The notes beneath the pieces are model-generated. The model had not been told where the DNA came from. It saw only the letters and a program-made list of their open reading frames with translations, and searched no databases. Shown piece after piece: positions 1 through 49,168 of a stretch of 49,168 nt of DNA (positions within the stretch are counted from its first letter, which is position 1; each line of letters begins with the position of its first letter). The position numbers and the translations under genes were made by a program. Source of the DNA: a virus; IMG/VR virus record IMGVR_UViG_3300031576_000074, positions 1 to 49,168 of that record. One strand, written 5' to 3'.

Positions 1-546
1 GCATACAATAGCACTATTATGTTGGGCGCTGAGCAATAGCCGCAGTAGCTTGCCAATGAGACGAGCTTGGAGACCAATAAATTTCTTGGCTGCATCCTCT
101 TCCGTCTCTTCATGGGGCACTAGAGCGGCGAGGCTATCGATAACAACAATATCAATGCCGCTCTTTACAACGGCGATGGCGGTATCCACAGCGTCCTCAC
201 CAATAATGGGCTGACTTACAAGAACTTTGTCAAGCGGCAGCCCCACTTGCGCCCACCAATTTGGATCATAAGTCTGCTCCGTGTCGATATATGCCACCTG
301 TAAGCCCATATCAATGGCATGTTTCATTAACAATTGTGCTAAAAATGATTTGCCTGAACTATAATTTCCGGTCAAAATGGTAATGCGATGTCTGGGTATA
401 CCCCCGTTGATAATTTCATCCAGATCTGGGATACCTATGGGTATACGTTGAACAACTAAGCGTTCATCATCCCCCCGCATAAGCTGCCCATTTTCCAGCA
501 TCTCATCAATTGTCGCGAAAGTGTCAGTCTTCTTCTTAGGAGGCAT
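1..546 (-). CDS. RecA-like recombinase/ATPase (3' end beyond the window)
   Basis: The frame is open for 182 codons from ATG at 546 to the window edge, so the C-terminus is missing. After a short basic N-terminus comes a RecA-fold core: the lead-in RIPIGIPDLDEIINGG, Walker A GNYSSGKS, a conserved IDTEQTYDP strand (the RecA ATPase Glu region) and Walker B VVIDSLAALVP. RecA proteins polymerise on ssDNA and promote strand exchange. Phage versions (UvsX-like or Sak4-like) support recombination-dependent replication and repair. It is the last gene seen of the leftward replication operon and overlaps the preceding gene by 11 bp. RecA, UvsX or a RadA/Sak4-type ATPase cannot be separated without the C-terminus. 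Confidence 0.85.
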   Translation of the reverse strand, partial: MPPKKKTDTFATIDEMLENGQLMRGDDERLVVQRIPIGIPDLDEIINGGIPRHRITILTGNYSSGKSFLAQLLMKHAIDMGLQVAYIDTEQTYDPNWWAQVGLPLDKVLVSQPIIGEDAVDTAIAVVKSGIDIVVIDSLAALVPHEETEEDAAKKFIGLQARLIGKLLRLLLSAQHNSAIVC

Positions 547-802
547 CAATATATCTTCCGATCTCCACATGTAGGAGACCATTCTTCAATTTCCTTTTAG
601 CCCGATCAGGTTTTATTGAATAACCTAGCCCCGGTGGAAAAACAATCTGCGATCCCGGAGAAAACCTCGTCCAAAAATGTCCTCCCGCGCCTATTGGAAC
701 TTCCAGTAGACACTCGCCACTTGATTTTCTGAGAAGCCTGAAGAGGGCAGGCCGCTTGCGATTATTATCAACCTTTATTTCATATATTACTTTAGGAGTC
801 AT
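536..802 (-). CDS. Hypothetical protein, 88 aa
   Basis: I do not recognise a family. The start is taken as ATG at 802, giving MTPKVIYEIKV. A GTG at 820 that overlaps the polymerase stop (GTGA) is the alternative. The product is a small, beta-rich, mildly basic protein without membrane segments or cysteine clusters. It sits between the DNA polymerase and the RecA-like gene, overlapping the latter by 11 bp, so it is probably co-translated with the replication proteins. Confidence 0.6.
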   Translation of the reverse strand: MTPKVIYEIKVDNNRKRPALFRLLRKSSGECLLEVPIGAGGHFWTRFSPGSQIVFPPGLGYSIKPDRAKRKLKNGLLHVEIGRYIDAS

Positions 803-816
803 TTGATGTCGGCCCC

Positions 817-2616
817 TCACGCAACAGCTGCTGGAGGAAATGGGTAAAGTTGTACAAGAGAAGACCGAGAGTACTCCGTATCTAATTCTAACTTCCTACC
901 AAATGGGCTTATACGCAAAGACTCTAACCATTCGGGCAACTGTTTCACCTGTTCCTCCGGTATTTCTGCTACAAAGTCATCGTGAGTAGTAATGAGCATT
1001 TCTATGCCAATCTGTTTACGCAGCTGACGAGTTTTTGGTAGGCGGAACTTTACATAATCCCCAGCACTACCCTGGCAAAGATAGTTTACTCCACGATAGG
1101 CAACTTCGGGATCCAATTGGTACTCTCTACCGTAAATGTTTTTGATAATACCGTCCCGCTCCAGCAGGCGGCGAACCCTATTAAGCAGCCTACGGTATCC
1201 GGGCATTCGCTCTTCATACTGTTCTCGATAACGCCTAGATTCCTCACGGCTGCAATGTAGCTGTTTAGCTCGTGCCAATTCACCTTGTCCGTAAACAGTT
1301 GCAAAGTTATAGACTTTACCTCGCTCCTTAAATTCAGCCCCGTTACCCCAAAGCTCCTCGGCTACAGCATAATGCACACCATGTTCACTATTGAGCCAGC
1401 GATCAAACGTGGGGTCTTTCATGTAAAACCCTAAGACGAACATCTCAATCTGCTTATAGTCCGCTTTGATAAGAACGTGACCTGGACGGGGCCGCAGTAG
1501 ACGACGTAAGCTGAATTCCTTCTCTCTAGCTCTGTTATCAAGCTCCCACACTAATACATCTTCGCCTTGATCGTCAGCCGCGCCAAATTGTAGCCACCCT
1601 TTGGGTATTTGTTGAAGATCACCACTCAAACGCCCCGTGAAAGTCCCCCAATTTTTGAACTCGCCATGTAGAATATTCCCTCCTTCATTGACGTAAGCAT
1701 ATTTAAAGGCTCGCTCTATAAATCCGTTGCGCTGGTAACTAAGGGCGCGATATTTAGCTAGCCCTAAAGCTATTTCATGTTGTCCTCGTACTTCTAGCAG
1801 GGCTTCACGGTCCCAACTTGGCCCTGTTTTAGCTTGAGCAACAGGAGATATCTCTAGTTGTTCCATGAGCTTCCGCACCTGCTGCGGACTTCCAGGATTA
1901 AAATCTGGCAAGCTGCTAGAGGAGCGAATAAGTGCGAGTAAATCTTCTAACTTAGCATCAAGCAGTTTAACGGCCCCTTCTAGGTATTCAATGTCTATCA
2001 TTACTCCCCGTGCTTCCATATCGAATAGGTCACGGGTAAGTTGGGTTTCCCTAACGAAGAGCCGAAGTAATTCTGGGCTAAGGTTCAACTTGAGCCAATT
2101 GTAAAGCCTCTTAGTGAGCCAAAGGTCTGTACAGCAATATTCTGCGAGATCTGGCAAGGGTATTTGATCTGCCTTGCTGGTTTTGACCATCTGTACAACT
2201 TTTTGGTTAGGATACTCAAAGCTGAAAATCTGCTTGCCTAGTTCCTTTAGGCTTAGCTGGGGGTGTTCCTCTTTAGCCCAAAGGCGAGCCATAACGATAG
2301 TATCAATAAAGGACTCTTGTTTTCCCTGCCAGCCTAATCTTGCAAGCATATGGAGATCAAACTTAATATTGTGGCCAATGAGGGGTTTTTGTTCCAGCGG
2401 TTCTATTAGAGGCTGCAGGTCAAACTTATTGAGGTTTTGGAGAGGCAAATAGTAGTATTGTTCTTGTTCGAACGAGCCTAAACCGAGACCTATATGGCGA
2501 GCTCCAAGGTAAGGTTCTGCTCCTACTGTCTCAACGTCGATAACGATAGCCTTCCAGCTTTGTATCTTTCGACCTAAAGCTGGAATATGACTGGCTGCTA
2601 CTACCTGCCATTCCAT
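817..2616 (-). CDS. Family A DNA polymerase with 3'-5' exonuclease domain
   Basis: The protein has 599 aa, close to compact phage Pol A enzymes that lack the 5' nuclease. The DEDDy exonuclease motifs are visible: D27 and E29 in VIDVET, HNIKFDLHM near 82-90, and Y160/D164 in YCCTDLWLT. In the polymerase domain, motif A is KADYKQIEM (D386), motif B is GKVYNFATVYG (K434, F438, Y442) and motif C is THDDF (about 544-548), where most bacterial enzymes have HDE. Position 762 (E. coli numbering) is Phe, as in E. coli Pol I. It is the likely replicative polymerase, encoded with primase, helicase and SSB-like genes in one leftward operon. Confidence 0.95.
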   Translation of the reverse strand: MEWQVVAASHIPALGRKIQSWKAIVIDVETVGAEPYLGARHIGLGLGSFEQEQYYYLPLQNLNKFDLQPLIEPLEQKPLIGHNIKFDLHMLARLGWQGKQESFIDTIVMARLWAKEEHPQLSLKELGKQIFSFEYPNQKVVQMVKTSKADQIPLPDLAEYCCTDLWLTKRLYNWLKLNLSPELLRLFVRETQLTRDLFDMEARGVMIDIEYLEGAVKLLDAKLEDLLALIRSSSSLPDFNPGSPQQVRKLMEQLEISPVAQAKTGPSWDREALLEVRGQHEIALGLAKYRALSYQRNGFIERAFKYAYVNEGGNILHGEFKNWGTFTGRLSGDLQQIPKGWLQFGAADDQGEDVLVWELDNRAREKEFSLRRLLRPRPGHVLIKADYKQIEMFVLGFYMKDPTFDRWLNSEHGVHYAVAEELWGNGAEFKERGKVYNFATVYGQGELARAKQLHCSREESRRYREQYEERMPGYRRLLNRVRRLLERDGIIKNIYGREYQLDPEVAYRGVNYLCQGSAGDYVKFRLPKTRQLRKQIGIEMLITTHDDFVAEIPEEQVKQLPEWLESLRISPFGRKLELDTEYSRSSLVQLYPFPPAAVA

Positions 2617-2637
2617 ATAGAGGGACTTTTCTCACAT

Positions 2638-2982
2638 TTATCCGACCTCGAAGCCAACGCCGTAACGGTCAGCTATTTCGGTGCTGCTTAGATATTTACG
2701 CAGTTGCAATACAGCTTCGTGCGGGTTTACGCCATTTACCTGACATTCATCACTGCTAATACGCAAGCGCATCCAATCTACATAAGCTCGACCATCTTGT
2801 GCGATCTTATTGCGTTCATAACGAACAGTTTCAGGAAATGTAAAACCCGCACGCAGTAGAAGATCATGCAGAAAATCCCTGTGGTTTTCGTTTTCTAACC
2901 CATGGCGGCGACCAAAGTTGATACCGATACCGCCATCCACTATATTGATTGCTGTGGGCACCTTAGCCAATTCATGAACCAT
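2638..2982 (-). CDS. Hypothetical protein, 114 aa
   Basis: I do not recognise a family. It is a soluble, mixed alpha/beta protein with a C-terminal helical segment (HEAVLQLRKYL) and no cysteine cluster or membrane segment. It starts with ATG after a good ribosome binding site (AGAAGGAGAAAA). It lies 15 bp downstream of the SSB-like gene and 21 bp upstream of the polymerase gene, so it belongs to the replication operon. Confidence 0.6.
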   Translation of the reverse strand: MVHELAKVPTAINIVDGGIGINFGRRHGLENENHRDFLHDLLLRAGFTFPETVRYERNKIAQDGRAYVDWMRLRISSDECQVNGVNPHEAVLQLRKYLSSTEIADRYGVGFEVG

Positions 2983-2997
2983 CTATATTTTCTCCTT

Positions 2998-3753
2998 CTA
3001 GATTAAGTCGTCGTCATCCATAGAGCTAGGCGTTGCACTGGGCAACGGTTCTGGTTCCATACCGTCCAAACTATCTGTGCCCAATACGCCTACGCTCGGC
3101 GCATCCCGTATTGTATCGCGGAAGAGATTTTCTACTGGCGGGAGGTTCTTAACTTCATCACGTTGTAGAACCTCATCGGGCAGAGGGTCTTCTTTGAGGC
3201 TTGTGAGCGTGTATTGCGTATCATCACGACCGCTACCAACACGATGCAATTCATACAGATGCTTGCGGAGGTTGCCGCTTACCATCCAGGCGTTAGTAAA
3301 CTGAGCCCACCAAACTTTCTGCCGTCCGGCGCTAAGCCAAAGGAAGAGCGGCTTACCCCCGACATTCTCTCTAAACACCGCACGGGTCTTACCGTCGGGC
3401 AGTTCAATTTTCTTCTGTTCCCAACTATCTCCCTCTGGATCTGGGTTATCCATGGGGTGCAAAATACTCTCTACCCACAGCCAGCAGCCGAACATATTAC
3501 GGCGGTTGGTAGGATCCATATCGCAGTAGCTACAGATCTCAACGCCTTGAGTGAGGGCGCTAAGACATATGATATTCCTTGTCTGTTTACCCTCACCCAT
3601 AGGGTGAAACTTAGTAGCTACCAGCCAAGGGTCGCTGCCATCCGTAAGAAAGTGAAAACGTACCCGTTCTCCGTCCTGGGGGCGTAAGCGAGGCCACCTA
3701 TCGCCGGTAGTCATGGCCTGCTCGCCCGCTTGAATGCCATAGTTAACAGTCAT
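2998..3753 (-). CDS. Putative single-stranded DNA-binding protein
   Basis: The 251-aa protein has a body rich in beta strands and aromatic residues (FHFLTDGSDPWLV, GCWLWVESIL, LFLWLSAGRQKVWWAQF), a CSYC pair in the N-terminal half, and a flexible Pro/Glu-rich tail ending in the acidic tip SMDDDDLI. Acidic C-terminal tips preceded by a disordered linker are typical of bacterial and phage SSBs, where they recruit replication partners. The start is ATG with AAAGGAATACAG upstream. It sits next to the primase and polymerase. The SSB call is an inference from the tail, size and context; I saw no diagnostic OB-fold motif. Confidence 0.5.
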   Translation of the reverse strand: MTVNYGIQAGEQAMTTGDRWPRLRPQDGERVRFHFLTDGSDPWLVATKFHPMGEGKQTRNIICLSALTQGVEICSYCDMDPTNRRNMFGCWLWVESILHPMDNPDPEGDSWEQKKIELPDGKTRAVFRENVGGKPLFLWLSAGRQKVWWAQFTNAWMVSGNLRKHLYELHRVGSGRDDTQYTLTSLKEDPLPDEVLQRDEVKNLPPVENLFRDTIRDAPSVGVLGTDSLDGMEPEPLPSATPSSMDDDDLI

Positions 3754-3765
3754 CTGTATTCCTTT

Positions 3766-4656
3766 TTACCCTTTCCAAATTCCATTCCCATTTGGGGCTT
3801 GGCTTGTTCGTTCCCAACGCTTGTAGCGTGGGTGCAGCATACCTTTACCGTTGACGCACAATTCAATATTCGCCAATACATCTACAACCTTAGCATTCTC
3901 AACCTCCTGAACATCTTTGATTTTCGCTGGCAACCGCACTTTATAAACCCAACAACCTTCCCGTTGCAGTAAGCCTACTGCTCCACTTGTTGCCTGTTTG
4001 CCCGCCGCATCATTATCAAAGCAGAGCAATACACGGTTAGGTCGCAGTTCTTGGATAATATGAGCTTGTTGTTCACTTAGGCTGCTGCCTAAAATAGCCA
4101 GGGCAGCTATTCCTGCTTCTTGTACCCAAATCGCATCAAGAGGGCCTTCGACCAATACTACCTGCGTTATCTTTGTGCTAAGCCGCCAAAGGCCATATAG
4201 GGTCTTACTACGCTCAAAACCTAATTGATAGCGGTACTTGGGCTGTACCCCTACTGGAAAGCGCCAGATTAAGCCCTGTAGCGCCCCAGTACGGCTATAG
4301 ACGGGTAGCCGCATACCTTTTACCTCGGTGTCCCAACCGATATCCCACTTCTGTAATATTTCACGACTAAAGCCCCGTTCCAATAAGCTCTTTAGCACAG
4401 GCTTTTTCGGTTGGGCCGAGCTTGTTGTTGGGTCGAATGGAGCATACTCAGGATCCTTGCGAATGCGCTCAATAAAGTCGAGCCAGTCTCCTCCGCCGCA
4501 ACCTGCGTAGCAGATCCATACGCCAGTTTGTAGATTTACGCTACAGCTTGGATGGCGATCGGGGCTATGGAATGGACAAGTTATGAGAATTTCTTGTCCA
4601 TTCCTGTAAGGTTTTCCAGATATTCCCAAAGTAGAAAGTTGATCTTGTATATTCAT
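3766..4656 (-). CDS. DNA primase with CHC2 zinc finger and Toprim domain
   Basis: The 296-aa protein has an N-terminal CHC2-type zinc-binding motif (C27, H30 in CPFH; C49 and C53), followed by a short linker and a Toprim domain: VLVEGPLDAIW (catalytic E170) and LCFDNDAAGK (D214, D216). Together these are the DnaG-type arrangement that makes RNA primers at the fork, but there is no DnaB-interaction domain and the RNA polymerase domain is very short. The start codon overlaps the stop of the upstream gene (ATGA), implying translational coupling. The DnaB-like helicase is encoded nearby. Confidence 0.88.
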   Translation of the reverse strand: MNIQDQLSTLGISGKPYRNGQEILITCPFHSPDRHPSCSVNLQTGVWICYAGCGGGDWLDFIERIRKDPEYAPFDPTTSSAQPKKPVLKSLLERGFSREILQKWDIGWDTEVKGMRLPVYSRTGALQGLIWRFPVGVQPKYRYQLGFERSKTLYGLWRLSTKITQVVLVEGPLDAIWVQEAGIAALAILGSSLSEQQAHIIQELRPNRVLLCFDNDAAGKQATSGAVGLLQREGCWVYKVRLPAKIKDVQEVENAKVVDVLANIELCVNGKGMLHPRYKRWERTSQAPNGNGIWKG

Positions 4657-4904
4657 TTTGTCGCTTTAGCGATGACAATACGTACTTGTTTCATGATTTC
4701 ATTATCTAACTGGAACCAGGACTGGCCGATAGTTCCAGCTTGTGGTGAAAGACGTATGATTTCTAATATATCTAACAGCTCTGGCGCAGCCGTGATAAGG
4801 CGGATATCAATCTGCCGAGCGCCACGGAGTATTCCAACTTGCTCTATACCTAACTCGTGATCATTCCTGCCAATCACCAGTCCGTCTGTAGTATCTATTG
4901 GCAA
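4653..4904 (-). CDS. Small conserved phage protein (PGPWEV...ITAAPELL type), 5' end uncertain
   Basis: The frame contains IDIRLITAAPELLDILE, which matches the common phage motif of the form ARLIAAAPELLEAL. Members normally begin with a PGPWEV segment. That segment (HVPGPWEV) is present here, in frame, just upstream of the TTG at 4904, but no ATG, GTG or TTG precedes it back to the in-frame stop. The true start may be a rare codon, or the 5' end may have been altered. Function is unknown. It is coupled to the primase by an ATGA overlap. Confidence 0.6.
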   Translation of the reverse strand: MPIDTTDGLVIGRNDHELGIEQVGILRGARQIDIRLITAAPELLDILEIIRLSPQAGTIGQSWFQLDNEIMKQVRIVIAKATK

Positions 4905-4969
4905 GACTTCCCACGGCCCAGGTACATGCTCCTCATAACCGCACCTTTTTCTACGTTCTTTATCCTCCT

Positions 4970-6256
4970 CTAGGGTATTGATAGTAATTCTCCTGCGTTT
5001 ATATCTTCAACAGCTTTATCTGATTCTAAGTTCTCTAGTTCTCTAATGCGACCCTTTCCGGGTAAAAACTCAAAGTCCGCACCGCGCTGTAACGGTTGGC
5101 CTTTGCGGAATTTTTGTACCGTAAGGCGCAACTTATCATTGCTTGTTGAGGGACGCGATAAAACGATCACTCTGTCACAAGCTTGAGCAAAGGCATCACC
5201 CATATAAATTTCATGTAGCCCTGGTGGACGGGCAGTATTCTGAGCACTCCGATTAGCCTGATGAGCCACAATAATTACGATCTCGCTACCTACGGCGATG
5301 TTCTTTAGGCCATAGCTCAACTCTTTTATCTGCTCCCAAGCTTGTAGACCTCTGCCGTCGGGGCCTACAAGCAATAGTCCGTCAATGAGCACTACATCTG
5401 GATTGTATTGGCGGATAAAACGAGGTATTTCTCCTAGCCTAAAGGGGTGCCCTTCGGCGCTGCACATTGTAATCCAATTAGCTCGCTCCGCTAGCTTTGT
5501 AGCCAGATCACGCTGCGTTGGGGTTGGCTTAATGCCACGGTAGAGATCACCTATGTCCACAGGGATATTGTGGAAGCCGTAGACTAAAGCGTCAAAGCGG
5601 GCTTCGGCCTCATTATCGGGCATCTCTGGCGAAATAAAGAGGATGCGCTTACCGAACATCCAAGCCACAACACCAAAGTAGATGAGCATCCAGCTTTTGC
5701 CTATGTACAGCCTACCGATAATACCTATTAGCTCTCCCGGCATCCAGCCGAGGCCACATTGAACGTCGAAGTAGTTGATGCCGGTAGGTATGCCCACCAT
5801 TATGCCGCCCGTTGTAGCTTGCAATTGTTCGTAGCGATCTAGGCGTGTAAGAGCACTTTGATCGGTAACATTAACTCCTCGTTGATTGGGTAGCTGTAAG
5901 CGCGTAAGGCCGCGTATGAGCGCAGGCAATAGTTCATTGGGATTTTCACCATGCTGTTCTACGCTGGTATCCATAATATCCTGGATGCGTTGTACGGTTG
6001 TCAGTCGCAAAAATTCATCCAGCAACCACTGGTATTCTTCAGGTTTACGCTGTACAAGATCCGGGATATTGAAGGTAGCTTTTAGGTCAATTAGGCGGGG
6101 TAGATGATTATGGTCGCGAACAACCTCCGCGATGTAGTGATACATAGCACCGTAGTGCTCAAAGATCTCCTCGCCTATACCTAGTTCCTCAAGGCGTTGG
6201 AAGTGCCCTATACTGGGCACACTGGCGAGCAGTCTGGCTTCTAGTTCACGACTCAT
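4970..6256 (-). CDS. DnaB-like replicative helicase
   Basis: In this 428-aa protein the N-terminal 130 residues are helical and resemble the DnaB N-domain. The RecA-type core has IPTGINYFDVQCGLGWMPGE before Walker A GRLYIGKS (181-188), then ILFISPEMPD, Walker B DVVLIDGLLL (D292) and the sensor strand IVIIVAHQANR. The Walker A loop is unusual in sequence (RLYI) but keeps the GK-S core. The likely role is a hexameric 5'-3' helicase at the fork. No separate loader is obvious. Start ATG with AAGGA five bases upstream; it overlaps the previous gene by 11 bp. Confidence 0.87.
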   Translation of the reverse strand: MSRELEARLLASVPSIGHFQRLEELGIGEEIFEHYGAMYHYIAEVVRDHNHLPRLIDLKATFNIPDLVQRKPEEYQWLLDEFLRLTTVQRIQDIMDTSVEQHGENPNELLPALIRGLTRLQLPNQRGVNVTDQSALTRLDRYEQLQATTGGIMVGIPTGINYFDVQCGLGWMPGELIGIIGRLYIGKSWMLIYFGVVAWMFGKRILFISPEMPDNEAEARFDALVYGFHNIPVDIGDLYRGIKPTPTQRDLATKLAERANWITMCSAEGHPFRLGEIPRFIRQYNPDVVLIDGLLLVGPDGRGLQAWEQIKELSYGLKNIAVGSEIVIIVAHQANRSAQNTARPPGLHEIYMGDAFAQACDRVIVLSRPSTSNDKLRLTVQKFRKGQPLQRGADFEFLPGKGRIRELENLESDKAVEDINAGELLSIP

Positions 6257-6446
6257 CAGAATCCTTCGTGATAATTATTCCCCCGGGATTCCTACGTATT
6301 GCATCCTTCACCTGGAACTTGATACGAGCGGTATCGCTATAGCCTGCGTTAGACTTCTTACGTTTCTTGCACTTACACTGGCTGTTGTTCTTTATGACGA
6401 AGCAGCGTCCAATGTGAACTGAGTGGCCGCAACCGTTACAAGTCAT
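6246..6446 (-). CDS. Small cysteine-rich, probably zinc-binding protein
   Basis: The 66-aa product begins CNGCGHSVHIGRC and continues with CKCKKRKK, a four- to five-cysteine/histidine cluster with a strongly basic patch, consistent with a zinc-bound nucleic-acid-binding peptide. It is tightly packed between the helicase gene (11-bp overlap) and the gene upstream (11-bp overlap). No specific family is recognised. Confidence 0.6.
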   Translation of the reverse strand: MTCNGCGHSVHIGRCFVIKNNSQCKCKKRKKSNAGYSDTARIKFQVKDAIRRNPGGIIITKDSDES

Positions 6447-6681
6447 TTGAATAGAGTTTCACTAAGATCTCAGTAGCTTCGAGATAATTTTCAGCTCCTG
6501 CTATTTGGGTAAGTTTATCAAGAAGTTCGTGACAATCCCGTATTTCTGCATGGTCTACAAGCTGTTGCACCTCTAGCATTTCCACATGAGCAATAAGGCG
6601 AAGAACTATCTCTATGTTAGAAAACCTAAGTGTTTTCCACCGTTCCCGTTCTTCTGCGGTCGTCAGTTTTTGCTCGTTCAT
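6436..6681 (-). CDS. Hypothetical helical protein, 81 aa
   Basis: The start is set at ATG 6681 (MNEQKLTTAEERERW) because it overlaps the stop of the upstream gene as ATGA and has AAGGGAGGTGC just upstream; a longer frame to 6735 would run far into that gene. The product is almost entirely helical and acidic, rich in Glu and Leu. It could be a small coiled-coil adaptor, but no family is recognised. Confidence 0.55.
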   Translation of the reverse strand: MNEQKLTTAEERERWKTLRFSNIEIVLRLIAHVEMLEVQQLVDHAEIRDCHELLDKLTQIAGAENYLEATEILVKLYSNDL

Positions 6682-7034
6682 GCTAGCACCTCCCTTAGTT
6701 GAGATCGTAGTTCTTCTATGCGGTTTTCCGTCCATTCATCTGGTGACCATGCTCCGCAAAGTGTCTCCAGTTCGTAGGCTAGGGCAGCCAGTTGTCCGTT
6801 GCCGCTAAGGAAAGCTGCACAAGATAGCTCTTCGGGAACATCATCTATGAGTGATTTAGCATATTCGCAAAAGTCTACGACCGAGGGAAAAATAGCTTGG
6901 CCTTTGTAATTCCGTATTAGCCAGCGCAATTGGTTATTATCGAATGGTAAATCTTCTAGAGCTAATCTCTCTTTCTTCCTTTTAAGATCATTCGGTCTAT
7001 TCATTTCCTGAGCCCAAATAGTAGCAGGATTCAT
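6678..7034 (-). CDS. Hypothetical protein, 118 aa
   Basis: I do not recognise a family. ATG 7034 was chosen over the upstream GTG 7043 because it forms an ATGA overlap with the small zinc-ribbon gene before it. The protein is helical, with several aromatic residues and two isolated cysteines. It lies in the replication operon between the zinc-ribbon peptide and an 81-aa protein. Confidence 0.55.
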   Translation of the reverse strand: MNPATIWAQEMNRPNDLKRKKERLALEDLPFDNNQLRWLIRNYKGQAIFPSVVDFCEYAKSLIDDVPEELSCAAFLSGNGQLAALAYELETLCGAWSPDEWTENRIEELRSQLREVLA

Positions 7035-7120
7035 TTTCCACACTTAGGATTTCTACACTCATACTTACGGCCTACACGTACCATCTTACGGAAACATTTC
7101 TGGCAGGTCTTAAGAGGCAC
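7031..7120 (-). CDS. 29-aa zinc-ribbon peptide, paralog of the protein at 35811-35963
   Basis: GTG at 7120, one base after the SNF2 stop codon, opens a 29-codon frame with two CxxC-like pairs: KTCQKCFRKMVRVG and YECRNPKCGK. It aligns almost residue for residue with the start of a second zinc ribbon near the terminase gene (shared VPLKTCQ-C, MVRVGR-YECRNPKC). The matching pattern and the ATGA coupling to the next gene argue that this very short frame is translated. A single treble-clef or ribbon zinc site is the probable fold. Target unknown. Confidence 0.6.
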   Translation of the reverse strand: MPLKTCQKCFRKMVRVGRKYECRNPKCGK

Positions 7121-7121
7121 G

Positions 7122-8777
7122 TTAGTCTTCCAACAACCCCATAATATCTTCCCTACTTATTCGTATAGCATCTTCCTCTGGAGCCTGTTCATCTAGCACA
7201 GCTTTGATAAGTTCTCGTTTAGCATGAAGAATTTTACGAACTTTTTCGTCAACTGTACGGCGGCAGATAAGGTTGATTACCTGTACGCTGTTTTTCTGTC
7301 CAATACGGTGCAAGCGGTCCTCCCGCTGGCGCATACGTGCGGGCGTCCAAGCTGGGTCTACGTGAACTACAATATCTGCCGCTGTAAGCGTGATACCGTA
7401 AGCTCCGGCGTCAGTGCTTATCAAGCAAGGATGCTGCCCAGCTTGAAATTGTTCGATAATCTTCTGACGCTCAACAGGAGGAACATCCCCCGCAATAACC
7501 GGCGCACTAAGCTCTTGGCCCATAAGCGCCGCCAGTTGAGCAAAGAATGTGAATAGTACGACCTTATGTTCCCCCGCAGCAGCAAGAATATCTTGTACAG
7601 TTTCCATCTTGCTACTAGGTATATCCTCAACATCAAGTAGGCGCGCATCACAGGTGGCCTGCTTTAATCGTAGAACTTCTACGAGAATGTTCGCCACAGT
7701 GAGCTTAGGGTTGTTTGAAATTTTCTCCTTGATCTGTTTACGAATGCTGTCGTACAGCTCCCATTCATCACTGGTCATCTCAATATGAACATCGTTGTAG
7801 ACTTTATCGGGTAGCTCCTGTAAAACGTCGGATTTACGGCGGCGGATATAGTAAGGCGCTATACGCTCGCGCACCTGTTCAATGCCTCTGTAGCCCGTGG
7901 TAACTCCCCAATCATTCTTGACAACGTGTTGTTGCACAAAGAGCCAGCCAGGGCCAAGCAACCCAGGAATAACAAAGTCCATTACGCTGTGAAACTCCTC
8001 CAAGCGATTCTCTAGCGGGATACCGCTGAGCCCTAAGCTGTAGCGCCGACGTAATTTCTTAGTACGCTTTGTGCGTTGGGCCTTATAAGACTTGATCATC
8101 GCGCCACACTCGTCAGCCACAACAAGGTCCCAAGTAACAATGCGTGGTTCTAGATCGCGCAATAAAATTTCATAATTAGCTATTTTCAAACGGCTCTCAG
8201 TAGCCCAAAGCTCCTGGCGCTTCTTAGCAGCGCCATCAATAACTGTATAGCTGAGCTGCGGATAGTGCTTATCAACCTCTGCGGCCCAAGTATATTTGAG
8301 TGTGGCGGGGCACAGTATCAAAACACTTTGTAATTTTTCATGTAGCGCCACAACGCTCAGAGCCTGAAAGGATTTTCCCAACCCCATATCATCTGCCACT
8401 AATGCCCCCTTGAAGTTATGTAGAGCATATTTGGCAAAACGTACACCTGCATACTGAAAGGGCATAGGTTGTGTAGTTGTAGGAAGCTCTAGGGGAGTTT
8501 GGTCATTCTTAGCCGCCAGTAGCGCCTTTTGTTCTTGCCGTCCTAGGTTGAGAGCCTGACGAACTTTATCGCTTAGAGCTACACCAGTGCCCAAACGAGC
8601 GGCTTGTTGTTGTAGTGTGCCCAAGCTAGTGCGCGGGATAGACCAAAACTTACGCTCTTTGTGCCATTGCCGCCCTGGCATGGCCCTAATGAGTTGGACA
8701 CTTGTAGGATCATAAGGGAAAGCAACACTCAACGCGCCATTGGGTAGGTAATCAACAACAAAGTCAGCCTTCATCAC
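7122..8777 (-). CDS. SNF2-family DNA helicase/annealing helicase (SMARCAL1-like)
   Basis: The 551-aa protein has about 100 residues resembling a HARP-like substrate domain, then a SWI2/SNF2 core: Walker A in DDMGLGKS (132-136), motif Ib LCPATLKYTW, Walker B VVADECGAM (D222, E223), motif III LSGIPLENR, and the C-terminal helicase lobe with STDAGAYGITLTAAD and the arginine motif DRLHRIGQ. The usual DEAH box reads DECG. Such enzymes translocate on dsDNA and remodel or reanneal forks. Its place in the replication operon suggests fork protection or restart. An ATG three bases inside (8774) is an equally good start. Confidence 0.9.
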   Translation of the reverse strand: MMKADFVVDYLPNGALSVAFPYDPTSVQLIRAMPGRQWHKERKFWSIPRTSLGTLQQQAARLGTGVALSDKVRQALNLGRQEQKALLAAKNDQTPLELPTTTQPMPFQYAGVRFAKYALHNFKGALVADDMGLGKSFQALSVVALHEKLQSVLILCPATLKYTWAAEVDKHYPQLSYTVIDGAAKKRQELWATESRLKIANYEILLRDLEPRIVTWDLVVADECGAMIKSYKAQRTKRTKKLRRRYSLGLSGIPLENRLEEFHSVMDFVIPGLLGPGWLFVQQHVVKNDWGVTTGYRGIEQVRERIAPYYIRRRKSDVLQELPDKVYNDVHIEMTSDEWELYDSIRKQIKEKISNNPKLTVANILVEVLRLKQATCDARLLDVEDIPSSKMETVQDILAAAGEHKVVLFTFFAQLAALMGQELSAPVIAGDVPPVERQKIIEQFQAGQHPCLISTDAGAYGITLTAADIVVHVDPAWTPARMRQREDRLHRIGQKNSVQVINLICRRTVDEKVRKILHAKRELIKAVLDEQAPEEDAIRISREDIMGLLED

Positions 8778-8995
8778 GCTGTCAACCGCCTCGTATAAGT
8801 CAGATAAGCCCCAAACCTGGGGGGATCACCGCGTCTAGGGAGAGACCGGCAAGAGCGATCTAATGACCCGATTTTAATCGGGTAGCCTCGACCCTTGGCC
8901 TGTTTCCAAGCTGCCCCTCCAGGTAAGGGGTAGGGCTTTAGTGTACGCCTACCAGCGTAGGCCGCGCTAGCGGGGGTTATGTAAATTTTTGTCAT
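8774..8995 (-). CDS. Hypothetical 73-aa protein, first gene of the leftward replication operon
   Basis: The frame overlaps the SNF2 start as ATGA. The product is basic and rich in Arg, Gly and Pro with no recognised motif. Its base composition is more GC-rich than its neighbours, and no clear ribosome binding site precedes the ATG. It may be a real small basic protein or an open leader region. Confidence 0.35.
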   Translation of the reverse strand: MTKIYITPASAAYAGRRTLKPYPLPGGAAWKQAKGRGYPIKIGSLDRSCRSLPRRGDPPRFGAYLTYTRRLTA

Positions 8996-9137
8996 TTTAG
9001 AAAGCTTTACATAATACTGAGGTTTTAGAGGGTAGGCAGTGTTATAATATAGGTGATTTCTTCCTAGAGTAGGGACTTTGGAAGTCGTACGCCAAAGTCC
9101 CTACTCAAAAATATGGAAGAATCAAAGGAGGAAATTG
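8996..9137. promoter_or_regulatory. Divergent promoter region between the left replication operon and the rightward gene at 9138
   Basis: This gap separates divergent genes. On the plus strand a perfect -10 box TATAAT lies at 9043-9048 with an extended TG at 9040-9041; no good -35 is seen. On the minus strand AT-rich TATTAT-like boxes lie just upstream of 8995. The 3' half holds the stem-loop listed separately and ends in the strong ribosome binding site AAAGGAGGA of the gene at 9138. Confidence 0.5.
9067..9106. promoter_or_regulatory. 15-bp perfect inverted repeat in the 5' leader (operator or RNA hairpin)
   Basis: GAGTAGGGACTTTGG (9067-9081) is perfectly repeated inverted at 9092-9106 with a 10-nt loop. 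It lies about 15 bp downstream of the -10 box and 31 bp before the start codon at 9138, and has no following T-run, so it is not a classic terminator. It could be a protein-binding operator or a leader hairpin controlling translation. Confidence 0.7.
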
Positions 9138-9761
9138 ATGCCTCAAAGCGAACAACCCCCGGAATACTCCCCAGAAGAAGAAGAAACTTCACGTATGGCC
9201 GAAGATTCTCTAGAATATTCTATTCTAGAGCATGCTTCACGCATTGCCGATGAACGCGAAGAATATGTTGCTAGCACATTAAGTGACAGCCAATGGGCAA
9301 AACTTAATGGACTTTTTGAGTCGAAGGATAAGAAGGAAAAACACAAAAACATACGCATGTTCAATATTGAGCTTGTGCAATTATTAGGATTAACAGAAGC
9401 AATCTTTCTGCATCAACTCCGCGGAACCCTAAAGTACGACAGCCGAACAAAAATGACTGGGGATTATCGTGGGGAATGGCTATCATTTTATAATGATTAT
9501 AGCGAGTGGTTAAAGATCATCCCAATATGTTCTAAAAATACGCTCATACGGGCAATAAATAGATTAGAGCTATTAGAGATTATTATTTCACAACGATCTC
9601 CACGTAAGAAGAAGTACGGGATAAACTTCAAGGCCCTTCTCTACTTCGTGGAAAATCCAAAAGAACTACCTCGTTTTGAGGCCGTTCAAACCAAAAAATT
9701 AGCTCGTTATCAAGCCCGTCACACCAAAAGAACTGTTAAAGTGAAACCCCAAAATGAGTAG
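9138..9761 (+). CDS. Winged-helix-like protein, candidate replication initiator
   Basis: The 207-aa protein starts at ATG 9138 with AAAGGAGGAAATTG upstream. The N-terminal 60 residues are acidic. The central part (about 75-180) is a helix-rich segment with an HTH/winged-helix look: WLSFYNDYSEWLKIIP, then CSKNTLIRAINRLELLEIII and a basic RSPRKKKYG wing. The C-terminus is strongly basic. Plasmid and phage replication initiators often have this form, and the gene is followed at once by palindromic and direct repeats. The initiator role is inferred from context; a transcription regulator is equally possible. Confidence 0.6.
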   Translation: MPQSEQPPEYSPEEEETSRMAEDSLEYSILEHASRIADEREEYVASTLSDSQWAKLNGLFESKDKKEKHKNIRMFNIELVQLLGLTEAIFLHQLRGTLKYDSRTKMTGDYRGEWLSFYNDYSEWLKIIPICSKNTLIRAINRLELLEIIISQRSPRKKKYGINFKALLYFVENPKELPRFEAVQTKKLARYQARHTKRTVKVKPQNE

Positions 9762-9765
9762 TTAC

Positions 9766-9816
9766 CCTACCCAAAATGGGTAGTCACGTTAGCTTCAAGC
9801 CTACCCAAAATGGGTA
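9766..9816. repeat. Two copies of a 17-bp palindrome, 34 bp apart
   Basis: CCTACCCAAAATGGGTA occurs at 9766-9782 and again at 9800-9816. Each copy is itself an inverted repeat (TACCC/GGGTA), a typical dimer-binding site. They lie directly after the winged-helix gene and before the terminator, so they may be iterons or autoregulatory operators. Confidence 0.7.
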
Positions 9817-9824
9817 TTCTATGA

Positions 9825-9854
9825 CATAGGTAAACTCATAGGTAGTCATAGGTA
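9825..9854. repeat. Three direct repeats CATAGGTA
   Basis: CATAGGTA occurs at 9825-9832, 9837-9844 and 9847-9854, with start spacings of 12 and 10 bp, close to one helical turn. Closely phased short direct repeats beside a candidate initiator gene are iteron-like. Confidence 0.6.
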
Positions 9855-9858
9855 GTGC

Positions 9859-9894
9859 AAATGATAAAGGGCTTATACAGCCCTTTATCATTTT
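9859..9894. terminator. Strong bidirectional intrinsic terminator
   Basis: A perfect 15-bp stem (AAATGATAAAGGGCT at 9859-9873 and its complement at 9879-9893) with a 5-nt loop is flanked by A- and T-rich arms. It ends the rightward gene at 9138 and can also stop leftward transcription from the convergent genes starting at 12174. Confidence 0.85.
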
Positions 9895-10045
9895 GCTGCA
9901 CCTGCTCACGCCTCGCTCGCCTACGGCTCGCTCGCCCAGTAAAGAAAAACTTAAGAAGAGTTTAAAGTCTGGGGATATTCATTTGTTGCTTGCTCTTCAG
10001 GGCAACGTTCTTAAGGGCACACAGGTTGTATAAGCTGAAATACAA

Positions 10046-10492
10046 TTACCCCTCTCTATCTTTCTTAGTATGATTCCAAAGTAGATGTTCAAAAGCTTCC
10101 ACATTCCCCATGGCATCATTGACAGGGTTATGGTCATGGGGAGTAACACGAAAGCTTTTCCACTCTTGAGTTTTGTAGAAGTCTCCCATGAGCCCAGCGT
10201 AAAAATCTCCTATGCGCCTGGCTGAATGGCCAAAAGGATTCTCCCCGAGATATAGGTGGAAGTAGTAATTTATGAACTGCCAATCGTAGGCAGGATTATC
10301 GCTTACAAAGATGGGCCTTCCTCTAAATTGTTGGAGCCAATGGCGGAATTCCAGAAAGGTATATTCTGTTCCGCCCTTCCCGTGGAAGGTTTGGCGGGTC
10401 TTATACTCTACAGCGCCAAATTCAAACTTTTGATAATCATTGAGTCCCGCTGCGGGACCGTGTCCTTCGCAGTCAACAAAGATTAAAGCCAT
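10046..10492 (-). CDS. DEDDh-type 3'-5' exonuclease-like protein
   Basis: The 148-aa protein starts IFVDCEGHGP (D7, E9, the first DEDD motif), has a middle Asp in NPAYDWQFINYYF (motif II) and ends with HDHNPVNDAMGNVEAFEHLL (His and Asp of motif III). This spacing is that of small RNase H-fold exonucleases such as oligoribonuclease and the exonuclease VIII-like phage family. It probably trims DNA or RNA 3' ends. It is the last gene of a leftward operon, with its ATG next to the upstream stop codon. Confidence 0.7.
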   Translation of the reverse strand: MALIFVDCEGHGPAAGLNDYQKFEFGAVEYKTRQTFHGKGGTEYTFLEFRHWLQQFRGRPIFVSDNPAYDWQFINYYFHLYLGENPFGHSARRIGDFYAGLMGDFYKTQEWKSFRVTPHDHNPVNDAMGNVEAFEHLLWNHTKKDREG

Positions 10493-10911
10493 TAGTTCTC
10501 ATCCTCTAAGTCTTTCTTAGTAGTAGGGCCAAACTTCTTGTGAGCCACTGGTTGTCTAAGCTCAGTAAATTGCTCGACAAGCTCTTTGGACAATAAACCG
10601 TTTGCCACAGCTATTTCTAGTTTGATGATATCAAACACATGTTCTTGCCTTGTAATCGCCTTCCACTGCTCTTCGTTTAGAGAATCTTTAAGAGCTTCAA
10701 TATTGAGTGTTGGTGTAGCTTGATGCATCTCTCTGGCTATTGCTAGTTCAAGGTCGGGGTGTATAAAGCGATAGCTTTGCCCTGGCCCAGCAATATCATC
10801 ACATATTTCAAAAAAGCGATACCATAAGATTTTCTCCTCTTTATCTAAATCTTTCTTTTGGTTCCGCAACTTCTCCATTTGGGCTACAATCGCGCTAAGC
10901 TCTTGAGTCAT
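10492..10911 (-). CDS. Hypothetical protein, 139 aa
   Basis: The family is not recognised. The N-terminal 30 residues are a short coiled coil (MEKLRNQKKDLDKEEKILW). The rest is helical and acidic with no cysteines of note apart from one. The gene is coupled to the zinc/HTH regulator upstream (ATGA overlap) and directly abuts the exonuclease gene downstream, so the three probably act or are expressed together. Confidence 0.55.
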   Translation of the reverse strand: MTQELSAIVAQMEKLRNQKKDLDKEEKILWYRFFEICDDIAGPGQSYRFIHPDLELAIAREMHQATPTLNIEALKDSLNEEQWKAITRQEHVFDIIKLEIAVANGLLSKELVEQFTELRQPVAHKKFGPTTKKDLEDEN

Positions 10912-11498
10912 GCATCCTCCTTTGGTACCCGTTTGGTTAGGTAATCCCCGAGGGGCAACCTGTTGCGCTTACGGCGATGGTAGCAGGCCCGACAATAGCC
11001 GCGCGAAAAGTGATCGTGGTCGCACCCTTCCTCTTGACAACCAAACGCCTTGGCGTGGTTATTTGCTGGAATTGGGATATCTAACGGATATCCCGACTTA
11101 CTACGCATATAATGTGTATCACATAAGCCTTTATGACGCTTCTCGCGGGAGCATCCTTCCTGGGTGCAGAGCATTCTTGGCCGATCTTTCCGCCCTCGCC
11201 GCTTCTCAGTACCTATCTCTCTAGCACATGGTACGCAGTAGGTTGTCCTTCCGCTATTCCGATAATTCGTCCACATCTTGACTTCGGCCCCACAACGCGG
11301 GCAAGGCCAGGAAATGAGTGTGTTGGGCTGACGCTTTCTAAAACCAGTAGCCCCTTCTTCACGGAGTATCTGCCGCACTCGCTCGGTAGTTAGGCCAATC
11401 TCTCTAGCGATACACGCCATCGATTTGTACTTGCCTGATGTAGCCTTGGCAACAATGCGAGAGCGGAAAGCAGTGTTCTTCGGGCGCCACTCATACAT
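10908..11498 (-). CDS. HTH plus multi-zinc-ribbon DNA-binding regulator
   Basis: The 196-aa protein has an N-terminal helix-turn-helix (IAREIGLTTERVRQILREEG) resembling sigma-70 region 4.2, where the signature is RERVRQI. It is followed by several zinc-binding pairs: CPRCG, CVPC, a CTQEGC..CDTHY finger and a CQEEGC..CRACYHRRKR finger. A paralog lies at 32417-33136 and shares the run RQPNTLISWPCP. It may be a phage transcription regulator that contacts RNA polymerase or DNA. The start is ATG with AAGGAGAATGT upstream. Confidence 0.65.
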   Translation of the reverse strand: MYEWRPKNTAFRSRIVAKATSGKYKSMACIAREIGLTTERVRQILREEGATGFRKRQPNTLISWPCPRCGAEVKMWTNYRNSGRTTYCVPCAREIGTEKRRGRKDRPRMLCTQEGCSREKRHKGLCDTHYMRSKSGYPLDIPIPANNHAKAFGCQEEGCDHDHFSRGYCRACYHRRKRNRLPLGDYLTKRVPKEDA

Positions 11499-11529
11499 TC
11501 TCCTTATTTACACCAGCAATATCTTTGTG

Positions 11530-11571
11530 TTACGCTAGTAAGCGTAGGTTGGGCATGTCCTTGCTGGCCAT
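11530..11571 (-). CDS. 13-codon leader-type ORF (MASKDMPNLRLLA)
   Basis: ATG at 11571 is preceded by a near-perfect ribosome binding site (AAAGGAGAAGAAC) but the frame stops after 13 codons. It lies between a hairpin and the regulator gene at 11498. It might be a regulatory leader peptide or the remnant of a decayed gene. Confidence 0.3.
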   Translation of the reverse strand: MASKDMPNLRLLA

Positions 11572-11588
11572 GTTCTTCTCCTTTCAAG

Positions 11589-11625
11589 CCAAAAGACCCT
11601 ACTGACCGCCGGTGGGGTCTTTTGG
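11589..11625. terminator. Hairpin between 11640 and 11571, probable terminator
   Basis: CCAAAAGACCC (11589-11599) pairs with GGGTCTTTTGG (11615-11625), an 11-bp stem with a 15-nt GC-rich loop. On the plus strand it is followed by TTTTA; on the minus strand the U-rich stretch is inside the 3' stem. It would isolate the GC-rich gene at 11640-11918 from the regulator operon. Confidence 0.6.
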
Positions 11626-11639
11626 TTTTAGTTCGCCAT

Positions 11640-11918
11640 CTAGTGCAGCTTGCGAAGTAACACTGAGAGGAAGACTTCCGGCACAGCCGTTTCCTCGTTC
11701 GGCGCACCCGGACGGATTAGGCTGAGGTACGAGCCCAGATCGAAGACTTCGTACTCGATGTGGCCCTCCTCCTCCGTCGTCAACGGCTCGCCTGTCTCCT
11801 TGTTCAGCTTGATCACCTTGTCGCCTCGTGCTAGTGTCATTTTCTTCAGCTCCTTTTTGGCCCACTCGGGCAATGCATGTTCTAACTTCGCCTTCAACTC
11901 TGCTAAGCCATCTGTCAT
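11640..11918 (-). CDS. Hypothetical 92-aa protein in a GC-rich insert
   Basis: The family is not recognised. The N-terminus is an amphipathic helix (LAELKAKLEHALPEWAKKEL), followed by an acidic central region and a C-terminal helix. Codon use is clearly more GC-rich than the flanking genes, suggesting separate acquisition. A terminator-like hairpin follows it, and its leader is nearly the same as that of the XRE gene next door. Confidence 0.55.
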   Translation of the reverse strand: MTDGLAELKAKLEHALPEWAKKELKKMTLARGDKVIKLNKETGEPLTTEEEGHIEYEVFDLGSYLSLIRPGAPNEETAVPEVFLSVLLRKLH

Positions 11919-11920
11919 TC

Positions 11921-12216
11921 GTATCCTCCTTACTATTAAGCTATTACCCCTATTTCATCTTACAGGCTTTGAGCCAGGTGGCGACTGGATCGGGAAGCCG
12001 TAGTGAAACACAAAGAGCTTGCCAAGTCGCGACTGGAAGGCCCTGACGTCCCTTCTCGATATTCACTAACGACGGGCGAGAGATGCCAGCCGCGAAGGCG
12101 ACTTCCTCTTGGCTTAACTCGTATAGTCGTCGCTGTTTGCGTAGTATTGTTATAACTTTCTCGCGTTGCGTCATTTGCCGCATCCTCCTCGCTATTAGGC
12201 TGTTACCCCTTTACTA
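11921..12216. repeat. Duplicated ~36-bp leader sequence (11921-11957 and 12180-12216)
   Basis: Two imperfect copies of one leader precede the starts of the genes at 11918 and 12174. Read on the minus strand both contain GGGGTAA, then TAATAG, then the ribosome binding site AGGAGGAT. The first copy overlaps the end of the XRE gene. The likeness suggests common control, possibly an operator bound by the XRE protein itself. Confidence 0.6.
11950..12174 (-). CDS. XRE/Cro-CI family helix-turn-helix protein
   Basis: The 74-aa product is a single HTH_XRE domain: LSQEEVAFAAGISRPSLVNIEKGRQGLP is the scaffold-recognition helix pair, followed by an IEKGRQ turn typical of the family. ATG 12174 is chosen because AGGAGGATGCGGCAA then gives a 9-nt spacing; ATG 12183 would overlap the ribosome binding site. 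It sits at the divergent junction with the base-modification operon and is a good candidate repressor of one or both directions. Confidence 0.82.
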   Translation of the reverse strand: MTQREKVITILRKQRRLYELSQEEVAFAAGISRPSLVNIEKGRQGLPVATWQALCVSLRLPDPVATWLKACKMK

Positions 12217-12244
12217 TACTATATCTGGGCGTTATAATATACTC
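12210..12244 (+). promoter_or_regulatory. Promoter with -10 box 6 nt before the GTG start (leaderless)
   Basis: TTTACT at 12210-12215, a 17-bp spacer and TATAAT at 12233-12238 form a sigma-70-type promoter. The GTG at 12245 begins 6 nt after the -10 box, so transcription should begin at or next to the start codon. Confidence 0.7.
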
Positions 12245-12439
12245 GTGCCTCGCCAGCCTAGTCCAAAGATGAAAAACCATTTAGATCGGCTACATAAGAC
12301 CTTACGGGGTAAGGAACCTAAGTTGGCTACAGCGGGAACTTTGGCTACCCGTAAGCTCAAAGCGATGGGTCTAGGGCGAGCAGAGGTTCCTAGCTTATGG
12401 AGATACTATAGAGATCTGTACTTAGAAAGGAGAGGATAG
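12245..12439 (+). CDS. Small basic protein opening the base-modification operon
   Basis: GTG 12245 is chosen because the promoter places the transcript start there; ATG 12269 inside the frame is the alternative. The 64-aa product is basic and helical (DRLHKTLRGKEP, TLATRKLKAMGLGRAEVPSLWRYYRDLYLERRG). No family is recognised. Its stop codon region holds the ribosome binding site of the next gene, which begins at the last base of this frame. Confidence 0.55.
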   Translation: MPRQPSPKMKNHLDRLHKTLRGKEPKLATAGTLATRKLKAMGLGRAEVPSLWRYYRDLYLERRG

Positions 12440-12807
12440 TGCGGGCAGAATGGACCGTGCAGTGGTCAGCGCAGAGTGTGCGCGAGGCAGCCTTAAGGCA
12501 GATGGCATATCATGAAGGTCGCGTTGTTTTTTGGAAGAGCCATCGTGATGATGCTGAGGAGGACTTACGCACATCTGGTCTTGAATTAAGATCAATGCCA
12601 GTGACAGGCGGAGATCGCATTGATGCGGTAGTTGATCCTTTGAAGGCACGTCGTCTTGAAGAATGCCGTCAGAAAGTAGCAGGGCATGAGGAGCTTTGCA
12701 AGCAATATCGGCAATGGGCGGAGTTTTTAGAGAATAGCGGTGCTGTTTTTAACCTAAATTTCGGCGACTTTGAATTCTTTGCCATGAAGGCAGCTGGTGT
12801 TAGCTAA
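12439..12807 (+). CDS. Hypothetical protein, 122 aa
   Basis: GTG start with GAAAGGAGAGGATA upstream. The sequence is helical and charged, with VREAALRQMAYHEGRVVFWKSH at the N-terminus and an aromatic C-terminal segment (NLNFGDFEFFAM). It overlaps the next gene by 11 bp. It belongs to the DNA-modification operon by position, but nothing in it points to a specific reaction. Confidence 0.55.
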   Translation: MRAEWTVQWSAQSVREAALRQMAYHEGRVVFWKSHRDDAEEDLRTSGLELRSMPVTGGDRIDAVVDPLKARRLEECRQKVAGHEELCKQYRQWAEFLENSGAVFNLNFGDFEFFAMKAAGVS

Positions 12808-13699
12808 GTTGTTGGAAGTGCCCTATGCCCCCCCTAGCGTAGAAGGACTCTGGGATTTTTGTCGCGAGAGAGAAGCTATAAGACTTCGTAAGGAAGCAGG
12901 TCAGCCGCCTCCTTGGACAGAAAATATTATTCTCCGAAAATTTCATTTTTGTAATATTCATCGCGAGCATGATAGGGGCACTCGCTGGTATATGGGTACT
13001 GTGGTTCCGGCGGCTGAAAACTTTGATGATCTCCTTTGGCGGACGATTCTCTACCGAGCAGTAAATAATTCGGCTTGGTTTTTAAGGTCGGGTGTTGGTG
13101 TTTTTGGGATAAAGGACTGGTCGCTCTATAATACCGAGATTCGTCGTAATGTTGCTCAAGCTTCTAAGCCTTATAGCCCCGCATATATCACCCTTCAAGG
13201 GCCAGATGGTTTAGATCGTAAGACTCACTTGCTAGAGTTGCTAGAAGCTATGGCGCGGAGATTTGGCGCAGGTTTTGCTAGGGAGATTAGGGGTGCGGAA
13301 AGTTTGAAACAGGTTTGGGAAAACTTACAGACCCTTCCCTACGTTGGTCCCTTTATAGCTCTACAAGTCTATCGTGATCTATTACTGGCCGATGCTTTGC
13401 CTGCATTTAGCGACGATGATTTTGTTTACCTTGGTCCTGGTTGTCGTAAAGGTGTAGAGATGCTGCTAGGCATAAAGCCTTACAAGCAGCAGTATGTTGC
13501 ATTGCAGAAGCTACAGCAGCAAGTGCCGGAGGATTTATGGCCTATTAGCTTAGGTGATCTTGAGCAAACTCTTTGCGAAGCCCGCAAGTATTGGCGTTTA
13601 CAGCAAGGAGGAGGACGTCATAGGTACTATATGGCCACCGATCACAGACTTTCTGGAGGGGCACAAGCTGCCGATAGAGCTGGCGGCGAAGTTAGTTGA
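12797..13699 (+). CDS. Putative DNA thymine-hypermodification transferase (aGPT-PPlase-like)
   Basis: The 300-aa protein has WDFCREREAIRLRKEAGQPP then PWTENIILRKFHFCNIHRE-DRGTRW. This ERxxIxxRK / PWT-ILxxFxFCNxxRExDRxTxW pattern recalls the alpha-glutamyl/putrescinyl-thymine pyrophosphorylase family of hypermodified-thymine phages. In that pathway such enzymes displace pyrophosphate from phosphorylated 5-hydroxymethyluracil in DNA and attach an amine or amino acid. A helical second half includes VWENLQTLPYVGPFIALQVYRDL, similar to a helix-hairpin-helix. It lies with a TS-like enzyme, a kinase and a second member of the group. The match is from memory. Confidence 0.6.
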   Translation: MLAKLLEVPYAPPSVEGLWDFCREREAIRLRKEAGQPPPWTENIILRKFHFCNIHREHDRGTRWYMGTVVPAAENFDDLLWRTILYRAVNNSAWFLRSGVGVFGIKDWSLYNTEIRRNVAQASKPYSPAYITLQGPDGLDRKTHLLELLEAMARRFGAGFAREIRGAESLKQVWENLQTLPYVGPFIALQVYRDLLLADALPAFSDDDFVYLGPGCRKGVEMLLGIKPYKQQYVALQKLQQQVPEDLWPISLGDLEQTLCEARKYWRLQQGGGRHRYYMATDHRLSGGAQAADRAGGEVS

Positions 13700-13958
13700 A
13701 CGCTACGAGACCCATTGTGTAGAGTATGCAACTCAGGAGTTGCATGAAGATGGCATTGATGCTTGGCCTGTCAATGCTTGTATGTTTAAGGATAACTTGC
13801 AGGATGTTGAGGAAGAACTGATAGACGCGATATTTAATGCGCTTGTTTATCTATACCGCAATAAGAACGTTAGCGATAGCTTGTTGAAGAGCTTATTACA
13901 AGCTTGGGCGAATTTGAGTACAGAGAAGAATCTACAGGGCCTGCGGGAACCTAGATGA
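13554..13958 (+). CDS. Hypothetical protein, start uncertain (possibly ATA at 13620)
   Basis: The frame from GTG 13554 overlaps the previous gene by 146 bp and has no ribosome binding site there. A perfect AGGAGGAGG sits at 13606-13614, followed 5 nt later by ATA 13620 in frame, giving IGTIWPPITDFLEGHKLP. No ATG, GTG or TTG lies between. The body is helical and acidic: LAAKLVERYETHCVEYATQEL and DVEEELIDAIFNALVYLYR. The EEELIDAIFNA segment faintly recalls MazG-like nucleotide pyrophosphohydrolases, which would fit beside a nucleotide-modifying enzyme. That link is weak. Confidence 0.6.
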   Translation: MILSKLFAKPASIGVYSKEEDVIGTIWPPITDFLEGHKLPIELAAKLVERYETHCVEYATQELHEDGIDAWPVNACMFKDNLQDVEEELIDAIFNALVYLYRNKNVSDSLLKSLLQAWANLSTEKNLQGLREPR

Positions 13959-14896
13959 CACACTTCTATCGCGCCAGTAATTCCGCCATTATCTATCGCC
14001 AGCAGTTAAAGGATCTTGTAGAGAATCCCGACCATATCATAACGGTACGAGGTAGACCTACACGGGAGCTCCTCAATGTTGTCACGGAGATTACAAGTCC
14101 CCGTGCCCGTTGCCAGATTGTACCTGGGCGTAAGCTCAGTCCCTGGCTCATGTTGAGCGAAAGTTTGTGGTTATTGGCGGGCCGCGATGATGTTGCTGCT
14201 CTGGAGCCCTACAACAAGCGCATTAGCGAGTTTAGCGATAACGGTAGAACTCTCTATGGAGCCTATGGCAAGCGTATAGCAGATCAAATTCCCAACCTGT
14301 TGCAGCGGCTTATAGTGGAGCCCAATGATCGTAGGGCTGTACTGCAAATATGGCGCGAAGAAGATCTAACGGCGATTACACTCGATCCACCGTGCAATGA
14401 TTTGGCTATGTTCAAACTGCGCGATGAAAACTTGCACATGACTGTAATCTGTCGCAGTAACGATTTGCATTGGGGCCTTCATGCTGTCAATTTGCCCCAG
14501 TTTAGCATTCTTTTGGAATATCTTGCGGCCCGTCTTGGAGTAGGTGTGGGCACTCAAACTCACCTTAGTCAGAGCTTGCATATCTACACCGATGTTGAAG
14601 GACAGAAGATAACGGATAGAATGCTAGCAGCTATGGATGAACCACTGCAGGAATTGCGTGTAAATGGTCTGTTCCCTAGTCCCTTGCCCTCGCATATTAC
14701 ACATAAAGAATTTGCTGAAGTTTGGTGCAGTGCTGTATTAGATGGTTATGGAAAACAACCTCGTCCATTTCCCTTCTTAGAGTTTGTTGATGATTTCCTT
14801 CAGGCTTATAGAGAGCCAGATAATAAGGATCCATTACGTCATGCTGCTGCGTTCAGCAGTTGGGTAAGGATGGCGGAGGAGTTCTGGAAGAAATGA
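13955..14896 (+). CDS. Thymidylate-synthase-fold enzyme, probable dUMP hydroxymethylase
   Basis: The 313-aa protein has the TS core: catalytic Cys147 in DPPCNDLAMF, the phosphate-binding R167-S168-x-D170 in CRSNDLHWG, N179 in HAVN, and H209/Y211 in LHIY. RRAVLQIW supplies the arginine pair. TS-type phage hydroxymethylases make 5-hydroxymethyl-dUMP or -dCMP. Retention of Asn at the base-reading position (N179) points to a uracil substrate, because dCMP enzymes carry Asp. The His usually after the catalytic Cys is Asn here. With the kinase and transferase-like genes around it, hydroxymethyl-dUMP synthesis is likelier than ordinary dTMP synthesis. An ATGA overlap joins it to the upstream gene. 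Confidence 0.82.
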   Translation: MTHFYRASNSAIIYRQQLKDLVENPDHIITVRGRPTRELLNVVTEITSPRARCQIVPGRKLSPWLMLSESLWLLAGRDDVAALEPYNKRISEFSDNGRTLYGAYGKRIADQIPNLLQRLIVEPNDRRAVLQIWREEDLTAITLDPPCNDLAMFKLRDENLHMTVICRSNDLHWGLHAVNLPQFSILLEYLAARLGVGVGTQTHLSQSLHIYTDVEGQKITDRMLAAMDEPLQELRVNGLFPSPLPSHITHKEFAEVWCSAVLDGYGKQPRPFPFLEFVDDFLQAYREPDNKDPLRHAAAFSSWVRMAEEFWKK

Positions 14897-15774
14897 ACCT
14901 AACCAACGGTAAGGTTGATACTGCGGCTTTGAATGATTTGGTTATTTTTACTAAACTTGAGCAGGAGGCCAATGATATTGAGCCATGGGCTGAGGTCATT
15001 AAAGTTCTCGCTTTAGATGATGAAGATGCCTTATGGGTTTTGAAACTATACAATGCCTACGATGATATAAGTAGTGCATGGAGAGTATTTACGGAATACC
15101 CTTCGCCGAAAGACTGGCGTAATGGGATTAATCGTGAGAAAGTCTCCAAGTACCCTATATCGCGAGAGCGCAGAAATCTCTTTGGTGGCAGAGTCATTAA
15201 ACATTTAGACTCCTATGTTGAATTCCTTGGTAACAAGAATCAGTTTGATTGGGTTTTTGAAGATTGGTCAGATAACCCCGTGAAACTCTTCCGGAGCACC
15301 TACGAGCATTTATTAAAAGTGTGGGGTGTTGGTAGACAAACTGCTTTCGAGTGGGTAGAGTTTATAACGAAAGTGATGGATGCTCCAATAGTACCCCAAG
15401 ACGCTTTGCTTTGGGAATCTAGTGGTCCTCGTCAATCCTTGGAGAGACTTTATGGGAACGACAATTCGACTCCTGAATGGTTAGGAGAAATTGCCATTAA
15501 ATGTAAAGAATATCTTACTCAATACGGTGTTGCACTTTCTTGGTGGGATTTTGAGACCGTTATTTGCGATTTCAACGTCATGCGCAAAGGCCGTTACTAC
15601 CCCGGTAAGCATATAGCGATGTTGAGGGAAGAGATTATGAGCTTGAAAGAGCCTCATTGTTCTCGTTTGCGCGGAGCCTTAGAGTCTGTCATTCCTTGTA
15701 AATGGATAGAAACTCCTGCCGATAAATCTCTTGGTAGACTTTATGTCGATAACGGGGTTATTTACGGGTCATGA
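14893..15774 (+). CDS. Second putative DNA hypermodification transferase (aGPT-PPlase-like)
   Basis: The 293-aa protein starts at ATG 14893, overlapping the TS stop (ATGA) with GGAGGAGTTC upstream. Features include a helical N-terminal domain, a helix-hairpin-helix-like LLKVWGVGRQTAFEWVEF (about 150-168), the LLWESSGPRQSLERLYG segment and the C-terminal FETVICDFNVMRKGRYYPGK motif. The last two resemble conserved motifs (WESSGPR-SLxRLxG; E-xLCxF-x-GRYxxGxxI) of phage enzymes that attach amino acids or polyamines to phosphorylated 5-hydroxymethyluracil in DNA. A paired set of two such proteins in one operon is known in hypermodified phages. Substrate unknown. Confidence 0.6.
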   Translation: MNLTNGKVDTAALNDLVIFTKLEQEANDIEPWAEVIKVLALDDEDALWVLKLYNAYDDISSAWRVFTEYPSPKDWRNGINREKVSKYPISRERRNLFGGRVIKHLDSYVEFLGNKNQFDWVFEDWSDNPVKLFRSTYEHLLKVWGVGRQTAFEWVEFITKVMDAPIVPQDALLWESSGPRQSLERLYGNDNSTPEWLGEIAIKCKEYLTQYGVALSWWDFETVICDFNVMRKGRYYPGKHIAMLREEIMSLKEPHCSRLRGALESVIPCKWIETPADKSLGRLYVDNGVIYGS

Positions 15775-16454
15775 GGGAAGCCCTAATTTGTGGCAAATGG
15801 GGGCTTCCTCTTCTGGAAGGCGATGGAGGATATTTTCAAGATTTGAAATTTCAGTATCTTAATCGACGTTGTTTGTGTTTGGAGTGGCTATTCCAAGGTT
15901 TTGAGAGAGGTCAGACCGTCGTAGATTATTTTGGAGGAGTTGGTATTCTTGAGACGGTTGTAAAGAATATGATTGAGCCTTCCAAGTTTGATATCTATGA
16001 TATCGATGACGACTGTATACGTCAGTTGTGTAATGCTTTTCCTGATGCAAATGTTCAATACGGCGATGCTCGGGAGACCATGGTTAAGCCCGAACATTAT
16101 GATTTGGCTCTAGTTGACCACCCTTACCTTACACCCAAACGATGGAGAGATTGGGATGTTGAATTTGACGGTGTCTTTGGTATGCAACCAAAGTTCGTCG
16201 AAATTGCAGTTGCGGTGCGGAGATTACCTTTGCTCAAGGAGGTATACAGTAAGATACTCGACCACAAGATAGTCGATATCCCGAGCTATGTAATGGGTAT
16301 CTCTAAGAGAATATATTCGAGATATGGGTATTCTGTTATTCGAGCCGCTTCTCTCTTTACTTCGGTATATCTCATTGCCACTAAAAATTCAGTGGGAGTT
16401 CCTGAATACATTCATATAACAGAGACCTCTGGTGGATTTGAATACATTGGTTGA
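15771..16454 (+). CDS. SAM-dependent methyltransferase-like protein
   Basis: The 227-aa protein has a Rossmann methyltransferase profile: VVDYFGGVGILETVVKN (motif I glycine loop), FDIYDIDDDCIRQL (acidic loop after strand 2), VQYGDARETM (motif III) and LALVDHPYLT in the place of the D/N-PP-Y motif IV of amino-methyltransferases. The first Pro of DPPY is His. It overlaps the previous gene by ATGA and is followed by the kinase, so it may modify a DNA base or the hypermodified adduct. A plain DNA adenine methylase is less likely because the N-terminal part lacks a clear target-recognition domain. Confidence 0.55.
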   Translation: MREALICGKWGLPLLEGDGGYFQDLKFQYLNRRCLCLEWLFQGFERGQTVVDYFGGVGILETVVKNMIEPSKFDIYDIDDDCIRQLCNAFPDANVQYGDARETMVKPEHYDLALVDHPYLTPKRWRDWDVEFDGVFGMQPKFVEIAVAVRRLPLLKEVYSKILDHKIVDIPSYVMGISKRIYSRYGYSVIRAASLFTSVYLIATKNSVGVPEYIHITETSGGFEYIG

Positions 16455-16456
16455 GT

Positions 16457-17182
16457 ATGATCTATAATATAAGAGGGACGTCAGGTTCTGGTAAGACATT
16501 TCTTGTTCGGAAACTTGTGCAGCATTATAACGGCGAGGAAATTCATGATGAAGCGGGCAAGATTTTCGGTTATCGTCTACCTCAAAATCTCTATGTATTA
16601 GGTCGCTATGACGATGCCATTAAAGGTGGTGGCGTAGATAATATCACAGGGGCTTTGCATAAGAGATTTTTGGCGCACGGTGGCAGCGGCAACAGTATGG
16701 ACGCGGTAGAACAGCAAGTGCGTAAGTGGGCACAAATGGGTTGCCATGTGCTCTTTGAGGGAATTATTGTAACGAGTGTGTGGGGTAGATGGGTACAGCT
16801 CGCCGCCGACGAACAAGTTCATTTTCTCTTTTTGGATACGCCCCTAGAGGTTTGCTATCAGCGAGTGTTGGAACGTAGTGGGGGTAGGTCGCCTAAAGGT
16901 TGGGCCGAAGGTAAGAGTGACTTACAGATAAAGCACGAGCGCACTAAATTGCAACTCGGCACTATGGTGCCCAAGCAAAGTTGGATGGAGGATTATTATA
17001 AGCGTCAGCACTTTCGCCATTTGCCTGCCGCTGCTACAGAAGGATTGCACTATACTGTGCTACCTTATGAACATGCTTTTGAGGAGCTAGTGAGTATTTT
17101 GGGGAGCGAGATAAATTTCCCCGTAAAGCGCCCGTTAGCCCTAGCTAGCGCGGCCCCCTCAGACGCGCTCAGACGCCCGTAG
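16457..17182 (+). CDS. P-loop kinase, candidate 5-hydroxymethyluracil DNA kinase
   Basis: The 241-aa protein begins MIYNIRGTSGSGKTF (Walker A 7-14) and has VLFEGIIVTSVWGRW, where FEG holds the acidic residue of a nucleotide-kinase Walker B, then FLFLDTPLEVCYQRVLERSGGRS, a lid-like segment. Small P-loop kinases beside TS-like and aGPT-PPlase-like genes phosphorylate 5-hydroxymethyluracil in DNA in other phages; this role is inferred from context. ATG 16457 is preferred to TTG 16451. The last 9 or so codons are made of a 29-bp repeat found again at 21844, giving an abnormal Ala/Pro/Arg tail. Confidence 0.65.
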   Translation: MIYNIRGTSGSGKTFLVRKLVQHYNGEEIHDEAGKIFGYRLPQNLYVLGRYDDAIKGGGVDNITGALHKRFLAHGGSGNSMDAVEQQVRKWAQMGCHVLFEGIIVTSVWGRWVQLAADEQVHFLFLDTPLEVCYQRVLERSGGRSPKGWAEGKSDLQIKHERTKLQLGTMVPKQSWMEDYYKRQHFRHLPAAATEGLHYTVLPYEHAFEELVSILGSEINFPVKRPLALASAAPSDALRRP

Positions 17183-17184
17183 CG
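17156..17184. repeat. 29-bp GC-rich repeat, copy 1 (copy 2 at 21844)
   Basis: An exact 29-bp sequence occurs here, across the kinase stop codon, and at 21844-21872 in an intergenic gap. It begins CCCTCAGACGCGCTCAGACG and has an internal near-tandem CTCAGACGC. Both copies lie in GC-rich surroundings. It may be a mobile or recombination element or a protein-binding site. Confidence 0.75.
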
Positions 17185-17243
17185 GCCTCCTAGGTTAGGG
17201 GGCCTACCCTTACTTAAACCCCTACCCACTGTTCTACGGCCCC

Positions 17244-17279
17244 TTTACAGCTTCTTGCTAGAGCCAGTATAATGTTACT
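17244..17279 (+). promoter_or_regulatory. Promoter with -10 box 6 nt before the ATG start (leaderless)
   Basis: TTTACA (17244-17249), an 18-bp spacer and TATAAT (17268-17273) precede ATG 17280 by only 6 nt. No ribosome binding site is present, consistent with a leaderless transcript for the small-terminase-like gene. Confidence 0.75.
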
Positions 17280-17744
17280 ATGAATAATACTGACGGTAGG
17301 GAGCCTAAACAGTTTGGCGGCGAACTTGTTGAGCTTGAGCGTAGTGTGCTCTTCTTTGAGGATTACAAGCGCGGCATGAACTATCGCCGTATCGGTGAGA
17401 AATATGGCGTAAGTCACCAGATGGTTAGTGAGGCTATTAGGGGCTACCTTAAGCAACTGCGCGCCATTAGTTTGCGCAGCGTGGTGGAGTATCGCCAGGT
17501 TCAACTAGAGCGCATTCAAGCGGTATATAATGCTCTTTGGCCTAATGTAATGCGCGGTAAAGTTGACGCGATTAATGCGCTCATTAGGGTGATGGATAGG
17601 GAAGCTCGCCTACTTGGTTTGGATGCCCCCACCAGGGTAGATATCACCGCTCGCGTTCAGCAAGCGGCGGAACAGGAAGGGCTTAGCGCGGAAGAGGCGA
17701 TAGATATTGCGGAAGGTATTTATAGGGAGCTTGCTACTGGCTAG
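17280..17744 (+). CDS. Putative terminase small subunit / HTH DNA-binding protein
   Basis: The 154-aa protein has an HTH segment (MNYRRIGEKYGVSHQMVSEAIRGYL, about 37-62), a long helical middle and VMDREARLLGLDAPTRVDITARV. A helix ending in xRxARLLGLDAP followed by a beta segment is common in phage small-terminase-like proteins, which recognise the packaging site and recruit the large subunit. The large subunit is 16 kb away at 33823, an unusual separation, so a general regulator remains possible. The stop codon overlaps that of the convergent gene at 17741. Confidence 0.55.
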   Translation: MNNTDGREPKQFGGELVELERSVLFFEDYKRGMNYRRIGEKYGVSHQMVSEAIRGYLKQLRAISLRSVVEYRQVQLERIQAVYNALWPNVMRGKVDAINALIRVMDREARLLGLDAPTRVDITARVQQAAEQEGLSAEEAIDIAEGIYRELATG

Positions 17745-18286
17745 ACTCTCTTCTCATAATCGCATTGAGCGATTTGAGTTGCCTGCTGCACAAGCCCACT
17801 AATTTCGTTGTGAACATAACTTTCGTCTCGGTATACCCCCCATTCGTTAGAGCTTTCTATTCCTGGTATAGCGTCCCCAGAGTGAGCGCAGTCGAAGCCA
17901 ATCCACCAGACATCTAGTCCAGTTTCATACGGGAATCCTTTACTCGTCCCGGCCTTCTCTTTTTCTTCTTCTTCTAGCTTTCGTTCGTACATCGAAACTA
18001 ATGGTTTCATAGAAGGGAATCCAGCGGGTACTTTGTCTTCCATCAGCGCACTCTGTCGCGACTCAAGGTATGATATGTATGCTGGATGTCCCCATGTCTC
18101 GTGTCCTGAGTATGTTAGTCCGCCGTGGCATTCGGCCTCCACATCATTGTAAGATTTCCCATACCAAGGATGGCTCGGCGGGACACCGATGTAACCGCAT
18201 AGTGTGCCCATGCCTGTTATCCGGATGCAGGCTGGAAATTCTCCTTCTACCCAATATGCAATTAGGTGCGAGTCAAATGTTCGCAT
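17741..18286 (-). CDS. Conserved phage protein of unknown function (HPWYGKSY...GFDCAHSGD type)
   Basis: The 181-aa protein has the blocks CGYIGVPPSHPWYGKSY, CHGGLTYSG and WWIGFDCAHSGD, which I recognise as a recurring unknown family in phages and plasmids. The conserved His, Cys and Asp residues could bind metal, but no activity is known to me. It is the last gene of the long leftward accessory operon and converges on the small-terminase-like gene with overlapping stop codons. Confidence 0.65.
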   Translation of the reverse strand: MRTFDSHLIAYWVEGEFPACIRITGMGTLCGYIGVPPSHPWYGKSYNDVEAECHGGLTYSGHETWGHPAYISYLESRQSALMEDKVPAGFPSMKPLVSMYERKLEEEEKEKAGTSKGFPYETGLDVWWIGFDCAHSGDAIPGIESSNEWGVYRDESYVHNEISGLVQQATQIAQCDYEKRV

Positions 18287-18288
18287 TC

Positions 18289-18537
18289 TTATCTCCTGTC
18301 AAATGGAGTTTCTAACCGTTCAAGTATTCGGTTACAGACCTCTAAGCTCTTCTCTAAATACCCTTTTAACGCACGGGTGTCCATAAGAGTTTCTTGTAGT
18401 TTCTCCAGGTAGGTGCCCAGTAGACTAAGGCGGTCGGTACGAGTTATCATCTCCAACCGCCGCTCTACTGTGGCCAGAAGATCAAATACGGCCTCTGTAT
18501 TTATCTCTTTAGTTGGGGGGGATAGTAGGCCGAACAA
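18289..18537 (-). CDS. Hypothetical helical protein, 82 aa
   Basis: The product is nearly all helix, with heptad-like Leu spacing (LLATVERRLEMIT, LSLLGTYLEKLQETLM, LEKSLEVCNRILERLETP), probably a small coiled-coil bundle. No family is recognised. It overlaps the HicA-like gene upstream by 29 bp. Confidence 0.5.
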   Translation of the reverse strand: MFGLLSPPTKEINTEAVFDLLATVERRLEMITRTDRLSLLGTYLEKLQETLMDTRALKGYLEKSLEVCNRILERLETPFDRR

Positions 18538-18967
18538 TAACTCCTTTCTCCTTCATGCGCGTTCTGTAAAACTTATCGACTATTTGCTCGGGGCTCAGCT
18601 CTCTCAAATCTTTTACGATAGGCCCCATTACACGTTGGAGTGCACTGAGCCCAGCCTTATTCAAGACATATGAGGACTTAAAGCCAGCATCCAGCATCTG
18701 TTTGGCTAGAATTACCCGCTTTAGTAGCTCCGCTCGACTTGGCCTATTCCCTTTAGATCTTGGTATTACCTGTAAGATATGCAAGCCAAGTTCCCGCTGG
18801 ACCTCAGCAATACCGTTCTTGTGAACGGGATCAGTAAGGGCAAGGCTGCGTTTGCCCTCTTTGTTGAGAACTATATGACCTTTGGTGCCTTCACGAGCTT
18901 CCCAACCTGCTGCCTCCATGAGTTTGATGATAATGTCACGTCTGTAAGGGCTTGATCTTTGTGTCAT
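18509..18967 (-). CDS. Protein with HicA-like (dsRBD-fold) N-terminal domain
   Basis: The first 65 residues have the HicA layout: RRDIIIKLMEAAGWEAREG, then TKGHIVLNKEGKRSLALTDPVHKNGIAEVQRELGL, with the GH of the catalytic beta strand and a later basic helix (HicA toxins have GSHxxF ... PxH..ELxxGTLRxIL). The second half is a separate helical domain of about 80 aa (LLKRVILAKQMLDAGFKSSYVLNKAG). HicA proteins are mRNA interferases, but no HicB partner is adjacent, so a nucleic-acid-binding role is as likely. It is coupled to the RuvB-like gene by an ATGA overlap. Confidence 0.5.
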   Translation of the reverse strand: MTQRSSPYRRDIIIKLMEAAGWEAREGTKGHIVLNKEGKRSLALTDPVHKNGIAEVQRELGLHILQVIPRSKGNRPSRAELLKRVILAKQMLDAGFKSSYVLNKAGLSALQRVMGPIVKDLRELSPEQIVDKFYRTRMKEKGVIVRPTIPPN

Positions 18968-19935
18968 CCTTCTTCTCCTTTCAAGCTAGCGGCCACTCGG
19001 CCTCCGGTCCATGTTGCTGCTCGTCCTCCTTTCGTAATATCCATTAGCCCACGCCGCAATAGGTAGGGCTCTACTCCTTCGGCTATGGTGCTAGTATCTA
19101 CGCCTACCCGTCGTGCTAATTGCTCCAGGCCCATTGGCTGTTCGCTATTGCGTAGTATCTCTAACACTTGACGGTCAAGGTTTGTTAACCCCGCGGAGTC
19201 AATACCTAACGCTTGCCATACCTCCTTTAGATTCACATGGCCGTTACTGTTGAAGTCTGCTACGCGTCGCAGCAGAGTATTTGCTACACGGGGTATCCCC
19301 CGCGCACGGCGGGCGATACTCTTAACCTGGCTGGGGCTTAGTTTAAGTTCCAAAAGCGTGGCGCTACGGCGAATAATGCGGCTGATATCTTTCTCGCTGT
19401 AGTAACCCAAGTAAATCGTGTAGCCAAAGCGATCCCGTAGTGGTGCAGGCAGCTTTCCGCTATCAGTTGTGCCACCAATAAGTCGCCAGTTTTCCTTTAG
19501 CTTGTGCACTGCACCATTAGCGCGATAGAGTATGCCATCTTCCAGTGCGCTATATAGGATCTCTAAGGCTTTGCGGCTGGCGGCATGAATCTCATCAATG
19601 AAGAGCATGTTGCCGCCGAGCAATAATGCAGTCTCTGCATCCTTTGCTGTTCTTACTTGCCCGCCAATAACTGTATGCAAAGCTGCGCCGCTGGCAGCTA
19701 TGCGGGCTAGGGTTGTTTTGCCCGTACCCGGAGGGCCTACGAGCAATAGATGGTCGCTCAAACGGCCCCGTTGGGTCATTGCAGTTAGCACTGCCCTAGC
19801 TTCTTCCTGGCCTACAAAGTCTTCTAAATGAGTTGGTCTTAACGAGAGCTTCGGTGGCTGCGACTCAGCTACATGCGCCCTCACCAGCCAGATGAGGAGA
19901 ATGGCTAGCGCAATTACAACAAGTTCAAAGGTCAT
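18964..19935 (-). CDS. RuvB-like Holliday-junction AAA+ ATPase with N-terminal membrane segment
   Basis: The 323-aa protein follows RuvB along its length: LRPTHLEDFVGQEEAR, Walker A GPPGTGKT (67-74), Walker B FIDEIHAA (D114, E115), sensor 1 GGTTDSGKLPAPLRDRFG with the arginine finger, sensor 2 ARGIPRVANTLLRRV, and a C-terminal winged helix with LTNLDRQVLEIL and LLRRGLMDITKGGRAAT. RuvB drives branch migration of Holliday junctions. The oddity is residues 3-20 (FELVVIALAILLIWLV), a strong hydrophobic helix replacing the usual start, which suggests membrane anchoring. No RuvA or RuvC is in the window. It joins neighbours by 4-bp overlaps on both sides. Confidence 0.85.
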   Translation of the reverse strand: MTFELVVIALAILLIWLVRAHVAESQPPKLSLRPTHLEDFVGQEEARAVLTAMTQRGRLSDHLLLVGPPGTGKTTLARIAASGAALHTVIGGQVRTAKDAETALLLGGNMLFIDEIHAASRKALEILYSALEDGILYRANGAVHKLKENWRLIGGTTDSGKLPAPLRDRFGYTIYLGYYSEKDISRIIRRSATLLELKLSPSQVKSIARRARGIPRVANTLLRRVADFNSNGHVNLKEVWQALGIDSAGLTNLDRQVLEILRNSEQPMGLEQLARRVGVDTSTIAEGVEPYLLRRGLMDITKGGRAATWTGGRVAASLKGEEG

Positions 19936-20444
19936 CCTACCTCTTCCCAGTTGGGCTCCGGTTCGTCATCTAAGCCGATTACCCTACGGATGGCCCAAGC
20001 GTCTTCACGCTTGCCATTGGCATTTGTTCCTAGCGTACCGAACAAGCCCACAGCATGGTTGCCTTCGGGCCTTATTCGTTCCAATACGGTCATGGTATGA
20101 GTATGTTCGTCAAAGACGTAAGCCCATTCCATTCCCATATCGTCATCTTGAGTGATAACTTGGGATGACTCACTACGCTCGCCGTGGCAAAAGCAGTTGG
20201 GTCGTTCTCTTTCACTATTGCTATAATCAGGTTCCATGTTCCAATTAACGTCATTGATGGTAGACCAACCGGCGGGATGCTCATCAATGAGCATGCTGAG
20301 CATATCTCGTAATCCGCCAAAGATGCGGCTCTTATAGAGACTGTAGAGGGTAGCCCCTAATGCAGAGGGATAGCCGTCCCAATGATGATAAACCCCTTCA
20401 AAACCGTCGCCCTTGATGCGCGCTATACAACTTCTGGTGCTCAC
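19932..20444 (-). CDS. Conserved phage protein of unknown function (MSTRSCIA...HWDGYP type)
   Basis: The N-terminus STRSCIARIKGDGFEGVYHHWDGYPSALG is a widely shared phage signature whose function is unknown to me. The C-terminal third (EWAYVFDEHTHTMTVLER) is beta-rich. GTG start with AAAGGAGAAGCCT upstream, overlapping the previous stop as GTGA. It is one of a run of small genes coupled by 4-bp overlaps between 18964 and 21308. Confidence 0.65.
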   Translation of the reverse strand: MSTRSCIARIKGDGFEGVYHHWDGYPSALGATLYSLYKSRIFGGLRDMLSMLIDEHPAGWSTINDVNWNMEPDYSNSERERPNCFCHGERSESSQVITQDDDMGMEWAYVFDEHTHTMTVLERIRPEGNHAVGLFGTLGTNANGKREDAWAIRRVIGLDDEPEPNWEEVG

Positions 20445-20761
20445 AGGCTTCTCCTTTCCGGTACTTGGCTGCGATAGGCGGGCACTCGCCAGCTAAGTTC
20501 TGTCTCTACTAGCTCAACCGCCTTGTAGCTTTTTCCTCCTACATTCCACAGGCGTATTTCCTCTACGGGCTCTTCTCTTTTCCAGTCGTAGATAGTGACG
20601 ACTGTTTCGTCGCTAAAGATTAGCCACCATTCTGCTTGTGTTTTTCCGTCTTGGCTGGGGCCTTCCGGTGGCCCAAAGAACTCGCATAAGCGAGCGTAGG
20701 TCTCTGTTATTTGTCCTTGATAGCTGGTGCCTTCGATGTCCTTACTGGTTGCTCTTCTCAC
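20441..20761 (-). CDS. Conserved small phage protein, 106 aa
   Basis: The pattern GTSYQGQITETYARLCEFFGPP, then DGKTQAEWWLIFSDETVVTIYDWK and LWNVGGKSYKAVELVE matches a recurring phage family with unknown role. It is a single mixed alpha/beta domain without metal-binding residues. GTG start overlapping the previous stop codon. Confidence 0.6.
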   Translation of the reverse strand: MRRATSKDIEGTSYQGQITETYARLCEFFGPPEGPSQDGKTQAEWWLIFSDETVVTIYDWKREEPVEEIRLWNVGGKSYKAVELVETELSWRVPAYRSQVPERRSL

Positions 20762-21063
20762 TGGCTTTTCCTTCCGCTAAGATCAATATCATCCGTAACT
20801 GAGAGCTTCTCTCCCTCTGTTAATACAGGCCGTTTAGAGAATTCTTCCTTTCCGTTGTGCCAGCCCAAAGTTACTGCGATGTCCCTTTTACATTCTGGGC
20901 AGTAACTTTCAATGCTAAAGGCTGACCATTGTCCTTCCACAAGCAGTTCAATATTCTCTTGAACCATAAAAGTTCTAAATTGTCCGCAGCTTTGGCATTC
21001 AAGAGTAAGTGCTAAATGTTCTTGATTATTTAGTTCACGGCGGTAGGTGGATTGTATGGTCAC
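20758..21063 (-). CDS. Zinc-ribbon protein, 101 aa
   Basis: Two knuckles, CQSCG and CPECK, about 32 residues apart, frame a beta-rich core (LLVEGQWSAFSIES), giving a typical four-cysteine zinc ribbon. The GTG start overlaps the stop of another zinc-ribbon gene immediately upstream (GTGA). Function is not evident. Confidence 0.6.
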   Translation of the reverse strand: MTIQSTYRRELNNQEHLALTLECQSCGQFRTFMVQENIELLVEGQWSAFSIESYCPECKRDIAVTLGWHNGKEEFSKRPVLTEGEKLSVTDDIDLSGRKSQ

Positions 21064-21308
21064 GGCGAGAATTTCGCTCCTTCGCTCTCGCCAGGAACAG
21101 CTTGGAAAATGAAGCCGTCTATCTCCTTAGGCTCATAGATGAGCTTTGAGCTTGTATCTCCACACTCAGGGCAATAAGTCAGTCCGGTAGCTTCGCCCAG
21201 CATAAGATCGCGAGTTGTTCCTTTATCTGGCCACTCCTTGTAATCTGAGCAGACTAGAAAGTGCAGCCCGCAGTTCATGCATTTAATGGGGTGTTGGTAG
21301 TAGGGCAT
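21060..21308 (-). CDS. Zinc-ribbon protein, 82 aa
   Basis: CMNCG at 10-14 and CPECG at about 46-50 make a four-cysteine zinc ribbon; the tail is acidic. A good ribosome binding site (GAAGGAGAAGAAT) precedes the ATG. It is one of many short zinc proteins in this leftward operon. Confidence 0.6.
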   Translation of the reverse strand: MPYYQHPIKCMNCGLHFLVCSDYKEWPDKGTTRDLMLGEATGLTYCPECGDTSSKLIYEPKEIDGFIFQAVPGESEGAKFSP

Positions 21309-21363
21309 TATTCTTCTCCTTCTATAGGTAATCTTACCGTTGTGCTACGCACTATTTAGAATT

Positions 21364-21383
21364 ATGCTTTAAGCCTAAAGCAT
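21364..21383. repeat. 20-bp perfect hairpin ATGCTTTAAGCCTAAAGCAT, copy 1 (copy 2 at 30833)
   Basis: An 8-bp stem with a 4-nt AGCC loop, followed by TTTT on the plus strand, lies between the genes at 21308 and 21398. The identical 20 bases recur at 30833-30852. It may be a terminator/processing hairpin or a protein-binding site used at two points of the same operon. Confidence 0.7.
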
Positions 21384-21397
21384 TTTCTCCCCCTTTC

Positions 21398-21790
21398 TTA
21401 GCCAGGACTTCCATCCGGCATAATGATATGTACGGCTTTCCCAATCTTTTTGGCGTAACGCACAGTGGCCCATGTACCCGACCGTAACGTTTCGGGGCCG
21501 CTGGGTGCGGCGATAAGTATGTTGCAAGCATCGACAATGTCATGGTTACGATCTAAATATGCTCGTGGCGGGTAGACTTGTGTAGCTCCCGTGCAATACG
21601 CACGGCGGTCGGGGATAATTGGCGGGTGGATGTAGATGGCCATCTTACTAAGCAACAAGTTGTGCGCCTCGGCATCTGCCCCTATACAGTCTCCATGGTG
21701 GAGGGCTTTAGCCCCTTCGGTTAGCAGGATGACCTGAGCTAGCTGTTTAGCAGTCATGCCTTTGGCTGTGCCGGTGAAGCCGATAATCAT
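21398..21790 (-). CDS. SLOG-superfamily Rossmann-like protein
   Basis: The 130-aa protein starts MIIGFTGTAKGMTAKQL, with a glycine loop after strand 1, then ALHHGDCIGADAEAH, a GD-x-GAD motif, and later NILIAAPSGPETLRSGTWATVRYAKKIGK, a second nucleotide-binding loop. This is the layout of small SLOG/LOG-like (DprA, DUF2493) domains that bind nucleotide-derived ligands. In phages their substrates are mostly unknown. Sensing or hydrolysing a nucleotide signal is an inference. Start ATG with AAAGGAGGAGTAA. Confidence 0.65.
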   Translation of the reverse strand: MIIGFTGTAKGMTAKQLAQVILLTEGAKALHHGDCIGADAEAHNLLLSKMAIYIHPPIIPDRRAYCTGATQVYPPRAYLDRNHDIVDACNILIAAPSGPETLRSGTWATVRYAKKIGKAVHIIMPDGSPG

Positions 21791-21843
21791 TTACTCCTCC
21801 TTTCTCCGGCCTTTACAGGGGCCTAGCCTAGCCCTGTACATAG

Positions 21844-21872
21844 CCCTCAGACGCGCTCAGACGCCCGTAGCG
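21844..21872. repeat. 29-bp GC-rich repeat, copy 2
   Basis: It is identical to 17156-17184 and lies in the 125-bp gap between the SLOG gene and the gene ending at 21916. The gap is markedly GC-rich (GCGCTAGG, GGGGCGGGGG) compared with its surroundings. Confidence 0.75.
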
Positions 21873-21915
21873 CCCCGCGCTAGGTATAGGCCGCTGTTTA
21901 CACACGGGGCGGGGG

Positions 21916-22215
21916 TTAAACGACGCGGTCTTGAACAGCTTGGATAGTTGCCCATTTTCCTCGTGGGAACCAACTATCCGGAGCTATCTTCATTAATGCT
22001 TCTAATAGAGCCTTGAACATAGCCGTATCGTCTACTTCGGAAGGATTCGTATCTCCGCTCATAGCCCAATCCATCTCGTGTTCCGCATCAAAGAGGGGAT
22101 TAGCTAGTGCTACAAATGCTTGTGTCGTTAGAGGCCACAATTCTTGCGCTTGGCCTACAGTTAGCAGACCTTGCTGTAATCGAAAACCTTCATAATCCCA
22201 ATGTCCTCCACTCAT
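21916..22215 (-). CDS. Conserved phage protein starting MSGGHWDY, 99 aa
   Basis: ATG 22215 is chosen because it overlaps the upstream stop (ATGA), follows AAAGGAGAAGGTATGAC and gives MSGGHWDYEGFRLQQGL, an N-terminus often seen in small phage proteins. A later segment (EHEMDWAMSGDTN, DTAMFKALLEALM) is acidic and helical. Function unknown. Confidence 0.6.
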   Translation of the reverse strand: MSGGHWDYEGFRLQQGLLTVGQAQELWPLTTQAFVALANPLFDAEHEMDWAMSGDTNPSEVDDTAMFKALLEALMKIAPDSWFPRGKWATIQAVQDRVV

Positions 22216-22670
22216 GTCATACCTTCTCCTTTCAACACAAACCTTAGATGCTTGCACAAGTAGGGCTCTTGCGGTATGCGCACAGCCCAACGGAAATTTT
22301 CACAGGGGCAATGCGCGGGGCTACGTAAATCCCCTGTCCAAACGTTGTAGGGAACCCCTTTAAATTCCTTGCAGCTTTCGCCGCAATGAATACAGCCCTC
22401 GCTAAGATGATGCTCTGGAGCTCCGCCACAGCCGCATACGCTTTCACTAGGAACAGTAACGTAATGCGCAGGACTTTCTTGTTTTAGATAGTAGCCATTA
22501 CTGCGAGGTCGCATGCGGTGCAAAGAGATGCGAGTACGACGACCATTGTCATCAATGCAATATACGTAACGTTCGGCTACGCGCATCACGGTAAGTTCCC
22601 GCATATCTTTACTATCGCCCCATATCTGGCCAGGGCGGACTGTAATAGGAGGGACACCGTTATTGATCAT
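22212..22670 (-). CDS. SH3/Tudor-like domain plus SWIM-type zinc finger protein
   Basis: The 152-aa protein opens with VRPGQIWGDSK...VERYVYCIDDNGRRTRISLHRMRP, a small beta-barrel common in phage proteins. It then has a CGCGG..H..CIHCGESC cluster and ends with CPCENF and LCKH, matching the CxCx(n)CxH pattern of SWIM zinc fingers. SWIM fingers bind nucleic acid or proteins. The role here is not known. Confidence 0.55.
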   Translation of the reverse strand: MINNGVPPITVRPGQIWGDSKDMRELTVMRVAERYVYCIDDNGRRTRISLHRMRPRSNGYYLKQESPAHYVTVPSESVCGCGGAPEHHLSEGCIHCGESCKEFKGVPYNVWTGDLRSPAHCPCENFRWAVRIPQEPYLCKHLRFVLKGEGMT

Positions 22671-22691
22671 TTCATGTTCACTTCCTTTCTC

Positions 22692-22913
22692 TTACTTAAT
22701 CCGACGAGCATATTGTTTAATTTCGCTGACGTATACATCTCCCATTTCACCATTGGGGACATGGGGACTTGTAACTAGACATAACCATCGGGCAAACGGC
22801 TTGCTGTCGTCAGCTTGCCACTTTTTGAGTACATACCATGTCCAACCAATGCCGTCATTAGTCCAGATCTCGTAGGCATTATCGGGCTTCCTTGTTTTAG
22901 CGCATTCATTCAT
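22692..22913 (-). CDS. Conserved small phage protein, 73 aa
   Basis: ATG 22913 is preferred to an upstream frame extension because AAAGGAGATAGGCAC precedes it. NAYEIWTNDGIGWTWYVLKK, ARWLCLVTSP and EMGDVYVSEIKQYAR form a compact alpha/beta domain that I recognise as a recurrent phage protein of unknown function. Confidence 0.6.
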   Translation of the reverse strand: MNECAKTRKPDNAYEIWTNDGIGWTWYVLKKWQADDSKPFARWLCLVTSPHVPNGEMGDVYVSEIKQYARRIK

Positions 22914-23045
22914 GTGCCTATCTCCTTTCCTTGGGACGTAAGCCTTCATCCCTGGCGGCTCTCTCTTTACCTCCACGGATAGCTAATCCGTGAGAGCCTA
23001 CCCCACAACCCGCTAAGAGGTTGCTCCTCCATCCACTGCTTTGGG

Positions 23046-23393
23046 CTACAGGCCCCCGTTCACACGGCCTACGACCGTGACGAACGCTCCTTCTTGCAGC
23101 TGCGGATTACTAGTAGCAGCTACGGGCTTGTTGTTTACCCTTACGTCGCCAGGGCTGCGCACTCCAAAGAGCCTGAGGGCTTCTTGAAGTGTAGTCTTGC
23201 CGCGTTCCAGGGCGATGTCCTTAGCTACTCCGGGCAGTGTTGCTACCTTGACAGTGATTACCCCGCCGGTCTTAGCCTTGGACTTAGCGGGAGTTGCTTT
23301 TGCCCGGTCAGCCGCCTTACGAGCTGCGGCTCTAACAATCGCATTAGGAGCCTTAAGCTTCGTGGCAGGGCGAGCCTTTGTTGTAGTGTCCAT
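23046..23393 (-). CDS. Ubiquitin-like (beta-grasp, MoaD/ThiS-type) protein ending Gly-Gly-Leu
   Basis: The 115-aa protein has a Lys/Ala-rich disordered N-terminus (1-44) and one beta-grasp domain (about 45-115): GVITVKVATLPG, the helix TTLQEALRLFGV, VRVNNKPV and the final strand FVTVVGRVNGGL. The C-terminal Gly113-Gly114 with one extra Leu matches Ubl modifiers that are trimmed to expose GG before E1 activation. Genes for an E1-like enzyme, a JAMM peptidase and an E2-like protein lie just upstream in the same operon, which strongly favours a protein modifier over a sulfur carrier. ATG follows AGAGGAGGTGATAAAGA. Confidence 0.75.
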   Translation of the reverse strand: MDTTTKARPATKLKAPNAIVRAAARKAADRAKATPAKSKAKTGGVITVKVATLPGVAKDIALERGKTTLQEALRLFGVRSPGDVRVNNKPVAATSNPQLQEGAFVTVVGRVNGGL

Positions 23394-23697
23394 TCTTTAT
23401 CACCTCCTCTCCTTTCAAAACATCATCACCCAGAAAATTGACAAGTGAATAATGATTGTAGAAGCTGGATATAGGTTTCCAAAACTTCCACACCATTTCT
23501 TGATAGGTGACTTTATGTAATATGTCATAGCGCCACCTCCAATCGCGGCCCATATTGATATCCTCTTCCGCAGCTTTGGAGATGCGGTCAAGCAACCCAA
23601 TGCGATATTTATAGACAGCGTTGTTGCGCAAAAACATATAGATGCTGCTCATGAGGATTATTATCATTACTGTGATAAAGACGATGTAGTAGACCAT
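23353..23697 (-). CDS. Small membrane protein with one N-terminal transmembrane helix
   Basis: Residues 2-22 (VYYIVFITVMIIILMSSIYMF) are a single strong membrane helix, followed by about 90 soluble residues with several Trp and Tyr. It lies between the E1-like and Ubl genes and overlaps the Ubl start by 41 bp. It could be a membrane partner or target of the Ubl system. No family is recognised. Confidence 0.6.
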   Translation of the reverse strand: MVYYIVFITVMIIILMSSIYMFLRNNAVYKYRIGLLDRISKAAEEDINMGRDWRWRYDILHKVTYQEMVWKFWKPISSFYNHYSLVNFLGDDVLKGEEVIKNGHYNKGSPCHEA

Positions 23698-23714
23698 TCT
23701 ATTCCTTCCTTTCT

Positions 23715-24380
23715 TTAGCGAGTCTGTAGCGTAAAGCTGGTAAGGTCGAGCACAACCTCAAAGATTGCCTTTTCACCAGCGACAAATCTCTTTACCGCAT
23801 TGGCGATAAGGCCACCAGCTATAAGCCCTGTGTAAATGATGCTCTGCGCAGTACAGGGAAGCTGTAAAGCTTCCTCATCACTGTAGAGCATCTGCTCGTA
23901 ATCCTCCCCCGCCAAGGGGTCGTGTGGGTTAAGGCTATAGAGACGTAGCAGCTGCCCGCCCATACGAGCATCAATAAAGAAATCGACATCCAAACTGCGC
24001 AACGCCGCCGCCCATATCTCCTTACGACTAGCCATAGAATCAACTGCCGCTATGACAATACCTTCTAGTCTAGGGGCACTAGCTGCTCTATCCTGAAAAC
24101 GCAGGTTTTGAAGAGATAAGTTTACCCCTGCTGCCATATCGTGGATTAGTTTTCCCAGTGAATGGACTTTAAACTTACCGAGTTGTGAAACTGGATGGAG
24201 TTGGTTTGGGAGGTTGTGGACTTCTACGCGGTCATGGTCCCAGATTGTGATCTCCCCCACACCCATTTTGGCGAGGGCAATACCTGCGGGGCTACCGATA
24301 CCGCCAGCGCCAATAAGGTGGACTGAGGTTTCTCGTAGCTTTTCCATAGGTACAATGTCTAACTGCCTTGTGTAGTCCAT
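23715..24380 (-). CDS. E1-like/ThiF-family adenylating enzyme
   Basis: The 221-aa protein is a minimal ThiF/MoeB fold: nucleotide loop HLIGAGGIGSP (GxGGxG 24-29), acidic DHDRVEVHNLPNQ (D48, D50, N56, Q60; the usual Arg of NLxRQ is Asn), K71, D114 in AAVDSMASR, and a probable catalytic cysteine C176 in LPCTAQS, matching the active-site Cys region before the last helix of MoeB/ThiF. The CxxC zinc pairs of MoeB are absent, as in PRTRC-type ThiF proteins. It would adenylate the Ubl C-terminus and form a thioester. It ends 3 bp after the JAMM gene. Confidence 0.85.
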   Translation of the reverse strand: MDYTRQLDIVPMEKLRETSVHLIGAGGIGSPAGIALAKMGVGEITIWDHDRVEVHNLPNQLHPVSQLGKFKVHSLGKLIHDMAAGVNLSLQNLRFQDRAASAPRLEGIVIAAVDSMASRKEIWAAALRSLDVDFFIDARMGGQLLRLYSLNPHDPLAGEDYEQMLYSDEEALQLPCTAQSIIYTGLIAGGLIANAVKRFVAGEKAIFEVVLDLTSFTLQTR

Positions 24381-24382
24381 CT

Positions 24383-24991
24383 TTAGATAGCCTCCTCCAG
24401 AGTAACGGCACCTTGCTCTAGCAGCATCTTAATAATATCGTCGTTAATACTGTCGCCATTCTTACTATGCTGCTGGAAGATAGTAGGAGGACTTGACCAC
24501 ACTTTGTTTTCAATCTCTTGGGCTATACGACGGTCAAATTTTTCATCTATTATGTCAAACTTCTGCAGCTTTAGGTCTTCCACTGTGGCCCTAATGGGCT
24601 CATAAAAGTCTAGGCGTAGGTTATGATCAAGCCGATGATTGCTCACTAGGCTCAGCATCCAGAGACTACCGAGCTCCGCAAAGCGTTCAATTGTAGCTTC
24701 ATCAGTGGAGCTAAAGAACGACCCGCCGCTCCCGTGGCTATGCCACCACAAGCCGATATCCGCTGGATCTTTCCCTTCTTGCAAAAGCCCATATAGTAGA
24801 TCTTGTAAGGCTTCTGTATCCAGCTCTGTGTGCGCCCTTCCCGCTTCTTGTGGAAGAATAAAGATGTCTGTAATAACCAGACAGTCCTCTCTACGCTCCA
24901 CTATGCCAAAGCCGCTTATTTCAGCCTCTGCTAGTCGCAGGTAGGCGCTTAGCCGCTGGTCTGCCTTTTGCTCTATGTACACCACTGTCAC
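24383..24991 (-). CDS. JAB/JAMM-family isopeptidase (deubiquitinase-like)
   Basis: GTG 24991 is chosen because AAAGGAGAAGAACA precedes it; a longer frame to 25072 has no ribosome binding site. In this 202-aa numbering the full JAMM zinc motif is present: E24 in EISGFG, H84 and H86 in WWHSHG, S94 and D97 in FFSSTDE (HxH-x7-S-x2-D). JAMM enzymes cut after the Gly-Gly of Ubl proteins, either to mature them or to remove them from targets. It would trim the final Leu of the neighbouring Ubl and/or reverse conjugation. The 5' end overlaps the E2-like gene by 71 bp. Confidence 0.85.
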   Translation of the reverse strand: MTVVYIEQKADQRLSAYLRLAEAEISGFGIVERREDCLVITDIFILPQEAGRAHTELDTEALQDLLYGLLQEGKDPADIGLWWHSHGSGGSFFSSTDEATIERFAELGSLWMLSLVSNHRLDHNLRLDFYEPIRATVEDLKLQKFDIIDEKFDRRIAQEIENKVWSSPPTIFQQHSKNGDSINDDIIKMLLEQGAVTLEEAI

Positions 24992-25844
24992 TGTTCTTCT
25001 CCTTTCTGCTAGCTTTCTCGTTTCTCTTGGAGAACTCTTTTGTGAGCCGTGAGTCCTTTCCATCGTGCTCAATAAATTCGATGATGGTGCCTACTAGCCC
25101 TACAATATCTCGTGTAGCTTGCAGCTTAACCATAAGGCCAGTAATGTTGCCCCAGCAGATATTGCGGGCCATACCGTCGCCTAAGATATGATTTTGATGA
25201 CATATTGAGCCTTGGTATTTAATGGGCGTATCGTTGAGTATCCGCATCACCCTACCAGTCTGCATATTTACGGTGATGGTGAAGCACCCTAGCACTACTT
25301 TATCTACCGCTAATGTATTTGTGCGGATAACTAAGTTCGTATCTTGTACTGTTGCGAAGTCCACACCTGTTAAGTTCTGCAACGCAGCTAACTCTTGGGC
25401 GGCTACGTCTGCGCTATTTTTACGCAAGGCTTTTTCGTCCTTTATTGCATAGATACGTTCGTAGTGACCCAGTAGACGTTCGAGTGTGGCCTTAGCTGCT
25501 TCTTTCTCCGCTACAAGCTGCGCTCCTAACGCTCTTGTTCGCTTAGTCGCTGCGCCATTACGCAGCGCCATATAAGCAGCGGCTAGCTCCTTTGGAGGTT
25601 GTGGCTTTGGCTTAACGGGAGGGACTTTCCTAGCTTTTGTGAGCAGGACATAGTTCTTTTCCTTTTTCCAAACCGCCCCCATTAAGCCTAAATGCTTGAG
25701 CACCGCAGCTACACTTACAGCAGCGTCCTCGCCAGGAACAAAGGCCAAGCATATAACTCTGTTGTGTGTGTACAGAACCAGATGCACCGGTGCATTTGGA
25801 GGTACTATCGGAACAAACTTTGTTGGAATGTAATGCCATTTCAA
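24921..25844 (-). CDS. E2-like (UBC-fold) protein of the Ubl system
   Basis: The 307-aa protein has an N-terminal region of about 70 aa, a charged helical linker (about 85-155) and a C-terminal domain with strands LGCFTITVNMQTGRVMRIL, then SICHQNHILGDGMARNICWGN. H216-x-N218 followed by C230 resembles the E2 signature HPN...ICLD, with C230 as candidate catalytic cysteine, and the later helices VGLVGTIIEF fit the UBC fold. PRTRC protein B proteins have a comparable arrangement. TTG start with AAGGAG eight bases upstream. A basic tail overlaps the JAMM gene. The E2 call is my interpretation of motif plus context. Confidence 0.6.
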   Translation of the reverse strand: MKWHYIPTKFVPIVPPNAPVHLVLYTHNRVICLAFVPGEDAAVSVAAVLKHLGLMGAVWKKEKNYVLLTKARKVPPVKPKPQPPKELAAAYMALRNGAATKRTRALGAQLVAEKEAAKATLERLLGHYERIYAIKDEKALRKNSADVAAQELAALQNLTGVDFATVQDTNLVIRTNTLAVDKVVLGCFTITVNMQTGRVMRILNDTPIKYQGSICHQNHILGDGMARNICWGNITGLMVKLQATRDIVGLVGTIIEFIEHDGKDSRLTKEFSKRNEKASRKEKNSDSGVHRAKGRPAAKRLPATSRG

Positions 25845-25928
25845 ATTTTAATCTCCTTCCCAAGGAATTCTCTTATCTCAATCGCTGCACCACCATTCCC
25901 GCTTCGCGTGTCTTAGAAGATTCACCAA

Positions 25929-26051
25929 TTATCTTTTCCTTTCTTTTGTGCGGCTTACACCGCAGTCCTTGCAGCGCCAGAGCTTAACGTTCTGTTGCTC
26001 ATGCTTGCGGGGGCCAGTGCAACGGCGGCACAGCATTACTAGTGTTGCCAT
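25929..26051 (-). CDS. 40-aa zinc-ribbon protein
   Basis: ATG 26051 gives MATLVMLCRRCTGPRKHE...WRCKDCGVSRTKERKR: two CxxC pairs and a basic tail, a minimal zinc ribbon. It overlaps the VWA gene by 13 bp and precedes the E2-like gene, so it is transcribed with the Ubl module. Treble-clef or ribbon zinc proteins can act as E3-like adaptors, but there is no evidence for that here. Confidence 0.55.
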   Translation of the reverse strand: MATLVMLCRRCTGPRKHEQQNVKLWRCKDCGVSRTKERKR

Positions 26052-27394
26052 AAGCCCAAACCTCTCATAAAGTCGTTTATGTCGTTGTATCGTGTTATCT
26101 GATTGTCTTCTACAAAGACCCATAAAGCTTCCCGTGCGTACCCAGGAGCAGAGTCGTCAACTACTCCAGTAACAGCACCATCGCTAATCCAATAGCGTGG
26201 AGCCTTTTGGCGAGCCAGCCAGCGTAAAGCGGGTCCGTCTACTACGTTGCTACCATCAGCGCCTATTGGTTCAAGCTCGTAGGCCATTGTTCCGCCATTG
26301 GCTATAATCGCCAAGGCTCCTGCCTTGGCGCGATCTGTTCCTCCATAGGTAGCTACGATAGCGTTAGGAGCCAGCCGTGCAATTTCCTCCAAATCCTCTG
26401 GGTTGATATGCATCGATCCGCTTATGTCTATCAGCAAGCTTCCCAGTAAAGCCCCACTGCCGCGCTTAGTGGGGTTAGTAGCGAAAATTGCCCTATCTAA
26501 TAGCCAACGTTCTGGTCTTGCTAGCCTTACCCCCATAGGCTCGGCGCGACGCTTAGCTTTCTTACGAGCATGCTTAGGAGTTGTTCGACTTGGATGTTGG
26601 ATAGTCATCTCCCCCCAACGCCAATTAGGATTTGTGATACTATCCATTAGCTGCGCTGCGGCGGCTTTACTCTTAATTGGGTCTGAACTTCTAAGTTGAA
26701 ATTGAGCTTCTTTCACTTTTTCTTTGGCGGTTTGTTCTACCGCCTTAGCAAATAGCTTCTCTAAGCTGGGGGGCAGATCTTTTTCCTCTTCCTCGTCTTC
26801 GTCTTCTTCCTCGAAATCTCCCGCATCAGGATTTCCTTCAGAATTTTCCTTTCCTTCTCCTTCTGCCTCGTCTTCAGAATCAGTATTATTTTCTTCCTTC
26901 AGCTCTTGTAGTAGGTGAGCAGCGGCTATGGAGCTATGGATAGTTTCGGGAGCATCTAAGATAATATTCCGGGCACGCTGGAAAATTCCCCGTTGCTTAG
27001 GAGTCAAGCTTTCCAGTAACTTGTTGCGTTTTTCCAGGCAGGCTGTGTTATCTAATCCCAATGCCAAAGCATACAGTGCAGCTTCGTAAGGGTTCTGTAC
27101 GGTCGGCATCTCTAAAAATTCTGCTCCTACCGTATCTATGCTGTGCCGTTGCCAGGCTAGGATTGCTATGCGACAATCCTCTGCTGCTAGGATTGCTGTA
27201 CCTTGCCCTAATGGAACATTTTGCGGGCTGTACTTTACATGTGCCATCTCGTGGTCTCTTATAACCCTACTCAGCGGGCTTATATCGGTAGGTATGTGCA
27301 TGTTTCGACTGCGAATATCTGTAGCACCCTTTCCGGCTGAGATATTCCACGTTGCGGGCAATACTGCTCCGGGCAAGGGGTAGATATTATTCAT
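26039..27394 (-). CDS. CobT-like protein with HExxH motif, acidic linker and VWA domain
   Basis: The 451-aa protein has three parts. The N-terminal domain carries RDHEMAHVKYSP (H48, E49, H52) and AAEDCRIAI (E72), the HExxH...E layout of zinc peptidases and of CobT/VWA proteins. A Glu/Asp-rich linker spans about 165-206. The C-terminal von Willebrand A domain has the MIDAS motif LLIDISGSM (323-327). CobT-type VWA proteins work with a MoxR/CobS AAA+ ring, and the AAA+ gene directly upstream overlaps by 4 bp. Proteolytic or chelatase-like remodelling of a phage or host target is inferred. Confidence 0.78.
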   Translation of the reverse strand: MNNIYPLPGAVLPATWNISAGKGATDIRSRNMHIPTDISPLSRVIRDHEMAHVKYSPQNVPLGQGTAILAAEDCRIAILAWQRHSIDTVGAEFLEMPTVQNPYEAALYALALGLDNTACLEKRNKLLESLTPKQRGIFQRARNIILDAPETIHSSIAAAHLLQELKEENNTDSEDEAEGEGKENSEGNPDAGDFEEEDEDEEEEKDLPPSLEKLFAKAVEQTAKEKVKEAQFQLRSSDPIKSKAAAAQLMDSITNPNWRWGEMTIQHPSRTTPKHARKKAKRRAEPMGVRLARPERWLLDRAIFATNPTKRGSGALLGSLLIDISGSMHINPEDLEEIARLAPNAIVATYGGTDRAKAGALAIIANGGTMAYELEPIGADGSNVVDGPALRWLARQKAPRYWISDGAVTGVVDDSAPGYAREALWVFVEDNQITRYNDINDFMRGLGLWQH

Positions 27395-28146
27395 TCTTCT
27401 CTAGACCTCTTACAGCTATCGCAGTCACAATCTTCAACTTCATCACGAACTCCATATTCCATGGCGCTTAGTACGTCGTGCCCACGGCGACCCCAAACGG
27501 CAGCGGCAGCTGTTTCCTTATGGAGGGTGGAGTTAAGAGCTAGAAAAGCCTTGTATTCCCGTAAGCTAGCCTCTGGCTTTCCGGTAATTTCGGCGGCTTC
27601 GTACACACGATTCAAAAACCCTGCCTGGTGGGGCTCCAGCTCCTGCAGGGCAGCGGGATGTGGGCTGGTAATGTGCAGCCGGATAGCGAAGCGATCCTTA
27701 AGTGCATCGGGCAACGTGTTGGGCTCATCGTTCATAGTGGCAATTACACGAAAGCCCAAGGTAGGCTGCAATGTTTCGCCATTTGGCAAGGTAAGACGAG
27801 CTACCGCAGCATCGTCGCAGATGGCATACAGAGCCGTAAGCACACTGCCGCTAGCCAAGGCAATTTCGTTGATCAGTAGGCCCTTACCCTCGCGCCAGGC
27901 ACGCATAGCAGGGCCGTCGTGCCAGCTAAAACCGCCATCTTTGTTGGGAACGAACATGCCAATAACTTCGGCCACGCTCGTATCATCCGTAAGCGTGATA
28001 GCGTAGGGCGATGCTCTATTGGTATTAGTGCGTAACAAACTTCGGTATCCCGCAGTTGTCTTACCGGTGCCTGGTGGCCCGTACAGCAATACGGGGCCAC
28101 CAGAGATATCGAGGATTGTTTCAATCTCCTTCCAATTGGTTGCCAT
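27391..28146 (-). CDS. MoxR/CobS-like AAA+ ATPase
   Basis: The 251-aa protein has Walker A YGPPGTGKTT, a MoxR-type insert ITLTDDTSVAEVIGMFVP, Walker B LLINEIALA (Asn in place of the first Asp), sensor 1 FRVIATMND and arginine finger DALKDRFAIRL. It ends with a DCDCDSCKRSR cysteine patch. The protein forms an obvious pair with the VWA/HExxH gene (ATGA overlap). MoxR ATPases act as chaperones or metal-chelatase motors with VWA partners. CobS-like genes are known in large phages. Confidence 0.85.
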   Translation of the reverse strand: MATNWKEIETILDISGGPVLLYGPPGTGKTTAGYRSLLRTNTNRASPYAITLTDDTSVAEVIGMFVPNKDGGFSWHDGPAMRAWREGKGLLINEIALASGSVLTALYAICDDAAVARLTLPNGETLQPTLGFRVIATMNDEPNTLPDALKDRFAIRLHITSPHPAALQELEPHQAGFLNRVYEAAEITGKPEASLREYKAFLALNSTLHKETAAAAVWGRRGHDVLSAMEYGVRDEVEDCDCDSCKRSREE

Positions 28147-28165
28147 GTTACTCTCCTTTCAACAT

Positions 28166-28816
28166 TCAGTTCCACTCGTTAATCGCTGCTTGTCGCTCTT
28201 CTAGGAACATGGGTTCTTCGTCCCAACGCCTGATATTCGTCCGCTTGTACAATTGCCCGTTGCGGCCAAACAGCCACCGCATGCTAGATGAACTGTTGTA
28301 GCGAACACTGGCAACAAAGATATACGGTTGTATCGTATTGTTGGTTTCAAAAACTATGTCGCCAGGCTTAGCTTTACGGCTGTTTTCCGCCTTGTATAAC
28401 CAATTGCGTTCTAGGAATTCCGCGCTACTGCCATACGAGCGGGCGAACTCCACAATCTGTGCTCTGCTGGCATTCCGCAATAGCTTTAGCAGTCGCAGCT
28501 GTTCTGCCTTGGGGCCACCAGGGTACTTGACTTGTGAGGCCAATACAGCTTGCTTCTGCTCCCACCGGCGCAGCTGCCTTTTCTTTCGCTCTCTTGCCAG
28601 GTAACAGTAACAGCAATCGGGCTTCTTCGAAGTCCAGCGGGCGGGATTAATATACTCACAGCAGGGTAGGTCTCTTTGAGCCGATGACCCAAGGATATAT
28701 CTGCTGTGAACAGAGCTCGTAGCGTAGCCTTTTGCGCACGGAAACCGTTGTCGTGCTTTACAACAATGCCGTGATTGTAGACAATACCTTGATGATAATC
28801 GCCTGTGCCATGTCAC
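28166..28816 (-). CDS. Hypothetical protein, N-terminus uncertain
   Basis: GTG 28816 overlaps the previous stop (GTGA), but the first 50 residues are Arg/Cys/Ser-rich and look less like protein than the remainder. From about residue 50 the sequence is convincing: a cysteine group (PCCEY, CCYCYL), a helical basic region (ERKKRQLRRWEQKQ, EQLRLLKLLRNASRAQIVEF), and a C-terminal beta-barrel-like part (AKPGDIVFETNNTIQPYIFVASVR). The true start may be downstream at a non-ATG codon. Family unknown. Confidence 0.5.
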   Translation of the reverse strand: MTWHRRLSSRYCLQSRHCCKARQRFPCAKGYATSSVHSRYILGSSAQRDLPCCEYINPARWTSKKPDCCYCYLARERKKRQLRRWEQKQAVLASQVKYPGGPKAEQLRLLKLLRNASRAQIVEFARSYGSSAEFLERNWLYKAENSRKAKPGDIVFETNNTIQPYIFVASVRYNSSSSMRWLFGRNGQLYKRTNIRRWDEEPMFLEERQAAINEWN

Positions 28817-29037
28817 CCTACTTTCTCAAAGAGCTCCGGCCAGGACGGAGTCTTTGGTTCCACAAGCACCTTGCCACAAGTGTGGCAGGTTTGCTTGTAG
28901 TCGCCGATGTTGACGCGAAATATCCGAGCTATTCTGTGGCTGTAGATTATGGTAAGGACCAGAGCACATTTGTCTCGGCATATTACACGGTTCCCGTCAA
29001 TCAACCAGCCGATTTGTTCGTTCACTGCTGTTGCCAT
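28813..29037 (-). CDS. Small zinc-binding protein, 74 aa
   Basis: ATG follows AAAGGAAAGTAACAA. The product has a beta-rich N-terminal half (QIGWLIDGNRVICRDKCALVL) with CRDKC and a CHTCG knuckle, giving a four-cysteine zinc site. Function not known. Confidence 0.55.
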   Translation of the reverse strand: MATAVNEQIGWLIDGNRVICRDKCALVLTIIYSHRIARIFRVNIGDYKQTCHTCGKVLVEPKTPSWPELFEKVG

Positions 29038-29169
29038 TTGTTACTTTCCTTTCTAAAGAATAAGAATTCTAAGTGCAGAGCAACCGCTTTGTTCCGCCTT
29101 GCATCTCTAGCTGCACCCGAACAAACCATCTACAATGGTGGTGCAACCTTCATCTACCGAACGAGGCTC

Positions 29170-29271
29170 TTAGAATTTGCTCTCAACAAACTTGCTAAAC
29201 CCGATAGGTATAGCCCGAGTTCCACGGGCCGAAGGCGCGCAAGCTACATAGTTGCTCTCGCTATTTGCCAC
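29170..29271 (-). CDS. Possible 33-codon ORF in the 276-bp gap 29038-29313
   Basis: GTG 29271 opens a frame (ANSESNYVACAPSARGTRAI...) that is also continuous, across a TGA stop at 29314-29316, with the gene upstream. It could be the detached C-terminal part of that gene or chance. Nothing else is seen in this gap. Confidence 0.2.
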   Translation of the reverse strand: MANSESNYVACAPSARGTRAIPIGFSKFVESKF

Positions 29272-29313
29272 TCTATATCCACCCGCCCGCTGAGCGTCGT
29301 GTTCTGAGATGCA

Positions 29314-29547
29314 TCAGTGAGATTTCTGTTGCTGGCTGTTGTAGCAGCAGAGGCATTCCCTAGCTTGCTTAGGACTGCCTAGCTTATTGGTGCCCAGAAG
29401 GTAGGTGGGCCCATGATGTTCGGCTTGGTCAATGCGCCGTAGGCCAGTCCAGCTTCGCCAGATGTAGGCATCTACTGCTACCCATTTGCTATGTAGCTTA
29501 ATTGTAAGCATTGGCGGCAGTTTATCTACTTTGACGCTATTGGACAT
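29314..29547 (-). CDS. Hypothetical protein, 77 aa
   Basis: The product has a basic N-terminal half (MLTIKLHSKWVAVDAYIWRSWTGL) and a CLCC motif near the C-terminus. GGAG lies 7 nt before the ATG, which overlaps the preceding gene by 11 bp. The same frame stays open for 48 more codons after its TGA, so it may be a truncated form of a longer protein. Family not recognised. Confidence 0.5.
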   Translation of the reverse strand: MSNSVKVDKLPPMLTIKLHSKWVAVDAYIWRSWTGLRRIDQAEHHGPTYLLGTNKLGSPKQARECLCCYNSQQQKSH

Positions 29548-29728
29548 CGATGTTCTCCGCGCCGTAGGCTTGACAACGATGGCAGCTAACGCGGTGCTTG
29601 CGCTCGAAGCCTTCTGCTATCTCATCGCCCATACCGGAGTAGGTTGTCATCGGGTCGCTGTAAAGTCTACGGTAGAATTTTTCCACCGTAGGACACTCTG
29701 GGCCAAGTGGTGCGTACCATCTCATCAC
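29537..29728 (-). CDS. Hypothetical protein with CHRC motif, 63 aa
   Basis: The frame follows AAAGGAGATTATGAC and begins MMRWYAPLGPECPTVEKFYRRLY. HRVSCHRCQAYG near the C-terminus with the earlier Cys and His residues could bind zinc. It is the first recognisable gene after the 700-bp non-coding leader at 29729-30440. Family unknown. Confidence 0.5.
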   Translation of the reverse strand: MMRWYAPLGPECPTVEKFYRRLYSDPMTTYSGMGDEIAEGFERKHRVSCHRCQAYGAENIDVQ

Positions 29729-29849
29729 GTCATAATCTCCTTTCTAGGGAGAACACGACGCTTAGCGGAAGGGTGGATAGGTGTATGGCTGAATGTTGTT
29801 AAGGTATTGGCACCCGATAGCTCCCCAAAGTGGCCGAATGGTTGATACT

Positions 29850-30062
29850 ACCAGAGTCGTCCGAATTGCGACTCTCATGAGCGCCAGCTAAGCGCTGATT
29901 AGGTTACGACGTAGCCCCACCACTTGCCCCCGTCTTTGAGGGGCGATTCCAGCAACCGTTTTGCCGATCGTTGGAGTGCCAGAAGTTAGCAACCATATGG
30001 GCGAAAGTATTGGGTAACTAATGAAGGTACAAGACCCTACCTGTAGGGCCGCTATGGCCCTA
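29850..30062 (-). ncRNA. Candidate structured leader RNA or ncRNA
   Basis: Read on the minus strand just downstream of a -10 box at 30062-30067, this segment can form successive stems: TAGGGCC/GGCCCTA (30044-30062), GCCCC/GGGGC (around 29928-29944), AGCGC/GCGCT (around 29880-29895) and AGAGTCG/CGACTCT (29852-29874). There is no long frame. The density of stems suggests a structured 5' leader or a small RNA of the accessory operon. I cannot match it to a known class. Confidence 0.35.
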
Positions 30063-30067
30063 GTATA
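30044..30067 (-). promoter_or_regulatory. Leftward promoter -10 box with adjoining palindrome
   Basis: On the minus strand TATACT (30062-30067) is followed at once by the perfect palindrome TAGGGCC-N5-GGCCCTA (30044-30062). The palindrome would cover the transcription start, so it may be an operator. The -35 box is poor (TTAACA at an unfavourable distance). It probably drives the accessory operon from 29728 leftward. Confidence 0.5.
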
Positions 30068-30297
30068 ACATATGATAGCTGTTAATGTGTTAAAGGAGTG
30101 TAAAATATAGCCTTAAGAGGCCCTTAGTTAAGTGTTCGCTAAGTTAAGGCCCTATACATTGAAGCGAGCAAAAAAGAGCATGGAGGAAAAGAGGGAAGTA
30201 GAAGTGAATTACTGACTGTTTGAATTCCCTTTGCTCAATATCATTCATTTCTACGTGGGCTAACTAGTTAGATATTCCATTAGCTTCTTCAGCTATT

Positions 30298-30459
30298 GAG
30301 CTTCAAAATCGTTTGCTTCTCACATAATCTCAAGCCTTGCGAGCTTCAAAATCGTTCACATACCCTCCCCCCGTATAGCTCAGCTACGACGGGTTCAAAA
30401 AAACCCGGGGTTGAATAAATCCACTTCGTCTCTTTTAGCTTCAAAATTGCTCATATACC
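30298..30459. repeat. Three copies of AGCTTCAAAATCG-type repeat
   Basis: AGCTTCAAAATCGTT occurs at 30299 and 30342, and a diverged copy AGCTTCAAAATTGCTCA at 30437. The last two copies continue with similar bases (CACATACC and CATATACC). The spacing is irregular. They lie between the gene at 30441 and the leader region and could be regulator-binding sites. Confidence 0.6.
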
Positions 30460-30728
30460 CCTAGGAGGTATATGGCAGACCTCTTGCGTTTGCGCTCTCT
30501 GTAGCTTCGTTGCCTTTCGGCATTGGATTTTCTATGATCTGTTTCATTTCTATGCTTCTCTTTCCATTTCCTTTGCCGTTCGTTGTTGGTCATGGGTATT
30601 TTACGTCCACATGTAGGGCAGACTTTAGATGTGAAAGCGTAACGCAAAGTTCGGCCTCCTCTAGCTATGAAAGCGTAACACGATTCAACTTCGTTTGAAC
30701 TATAACATAGTGCGTTAGGGGTAGACAA
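30441..30728 (-). CDS. Small basic zinc-finger protein
   Basis: The 95-aa frame begins at TTG 30728 with no clear ribosome binding site. CYAFIARGG...CPTCGRK gives a possible zinc site. The C-terminal half is very basic: NERQRKWKEKHRNETDHRKSNAERQRSYRERKRKR. The segment SNAERQRSYRERK resembles PSNADKQRAFRLRR of the protein at 32175, a motif often seen near the start of small DNA-binding phage proteins. Likely DNA-binding. Confidence 0.5.
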   Translation of the reverse strand: MSTPNALCYSSNEVESCYAFIARGGRTLRYAFTSKVCPTCGRKIPMTNNERQRKWKEKHRNETDHRKSNAERQRSYRERKRKRSAIYLLGVYEQF

Positions 30729-30832
30729 TAATTTTCAAACCAAACTTGCTTCAACTACAATTCCGATATCCAATTATGAATAGATCTCAACCTCAATATA
30801 CCCCCCCCTTTACAAATGAGCTTCTATGGTGT

Positions 30833-30852
30833 ATGCTTTAAGCCTAAAGCAT
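30833..30852. repeat. 20-bp perfect hairpin, copy 2 of the element at 21364
   Basis: It is identical to 21364-21383 (8-bp stem, AGCC loop) but is not followed by a T-run. It sits upstream of the gene at 30728 in the leftward direction. Confidence 0.7.
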
Positions 30853-30866
30853 CGTACTTCAAATCC

Positions 30867-30904
30867 TCTCAATCAAACTTCAATCTTTCTCAATCAAACT
30901 TCAA
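30867..30904. repeat. 17-bp direct repeat TCTCAATCAAACTTCAA, two copies
   Basis: Exact copies lie at 30867-30883 and 30888-30904, 21 bp apart (two helical turns), in a non-coding gap. Related TTCAA strings occur around them. Possible binding sites. Confidence 0.65.
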
Positions 30905-30971
30905 ATCTCTTCCCGTTTTTTAGCCTTGCTTTTGAGGGCACAAAGAGACCCCAGGTGTCCCTCTCTTCTCC

Positions 30972-31160
30972 CTATCCTCTGAAGCTCTCGATATGGATGC
31001 AGCCGAGCTGGTCGATGCCGATGAAGCCGATCATCTCGTCCTCTGCGCAACGCAGGCCCATGGGGACGTGCGTGCCGCCGATGGAGCTGAAGCTCCCGGC
31101 GCAGGCTAGACCGACCGCCATGAGCGCCAGAGCAATGATGAATGCTGCTATGGATCTCAT
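30972..31160 (-). CDS. Small exported protein, lipoprotein-like signal
   Basis: ATG 31160 gives a hydrophobic signal region MRSIAAFIIALALMAVGLAC followed by AGSFSSIGG. Cys20 after Leu-Ala suggests lipid attachment, although the lipobox (GLAC) is not canonical. The 62-aa product is GC-rich in codon use. Its start lies 1 nt after the stop of a 28-codon ORF, so translation is probably coupled. Possible superinfection-exclusion or lysis-related lipoprotein; not proven. Confidence 0.5.
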   Translation of the reverse strand: MRSIAAFIIALALMAVGLACAGSFSSIGGTHVPMGLRCAEDEMIGFIGIDQLGCIHIESFRG

Positions 31161-31161
31161 C

Positions 31162-31248
31162 TTAGTAGTCGCGATGTCGTTGAGAACGGATAGGCATGCA
31201 GCAGGTGCCACCCAGCAGCGAATGGATGCGGTCTGTGTGCGGTTCCAT
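31162..31248 (-). CDS. 28-aa ORF coupled to the lipoprotein-like gene
   Basis: ATG 31248 has an excellent ribosome binding site (AAGGAGGAGAAC), and the frame runs 28 codons (MEPHTDRIHSLLGGTCC...) to a TAA one base before the next ATG. It is either a small protein or a leader that delivers ribosomes to the lipoprotein-like gene. Confidence 0.4.
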   Translation of the reverse strand: MEPHTDRIHSLLGGTCCMPIRSQRHRDY

Positions 31249-31290
31249 GTTCTCCTCCTTCTGGGGGGAGAGGGGACACCTGGGGGTCGC

Positions 31291-31314
31291 TGGGCCTGGG
31301 CCTGGGCCTGGGCC
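31291..31314. repeat. Four tandem copies of TGGGCC
   Basis: A perfect hexanucleotide array (four units, 24 bp) lies inside copy 2 of the GC-rich repeat. It lies in the gap between the 28-aa ORF and the gene at 31328. Such arrays can vary by slippage. Confidence 0.8.
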
Positions 31315-31327
31315 TCGCGGGAGGTGG

Positions 31328-31651
31328 TTACTTGGCGGTTGTTGCCTTGCTGCGCGCTATGCTAGGCGTGCCGCCTGCGGCCTTGAAAGCGGTCCGTGCC
31401 GCAGCGTAGGCCGTGTACAGTACGACCATGGCTGGCGTGTAGATTTCGGCCGCTTCGGCCGTACCACGCTTGCCACCATTGGTGATGAAAGCCCACCACG
31501 CCTTGGCTGCGCTAGGTGTCCATACGACCAGCCAGGCGGCTTGGGCCTTCTCGAAGGCCGTCTGTAGCTGGGCCAGCGTAGGTGCTGGCGCTGCGGCCTT
31601 TTCATTGTTACTGGTTTCTTCCTTGGGCTTTGCTGGTGCTCGGGTTGTCAT
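31328..31651 (-). CDS. Alanine-rich helical protein, 107 aa
   Basis: ATG follows CGAAAGGAGAACAAC. The first 25 residues are Pro/Ala/Lys/Glu-rich and disordered. The rest is Ala-rich helix with regular Trp (LQTAFEKAQAAWLVVW, AKAWWAFITNG, VVLYTAYAAARTAFKAAGG). It is GC-rich and flanked by the inverted repeats described at 30947-31704. Unknown function; possibly a small structural or inhibitor protein acquired as a cassette. Confidence 0.55.
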   Translation of the reverse strand: MTTRAPAKPKEETSNNEKAAAPAPTLAQLQTAFEKAQAAWLVVWTPSAAKAWWAFITNGGKRGTAEAAEIYTPAMVVLYTAYAAARTAFKAAGGTPSIARSKATTAK

Positions 31652-32174
31652 GTTGTTCTCCTTTCGAGAGATGGCAGCCCAGGCCCAGCGACCCCTAGGT
31701 GTCCTTGTCTTATTTGGGATTGGATACCCACAGCCCGCTTTGGGCTACGTTCGGAGCCGCCTACTCCGCGACTGACTTGGGTCGCCACGCCTGTCTGTCC
31801 TTCGCTCCACAGGAGCTACGCCTAGCATAACCTCCGTTACGTAACTGCGCTACGGTGGTTATACCTATAGGGGCTACAGTATTTTCACCTATAGGGTCCC
31901 AAATCCCTAAGCGGGCTGTAAAAAGGGGGGCGATGACTCACTTATGAGGATAAAAATTTAAAATCTTAACCGTAACGTAACCCTATAAATCGCCCGTAAG
32001 CTATAGCTTTAAACCCTTTATTATTGTCGTATTTCGTAAGAATATCATAAAAATCGGGGAATTTTGAGGTAATTTAAACATAACGTAACCTTTACACCTA
32101 TATATTCTTAGGGTACACTTGTTGTAAAGGGGCTACTACAGGTTAATGCTACGAAGTTCATTATGCTTTAGCTA
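31652..32174. promoter_or_regulatory. Divergent intergenic region with phased repeats
   Basis: This gap of about 520 bp separates leftward and rightward transcription and has no gene. It holds a GC-rich half next to the 31651 gene and an AT-rich half. Repeats include ACCTATAGGG at 31863 and 31887, the palindrome GTTACGTAAC at 31836, and TAACGTAACC at 31973 and 32081. TATGCT at 32162-32167 lies 7 nt before the ATG at 32175. It is a plausible early/late control region or origin. Confidence 0.5.
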
Positions 32175-32375
32175 ATGCCACAACCACGGCTATATCCTAG
32201 TAATGCTGATAAGCAACGAGCTTTTCGCTTACGTCGTACTGCCCGCCTAAAGGAGCTAGAAGCTACTTTAACGGAACTTTTAAAAGTGGCAGAAAATTTG
32301 CGGGAATTTGTGGAAAAGCTTCAGGATGAGGTTCAGCAGTGCCCAGCAACACAGTGGCATACAAGGGATCCTTGA
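32175..32375 (+). CDS. Small coiled-coil DNA-binding-like protein, 66 aa
   Basis: The product begins MPQPRLYPSNADKQRAFRLRR, a basic motif shared with the protein at 30441, and continues with a continuous coiled coil (LKELEATLTELLKVAENLREFVEKLQDEV). The form is like a mini bZIP: basic segment then leucine-rich helix. A -10-like TATGCT 7 nt upstream suggests a leaderless message. It opens the rightward late operon and may regulate it. Confidence 0.55.
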   Translation: MPQPRLYPSNADKQRAFRLRRTARLKELEATLTELLKVAENLREFVEKLQDEVQQCPATQWHTRDP

Positions 32376-32416
32376 AATAAGAATTTTATGAACATTTGTC
32401 GCGGAAAGTTGGGAAA

Positions 32417-33136
32417 ATGATGATAATCCCCACGAAGATGAAGATGGTAGCCAGAACTATCGAGACCCCTACAAACCTTTATCTGCCACGTTACTATCAA
32501 GCAAAACGATTATGGCAAGCAACTAAAACTAAGGGGGCAATTTGTAAAGATTGCGGTGGTAGATGCACCTATATATCTATTCGCTGCAGGGCTTGTGACA
32601 ATAATGCTCATCGAACACCGGCTAATGCTAAAGCAAGAGATTTACTGCAAGGCCCTGTAAAGCTTACCGATACAGCAATAGCCGAGCAGGTGGGTTTGAG
32701 CCGTGAGCGTATAAGGCAAATACGCAGCGCGTTGGGTGTAGCTACCCGGCGGCAGCCTAATACACTTATTAGCTGGCCTTGCCCCAGCTGCGGCGGTACT
32801 GTGGAGATGTATACAAATCAGCGCAATCGCCGCCAAACGGCTTGGTGTAGGCAATGTGCTTTTAAGATGGCGGGGGCCGCTAGGCGTAAGCCCTTAGTGC
32901 CCGTTATCTGTATGGATTGTGGAGCCGAACGCATTTATAAGGGGCGTCATAATGCCCTAACCGCGAACAAGAATCCTCCTAAACGTTGTAACCATTGCCA
33001 CGGTAAATGGATACAGGCCAGCCACCAGCCCATAACCCATTGTAAATGGGGGCATGAATTTACGCCAGAAAATACATATACCTATAATAATTCTCGTCAT
33101 TGTAAAGAGTGTGCTAAAAGGCGCAAGAGTGGTTAG
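32417..33136 (+). CDS. HTH plus zinc-ribbon regulator, paralog of 10908-11498
   Basis: The frame starts at ATG 32417; TTG 32396 is possible. A leading zinc site (CKDCGG...CRACD) is followed by an HTH (LTDTAIAEQVGLSRERIRQIRSALG), close to sigma-70 region 4.2, then RRQPNTLISWPCPSCGG shared with the paralog, further CxxC pairs, and a C-terminal CKWGHEFTPENTYTYNN..HCKECAKRRK finger often seen in phage proteins. It probably binds promoter DNA or RNA polymerase to control late genes. An ATG-initiated 10-codon mini-ORF ends at its start (ATGA). Confidence 0.6.
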   Translation: MMIIPTKMKMVARTIETPTNLYLPRYYQAKRLWQATKTKGAICKDCGGRCTYISIRCRACDNNAHRTPANAKARDLLQGPVKLTDTAIAEQVGLSRERIRQIRSALGVATRRQPNTLISWPCPSCGGTVEMYTNQRNRRQTAWCRQCAFKMAGAARRKPLVPVICMDCGAERIYKGRHNALTANKNPPKRCNHCHGKWIQASHQPITHCKWGHEFTPENTYTYNNSRHCKECAKRRKSG

Positions 33137-33137
33137 A

Positions 33138-33638
33138 ATGATAATCCCCCGTAAAGCGGTAATTGAAAGCAATCTTATCGAGGGCATTACTGCTGTAGAT
33201 GGAGATCCTTTGCTAGATAATCACTTGCTAGCCGCTCGTCTTGTTGATATTGCGGCTGTTGAAGGGGAACTTGCTCATCCTCGCGTACTTCACGCGGTAC
33301 TTTTCAAAGACACACCGCTTCCACAAGGCAGTGTTCCTGGAGACTACCGCCATTGCGCTGTGCGTGTTGGCAATTATTATCCTCCTCCGGCAGCAGAGAT
33401 TAAAGGTTACATGGAGATGTGGTGGAGCCTTACTTTAGACGATAAGCCGTGGAGCAGTCATGCTCATTTTGAGGCGATACATCCTTTTATAGATGGTAAC
33501 GGTAGGGTGGGCCGCTTAGTATTTTGGAATCAACAATTGCTGCGGGAAGAACCGTTGGAGATTATTATGTCTGCGGATAGATTCTCGTATTATGAGAGGC
33601 TTGAAGAGTGGAGAAAGATAAACTTTGAGAATATCTAA
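33138..33638 (+). CDS. Fic-domain protein (AMP/NMP-transferase) with autoinhibitory motif
   Basis: The 166-aa protein has the full Fic core HPFIDGNGRVGR (115-126, catalytic H115) preceded by SSHAHFEAI, and the flap PGDYR (67-71). At the N-terminus, S11-N-L-I-E15-G16 matches the inhibitory helix motif (S/T)xxxE(G/N), with Glu expected to block ATP gamma-phosphate binding. Fic enzymes transfer AMP or other phosphoryl groups to Ser, Thr or Tyr of proteins. A phage copy might modify a host target or gate a phage function. ATG 33138 follows the regulator by one base. Confidence 0.85.
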   Translation: MIIPRKAVIESNLIEGITAVDGDPLLDNHLLAARLVDIAAVEGELAHPRVLHAVLFKDTPLPQGSVPGDYRHCAVRVGNYYPPPAAEIKGYMEMWWSLTLDDKPWSSHAHFEAIHPFIDGNGRVGRLVFWNQQLLREEPLEIIMSADRFSYYERLEEWRKINFENI

Positions 33639-33819
33639 GTGTACCCACCGCTATGTGCTTCCGCAACTGCCGTTGGGAGGAAGCTATAAAGGTATTTGCC
33701 GCCGTTGTGGAGACTGTAAGATGTTTCCATTGGAGCCAGAAACACCATTTTCTATAAAAGGCCGTTTTGTTAAGGCTCGTAAACAAGCTGTCGCAGCTAA
33801 AAGGAATGTTATACTGTAG
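33625..33819 (+). CDS. Small zinc-binding protein, 64 aa
   Basis: TTG 33625 overlaps the end of the Fic gene. The product has C-x-H...CRRCGDC, a Cys/His zinc site, and a basic C-terminus (FVKARKQAVAAKRN). Phages often encode such a gene just before the large terminase. Specific role unknown. Confidence 0.5.
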   Translation: MRISKCTHRYVLPQLPLGGSYKGICRRCGDCKMFPLEPETPFSIKGRFVKARKQAVAAKRNVIL

Positions 33820-33822
33820 GGT

Positions 33823-35559
33823 GTGACCACCCCTACTACTCCTCCCTCTACGGGCAAACCTTTCTACGTTGAGCGCGAGCTGGAAGAGCTCGTACTGCTC
33901 CGTACTCGCCAAGCCCTGCGGCTACGACGGTTAGAAGAGCAAAAGCCTCGCTTGCCCATTATTGAGTGGGCCGAAAAGCATTTTTATATTGCTGAAACTG
34001 GCAACCCCATAGTTTTCCAGCCTCACCAGCGAGCAATACTCAAAGCTGCCTTCACACGCGGTAAAGATCGCCATTTTCCATATCGCCTTGTTGTTCTTAG
34101 CAGTATTAAAAAGTCTGGGAAAACGGCTCTAGCGGCGGCTATTGTGCGCTGGTTCGCTGAGGAGCAAACACGTTTTGGTGAAATTTGTTGCTTGGGTAAT
34201 GATCAGCGGCAAGCCAGAGAGCGTAGCTACGAAAAGGCAGCCGAAAGTATACGACTTACTCCAGGCTTTAAGCACAGGGGTAGCGACGGCATGTTAAAAG
34301 AGCGTTGGCTGGTACAAGCCCATCGTATGCTTTGTCTTACCACGGGCAGTAAGGTAGAGGCGCTAAGCGTTGATGCTCGTGGAGAGGCAGGCGCAAACCC
34401 CGATTTGACCGTTTGGACCGAACTCTGGGGATTTGAGATGCCGGAGGCCGTGAAGTTCTTCCACGAGATGACCCCGCCGCCTACAAAGCCCGACAGTATA
34501 AGGCTTATAGAAACCTACGCAGGTTTTGACGGTGAGAGCCTACTGTTGCGGGAGCATTTTGATTTAGGAAAAGCTGGTCGGCAGCTTACGGCGGGCGAGC
34601 TAGCCGAAATGAGCAATGAGCCCATAGGAGTGTTTGTCGAAGCCAGCCAACCCAACGATCTAGTGCCAATTTGGGTAAATGAGAGCGCCGGTATGTTCAT
34701 GTATTGGGATAGTGGCCTATTGGCACGGCGGATGCCCTGGCAAAAAGGTGAAATAGGCGAGCGATATTATGTAGAGGAAGAGAAGAAGTTACCTGTCCCC
34801 ACGTTCCATCGCTTACATATGAATGAGTGGGTGGGGGGTGAAAGTGAATTCCTGCCTATTAGTGCTTGGGATAATTGTAAGGAAAATCTCCCCTTCTTGG
34901 AGCCTGGAGATAAAACCCCCGCTGTGTTAGCGGTGGACGCGGCTACAACAGGGGATTGCTTTGGTATTGTGCTTATCACAAGGCACCCCGACCGTCCACA
35001 GGATCCGGCGATTCGTAATTGCCGTAAATGGGACCCTAAAGAACGTGGCGGCAAGATAGATTATGATGAGCCTGAGGCATTTATTCGCACCTTAGTACAC
35101 GGCGGCTGTTTACGCGGCCATCCGCAATATCCTCCTTTCCGTAAGCCCGCTGCAGAGTGTAATCATACTTTACGTGCCTATGGCTGTGAAGTATGTTGTC
35201 AGGCTTGCGCGAGTAATGATCTTGTGGCCCCTTACAATATAATTGAAGTCGCCTACGACCCCTATCAATTAGAGAGTATGATGGGAAGGCTGTATAAAGA
35301 GGCGGTTAATGCTCAGCCCTTTAACCAGATGAGGGAACGGAACATAGCAGATAGTCAATTGTATGATGTGATAATTCAGCGGCGTTTGGCTCATGATGGA
35401 AACCCTGCGCTACGTGAGCATGTACTTAACTGCGCTGCTCGTGTTAGCAAGGATGAAGACAGTAAATTGAGATTGATTAAAAAGGATCCTGGGCGCAAGA
35501 TAGATCTGGCTGTGGCAAGCAGTATGGGGATCCGCCGTTGTTTGTATCTCTTAATCTAA
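33823..35559 (+). CDS. Terminase large subunit
   Basis: In this 578-aa protein, the ATPase has LVVLSSIKKSGKTALAAA (Walker A about 93-101) and PDLTVWTELWGF, with Walker B Asp replaced by the WTE form seen in some terminases. The coupling strand SIRLIETYAG follows. The nuclease half has VLAVDAATTGDCFGIVLI (first Asp), EVAYDPYQLESMM (second) and GRKIDLAVASSMGI (third), the RNase H-fold of TerL. It cuts and packages the genome into proheads. GTG start 7 nt after TATACT (33810-33815), so perhaps leaderless. The putative small subunit is at 17280. Confidence 0.92.
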   Translation: MTTPTTPPSTGKPFYVERELEELVLLRTRQALRLRRLEEQKPRLPIIEWAEKHFYIAETGNPIVFQPHQRAILKAAFTRGKDRHFPYRLVVLSSIKKSGKTALAAAIVRWFAEEQTRFGEICCLGNDQRQARERSYEKAAESIRLTPGFKHRGSDGMLKERWLVQAHRMLCLTTGSKVEALSVDARGEAGANPDLTVWTELWGFEMPEAVKFFHEMTPPPTKPDSIRLIETYAGFDGESLLLREHFDLGKAGRQLTAGELAEMSNEPIGVFVEASQPNDLVPIWVNESAGMFMYWDSGLLARRMPWQKGEIGERYYVEEEKKLPVPTFHRLHMNEWVGGESEFLPISAWDNCKENLPFLEPGDKTPAVLAVDAATTGDCFGIVLITRHPDRPQDPAIRNCRKWDPKERGGKIDYDEPEAFIRTLVHGGCLRGHPQYPPFRKPAAECNHTLRAYGCEVCCQACASNDLVAPYNIIEVAYDPYQLESMMGRLYKEAVNAQPFNQMRERNIADSQLYDVIIQRRLAHDGNPALREHVLNCAARVSKDEDSKLRLIKKDPGRKIDLAVASSMGIRRCLYLLI

Positions 35560-35560
35560 A

Positions 35561-35821
35561 ATGACTTTTCCAGCGCGGCCAGTTAAGAAAGCGGGCAGGG
35601 TAGTGGCTGTGCTTGAGACCAACAACTCTGCAATAGATTGGCCAGAGGGGAAGAGATATATTCACGGTCATTATGAATTTTCAGTTTATAAATTGCGTTG
35701 GGGTAGCGATCATATAAACATGACTAGTTGGTTGCCCGAGCTTGTAAATGGTTGTGGCAAGAAACGCAACTACCACTTTTGTTGGATTAGCAAAGATATG
35801 GCTAGGATCCGTGCCACTTAA
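35561..35821 (+). CDS. Hypothetical protein, 86 aa
   Basis: ATG one base after the terminase stop. AGRVVAVLETNNSAIDWPEG and YIHGHYEFSVYKLRW form beta strands; there is no recognised motif apart from two cysteines. It may be a terminase-associated accessory protein by position only. Confidence 0.5.
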   Translation: MTFPARPVKKAGRVVAVLETNNSAIDWPEGKRYIHGHYEFSVYKLRWGSDHINMTSWLPELVNGCGKKRNYHFCWISKDMARIRAT

Positions 35822-35963
35822 AACTTGCCAAGCCTGTTGGGGCCGTATGGTGCGTGTAGGAAGATCCTATGAATGCCGAAATCCAAAGTGTAGTGGTAAG
35901 ATAGCTAAGCCTCGCGTTAAGTCTCCCAAAGAAAAGGCATTGAGTGTCTTTAAAGGAAGGTAA
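35811..35963 (+). CDS. 50-aa zinc ribbon, paralog of 7031-7120
   Basis: GTG 35811 overlaps the previous gene by 11 bp and gives VPLKTCQACWGRMVRVGR then SYECRNPKCSGKI. The start codon, frame and residues match the 29-aa peptide at 7031-7120, which ends where this one gains a basic tail (KPRVKSPKEKALSVFKGR). The pair supports translation of both. Confidence 0.65.
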   Translation: MPLKTCQACWGRMVRVGRSYECRNPKCSGKIAKPRVKSPKEKALSVFKGR

Positions 35964-35966
35964 GTC

Positions 35967-37037
35967 ATGACACCCTATCCCATCAGAGTCGGCCTCGTGA
36001 TTCCGAGCGACCGCACAACCCTTTACGATATGGCGAAGGCTGCTGACTTCGTGGAGCTCACTATGGCGAAGTTCAAGACTTGGATCGAGCGCGAGTGTGG
36101 CATAACCTTCGAGTGGCTCTTCTTCAGCCGCGTTGCGGATAAGACGGCAGCGGAGATCGCGCCCATCCAAGACGCTTGCGGCCAGGGGGCGGACGGCAAT
36201 CAGGTCTGGTTGCAGTGGTGGAAGGTCGGTCCCGAGTGGGGCAACGACGCAACAGCGCCTCACTTTATCGCCCGCCGACACTTCGGCTATGTGGTAAATG
36301 GTGGAGGCTTCGCGGGCGGAGGCTGGATGCAGCTCTGGCGCGATCCCGTGACAGGCGCACGGTACCAACTGATCAAGTCTGCGGACGGAGTGACGGACAT
36401 TCTGGTACAGGAAGCAACAACGATTCAGTACACCGGCTCATGGGAGGGCTTGGAGTTGCTGGACGATCACGGCGACGCCCTGCTGGGTGATTGGGGGCTG
36501 CACTACGCCGTGACGGGCAACCCTGATCCCTGTTGCGTCGGCTACTACGGCTCCGGCTTCTGCTCTCCCCGAGAGGAACATGCTTTTGGCCACGAGGCCC
36601 TCCACGCCTTTGGCTGCGACCCGCACCATCCGTATGTTGGCCTGGGCGACGCGCTCTCAGCGGCGCAGAAGAGCGACATTATCGCGCACAACAAGCAGTT
36701 TCTCGTACCGCTCGCGGTGCCCCCCACTCCACCCCCGCCAATGCCCCCGAATCCGCCGCCTGGGCCGTCGATTGTCTCGCTAGCCGTGAGTCCGTCAAAG
36801 CTGAAGCTCCACAAGGGTGCTCAGCGGTTTCTTACGGTGACGGCCACGTATTTGGACGGAACGACCGTCTTCGCAACACAAGTCGCAGCGTGGTCGTCCA
36901 GCGATCCACTTGTCGCTATCGTTGAGCAAGGCATGGTCGTTGCGCGCAACCTGGGCATCGCTACCATCGCTGCGCTTTACGGCGGTCTGGAGGCTCGCTG
37001 TTCAGTCACAGTGACACGTTGGGGACGGAGGACGTAA
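35967..37037 (+). CDS. Zincin metalloprotease-like protein with C-terminal Ig-like (Big2) domain
   Basis: The 356-aa protein has AFGHEALHAFGCDPHH: H209-E210-x-x-H213 with G216 and D218/H220, close to the metzincin pattern HExxHxxGxxH/D. Upstream are long beta stretches with VVNGGGFAGGGWM. A Pro-rich hinge (about 252-270) leads to a Big2-type domain (IVSLAVSPSKLKLHKG ... VAIVEQGMVVARNLGIATI). Codon use is sharply more GC-rich than both neighbours. It may be a virion-borne protease for host surface proteins or head maturation; the context (between terminase and portal) does not decide. Confidence 0.65.
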   Translation: MTPYPIRVGLVIPSDRTTLYDMAKAADFVELTMAKFKTWIERECGITFEWLFFSRVADKTAAEIAPIQDACGQGADGNQVWLQWWKVGPEWGNDATAPHFIARRHFGYVVNGGGFAGGGWMQLWRDPVTGARYQLIKSADGVTDILVQEATTIQYTGSWEGLELLDDHGDALLGDWGLHYAVTGNPDPCCVGYYGSGFCSPREEHAFGHEALHAFGCDPHHPYVGLGDALSAAQKSDIIAHNKQFLVPLAVPPTPPPPMPPNPPPGPSIVSLAVSPSKLKLHKGAQRFLTVTATYLDGTTVFATQVAAWSSSDPLVAIVEQGMVVARNLGIATIAALYGGLEARCSVTVTRWGRRT

Positions 37038-37042
37038 AGCCT

Positions 37043-37744
37043 ATGGACGCTGAACACGCGCTAGGTCGTCTTTATGCTCCCGACCCACGGGATAGCCGTT
37101 ACCCTTTGCGTTTAGGTCTTCAAGCTCTCCCCCCTCCTGTAGAGTTGCCGGTTAATCGCTACTGGCGTGTTGGTAGGCCCGTGCTGGACCAAAACGGCTA
37201 TCCGCACTGTGTTGCCTACGCTTGGAAGCAGTGGCTTATGGCGAGCCCATTGCGCCAAGGGCATAAAGTTAACGAAGAGAAAATATACCGCGAGGCCCAG
37301 CTATTGGATGAGTGGCCAGGTGAAAATTATGATGGCACCAGTGTCCGCGCTGGGGCTAAAGTATTGCAGCAACGAAAGTATATTTCAAATTACCTTTGGG
37401 CTACTACAATAGCCGAAGTAAAGCAGTGGATATTAGCTTATGGACCAGTGGTGGCGGGTACCAATTGGTATGCCGCTATGAGTAACCCTTACCTAAGTAA
37501 GCGAGGCGAAACCTATGGCTATTGGGTTAAGCCCGAAGGGGCACTTCTTGGAGGACACGCTTTTGCGCTGACGGGCTACTCTCTAATTCGTAAAGCCTTT
37601 AGAGGTCTCAATAGTTGGGGGCTTGCTTGGGGCGAAGAGGGTAAGTTTTGGATAGCCGAGGAGCATTTAGAACAGTTAATGTTGGAAGATGGAGAGGTTT
37701 GTACTGCGACGGAGCTTAAAATTTTGCCCAATAATGTAGTATAA
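37043..37744 (+). CDS. Papain-like (C1 family) cysteine peptidase
   Basis: The 233-aa protein has the papain layout: Q50 (oxyanion) and C56 in LDQNGYPHCVAYAW, H172 in GGHAFALTGY, and N190 in GLNSWGLAWGEEGKFWI, the classic NSWG block. There is no signal peptide. ATG 37043 is chosen over TTG 37019, which lies inside the previous gene. It may process structural proteins, act in lysis or entry, or be a virion component. Papain-like enzymes are rare at this position. Confidence 0.85.
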   Translation: MDAEHALGRLYAPDPRDSRYPLRLGLQALPPPVELPVNRYWRVGRPVLDQNGYPHCVAYAWKQWLMASPLRQGHKVNEEKIYREAQLLDEWPGENYDGTSVRAGAKVLQQRKYISNYLWATTIAEVKQWILAYGPVVAGTNWYAAMSNPYLSKRGETYGYWVKPEGALLGGHAFALTGYSLIRKAFRGLNSWGLAWGEEGKFWIAEEHLEQLMLEDGEVCTATELKILPNNVV

Positions 37745-37772
37745 TAATATCGTCCTCTATTCCTGTGTGTGG

Positions 37773-37811
37773 CTACAACGCCCTCTTTTTAGCGAGGGCG
37801 TTGTAGTTTTT
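37773..37811 (+). terminator. Intrinsic terminator
   Basis: CTACAACGCCCTC (37773-37785) pairs perfectly with GAGGGCGTTGTAG (37794-37806) around an 8-nt loop and is followed by TTTTT. It separates the terminase/protease genes from the portal operon, which then needs its own promoter. Confidence 0.92.
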
Positions 37812-37826
37812 ATTGATAAACCCGTT

Positions 37827-37838
37827 TATACTGAAGGC
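37827..37838 (+). promoter_or_regulatory. -10 box 6 nt before the portal start codon (leaderless)
   Basis: TATACT at 37827-37832 lies immediately after the terminator and 6 nt before ATG 37839. No good -35 is seen. The pattern repeats that at 12233, 17268 and 33810. Confidence 0.55.
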
Positions 37839-39194
37839 ATGGCTGAAGATGGAAATAAAGAGTTAAACGAAGAAGCCCTTCGCCTTAGTGTTATTGATCG
37901 CCCGCAGCAGCGGAGCGATTCCCCTCAGCTCCCTGGCGGTTATGAGAGCACACTTGTTTGGCTTGTTGCTAGTGCTGCTGATGAAATAGAGCCTTGGGGT
38001 CGTCGCCCTAAGCGGAGAGATTTTCAGCTCCGTCAATTTTATCCTACCGAGAGCCTTTTTAGCAGCGCGTTGGGCATGGTGATTAGTCGTAATGCCGCTT
38101 TTAGCTGGTACATAGAGGGAGCTACCCGTACCCAGCAGAAGATGAGGCGCATACTTGAAGATGTTAATGCTGGTGAAGGTTGGGCCAACTTCATCGCTAA
38201 ATTGTCTCAAGATTTATATGCACAGGATCACGGTGCATTTGTAGAAATTATTCGCGAGCCTGACGAGCCTACGGGTGCTCTTGTAGCTCTCAACAATTTA
38301 GACAGCGGCAGATGTTGGCATACTGGTGACCCTGAGAGTCCTGTAATATACCAAGATCGCAAAGGGCGCTATCACTTGCTAAAGTGGTGGCAGGTTGTGA
38401 CGTTTACGGAATTACCAACGGCTGTAGAAGGGCTGTATGGCCTGCAAATATGTTCATTAAGCCGACTGCTATTGGCGGCGCAGATTACAAAGAGTATGAG
38501 CATTTATCGCTATGAGAAAATAAGTGGTCGGCACGCTAAAGCTATACATCTTGTAAAGGGTTTTAATAGTCAGCAATTGCAAGATGCTCTTACTCGTATG
38601 CAAGCGAACGCCGATGCGAGTGGCTTTTTGCGCTACGTGCAACCCATTTTGCTTGGCAGCCATGACCCTAAAGCGGAAGTAGGTCATGATACGATTGAGC
38701 TTGCCAGTATGCCCGACGGTTTTAGCGAGGATACAGCGTTTAAGCATTATGTCGCTCAAATAGCGATGGCATTTCTTAGCGACTATCAGGAATTTGCGCC
38801 GTTGCCTGGTGGCAACCTCGGCACGAGTAGCCAGAGCGAAGTGCTCCATCAAAAGATGAGAGGTAAAGGCCCTGCGCTCTTTATGAAGCTACTTACTCAT
38901 AAGCTCAATAGTCGTATAATGCCCGATAATGTAGAGTTTGGCTTCGCCGAGCCTGATCTGGAAGCTGAAATGACAGAGGCTAATGTACGCTTAGCAAGAG
39001 CGCGGGAGCGTAAGGAACGGTTGAAATCTGGCGAGATAAGCGTTGAGGAGGCTCGTCAGATGGCGGCTGACGCTGGCGATTTGCCTCAGGAAATGTTGCA
39101 AAACCCTGACCTTACGCCAACAAAGCCGCCGTTGCGTGATGTGGAACAGCCTGATAGAACTACGGGCCAAACGGTGTTGGGTAATAGATCATGA
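37839..39194 (+). CDS. Portal protein
   Basis: The 451-aa protein is recognised by its place after the terminase and by portal-like segments: ALGMVISRNAAFSWYIEGATRT, the stem-like helical IAKLSQDLYAQDHGAFVEII, the LLKWWQVVTF strand, and a long C-terminal helical region (EAEMTEANVRLARARERKERLKSGEI). Portals form the dodecameric DNA channel at one capsid vertex. ATG 37839 is chosen because of the -10 box 6 nt upstream and because a frame extension to 37767 would cross the terminator. It overlaps the next gene (ATGA). Confidence 0.82.
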   Translation: MAEDGNKELNEEALRLSVIDRPQQRSDSPQLPGGYESTLVWLVASAADEIEPWGRRPKRRDFQLRQFYPTESLFSSALGMVISRNAAFSWYIEGATRTQQKMRRILEDVNAGEGWANFIAKLSQDLYAQDHGAFVEIIREPDEPTGALVALNNLDSGRCWHTGDPESPVIYQDRKGRYHLLKWWQVVTFTELPTAVEGLYGLQICSLSRLLLAAQITKSMSIYRYEKISGRHAKAIHLVKGFNSQQLQDALTRMQANADASGFLRYVQPILLGSHDPKAEVGHDTIELASMPDGFSEDTAFKHYVAQIAMAFLSDYQEFAPLPGGNLGTSSQSEVLHQKMRGKGPALFMKLLTHKLNSRIMPDNVEFGFAEPDLEAEMTEANVRLARARERKERLKSGEISVEEARQMAADAGDLPQEMLQNPDLTPTKPPLRDVEQPDRTTGQTVLGNRS

Positions 39195-39613
39195 CGATGC
39201 AATATAGGGCCATTTTGCCTAAGCGCGACCCAGCGCCAAAGGTGAATATACAACGGGCGCTTACGGAGTTGCGTCATTTTGGTGTTGATGCGCGTAATTT
39301 TTTAAAAACGTATCCACCTGTTCCCCCGGATTCCAGTTATAGGCGTACTGGAGATCTTAGTCGTGGTTGGGGTAGTGGCGGCGGAGCTAGGATGGTCGGT
39401 GGAGACTTAAAGATCATTCTTACAAACTCTGTGGAATATATGGTGTGGGTACAAGGGCGCAGGCGAGGAAGCGGCCCAAGACAGCGAGCGTTGTTTGCTC
39501 GCTATGGTTGGGGTAGCATTAGCGATGTTAATACAAAAATATGGCCCCGTTATCGCAATCGTATTGAGAAGTCATTAGGGTTAGGCAGGGTTAGAATTAC
39601 AAGAAGTTCCTGA
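39191..39613 (+). CDS. Neck/tail-completion-like protein (HK97 gp10-like)
   Basis: The 140-aa basic protein has RRTGDLSRGWGSGG followed by strands LKIILTNSVEYMVWVQG and a basic helical end. The R-TG-L-x-SW/W pattern with Y-x-x-x-VQGR is common to HK97 gp10-like connector/tail-completion proteins. Its position between portal and capsid genes fits. No enzymatic motif. Confidence 0.6.
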   Translation: MTMQYRAILPKRDPAPKVNIQRALTELRHFGVDARNFLKTYPPVPPDSSYRRTGDLSRGWGSGGGARMVGGDLKIILTNSVEYMVWVQGRRRGSGPRQRALFARYGWGSISDVNTKIWPRYRNRIEKSLGLGRVRITRSS

Positions 39614-39671
39614 TGAGGGGCTTGTAGTAATTGATAGATAGCTTGTAGCTTGAAGTATAAAGGGGATATGA

Positions 39672-39722
39672 ATGCCAAATAAAAAGAAGCCCCGTAAGCC
39701 AAAGTCGGGAAAGCCGTACTGA
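39672..39722 (+). CDS. 16-aa highly basic peptide ORF
   Basis: ATG 39672 follows AAAGGGGATATGA and encodes MPNKKKPRKPKSGKPY, almost all Lys, Arg and Pro. The good ribosome binding site and the biased composition suggest translation; it could bind nucleic acid or the capsid interior. The stop codon region holds the ribosome binding site of the next gene. Confidence 0.4.
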   Translation: MPNKKKPRKPKSGKPY

Positions 39723-39731
39723 AGGAAGTGA

Positions 39732-41399
39732 ATTGCAATTCCATATTCAGGGGCAAACGATCCAGAGCTCCCCAGTAATGTTAAAAAGATGCCTGCGAAA
39801 AAGCGTCGCCAGTGGGTGTCTATCTTCAATTCCACGATGGCGAGTTGTACGGGCGACGACTGCGAAGCTAAGGCTTTTCGTGTTGCCAACGGTGTATTGA
39901 AAAGGCAAAAGGATATGATAGATCCTATATCCGTCCAATGTGAATGTAAAGAGTGGAGTAATGTGCCTTATGGCACTAAGGAAGCTACCTGTGAGCATTG
40001 CCAACGTGGGCTAAAGATGGTATGGGGAGATCTCCAGGATGATGAAAGCGGAGAAAAGTGTTACCCCGAGGAGATTGTGTACTATCGGCCTTATGGTGGA
40101 GCCACCAGCTTTGAAGAAGTAGATGCTTACACTGATGCCAGCGAGGTGGCATACAATGTGAGCCGAACAAAGAATATGTTCGACGCGGTATATGAAAATA
40201 TTCAGTCAGACGATGAAATGTCCCCAGACGAAAAGATATCTGCTCTTGAAACTGCTACAAAAGAGATGATCCGTCGTATACAACATCCACAGCCGAGTGC
40301 TAAAGAGCGTATTAAGAATTGGCTCTTCGGTAATTTCTCTAAACCTGTTATGGCTGGAGATTCTGAGCAAGGTAAAAAACAGAGTCTCTTTCTTGTCACT
40401 AAGGACGTTCATGGTAACTGGCGTTGGATGACCCTGTTTACCAATAAGTTTCAAGATAAAGATAAAGAGATCTTTAGTGAATCTGCTCATAAGGAGTATG
40501 AAGCTTGGGTAGATAGCACAAAGAATTATCCTGAAGCTCGTATTTGGCATGTGCCAGGTAGCGGTTTTGGCAAAGCCGATTGTTTAACCTACGCTGACGG
40601 TTTTATGATCGCCAGCGGTAATTTCTATAAAGGCTTTGAAGATGTGGCAGCTCGTTTGGCGGAGATGAAGGACTTGGGAATGAGTCACGGTTTTACTTTT
40701 AGTGAGGGTGATCTCGATAGTGAAGGGGTATACCATAGCTATCGAACATTTGAAGTGAGCGTATTACCAGCGGAGAAAGCTGCTAATCCTTGGACAGCTT
40801 TCACTCTGGATCTATTAAAGGAGGAAGTGATTATGGGTCTAAGTAAGGAGAAGCGCCCGTTCTTTGTAAGTGCGATAGGCGAGGAGCGTGTATGTGAATT
40901 GGAGAAAATGCTGCCTCAATTCAGTAAGGGTTTGGAAGAGGCAGGTATTGGCTGGAAAGATCTGGCAGAGGCAATGGATCCTGATCCAAAGCCTACTGGC
41001 GATCCTGATCCCGCTGGCGGTGGTAATGGGGATCCTGATCCCAATCCAGACCCCGATCCTGATCCGGATGAGAAAGTTGAAGCTGTCGGTGTAAGGGAGC
41101 TTACGGCGGCTTTTAAGGAACTTCTAGCTCCTCTTGCTGGGGCTATCGCTCAGCTTCAGAGCGATATAAAAGAGCTTGAAAAGACTGATGATGAGAAGAT
41201 TGCTGCTCGTATTGGGCCGCGTAGCGACCCTACCGCAGCGGGCGGTAAACGTCCTACTGACAGTGACGGTAATGTGATCGATCCTGATAAAGTGAAGAAT
41301 TTGGATCAATCGGATGCTAATCCTAATGAGGGGGCTGCGGTTACAGCGGCCCGTGCTATTGTAGATGAACTAATGCTCGGGAAGCGTAGCAGCGGCTAG
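39732..41399 (+). CDS. ChaB-like / prohead protease (XkdF-type) / scaffold fusion protein, probable ATT start
   Basis: The standard start is ATG 39789, but in-frame codons upstream encode AIPYSGANDPELPSNVKK, the usual beginning of ChaB-like phage domains, behind AAGGAAGTGA and an ATT (39732) that would read MAIPY. The ChaB part has RRQWVSIFNSTMASC...EAKAFRVANGVLKR. A middle domain (KADCLTYADGFMIASGNFYKGFED, DLGMSHGFTFSEGD, YRTFEVSVLPAEKAANPWTAF) matches the XkdF-like protease/prohead fold. After the internal start at 40833 come a DPDP-repeat linker and a coiled scaffold part. It would direct capsid assembly and maturation. Confidence 0.75.
   Translation: MAIPYSGANDPELPSNVKKMPAKKRRQWVSIFNSTMASCTGDDCEAKAFRVANGVLKRQKDMIDPISVQCECKEWSNVPYGTKEATCEHCQRGLKMVWGDLQDDESGEKCYPEEIVYYRPYGGATSFEEVDAYTDASEVAYNVSRTKNMFDAVYENIQSDDEMSPDEKISALETATKEMIRRIQHPQPSAKERIKNWLFGNFSKPVMAGDSEQGKKQSLFLVTKDVHGNWRWMTLFTNKFQDKDKEIFSESAHKEYEAWVDSTKNYPEARIWHVPGSGFGKADCLTYADGFMIASGNFYKGFEDVAARLAEMKDLGMSHGFTFSEGDLDSEGVYHSYRTFEVSVLPAEKAANPWTAFTLDLLKEEVIMGLSKEKRPFFVSAIGEERVCELEKMLPQFSKGLEEAGIGWKDLAEAMDPDPKPTGDPDPAGGGNGDPDPNPDPDPDPDEKVEAVGVRELTAAFKELLAPLAGAIAQLQSDIKELEKTDDEKIAARIGPRSDPTAAGGKRPTDSDGNVIDPDKVKNLDQSDANPNEGAAVTAARAIVDELMLGKRSSG
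40833..41399 (+). CDS. Nested scaffold protein from an internal in-frame start
   Basis: Inside the protease-scaffold fusion, AAAGGAGG at 40817-40824 lies 8 nt before ATG 40833, in frame. The 188-aa product (MGLSKEKRPFFVSAIGEE...) contains the acidic DPDP-rich linker and the coiled coil LTAAFKELLAPLAGAIAQLQSDIKELEK. This repeats the logic of lambda C/Nu3, where an internal start gives free scaffold in excess over the protease fusion. The ribosome binding site is the best in this operon segment. Confidence 0.6.
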   Translation: MGLSKEKRPFFVSAIGEERVCELEKMLPQFSKGLEEAGIGWKDLAEAMDPDPKPTGDPDPAGGGNGDPDPNPDPDPDPDEKVEAVGVRELTAAFKELLAPLAGAIAQLQSDIKELEKTDDEKIAARIGPRSDPTAAGGKRPTDSDGNVIDPDKVKNLDQSDANPNEGAAVTAARAIVDELMLGKRSSG

Positions 41400-41426
41400 A
41401 GAAGCTGTGTGCTAAGGAGGTAAATT

Positions 41427-42914
41427 ATGGGTACAGATGCTCTAGTAAAGGATCTAGCTGCGGCTCTACTGCCCGAGCTTCAGCAACAGATGGGGCGTCA
41501 ATATGGGGTCGGCTTTAAGCACAATGCCCCAGGAACTCCAATTACTGTGGGGTACAGTCACGGCCCTGGTGGGAATCTAACATTCCCCGGTGTGGACAAT
41601 GTGATGTTCCACACCATCATGGGGAACCGTTCTATTATGGGCCAGCTTCCAGCGATGCCCAGTTTGTATGACACCCCTACCTATTACACGATTACAGGTG
41701 TGCAGGATACAACAGGGGCCGAGGCAGCTAATAACTGTGATCCTAGCCCTGTAGCGGGATTGATGAAAAGTTGCTTAACTGTGAGTGTATTTGGGCGTTA
41801 TAAGCGCCAGACAAGTGAACTGGAGCTTAATCGCCTTGGGTTGATGAATGATAGAGCTGACCCTATGGATCTTACTCTAGTGGGCAGCCCTATCCATGGT
41901 AGCGGGGTATTTGCTACTGGTGTAGCCGATCCCAGTGTTCCAGGAAACATTTTGGTCAACGAAGTTGCTCGTAAGTTTTGGGAATTGGCTATCGCTATGC
42001 ACCGTCGTCTGGCTGTTGACCTGTGGATAGGAAACCCCGCTAACGATGCGGGTCAGCTTGGTAGCCGCCGCCAGATGACCGGCTTTGATGTGCTGATCAA
42101 TACCGGCTATGTTGATGCCGAAACGAACATCGCTTGTGCAGCAATGGACAGTTATGTTCGTAACTTCAATAACCAGAGAATTGACCTAGCCGCTGGTGCA
42201 GATAACATTGTGGCAGCGGTAACGGATATGTATTACCAGGTCAAGGATCGCGCTGAACGCACAGGTGTTATGCCCGTTAGGTGGGTATTCGCTATGCGCC
42301 GCCAACTCTTTTATGAGTTGACCGCCGTGTGGCCTTGCAGCTATCTCAGTTACCGTTGTATTACAGGGAATACACGGGCTACAGAGTTTATCGATGCCCA
42401 GGATGCCATTCGCTTCCGTGATGAAATGCGGGGGGGCAGCTACCTCCTTATCGATGGTGAACGGGTTCCTGTTATTATGGATGACGGTATCGACGAGGAT
42501 ACGAACACCGAAGTAGGCAACATTGTTCCGTCGGGTTGTTTCCGCAGCGACATGTATCTTATCCCCATGAGTGTTGTTGGCGGCAGGGCTGTTACTTTCC
42601 TTGAATATATGCAATACAATAATCCTGCCCTTAACGATGCCCTGGGCAATATGGTGTTGGGTAAGGTCGATGGGGCCTTCCTTATTGTGCCGGTACAGAC
42701 ACGCCAGTGTTTCCAGTTTGAGGTAAAGGTAGAACCTCGGCTTGTGTTGCGTACACCTTGGCTTGCGGCCAGGTTGCAGAACGTAGTGTACTGTCCTATC
42801 CAACACGAGCGGGATACCTTCCCCGATCAGCCTTATCACGTGGATGGTGGCCGCGTAACTCGCCCAGGGCCGTCGCTCTTCACGCTTTGGCAAGAAGGGA
42901 CCGGTGCTCCGTAA
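41427..42914 (+). CDS. Major capsid protein
   Basis: The 495-aa protein follows the protease-scaffold gene and has a strong ribosome binding site (AAGGAGGTAAATT), as expected for the most abundant virion protein. HK97-fold features are suggested by the helical N-arm, the ELAIAMHRRLAVDLWIGNPA spine-like helix and long beta/P-domain segments (YLLIDGERVPVIMDDGI, SDMYLIPMS). No other function is indicated. A 12-bp stem-loop follows the gene. Confidence 0.82.
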   Translation: MGTDALVKDLAAALLPELQQQMGRQYGVGFKHNAPGTPITVGYSHGPGGNLTFPGVDNVMFHTIMGNRSIMGQLPAMPSLYDTPTYYTITGVQDTTGAEAANNCDPSPVAGLMKSCLTVSVFGRYKRQTSELELNRLGLMNDRADPMDLTLVGSPIHGSGVFATGVADPSVPGNILVNEVARKFWELAIAMHRRLAVDLWIGNPANDAGQLGSRRQMTGFDVLINTGYVDAETNIACAAMDSYVRNFNNQRIDLAAGADNIVAAVTDMYYQVKDRAERTGVMPVRWVFAMRRQLFYELTAVWPCSYLSYRCITGNTRATEFIDAQDAIRFRDEMRGGSYLLIDGERVPVIMDDGIDEDTNTEVGNIVPSGCFRSDMYLIPMSVVGGRAVTFLEYMQYNNPALNDALGNMVLGKVDGAFLIVPVQTRQCFQFEVKVEPRLVLRTPWLAARLQNVVYCPIQHERDTFPDQPYHVDGGRVTRPGPSLFTLWQEGTGAP

Positions 42915-42956
42915 GGGTTATAGAGGTACGTTGGTATGGAATATTGATAGTGGACT

Positions 42957-42994
42957 TAGGAGCGGCAGTGGCGTTATAGCTGCTGCCGCTCCTA
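42957..42994 (+). promoter_or_regulatory. 12-bp stem-loop after the capsid gene
   Basis: TAGGAGCGGCAG (42957-42968) pairs with CTGCCGCTCCTA (42983-42994) around a 14-nt loop. No T-run follows, and a ribosome binding site comes 5 nt later, so it may stabilise the capsid mRNA 3' end or reduce transcription into the next genes rather than stop it. Confidence 0.65.
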
Positions 42995-43010
42995 CAAAGA
43001 GGAGAGCTAT

Positions 43011-43151
43011 ATGGCTAATGAGGAAGTTATTGTGCATCTCAATCGTAAACCGCTCTTTTGTGGCGCTGTACGTAGGGGGGCTGCGGTAACCGGAGATATT
43101 AGCCTAGTAACGTGCAATGGTTGTAAGGGAAATAAGAAGGAGGGTAAGTAA
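43011..43151 (+). CDS. 46-aa zinc-binding peptide
   Basis: ATG 43011 follows AAAGAGGAGAGCTAT. The product MANEEVIVHLNRKPLFCGA...TCNGCKGNKKEGK has three cysteines in a knuckle-like order and a basic end. It lies between the capsid and decoration-like genes. The strong ribosome binding site and tight spacing to the next gene (3 bp) support translation. Confidence 0.6.
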   Translation: MANEEVIVHLNRKPLFCGAVRRGAAVTGDISLVTCNGCKGNKKEGK

Positions 43152-43154
43152 GCT

Positions 43155-43706
43155 ATGGGAGACAAATATGCCGTCGGTTTGCAGCAGACAGGTGTAAGCA
43201 CAGTAGCAGGAGCTACAGGTACAGATGCTTGTGGAGAGCTACAAGCTGTAACCAGTGTGCGCCCACGTGTATACGATATCCTGTTTGGTCAAGGGGGTAC
43301 ACCGGCTGATAACGTAGTACGCTGGGAAGTGCCAAGGGCCACTACCAGTGCTACAGGCACCGCCGCTGTGGAGGTTGCACTTGATCCTGGAAGCCCTGCC
43401 TCTGATGCACTTACTGAGGAGGAGATTACTAGCGGTCCTACTGTTACAGCCGACAGCCAGCTACTCGACTTTGACCTTAACCAAAGAGCGACTTTTAGGT
43501 GGGTGGCTGCACCTGGAGGCGAGATCGTACTGCCCGCTACAGCTGCCAACGGGATTTTCCTCAACTGTTCCAGCGGTGCCTATACTGGTATTGCGAGAGT
43601 GACAGTGCACTGGGAAGAGAGAGCTCCTCAAGACTTGGGAGATGATATGCGAGTAGGAGCTTTCGACTGTTTGTGGAATAATGGGTTGCCAAGTATCGAT
43701 CTCTAA
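43155..43706 (+). CDS. Probable capsid-associated/decoration protein
   Basis: In this 183-aa protein, segments PRVYDILFGQGGTPADNVVRWEV, FDLNQRATFRWVAAPGGEIVLPATAANGIFL and GIARVTVHWEE form a beta-sandwich-like protein. RATFRWVAAPGGE with late GIxxxxxS/A recalls small phage structural proteins found directly after the capsid gene. It has a strong ribosome binding site (AAGAAGGAGGG). Decoration or head-surface role is by position. Confidence 0.6.
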   Translation: MGDKYAVGLQQTGVSTVAGATGTDACGELQAVTSVRPRVYDILFGQGGTPADNVVRWEVPRATTSATGTAAVEVALDPGSPASDALTEEEITSGPTVTADSQLLDFDLNQRATFRWVAAPGGEIVLPATAANGIFLNCSSGAYTGIARVTVHWEERAPQDLGDDMRVGAFDCLWNNGLPSIDL

Positions 43707-43715
43707 TTAGGAAGA

Positions 43716-44087
43716 ATGAGTCAACCGCAAATAGATCTTAATGAGGAGAAAGGTCGGTTGCGTAAAGCTCCGGCCTTTCTACAGTACACGGCGGCTAGGG
43801 GTCGCGTAAAGGGCCATTTTGAGATTAATGGCCCTCTACTGCCAGGCCAAGTAGCAGAGGGCGATACGCTGATGTGTACCCATTGCCAAAAGCATTGGCG
43901 GTTGAAGCCTGGTAGTGGTATGCAACGCGGCTGGTGTGGACGCTGTGGTGGCCCTACCTGCGGTAAACAGAAGTGCGAGACGAGCTGTGTGCCTTTTGAG
44001 AAGGCTATTGAGCTAATGGAGAGTAAGAATAAGCTACGGGACACTGTCCGCAGTATGTTTGGGTTTGGCAAAGGGTTAAAGACGTGA
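43716..44087 (+). CDS. Conserved cysteine-rich phage protein with zinc cluster
   Basis: The 123-aa protein has MCTHCQKHW followed by RGWCGRCGGPTCGKQKCETSCVPFE, eight cysteines in a CxxC / CxxCxxxxC / CxxxC order. This block is a recurring unknown family next to phage capsid genes. The last part is a charged helix. It probably binds two zinc ions. A structural or assembly role is by context only. Confidence 0.7.
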   Translation: MSQPQIDLNEEKGRLRKAPAFLQYTAARGRVKGHFEINGPLLPGQVAEGDTLMCTHCQKHWRLKPGSGMQRGWCGRCGGPTCGKQKCETSCVPFEKAIELMESKNKLRDTVRSMFGFGKGLKT

Positions 44088-44314
44088 GCTGGTTTGTACT
44101 GCAACAAGACTACCATCGTAGGCCGCTGCCGCTAACGGCGGGTATCACTGAGCCACCCGATGAGCACGGCTGGTTGCAACAACTGCGCACTGCTGTAATA
44201 CGAGTACTAGCACATGTGCAAACATGGGTAACTGCCACGGTGCAGCCTATGATAGCGGTGCTCCGGTGGGTTGTGGAGCGTCTTGTGCTGCATCGAAGGG
44301 CGGTTTGCGTCTAA
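44084..44314 (+). CDS. Hypothetical protein, 76 aa
   Basis: GTG start overlapping the previous stop codon. The product begins with WFVLQQDYHRRPLPLTAG and ends in an amphipathic helical part rich in Val, Trp and Arg (LRTAVIRVLAHVQTWVTATVQPMIAVLRWVVERLVLHRR), possibly membrane-associated. It is followed by a terminator. Not recognised. Confidence 0.5.
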   Translation: MSWFVLQQDYHRRPLPLTAGITEPPDEHGWLQQLRTAVIRVLAHVQTWVTATVQPMIAVLRWVVERLVLHRRAVCV

Positions 44315-44323
44315 CTATTCTAT

Positions 44324-44353
44324 AAACGCCTGCATTTTGCGGGCGTTTTGTTT
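44324..44353 (+). terminator. Intrinsic terminator
   Basis: AAACGCCTGC (44324-44333) pairs with GCGGGCGTTT (44339-44348; one T-G wobble) around a 5-nt loop, followed by TGTTT. It closes the capsid operon. Confidence 0.8.
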
Positions 44354-44364
44354 GGAGGGCCTTA

Positions 44365-44907
44365 ATGCATGTGAAGCTTGTCTCTATTCCTCACGTGAAC
44401 GCAGCGGGCCAGATCGAACTCGTGGCCGAGATCAGGCATCTAGCGGCCGACCCGAGCCCGTATCGCGTCGAGACGTTCCTATTCGCCCGCTCAACCGCCA
44501 CGGCACAGGCGCAGCAGGTTGACCCTGTGGACGGCTGGCCGCTTTTGGACGACGGTACACGCGCACCCGCCTACACACTCGCTGAGGCGCGGCAGCTTGC
44601 CGTAGACCGCAACGCTACGCTGCCTACCGTCAAGGCGCTGGTGGACGCCGTGCCCGCGCTGAGCCCTGCCAAGCCAGCGGTCGATGCAGCCTGGGCCGCA
44701 TTAGTGAATACCCTCAAGGACGAGTTCCTCGGCAAGCCTTATCTGCCTGCCGGACGCACCTACAGGATGGTGGCGCGCACAACGCTGGACATAGCGGAAG
44801 TGCAAGCTACCATACGACGCTACTACGAGCGCACTGTCGCGGCGGAAGGCGCGGGGGCGGCGCTGTTGCCTGGGCTGGCGGCGCTGCCTACGGAGTTCAC
44901 GGTCTAG
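44365..44907 (+). CDS. Hypothetical protein, 180 aa, GC-rich codon use
   Basis: ATG follows TTTGGAGGGCCTTA. The sequence is Ala-rich, with a beta-rich N-terminal third (MHVKLVSIPHVNAAGQIELVAEI) and long helices. Codons are strongly GC-rich compared with most neighbours, like the metalloprotease gene at 35967. No family is recognised. By place it may be a neck or tail component acquired separately. Confidence 0.5.
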   Translation: MHVKLVSIPHVNAAGQIELVAEIRHLAADPSPYRVETFLFARSTATAQAQQVDPVDGWPLLDDGTRAPAYTLAEARQLAVDRNATLPTVKALVDAVPALSPAKPAVDAAWAALVNTLKDEFLGKPYLPAGRTYRMVARTTLDIAEVQATIRRYYERTVAAEGAGAALLPGLAALPTEFTV

Positions 44908-45527
44908 TGGTCACACTCAATCTCCAGGTGGGCGCGAGTAGCGACGATGCCAACGAGGTTGCTGGTAGTCCGCCCACGCTAACGGATACATCTTTGAACG
45001 TTGGCGTAGGATTCCTCTCAAGCATTATTTGGGCGTCAGGATACCGCTTTACGGGTGTAACGATAGCGGGGGGCAGCACCATCGACACTGCAACCGTTAC
45101 GCTGAAAGCACAAGCACCGTTGGGCACAGTCTGGCTAACGAAGCTGCGTGCTCACGCGCACGATAATTCACCGACGTTTACGACGACCGACGGCGATGTA
45201 GATGCGAGAGCTGCAACAACAGCAGGAACCGATTGGGACCCGCCAGCGTGGGTAGACAATACATCCTATACAAGCCCGAGCATTGTAGCGGTCATTCAAG
45301 AGATTATTGATCGGGCGGGTTGGGCGAGCGGTAATGCACTTAGCATTCTCCACCGCAATGATGGTAGCGCCGACCTGAGTATCATCATTTTCGACAGCTA
45401 CGATGCTTTGCCAGCCGACGCGCCCAAGCTGGACATCACGTACACGGCGGCGGCAGGGGTACCAACTGTACCTTTTGGTCAACACCCTGTAGCTGTCCCT
45501 CAAAAGCGTGAAGTAGTGGCGTATTAA
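44907..45527 (+). CDS. Beta-rich structural protein, tandem duplicate A
   Basis: The 206-aa protein starts at GTG overlapping the previous stop. The pattern LNLQVGASSDDANEV, GYRFTGVTIAGGSTIDTATVTL, HDNSPTFTTTDGDVDARA, WDPPAWVDN, SPSIVAVIQEIIDRAGWASGNALSIL and DAPKLDITYTA is shared throughout with the next gene. Such domains in phages are probably jelly-roll surface or host-binding modules. The shared HDNSPTFTTTDGDVD block is identical in both. It ends in a FGQHPVAVPQKREVV tail motif like its neighbour. Confidence 0.6.
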   Translation: MVTLNLQVGASSDDANEVAGSPPTLTDTSLNVGVGFLSSIIWASGYRFTGVTIAGGSTIDTATVTLKAQAPLGTVWLTKLRAHAHDNSPTFTTTDGDVDARAATTAGTDWDPPAWVDNTSYTSPSIVAVIQEIIDRAGWASGNALSILHRNDGSADLSIIIFDSYDALPADAPKLDITYTAAAGVPTVPFGQHPVAVPQKREVVAY

Positions 45528-45530
45528 TCC

Positions 45531-46136
45531 GTGGCTATAATAAATCTTCAAGTAAGTGCGAGCACAGATGACGCGCATGAAGTAGGGGGCAGCGTACCGG
45601 TGTTAGATGGAATATCTCTCCCGGTTGGCGTAGATGCGGCGGGGAATGGTGTTGCTGCGGGTTATCGTTTTATCAATGTCATGATTCCACGGGGGAGTCC
45701 GATCGAGTCAGCAATTCTCACGCTCAGGGCTAGCGCCACTGGTGGTTTGGCACTAACGACAGTGGATGGCCACTTGCACGACAACTCACCGACATTTACC
45801 ACGACAGACGGTGATGTAGACGGACGAGGCCATACGCTTGCCAACCGTAGTTGGGACCCTAGCGAGTGGATAGCGGGTACATCTTACGCCAGCCCTGATA
45901 TCAAAGCAGTCATTCAGGATATTATAAGTCGCCCCGGTTGGGTGAGTGGCAATGCGCTTACCATTTTGCATATTGATGATGATGGCCCAATCAACACGAG
46001 GATTTTCGTCGAGAGTTACGATAGTGTCCCTGCTAATGCTGCTAAGTTGGATATTATCTTTACGACACCGGTTCAACAGCCAGCTGCCTTTGGCCCGAAC
46101 ATTATCCGTGGGCAGCGGAGAGTGGTGAGCTTGTAA
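45531..46136 (+). CDS. Beta-rich structural protein, tandem duplicate B
   Basis: The 201-aa paralog of 44907-45527 is equal in length and has the same blocks (INLQVSASTDDAHEV, HDNSPTFTTTDGDVDGRG, IQDIISRPGWVSGNALTIL). The C-terminal FGPNIIRGQRRVVSL tail resembles those of the neighbours at 46136 and 46909, suggesting a shared docking peptide. Codon use is less GC-rich than copy A, so the duplication is not very recent. Probable virion surface protein. Confidence 0.6.
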   Translation: MAIINLQVSASTDDAHEVGGSVPVLDGISLPVGVDAAGNGVAAGYRFINVMIPRGSPIESAILTLRASATGGLALTTVDGHLHDNSPTFTTTDGDVDGRGHTLANRSWDPSEWIAGTSYASPDIKAVIQDIISRPGWVSGNALTILHIDDDGPINTRIFVESYDSVPANAAKLDIIFTTPVQQPAAFGPNIIRGQRRVVSL

Positions 46137-46909
46137 TGGCCTGGGCCAGTTTAGGAAGTATAGGTTCAGCGCAAAACAAGACAGGCGCTACCACCGTTGT
46201 CATAACAACAGCAGCGGCAGCGGAAGTAAATAATGTCGTTGTTGTTCTTATTGCCGTAAATAATATTCAAACTACAGACGTAGAGGATGGCACGGATATT
46301 GTCAGCGTGGTCGACTCTGCCGGTAATACCTACGTTCGCGCTAAGACGATGACAAATGGGGAAGGGGCTGCCGCTGCTGGGGCGACGGTCGGCATCTATT
46401 TCTCAAAGGTTACGACCGAGTTACCTATTGGCAGCACGATCACCATTACTTTCAATGGATCCCCAGCGGCTAAAGCGGTACGGGCGTGGGAATTCTCTAT
46501 TAGTGCTCCTAATGTTGTAACAGTACAGGGCAGCGCGGTTGCTGTTGGAGATGCTGCTGATCCTGCTGAACAGACTATTACCGGCCTTGTAAATAGAGAG
46601 TATCTTTGGCTTCACGCTCTCGCTAACGAGGGACCAATTGAGGATGTTTATACGAAGGATGCAGATTATACGGAAATTACAGAGGAAGGTACAACTGGCG
46701 GCGCTGCGGCGAGCAATATGACTTTGAACGGTGAATATCGCATTTTTGTAGGAACTACGGATACGGTGGACGATGCATATCCGGCGTTGCGTGATCATGC
46801 TCAAGTATATGTTGCTTTGCAAGAAGAACTTTCAGTTTCTACACGGCAAGTAGCTTCTGCATTTGGTTCTAGGGTTATTCGTGCTCCAGGAAAAGTGGTG
46901 AATTTCTAA
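46136..46909 (+). CDS. Beta-rich structural protein, 257 aa
   Basis: ATG overlaps the previous stop codon. The N-terminal part is Val/Ala/Thr-rich with strands (TTVVITTAAAAEVNNVVVVLIAV, VVDSAGNTYVRAKTM, GSTITITFNGSPAAKAVRAWEF). This is a repetitive beta-sandwich common in phage fibre-associated proteins. The end (VASAFGSRVIRAPGKVVNF) matches the tail motif of the previous gene. Confidence 0.55.
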   Translation: MAWASLGSIGSAQNKTGATTVVITTAAAAEVNNVVVVLIAVNNIQTTDVEDGTDIVSVVDSAGNTYVRAKTMTNGEGAAAAGATVGIYFSKVTTELPIGSTITITFNGSPAAKAVRAWEFSISAPNVVTVQGSAVAVGDAADPAEQTITGLVNREYLWLHALANEGPIEDVYTKDADYTEITEEGTTGGAAASNMTLNGEYRIFVGTTDTVDDAYPALRDHAQVYVALQEELSVSTRQVASAFGSRVIRAPGKVVNF

Positions 46910-47538
46910 TGCCAATTTTAGTGCAGGATAGCTTTACGGATACTAACGGTGTTCTGTTGCAGAACCATACGCCGGAGATAGGTGGTGCATGGATACAGGA
47001 TACAGTCGGCGGTACGGCAGAGATCAATACAAACCGACTGCGCAATGTAGCCTTTGATGCTCATTATGGCAATGCAGCAATAGCCACCCTACCGAATCTT
47101 GATGTTTTATTTACATGGGTTGCTAGTTCAACACCATTAGTAGAAGCAAATGTTCGCCATGCAGTTCCAACGATAGCTTTTACAGGATATCGTGCTCGTT
47201 ATGACACCGATCATTATGACCTTATAGCTGTTCCTAACCCATCTGACAATATTATCTTAACTAGTCTTACTGAAGCCATTCCCACACTTCCGGCGCAATT
47301 CCTTTTCCAGTTTCGCCCTTTTGGAAATCCTCGTCTGATTCTAACGGTTAATGGCGTACAAAAGTTGACCTCTAATGATGGTCGCATTGGAAGTTGTAAT
47401 AGGGTGGGTCTTATAGTAACAGATCTAGTTGCTACTGCTACGCAAATAGATAATTTTCTGGCTATTGAGAGTCCTCAGGTTGTCGTACAGCAATCTCTCA
47501 ATATCGTACGTACATCTGATAGGGTAAACGCTTACTAA
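46909..47538 (+). CDS. Concanavalin/laminin-G-like structural protein, 209 aa
   Basis: ILVQDSFTDTNGVLLQNHTPEIGGAW followed by alternating strands and FLAIESPQVVVQQSLNIVRTSDRV resembles the carbohydrate-binding-like fold frequent in phage distal tail or fibre proteins. It overlaps the previous gene by one base. Possibly binds the host surface; no active-site residues seen. Confidence 0.55.
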   Translation: MPILVQDSFTDTNGVLLQNHTPEIGGAWIQDTVGGTAEINTNRLRNVAFDAHYGNAAIATLPNLDVLFTWVASSTPLVEANVRHAVPTIAFTGYRARYDTDHYDLIAVPNPSDNIILTSLTEAIPTLPAQFLFQFRPFGNPRLILTVNGVQKLTSNDGRIGSCNRVGLIVTDLVATATQIDNFLAIESPQVVVQQSLNIVRTSDRVNAY

Positions 47539-47551
47539 GGGGGCCTATTAA

Positions 47552-49168
47552 ATGCCCCGCTGGCAGTATCAAGCTAAGACACAACCTGTAGCTGAACATG
47601 CCAGCATTATCCCCTCATTCGGCTGGTACGTCCCACCGCCAGCACAGGTCTTTAGAGCTAAGCCCCGAGCGCAGATCGGCTGGTTTGTTGGGCCGCTTCA
47701 GCCTATTGCTGATGTTACTCTTGTAGCCGCAACGACGGCGCAAGTTATTGCTGGGCGGTCGGTACAATATCAGGCTAAGGCTGCGCCGGTAGCCGAACAT
47801 GCCAGTATTATTCCTTCATTCGGTTGGTTCCAGCAGCAACCAGAGCAAGTCTTCCGACGATCTCCCCCAAGGCAGCCAGGATTATTTGCTACTGGGGCAG
47901 TCCCCGAAGCTTTTGATATCCAGGGACCAATCTCTGCAGAGACAACTCTTGTTGTCTTAGGTACACTTACGCAAATCCAGTCTAAAGCGGAACCTCTCGT
48001 TATTATAGCTGCCCCTGCTGTTCCTGATTTTGGCTGGTTCCAGCAGCAAGCAGACATACTCCGTCGCCCCGTTGTAAGGCAGCCTGGGTTATTTGCAGCG
48101 CCGCAAGAAGCTGAACTTATAGAGGTAGATCTCGATTGGTTCCAGCAGCGCCCAGAACAAGTCTTTAGAGCTAAGCCGCAAACACGGCTTGGCTGGTTTG
48201 CTCGTGGCTATGACGCTACCGAGCTTGCCCCTAGCTTCGGTTGGTTCCACCAACAGACAGATGTTATACGGCGTAAGCCCCAAACGAGAACAGGCTTCTT
48301 CGCTAAGGGCTACGATAATCAGGAACTAGCTCCTGCTTTTGGTTGGTTTGTTCAAGAGGCCAATATACTCCGTAGTCCTAAGCCACGGCAGCAGGGGCTA
48401 TTTGCAGCGCCGTTTGAGGCGGAGCTTATAGAAGTTGACCTTGATTGGTTTGTCCAACGTCCAGAGCGTATACCCAGGCGTCACCATCAAACGGGTGAAG
48501 GTTTTGTTGCTAAGGGGTATACGGCTGATGAGATAACCCCTGACTTTGACTGGTTCCACCAGCGTCCTGAACAAGTTTTCCGTCGTCGTCCTCCTATAGC
48601 GGAGGGGGGATCTGCAGCCTTTGTTGACTTCAGCGTCCCATCGGCCGTTGTGCCCGATTTTGGATGGTTTGTACAACAGCCAGAGCAGGTATTCCGCCGT
48701 AAGCCTCAAGCACAATTAGGCTTCTTTGCCACGGGTGCCGTTCTTGAATCCTTTGATATCTTTGGGCCAGTTGTTACAGAGGCAACCCTGGTTATCCCCG
48801 GCACTGTCACACTGGTTCAATCGAAGGCAGAGCCCCTTGTAATTGTAGCAGCCCCAGCAGTTCCTAGTTTTGGTTGGTTTGTTCAACAAGCGGATATACT
48901 GCGTCGCCGACCACAGACGTCGGTTGGGTTCTTTGTTAGGGGGCCAGACAATAGCGAGATTACACCGGACTTTGATTGGTTTGTACAGCAAGCTAATATT
49001 CTTCGTCTGCCCCTTCCGAGGCAAGTAGGGCTCTTTGTTCGGGGCTTTACGGCTGCTGAAATTGCAGCAGTTCCTAGCTTTGACTGGTTCCGTCAACACC
49101 CTGGTCCTCTACCTAAGCCTGTTCGACCTTTGGGGCTTGTGGCGAAGGGCTACACTGCGGCAGAAATT
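47552..49168 (+). CDS. Large repeat protein with about 12 FGWF-type repeats (3' end beyond the window)
   Basis: ATG 47552 begins a frame open for 539 codons to the window edge. The product is built of roughly 30- to 45-residue units with the core F-[GD]-W-F-x-Q-Q-[PA]-[ED]-x-[VI]-[FL]-R-R-x-P-x-x-R-x-G-[LF]-F-[AV]-x-G. At least 12 units start at WF or WY. A second-order repeat exists: the segment after unit 2 (ATGAVPEAFDIQGPI...KAEPLVIIAAPAVPDF) returns after unit 9 nearly unchanged. No catalytic motif. It is probably a virion surface, fibre or tail-associated protein. Repeats of this type in phages are uncharacterised to my knowledge. Confidence 0.7.
   Translation, partial: MPRWQYQAKTQPVAEHASIIPSFGWYVPPPAQVFRAKPRAQIGWFVGPLQPIADVTLVAATTAQVIAGRSVQYQAKAAPVAEHASIIPSFGWFQQQPEQVFRRSPPRQPGLFATGAVPEAFDIQGPISAETTLVVLGTLTQIQSKAEPLVIIAAPAVPDFGWFQQQADILRRPVVRQPGLFAAPQEAELIEVDLDWFQQRPEQVFRAKPQTRLGWFARGYDATELAPSFGWFHQQTDVIRRKPQTRTGFFAKGYDNQELAPAFGWFVQEANILRSPKPRQQGLFAAPFEAELIEVDLDWFVQRPERIPRRHHQTGEGFVAKGYTADEITPDFDWFHQRPEQVFRRRPPIAEGGSAAFVDFSVPSAVVPDFGWFVQQPEQVFRRKPQAQLGFFATGAVLESFDIFGPVVTEATLVIPGTVTLVQSKAEPLVIVAAPAVPSFGWFVQQADILRRRPQTSVGFFVRGPDNSEITPDFDWFVQQANILRLPLPRQVGLFVRGFTAAEIAAVPSFDWFRQHPGPLPKPVRPLGLVAKGYTAAEI

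Follow-up and report, generated by a model that had tools for sequence, protein, structure and literature searches.

An amino-acid-decorated base in place of thymine is a known kind of anti-restriction chemistry, and an abstract by Lee et al. from 2022 reportedly gives radical SAM, PLP, flavin lyase and acetyltransferase as the published classes of tailoring enzyme. In the phages M6, ViI and phiW-14, 5-hmdU enters DNA, receives a phosphate from a 5-hmdU DNA kinase and is then substituted by amine transferases (PMC6449724). The 5-(2-aminoethyl)-dU operon of Pseudomonas phage M6 clusters a thymidylate synthase (TS)-family enzyme, the HMUDK_hel protein (gp55; Hel from here on), a P-loop kinase (gp54) and an amino acid:DNA transferase (ADDT, gp51), and its tailoring genes are PALP (gp52) and radical SAM (gp53). 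The Pseudomonas Ab18/PaMx11-type operon contains an ADDT, a FAD enzyme and a GNAT gene, and the cultured Pseudanabaena phage Pam3 has ADDT, kinase, Hel and TS genes in addition to PALP, radical SAM and Nmad5. Unlike these, the TET/JBP-type actinophage operons (Mycobacterium phage LilMcDreamy gp1-gp5; Rhodococcus phage Tonitrus is the comparison for this type of hypermodification, PMC11955845) rely on a TET/JBP oxygenase to form 5-hmU within DNA, employ ParB, Ploopntkinase3 and an Asp/Arg hydroxylase-like protein (AspH), and have no TS or Hel.

The window, i.e. the whole stretch of DNA that we analysed, is one virus contig of 49168 bases and is possibly incomplete. At positions 12797-17182 it carries six overlapping rightward genes in a tight operon, in the order Hel, small helix-rich protein, TS-fold enzyme, ADDT, methyltransferase-like protein (MT) and 5-hmdU DNA kinase; 4-base overlaps (ATGA or TTGA) join genes at 13955, 14893, 15771 and 16451 (Table 1). 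The operon resembles that of M6 in its TS, Hel, kinase and ADDT, but it has an MT, of which no homologue was found in M6, instead of PALP and radical SAM, and its ADDT belongs to a different clade. Likewise, it resembles the Ab18/PaMx11-type operon (kinase 31%, Hel 27% and TS 33% identity), with an MT instead of the FAD lyase and acetyltransferase. Pam3 is the described phage that also has an MT homologue (Pam3_39), although its ADDT is of the M6 clade. With the TET/JBP-type operons the window shares the ADDT clade.

Table 1. Features of the operon and of its upstream flank, in positions of the window.
Feature	Position	Strand	Evidence
Two small ORFs (118 and 122 aa)	12083..12807	+	ORF positions; overlap the operon start
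Promoter-like site TTTACT-17-TATAAT, between the divergent HTH gene and the operon	12210..12238	+	10/12 consensus match; consensus only
HMUDK_hel helical protein (aGPT-Pplase1 type), 300 aa	12797..13699	+	PF18723 9e-45; PHROG 2396 1.7e-43
Small helix-rich protein	13554..13958	+	conserved RYExHxxEY and EEExxDxxxN
Thymidylate-synthase-fold enzyme	13955..14896	+	Thymidylat_synt PF00303 7e-21; PHROG 5131 1e-61
Amino acid:DNA transferase (ADDT)	14893..15774	+	PF18724 1.3e-13, 51.7 bits vs cut-off 26.2; ATG start overlaps TS stop
Protein of 227 aa with a class I SAM-methyltransferase fold; putative tailoring enzyme, new family	15771..16454	+	fold model; homologue neighbourhoods
P-loop 5-hmdU DNA kinase (HMUDK_HMUD1)	16451..17182	+	PF18748 6.5e-9, above cut-off

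The initial annotation had described one rightward operon for thymine hypermodification through 5-hydroxymethyl-dUMP, DNA kinase and transferase steps. Each element that it listed is present where it was placed, but the conserved gene of the small helix-rich protein was missing from its list. The matches of the core enzymes to Pfam and PHROG profiles are far beyond chance, and profiles, phylogeny and gene neighbourhoods give good support to the proposed function; by sequence, the claim that this phage stretch carries a complete gene set for an amino-acid-decorated thymine is well supported. A role for the MT, the mix of two lineages and the missing published types of tailoring enzyme were absent from that annotation. 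The new points are a borrowed transferase, i.e. a hybrid operon, and an undescribed MT-like family that recurs beside such genes.

A possible regulator is the divergent HTH gene upstream of the operon (11950-12183), which faces it. The two small ORFs had no family matches in Pfam or PHROG and are possibly co-transcribed with the operon; after the site at 12210, the next strong promoter-like site is at 17244, ahead of the following gene. Between 11900 and 17900, sigma-70-like promoter matches numbered 19, against 8.1 expected from shuffles. Elsewhere in the window, the minus strand at 23046-25844 encodes a ThiF/E1-like protein (PF00899, 6e-24) beside a Prok-JAB-like protein (1.5e-4, below the cut-off) and a small protein ending GG-L, like a ubiquitin-like modifier, a possible phage ubiquitin-like conjugation cassette. 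On the same strand, at 26039-28146, a MoxR-type AAA ATPase (AAA_5, 1e-20) adjoins a protein of 451 aa that has no Pfam match and, judged by eye, is VWA-like.

The TS-fold enzyme keeps the catalytic Cys and the uracil-reading Asn of E. coli ThyA (N177) and SPO1 gp29, in agreement with the Asn noted at the base-reading position by the initial annotation. Both columns are identical in 71/71 aligned TS sequences (in the alignment with ThyA, SPO1 gp29 and T4, the mis-framed row of L101 was left out). The base-reading position is Asp in T4 dCMP hydroxymethylase and in the aligned CMP hydroxymethylase, and with its Asn the window enzyme falls outside the dCMP/CMP hydroxymethylases (T4 gp42, MilA). 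Many of its relatives are annotated as thymidylate synthase, as would be expected if it were a true thymidylate synthase, the module a remnant and the DNA canonical. We consider this very improbable: the best PDB match is a CMP 5-hydroxymethylase (84 bits, vs 50 for the best TS), its scores against the curated NCBIfam models of true thymidylate synthases all fall far short of the cut-offs, it has neither the Trp pair nor the C-terminal tail of TS, both of which SPO1 gp29 lacks as well, and all the partner genes are intact. In the tree, it pairs with the enzyme of the phage contig L151, one of the loci collected for comparison (support 0.994), and then with SPO1 gp29 (0.971); when the TS sequences of the window and of L151 were used for a scan, only L151 itself and one unrelated TS locus came up. 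The best reading is that the enzyme is a probable dUMP 5-hydroxymethylase: the Cys, the Asn and the SPO1 gp29 clade place it with the TS-family pyrimidine hydroxymethylases predicted to supply 5-hm-dUMP in the M6/ViI/phiW-14 kind of system.

Two proteins with aGPT-PPlase-like motifs had been pointed out, with a suggestion that they be compared with DNA-modification families, and the profile searches assigned both to such families: Hel to PF18723 (the old aGPT-Pplase1 type), and the second protein to ADDT, with a further match to aGPT-Pplase3 (PF18746, 7.7e-8). Hel, a putative partner of the 5-hmdU DNA kinase, is 38% identical to its L151 homologue; a single-sequence scan of viral contigs with it found no relatives. 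The small helix-rich protein, whose true start probably lies inside the ORF, is 36% identical over 99 aa to L151 12214-12720, which also adjoins Hel and TS. It has no Pfam or NCBIfam match, its fold model is poor (pLDDT 49), and a MazG-like motif is only a lead. The P-loop kinase, also recognised initially, has an intact P-loop (Walker A GTSGSGKT) and an alternative ATG start at 16457, and shares 31% identity with the Ab18 kinase and 39% with that of L151. Public records label P-loop kinases of the 5-hmdU type as terminase small subunit (M6 gp54, L138; LilMcDreamy gp5, L004; PHROG 800).

To place the transferase, we used about 150 loci collected from viral contigs and phages (L-numbers) and scored with home-made profiles, a set partly gathered by searching with the hypermodification genes themselves. 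Two mostly separate architectures emerged, one with TS, Hel, kinase and mostly ADDT_c, and the other with ParB, TET/JBP, ADDT_a or ADDT_b and Ploopntkinase3; TET and TS occur together in no locus of the set, and TS is found in three ADDT_b loci. The window ADDT is 44% identical to LilMcDreamy gp3 and up to 51% to proteins of viral contigs, and it is nested in the ADDT_a clade with support 0.999. All the other distinct ADDT_a loci (20/20) have the AspH gene, a 2-oxoglutarate hydroxylase (PF05118 in LilMcDreamy), and none of the 20 has TS or Hel. Among the ADDT loci, AspH and FAD lyase genes occur in 20 (L004, L009-L033) and 27 (L005-L007, L034-L055) loci, respectively; this complete mutual exclusion suggests a 2-oxoglutarate dioxygenase in the place of the flavin lyase.

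The other operon genes point to L151, with identities of 49% for TS, 38% for Hel, 39% for the kinase, 36% for the small protein and 27% for MT, and further genes common to L151 and the window are primase, helicase, RecA-like and SSB-like (24-36%). L151 itself carries an ADDT_c together with radical SAM and PALP, and a relative of the window ADDT was not found anywhere in its 102 kb. Conversely, ParB, TET/JBP (which would be a second hydroxylating enzyme), AspH and Ploopntkinase3 were not found among the window ORFs, and the ADDT clade is all that the window has in common with the TET/JBP-type operons. Since the window ADDT lies in the ADDT_a clade while TS, Hel, small protein and kinase match a locus with ADDT_c, the most economical explanation is an exchange of the transferase, which would make the operon a recombinant of two known architectures.

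The MT has no significant family match in Pfam, PHROG or NCBIfam. The initial annotation had called the protein methyltransferase-like, and its AlphaFold2 model, built with eight relatives (pLDDT 79, pTM 0.80), agrees with this: the predicted fold is that of a class I SAM-dependent methyltransferase, with a Rossmann fold and a glycine loop. Compared with known folds, the VIA Z reaches 16.2 (Trm1, rmsd 3.5, 210 residues), with many other SAM methyltransferases near; a phmmer search of the PDB gave chance matches only. The motif FGGxG is invariant in the family, and in the window copy the glycine loop is kept, as is the acidic residue that follows strand 2. The motif D-x-A-x-x-K-x-H-x-N, common to most members, is partly kept in the L151 copy and lost in the window copy, which alone has DHPY as motif IV (DPS, DPT, DFN or DMS in the relatives). 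Because of these two features, its activity is uncertain, and it may act on another substrate or be inactive.

Single-sequence searches with the window MT (a scan of viral contigs and tblastn in phages) found no relatives, so alignments were needed. Two uncultured-phage proteins in BFVD are true homologues (26-30% identity, 1e-21). Searches with phmmer and profiles tied the window MT to L040, L068, L069 and L101, and MT-based scans added L140-L145, L151-L154 and the cyanophage Pam3; these are distant homologues of the window copy (25-27%). An alignment of five members was too divergent for scanning, and genome contigs scanned with the MT alignment gave nothing, so that at this sensitivity the family was not found in bacteria or prophages.

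After the removal of duplicates, the family is present at 14 distinct loci besides the window, all beside hypermodification genes: kinase in 14/14, Hel in 13/14, ADDT in 12/14 within the stretch examined and TS in nearly all, with FAD lyase, GNAT or AspH in none of the 14, in a count unadjusted for phylogeny. Among 26 ADDT_c loci, MT occurs in 11, FAD in 10 and both in none (hypergeometric 0.0006, ignoring relatedness), the pattern expected of alternative tailoring enzymes. MT, PALP and radical SAM are found together at three loci (L040, Pam3 and L151), and at L068-type loci MT is the sole tailoring candidate, as in the window. L068-type operons (L142, L143, L068, L144, L145, L152 and L153) carry a SNF2-like helicase gene between ADDT and kinase. 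The radical SAM gene of L040 (4461-6884) encodes 808 aa, vs 480 in M6, and an intein-like insert (ending HN before CYVN) interrupts its cysteine motif. At L151, a 287-aa protein (7148-8008), FemAB-type acyltransferase-like by eye and with no Pfam match, lies between radical SAM and MT.

These neighbourhoods bear on what the MT does. If it were a conventional methyltransferase of DNA bases (adenine at N6 or cytosine at N4), in the operon by chance, the hypermodified base would be a plain amino-acid adduct; DHPY and FGGxG recall the motifs IV and I of N6/N4 DNA methyltransferases, and one family member touches the DNA methyltransferase PHROG 363 at 0.084. We regard this as unlikely, since every homologue lies within hypermodification loci, to the exclusion of FAD, GNAT and AspH, the relatives do not have DPPY, and no DNA methyltransferase profile (N6/N4 or C5) was matched significantly in Pfam, PHROG or NCBIfam. 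Still somewhat less likely, in our judgement, is a vestigial or structural partner without catalysis, with the base again ending at the amino-acid adduct: the lost D/K/H/N motif speaks for it, but the frame is intact with 4-base overlaps on both sides, and the glycine loop, acidic residue and good fold model are retained. The likeliest reading is that the MT methylates the attached amino acid. A changed substrate would fit the swapped transferase, with loss of function as the rival. In the tRNA MnmC pathway (cmnm5U to nm5U to mnm5U), a glycine adduct on the uracil C5 methylene undergoes flavin cleavage and then SAM methylation (PMC9626948); this is a chemical analogy from an enzyme that acts on tRNA, with no sequence relation found to the window MT and no flavin enzyme found in the window, and by this analogy the MT may methylate the nitrogen of the adduct.

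The window has sequence counterparts of each step known from M6, ViI and phiW-14, kinase and ADDT included. No profile match to FAD, GNAT, PLP, radical SAM or AspH genes was obtained in any window ORF of this record, possibly a fragment; a tailoring enzyme of a published class is usual, not obligatory, in such systems. We think that the operon probably makes a hypermodified thymidine in four steps, MT tailoring and an ADDT from the TET/JBP-type lineage included. The TS-fold enzyme would convert dUMP to 5-hydroxymethyl-dUMP, which, after conversion to the triphosphate, would be built into DNA by the family-A DNA polymerase of the phage; the P-loop kinase with Hel would then phosphorylate the hydroxymethyl group in DNA. 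For these two steps the inference is strong, as it is for the reaction type of the third, in which the ADDT, acquired from the TET/JBP-type lineage, would put an amino acid, through its amine, in the place of the phosphate. With moderate strength, the MT-fold protein could then methylate the attached side chain, nitrogen and carboxylate being equally possible, in the slot that related operons give to a flavin lyase, acetyltransferase or hydroxylase. Thymidine modified in this way would protect the phage DNA against host nucleases.

We propose, tentatively and as slightly less likely than not, that the MT family forms a tailoring class of its own for amino-acid-thymidine DNA, used where other operons have flavin lyases, acetyltransferases or 2-oxoglutarate hydroxylases, that methylated aminoacyl-thymidines are present in this phage and its kin, and that the transferase was swapped between lineages. 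If so, such bases would not yet have been chemically seen; one methylated product may already have been reported, because methylated 5-aminomethyluracil is listed among natural phage bases (PMC11550810). Phage thymidine hypermodification is modular. An MT-like gene that recurs at the tailoring position suggests one more branch of DNA chemistry, and the swapped transferase would mean that modules are exchanged between phages making 5-hmU by two unrelated routes.

Follow-up and report, generated by a model that had tools for sequence, protein, structure and literature searches.

Can a phage encode a complete pathway of its own for attaching a ubiquitin-like modifier to proteins and for removing it again? 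This question is raised by five closely spaced genes on the minus strand of an IMG/VR virus record of 49,168 bases, a fragment of a phage genome that we refer to here, at its full length, as the window. The genes run from position 25844 to 23046 and encode, in this order, an E2-like protein, a JAB/JAMM peptidase, a ThiF-type E1, a membrane protein and a ubiquitin-like protein (Ubl) (Table 1). We consider it quite likely that they form a phage-encoded, self-contained operon for ubiquitin-like protein conjugation, whose catalytic steps and targets we infer from sequence.

The phage origin assumed in a preliminary description of this DNA is borne out by genes in the same record for a terminase, a DNA polymerase, a replicative helicase and a toprim primase, which together indicate a tailed phage. 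No terminal repeat was found in the 49,168 bases, and the record may be incomplete as a phage genome. The single leftward operon with overlapping genes reported earlier was recovered as minus-strand open reading frames at the same coordinates, and inspection of the sequence revealed a plausible ribosome-binding site before each of the five genes. The operon lies on the strand that also carries RuvB and the replication genes, with the structural genes on the opposite strand. A VWA protein and a MoxR-type ATPase encoded immediately upstream in the same direction are possible partners of the operon. A motif search did not find this pair beside the operon in phage relatives, and it was therefore dropped as a regular component of the system.

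Table 1 Features of the conjugation operon and its upstream neighbours in the window.
Feature	Position	Strand	Length (aa)	Residues and motifs	Match or basis
Ubiquitin-like beta-grasp protein	23046..23393	-	115	basic N-terminal extension	leave-one-out profile, 38 bits
Small protein	23353..23697	-		N-terminal membrane segment	phrog_25285, 2.2e-7 (PHROG without assigned function)
ThiF-type E1 activating enzyme	23715..24380	-	221	GAGGIG, D114, C176	PF00899, 6.3e-24
JAMM/JAB peptidase	24383..24991	-	202	E24, H84, H86, S94, D97	Prok-JAB, 1.5e-4
E2-like (putative UBC-type) protein	24921..25844	-	307	candidate active Cys230	leave-one-out profile, 45 bits
VWA protein	26039-27394	-		HEMAH, DISGS	motifs; co-directional upstream neighbour
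MoxR-type AAA ATPase	27391-28146	-			AAA_5, 1e-20; co-directional upstream neighbour

The E1 is clearly recognised by database models and is the only part of the operon to be so recognised, the JAB being matched weakly. Cys176, its sole cysteine and the candidate catalytic residue of the preliminary description, is invariant across our E1 alignments, and the E1 profile matches ThiF, NAE (the NEDD8 E1) and UBA5 in the PDB. The assignment as a ThiF-type E1 with a GAGGIG motif thus stands. For the peptidase, the longest open reading frame begins at 25072, yet the true start is most likely the GTG at 24991 because of its ribosome-binding site. This start, which corresponds to the H84 numbering used earlier, gives an overlap of 71 nt between the JAB and E2 genes. 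The zinc site is complete (E24, H84-S-H86, S94 and D97), and each of these five catalytic residues is unchanged throughout both of our JAB alignments, in agreement with the JAMM protease first proposed. The match to Prok-JAB is just under the cut-off of that family and a Cap3 model gave an E-value of only 0.13 with the window JAB, while the JAB family profile matched Rpn11 (2.2e-5) and PfJAMM1 (7e-4) in the PDB.

No family model matches the Ubl, and its identification comes from profiles and predicted structure. With a leave-one-out profile built from five relatives, the window sequence excluded, the Ubl reached 38 bits, whereas the highest-scoring of 1000 shuffled sequences had 9.1. The wider family profile aligns with PF1061, SAMP2 and ThiS up to and including the terminal glycine, and it also matches MoaD and TtuB. 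The AF2 model (mean pLDDT 68, about 70-84 within the domain) has the topology strand-strand-helix-strand-strand-strand followed by a disordered tail, and Foldseek paired it with ubiquitin, SUMO, NEDD8 and TtuB at probabilities near 1, with E-values of 0.002 or worse. The beta-grasp Ubl ending in Gly-Gly-Leu is therefore upheld, and beyond its last strand the tail is predicted to be disordered rather than buried. The protein ends in GRVNGGL (RVNGG-Leu), and the predicted mature end is Gly114, a residue kept in at least 90% of Ubl relatives. In these the end is GG-Arg, SG-Ser, SG-Lys or SG-Ile; the same style of tail lends credence to the earlier idea that one residue is removed from GG-Leu. In one related phage (L257) the Ubl ends in EGGR and matches the ThiS model through its last position (E 0.0016); this end is a direct parallel for GG-Leu. 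A few Ubls of the Patescibacteria type have the glycine itself, or GN, as their end, so trimming would not be universal. In the relatives examined, no counterpart of the membrane protein was seen between E1 and Ubl, and its proposed role as a partner in the system is not supported.

The E2-like protein is the weakest part of the case because no usable structure prediction was obtained (pLDDT 43 for the AF2 model of the domain). No Pfam or NCBIfam family model matches it. Its conserved domain spans approximately residues 93-285, and the candidate Cys230 lies within HxNH..NICWGN, the motif reading CHQNHILGDGMARNIC(230)WGN in the window sequence. A leave-one-out profile from eight relatives, again with the window sequence excluded, gave 45 bits, with 8.3 as the highest score among 1000 shuffles, and aligned C230-x-G232, a C-x-G that is invariant among the relatives. 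With either this profile or that of the Ubl, the other frames among the 390 open frames of the window scored at most 4 bits. The gene directly upstream of JAB and overlapping it is the E2 gene, as in phage relatives. These results favour the E2-like assignment initially made from H-x-N and Cys230. In comparisons with the PDB, HPHxxxxGxxC of the E2 profile lines up with HPNIDEKGQVC of UbcH7 at non-significant E-values of 0.14-0.44, and a profile of HPH-type E2s found no E2. Homology to the E2s of Patescibacteria and of two related phages (L256 and L257) is significant by profile. Homology to the other phage E2s, which carry HSH or HPH, rests on position and motif because hhalign found no match between the single window E2 and their profiles.

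We sought relatives of the operon in other phages. Scans of viral contigs with the single JAB, VWA and E2 proteins found nothing, nor did tblastn against phages with Ubl, JAB, E2 and VWA, because the window proteins are too divergent; tblastn of the window E1 against plasmids was likewise negative. Relatives were found with a degenerate DNA pattern for the JAB motif HSH-x5-FFS-x-TD, which matched at least 120 viral stretches, a sample rather than a census. Among the matches listed, a ThiF gene lay near JAB on the same strand in 76 non-redundant loci, and H[SP]H...CxG was present in 54 of the 69 open reading frames directly upstream of JAB as opposed to none of 476 others. Between the E2 and JAB frames of the listed matches the median overlap is 83 nt, counted on frames that run from stop codon to stop codon. 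In many loci a Ubl-like reading frame lies upstream of E2 (50 among the matches listed, by a loose pattern with some noise) and ends in K-x-K-S-G plus one residue or continues into an extension of 60-170 aa. Our sequence searches found no beta-grasp fold for the crAss-type proteins, whose candidate Ubl status is based on their position and size and on the KSG motif.

Carriers of these predicted operons include crAss-like phages (cr111_1 and cr126_1), FpV4-type Flavobacterium phages (Fipvunavirus) and Dulem virus 41. A search with the cr111_1 E2-like protein returned 74 phage records, and cultured carriers of related operons are the Bacteroides phages crAss001 and DAC15, both among these records, and Flavobacterium phage FpV4. 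Database labels for the parts are "thiamine biosynthesis protein", "metalloprotease domain" or "hypothetical"; their PHROG matches are without assigned function. In these phages, as in the window, the E2 and JAB genes overlap and E1 comes next, with the catalytic residues conserved. Unlike the window, the other phage cassettes place the Ubl gene upstream of E2, and the Ubl often has KSG and the long extension; their E2 carries an HSH or HPH motif, and their E1 is only 26-28% (about 27%) identical to that of the window. Phages of the window's own branch have Ubl, E2, JAB and E1 contiguous (L257) or Ubl-E2-JAB with E1 further along (L256). The putative E2-JAB-E1 operon, often with an upstream Ubl gene, is thus common in phages. 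None of the relatives is close enough for a selection test.

The same JAB pattern, applied to genomes, revealed JAB-E1-Ubl in the window's order at two Saccharibacteria loci (L141 and L187), each with an E2-like gene upstream of JAB. Of 380 Saccharibacteria/Patescibacteria genomes, nine matched the E1 profile, six of them above 100 bits, and several of the nine have E2 and JAB beside E1. These operons are cellular, and some look chromosomal: from names given by reading the sequences, one (L259) is next to groEL/groES and another (L244) next to a valyl-tRNA synthetase gene. The Patescibacteria operons (L141/L244-245, L187/L246 and L259-L261) resemble that of the window in having all four parts in the order E2-JAB-E1-Ubl, a Ubl ending in the style [KR]V-x-[GN]-G and an E2 with C-x-G, and E1s of the Saccharibacteria loci, within this group, are 34-37% identical to the window E1. 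They differ in lacking a membrane protein between E1 and Ubl, and their E2s often carry other N-terminal domains. The nearest kin of the window operon are thus the predicted operons of Saccharibacteria/Patescibacteria and of some phages. An E1 tree unites the phage E1s with those of Patescibacteria (support 83-89) and separates them from PRTRC and Chloroflexota/cyanobacterial E1s (support 98); it sets the window E1 away from PRTRC without fixing its exact place.

How does the operon relate to known systems? Four-part bacterial operons of Ubl, JAB, E1 and E2 are already known (row 6d in PMC1779556), and these, like the PRTRC system of plasmids, resemble the window in combining the four parts. 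The window operon is nonetheless not a PRTRC cassette, the type named in the preliminary description. In addition to the tree, the window E1 scored 37.4 bits with PRTRC_ThiF (TIGR03736) against a cut-off of 144.75 and 344 bits for a positive control (L171). Its E2 and Ubl matched no PRTRC, Prok-E2_D or Prok-E2_B model, PF14460 had no match in the window at E-values up to 10, and no PRTRC D, E or F parts were seen. Nor is the operon CBASS type II (Cap2/Cap3). That system and other E1-E2 fusion defence systems share with the window E1 chemistry, an E2-type cysteine and a JAB isopeptidase, but the window has separate E1 and E2 genes rather than a Cap2 fusion and a dedicated Ubl gene, and scans of proteins from the operon and its neighbourhood found neither a CD-NTase nor a CBASS effector. 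NCBIfam and PADLOC models gave generic E1 matches and weak JAB matches only. The window-family Ubl and JAB profiles match archaeal SAMP2 and JAMM1 (5lda), and the Ubl profile and E1 match bacterial ThiS and ThiF, two systems that, unlike the window, are without an E2. A phage-encoded ubiquitin-like domain is known to adjoin a JAB in lambda tail proteins I and K (PMC1779556), which have no E1 or E2 and belong to the tail module, in contrast to the early/replication strand of the window operon. We found no paper describing a complete phage Ubl-E1-E2-JAB cassette in a search that took in papers on crAss-like phages and left some Aravind-group papers and reviews outside its range.

Our combined findings suggest the following pathway, in which JAB, E1 and E2 would act as is established for their families. 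The JAB peptidase would trim Leu115 from the Ubl, exposing Gly114. The E1 would adenylate this glycine with ATP and then hold the Ubl as a thioester on Cys176, and the E2 would take it onto Cys230 and transfer it to an amino group of the target, probably of a lysine, with no obvious E3. The same JAB would later remove the Ubl from its targets. In favour of trimming are the one-residue tails that recur and the extensions on the Ubls of crAss-like phages. The targets may be phage or host proteins, with the system acting in the early/replication phase. The neighbours of the operon in relatives are Sak4 and primase-helicase genes (L043), UvsX (L257) or, in crAss-like phages, primase and UDG genes; this placement beside replication and recombination genes, together with the replication strand in the window, points to a role in genome replication or host takeover.

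The conjugation may be real but directed elsewhere. Some bacterial defences against phages employ related Ubl systems (PMC10097602), and the superfamily of the window E1 is common to CBASS and E1-E2 defence models, so that the phage might tag or un-tag host immunity proteins (of CBASS, Bil or Bub, for example) and not serve replication. We regard such counter-defence as unlikely, though the least so of the alternatives, since the phages that carry the operon are very diverse and have it beside replication or recombination genes, not within a group of anti-defence genes, and since Patescibacteria carry it in their chromosomes.

Sulfur transfer is more doubtful still. Here the E1 and a ThiS-like protein would make a C-terminal thiocarboxylate, to be used in building a sulfur compound or in the thiolation of RNA or DNA, and JAB would cleave the carrier as in the CysO/Mec+ or thioquinolobactin pathways. 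The ThiF-like E1, the Ubl profile matches to ThiS, MoaD and TtuB, and the ThiS match of the L257 Ubl are all consistent with this. However, it leaves unexplained the conserved E2-like protein with an invariant cysteine that accompanies E1 and JAB throughout, and no rhodanese, cysteine desulfurase or sulfur-compound synthase occurs in the families identified around the operon. Nor did any sulfurtransferase or sulfur-compound biosynthesis gene appear among the window proteins scanned, small open reading frames being covered in part. It is highly improbable that the Ubl pathway feeds DNA hypermodification, for instance by delivering an activated group. The window phage does encode a 5-hmdU DNA kinase, a thymidylate-synthase homologue and an amino acid:DNA transferase, but these genes are about 7 kb from the operon on the other strand, and none like them is annotated beside the cassette in the crAss-like and Flavobacterium stretches viewed. 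To our knowledge, known DNA hypermodification needs no Ubl.

The window operon, read as a conjugation system, is one of many such putative phage operons and not a lone case. We are evenly balanced on the broader proposal that a wide set of tailed phages, including the abundant crAss-like phages of the gut, runs its own replication-linked Ubl conjugation, shared with Patescibacteria and unrecognised because the E2 and Ubl are too divergent for family models. Given related operons in dozens of other phages, phages may label proteins as our own cells do. The best-studied bacterial Ubl systems of this type act in anti-phage defence; a conserved pathway carried by phages would, if confirmed, reverse this picture of Ubls as defence, with viruses using reversible protein tagging for their own replication or for remodelling their hosts. 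Since the cultured phages crAss001, DAC15 and FpV4 carry related operons, the idea is directly testable. The occurrence in Patescibacteria would give the prehistory of ubiquitin signalling a further branch.

In crAss-like phages (L003, L004, L005, L006 and many further viral loci) the ubiquitin-like (Ubl) domain ends in KSG or a similar sequence and is followed by an extension of 60-170 aa. This extended form resembles a fusion precursor, in which cleavage after the glycine would be required. A patescibacterial cassette close to groEL/groES (L259) encodes, at 4384-4995 on the minus strand, a 203-aa Ubl-like protein whose C-terminus carries a CHNCG zinc-ribbon-like tail.

At locus L115 (533-2642, minus strand), two consecutive and overlapping E2-like ORFs, with the motifs CTGN and CMGS, lie upstream of a single JAB peptidase gene and are possibly a duplicated E2 pair. 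In Saccharibacteria (L244, 910-2235, and L246, 3968-5338; minus strand), the E2-like domain forms the C-terminal part of a longer protein and is preceded by membrane segments and a coiled coil, which suggests that this E2 is membrane-anchored. In Promethearchaeota (L154, L173, L208, L210 and L229), ThiF-like genes adjoin a match to the degenerate DNA pattern for the JAB motif HSH-x5-FFS-x-TD, and their E1s form a separate group in the E1 tree.

Genes accompanying the Ubl operon in the window.
Feature	Position	Strand	Basis
5-hmdU DNA kinase	within 12797-15774	+	PF18723, 9e-45
Thymidylate-synthase homologue	within 12797-15774	+	
Amino acid:DNA transferase / glutamyl- or putrescinyl-thymine pyrophosphorylase-like protein	within 12797-15774	+	
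Full-length RuvB	18964-19935	-	RuvB_N, lid and C-terminal domains
Cys-rich small protein, SWIM-like CPC...CKH pattern	22212-22670	-	by eye
Two CxxC zinc ribbons	20758-21308	-	by eye
Small CxxC...CxxC ORF	25929-26123, between VWA and E2 genes	-	by eye
VWA protein and MoxR-type AAA ATPase pair	26039-28146, immediately upstream of Ubl operon	-	

The DNA of the window's phage probably contains hypermodified thymine, since the 5-hmdU DNA kinase, the thymidylate-synthase homologue and the transferase- or pyrophosphorylase-like protein are encoded together. The complete RuvB, labelled a clamp loader by PHROGs, is an unusual gene for a phage.

From their cysteine patterns, the small proteins flanking the Ubl operon are possible E3-like or accessory zinc proteins. 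The neighbouring VWA protein combines HEMAH (HExxH) with a DISGS MIDAS motif, and together with its MoxR-type ATPase it could act as an unfoldase/protease partner for tagged proteins.
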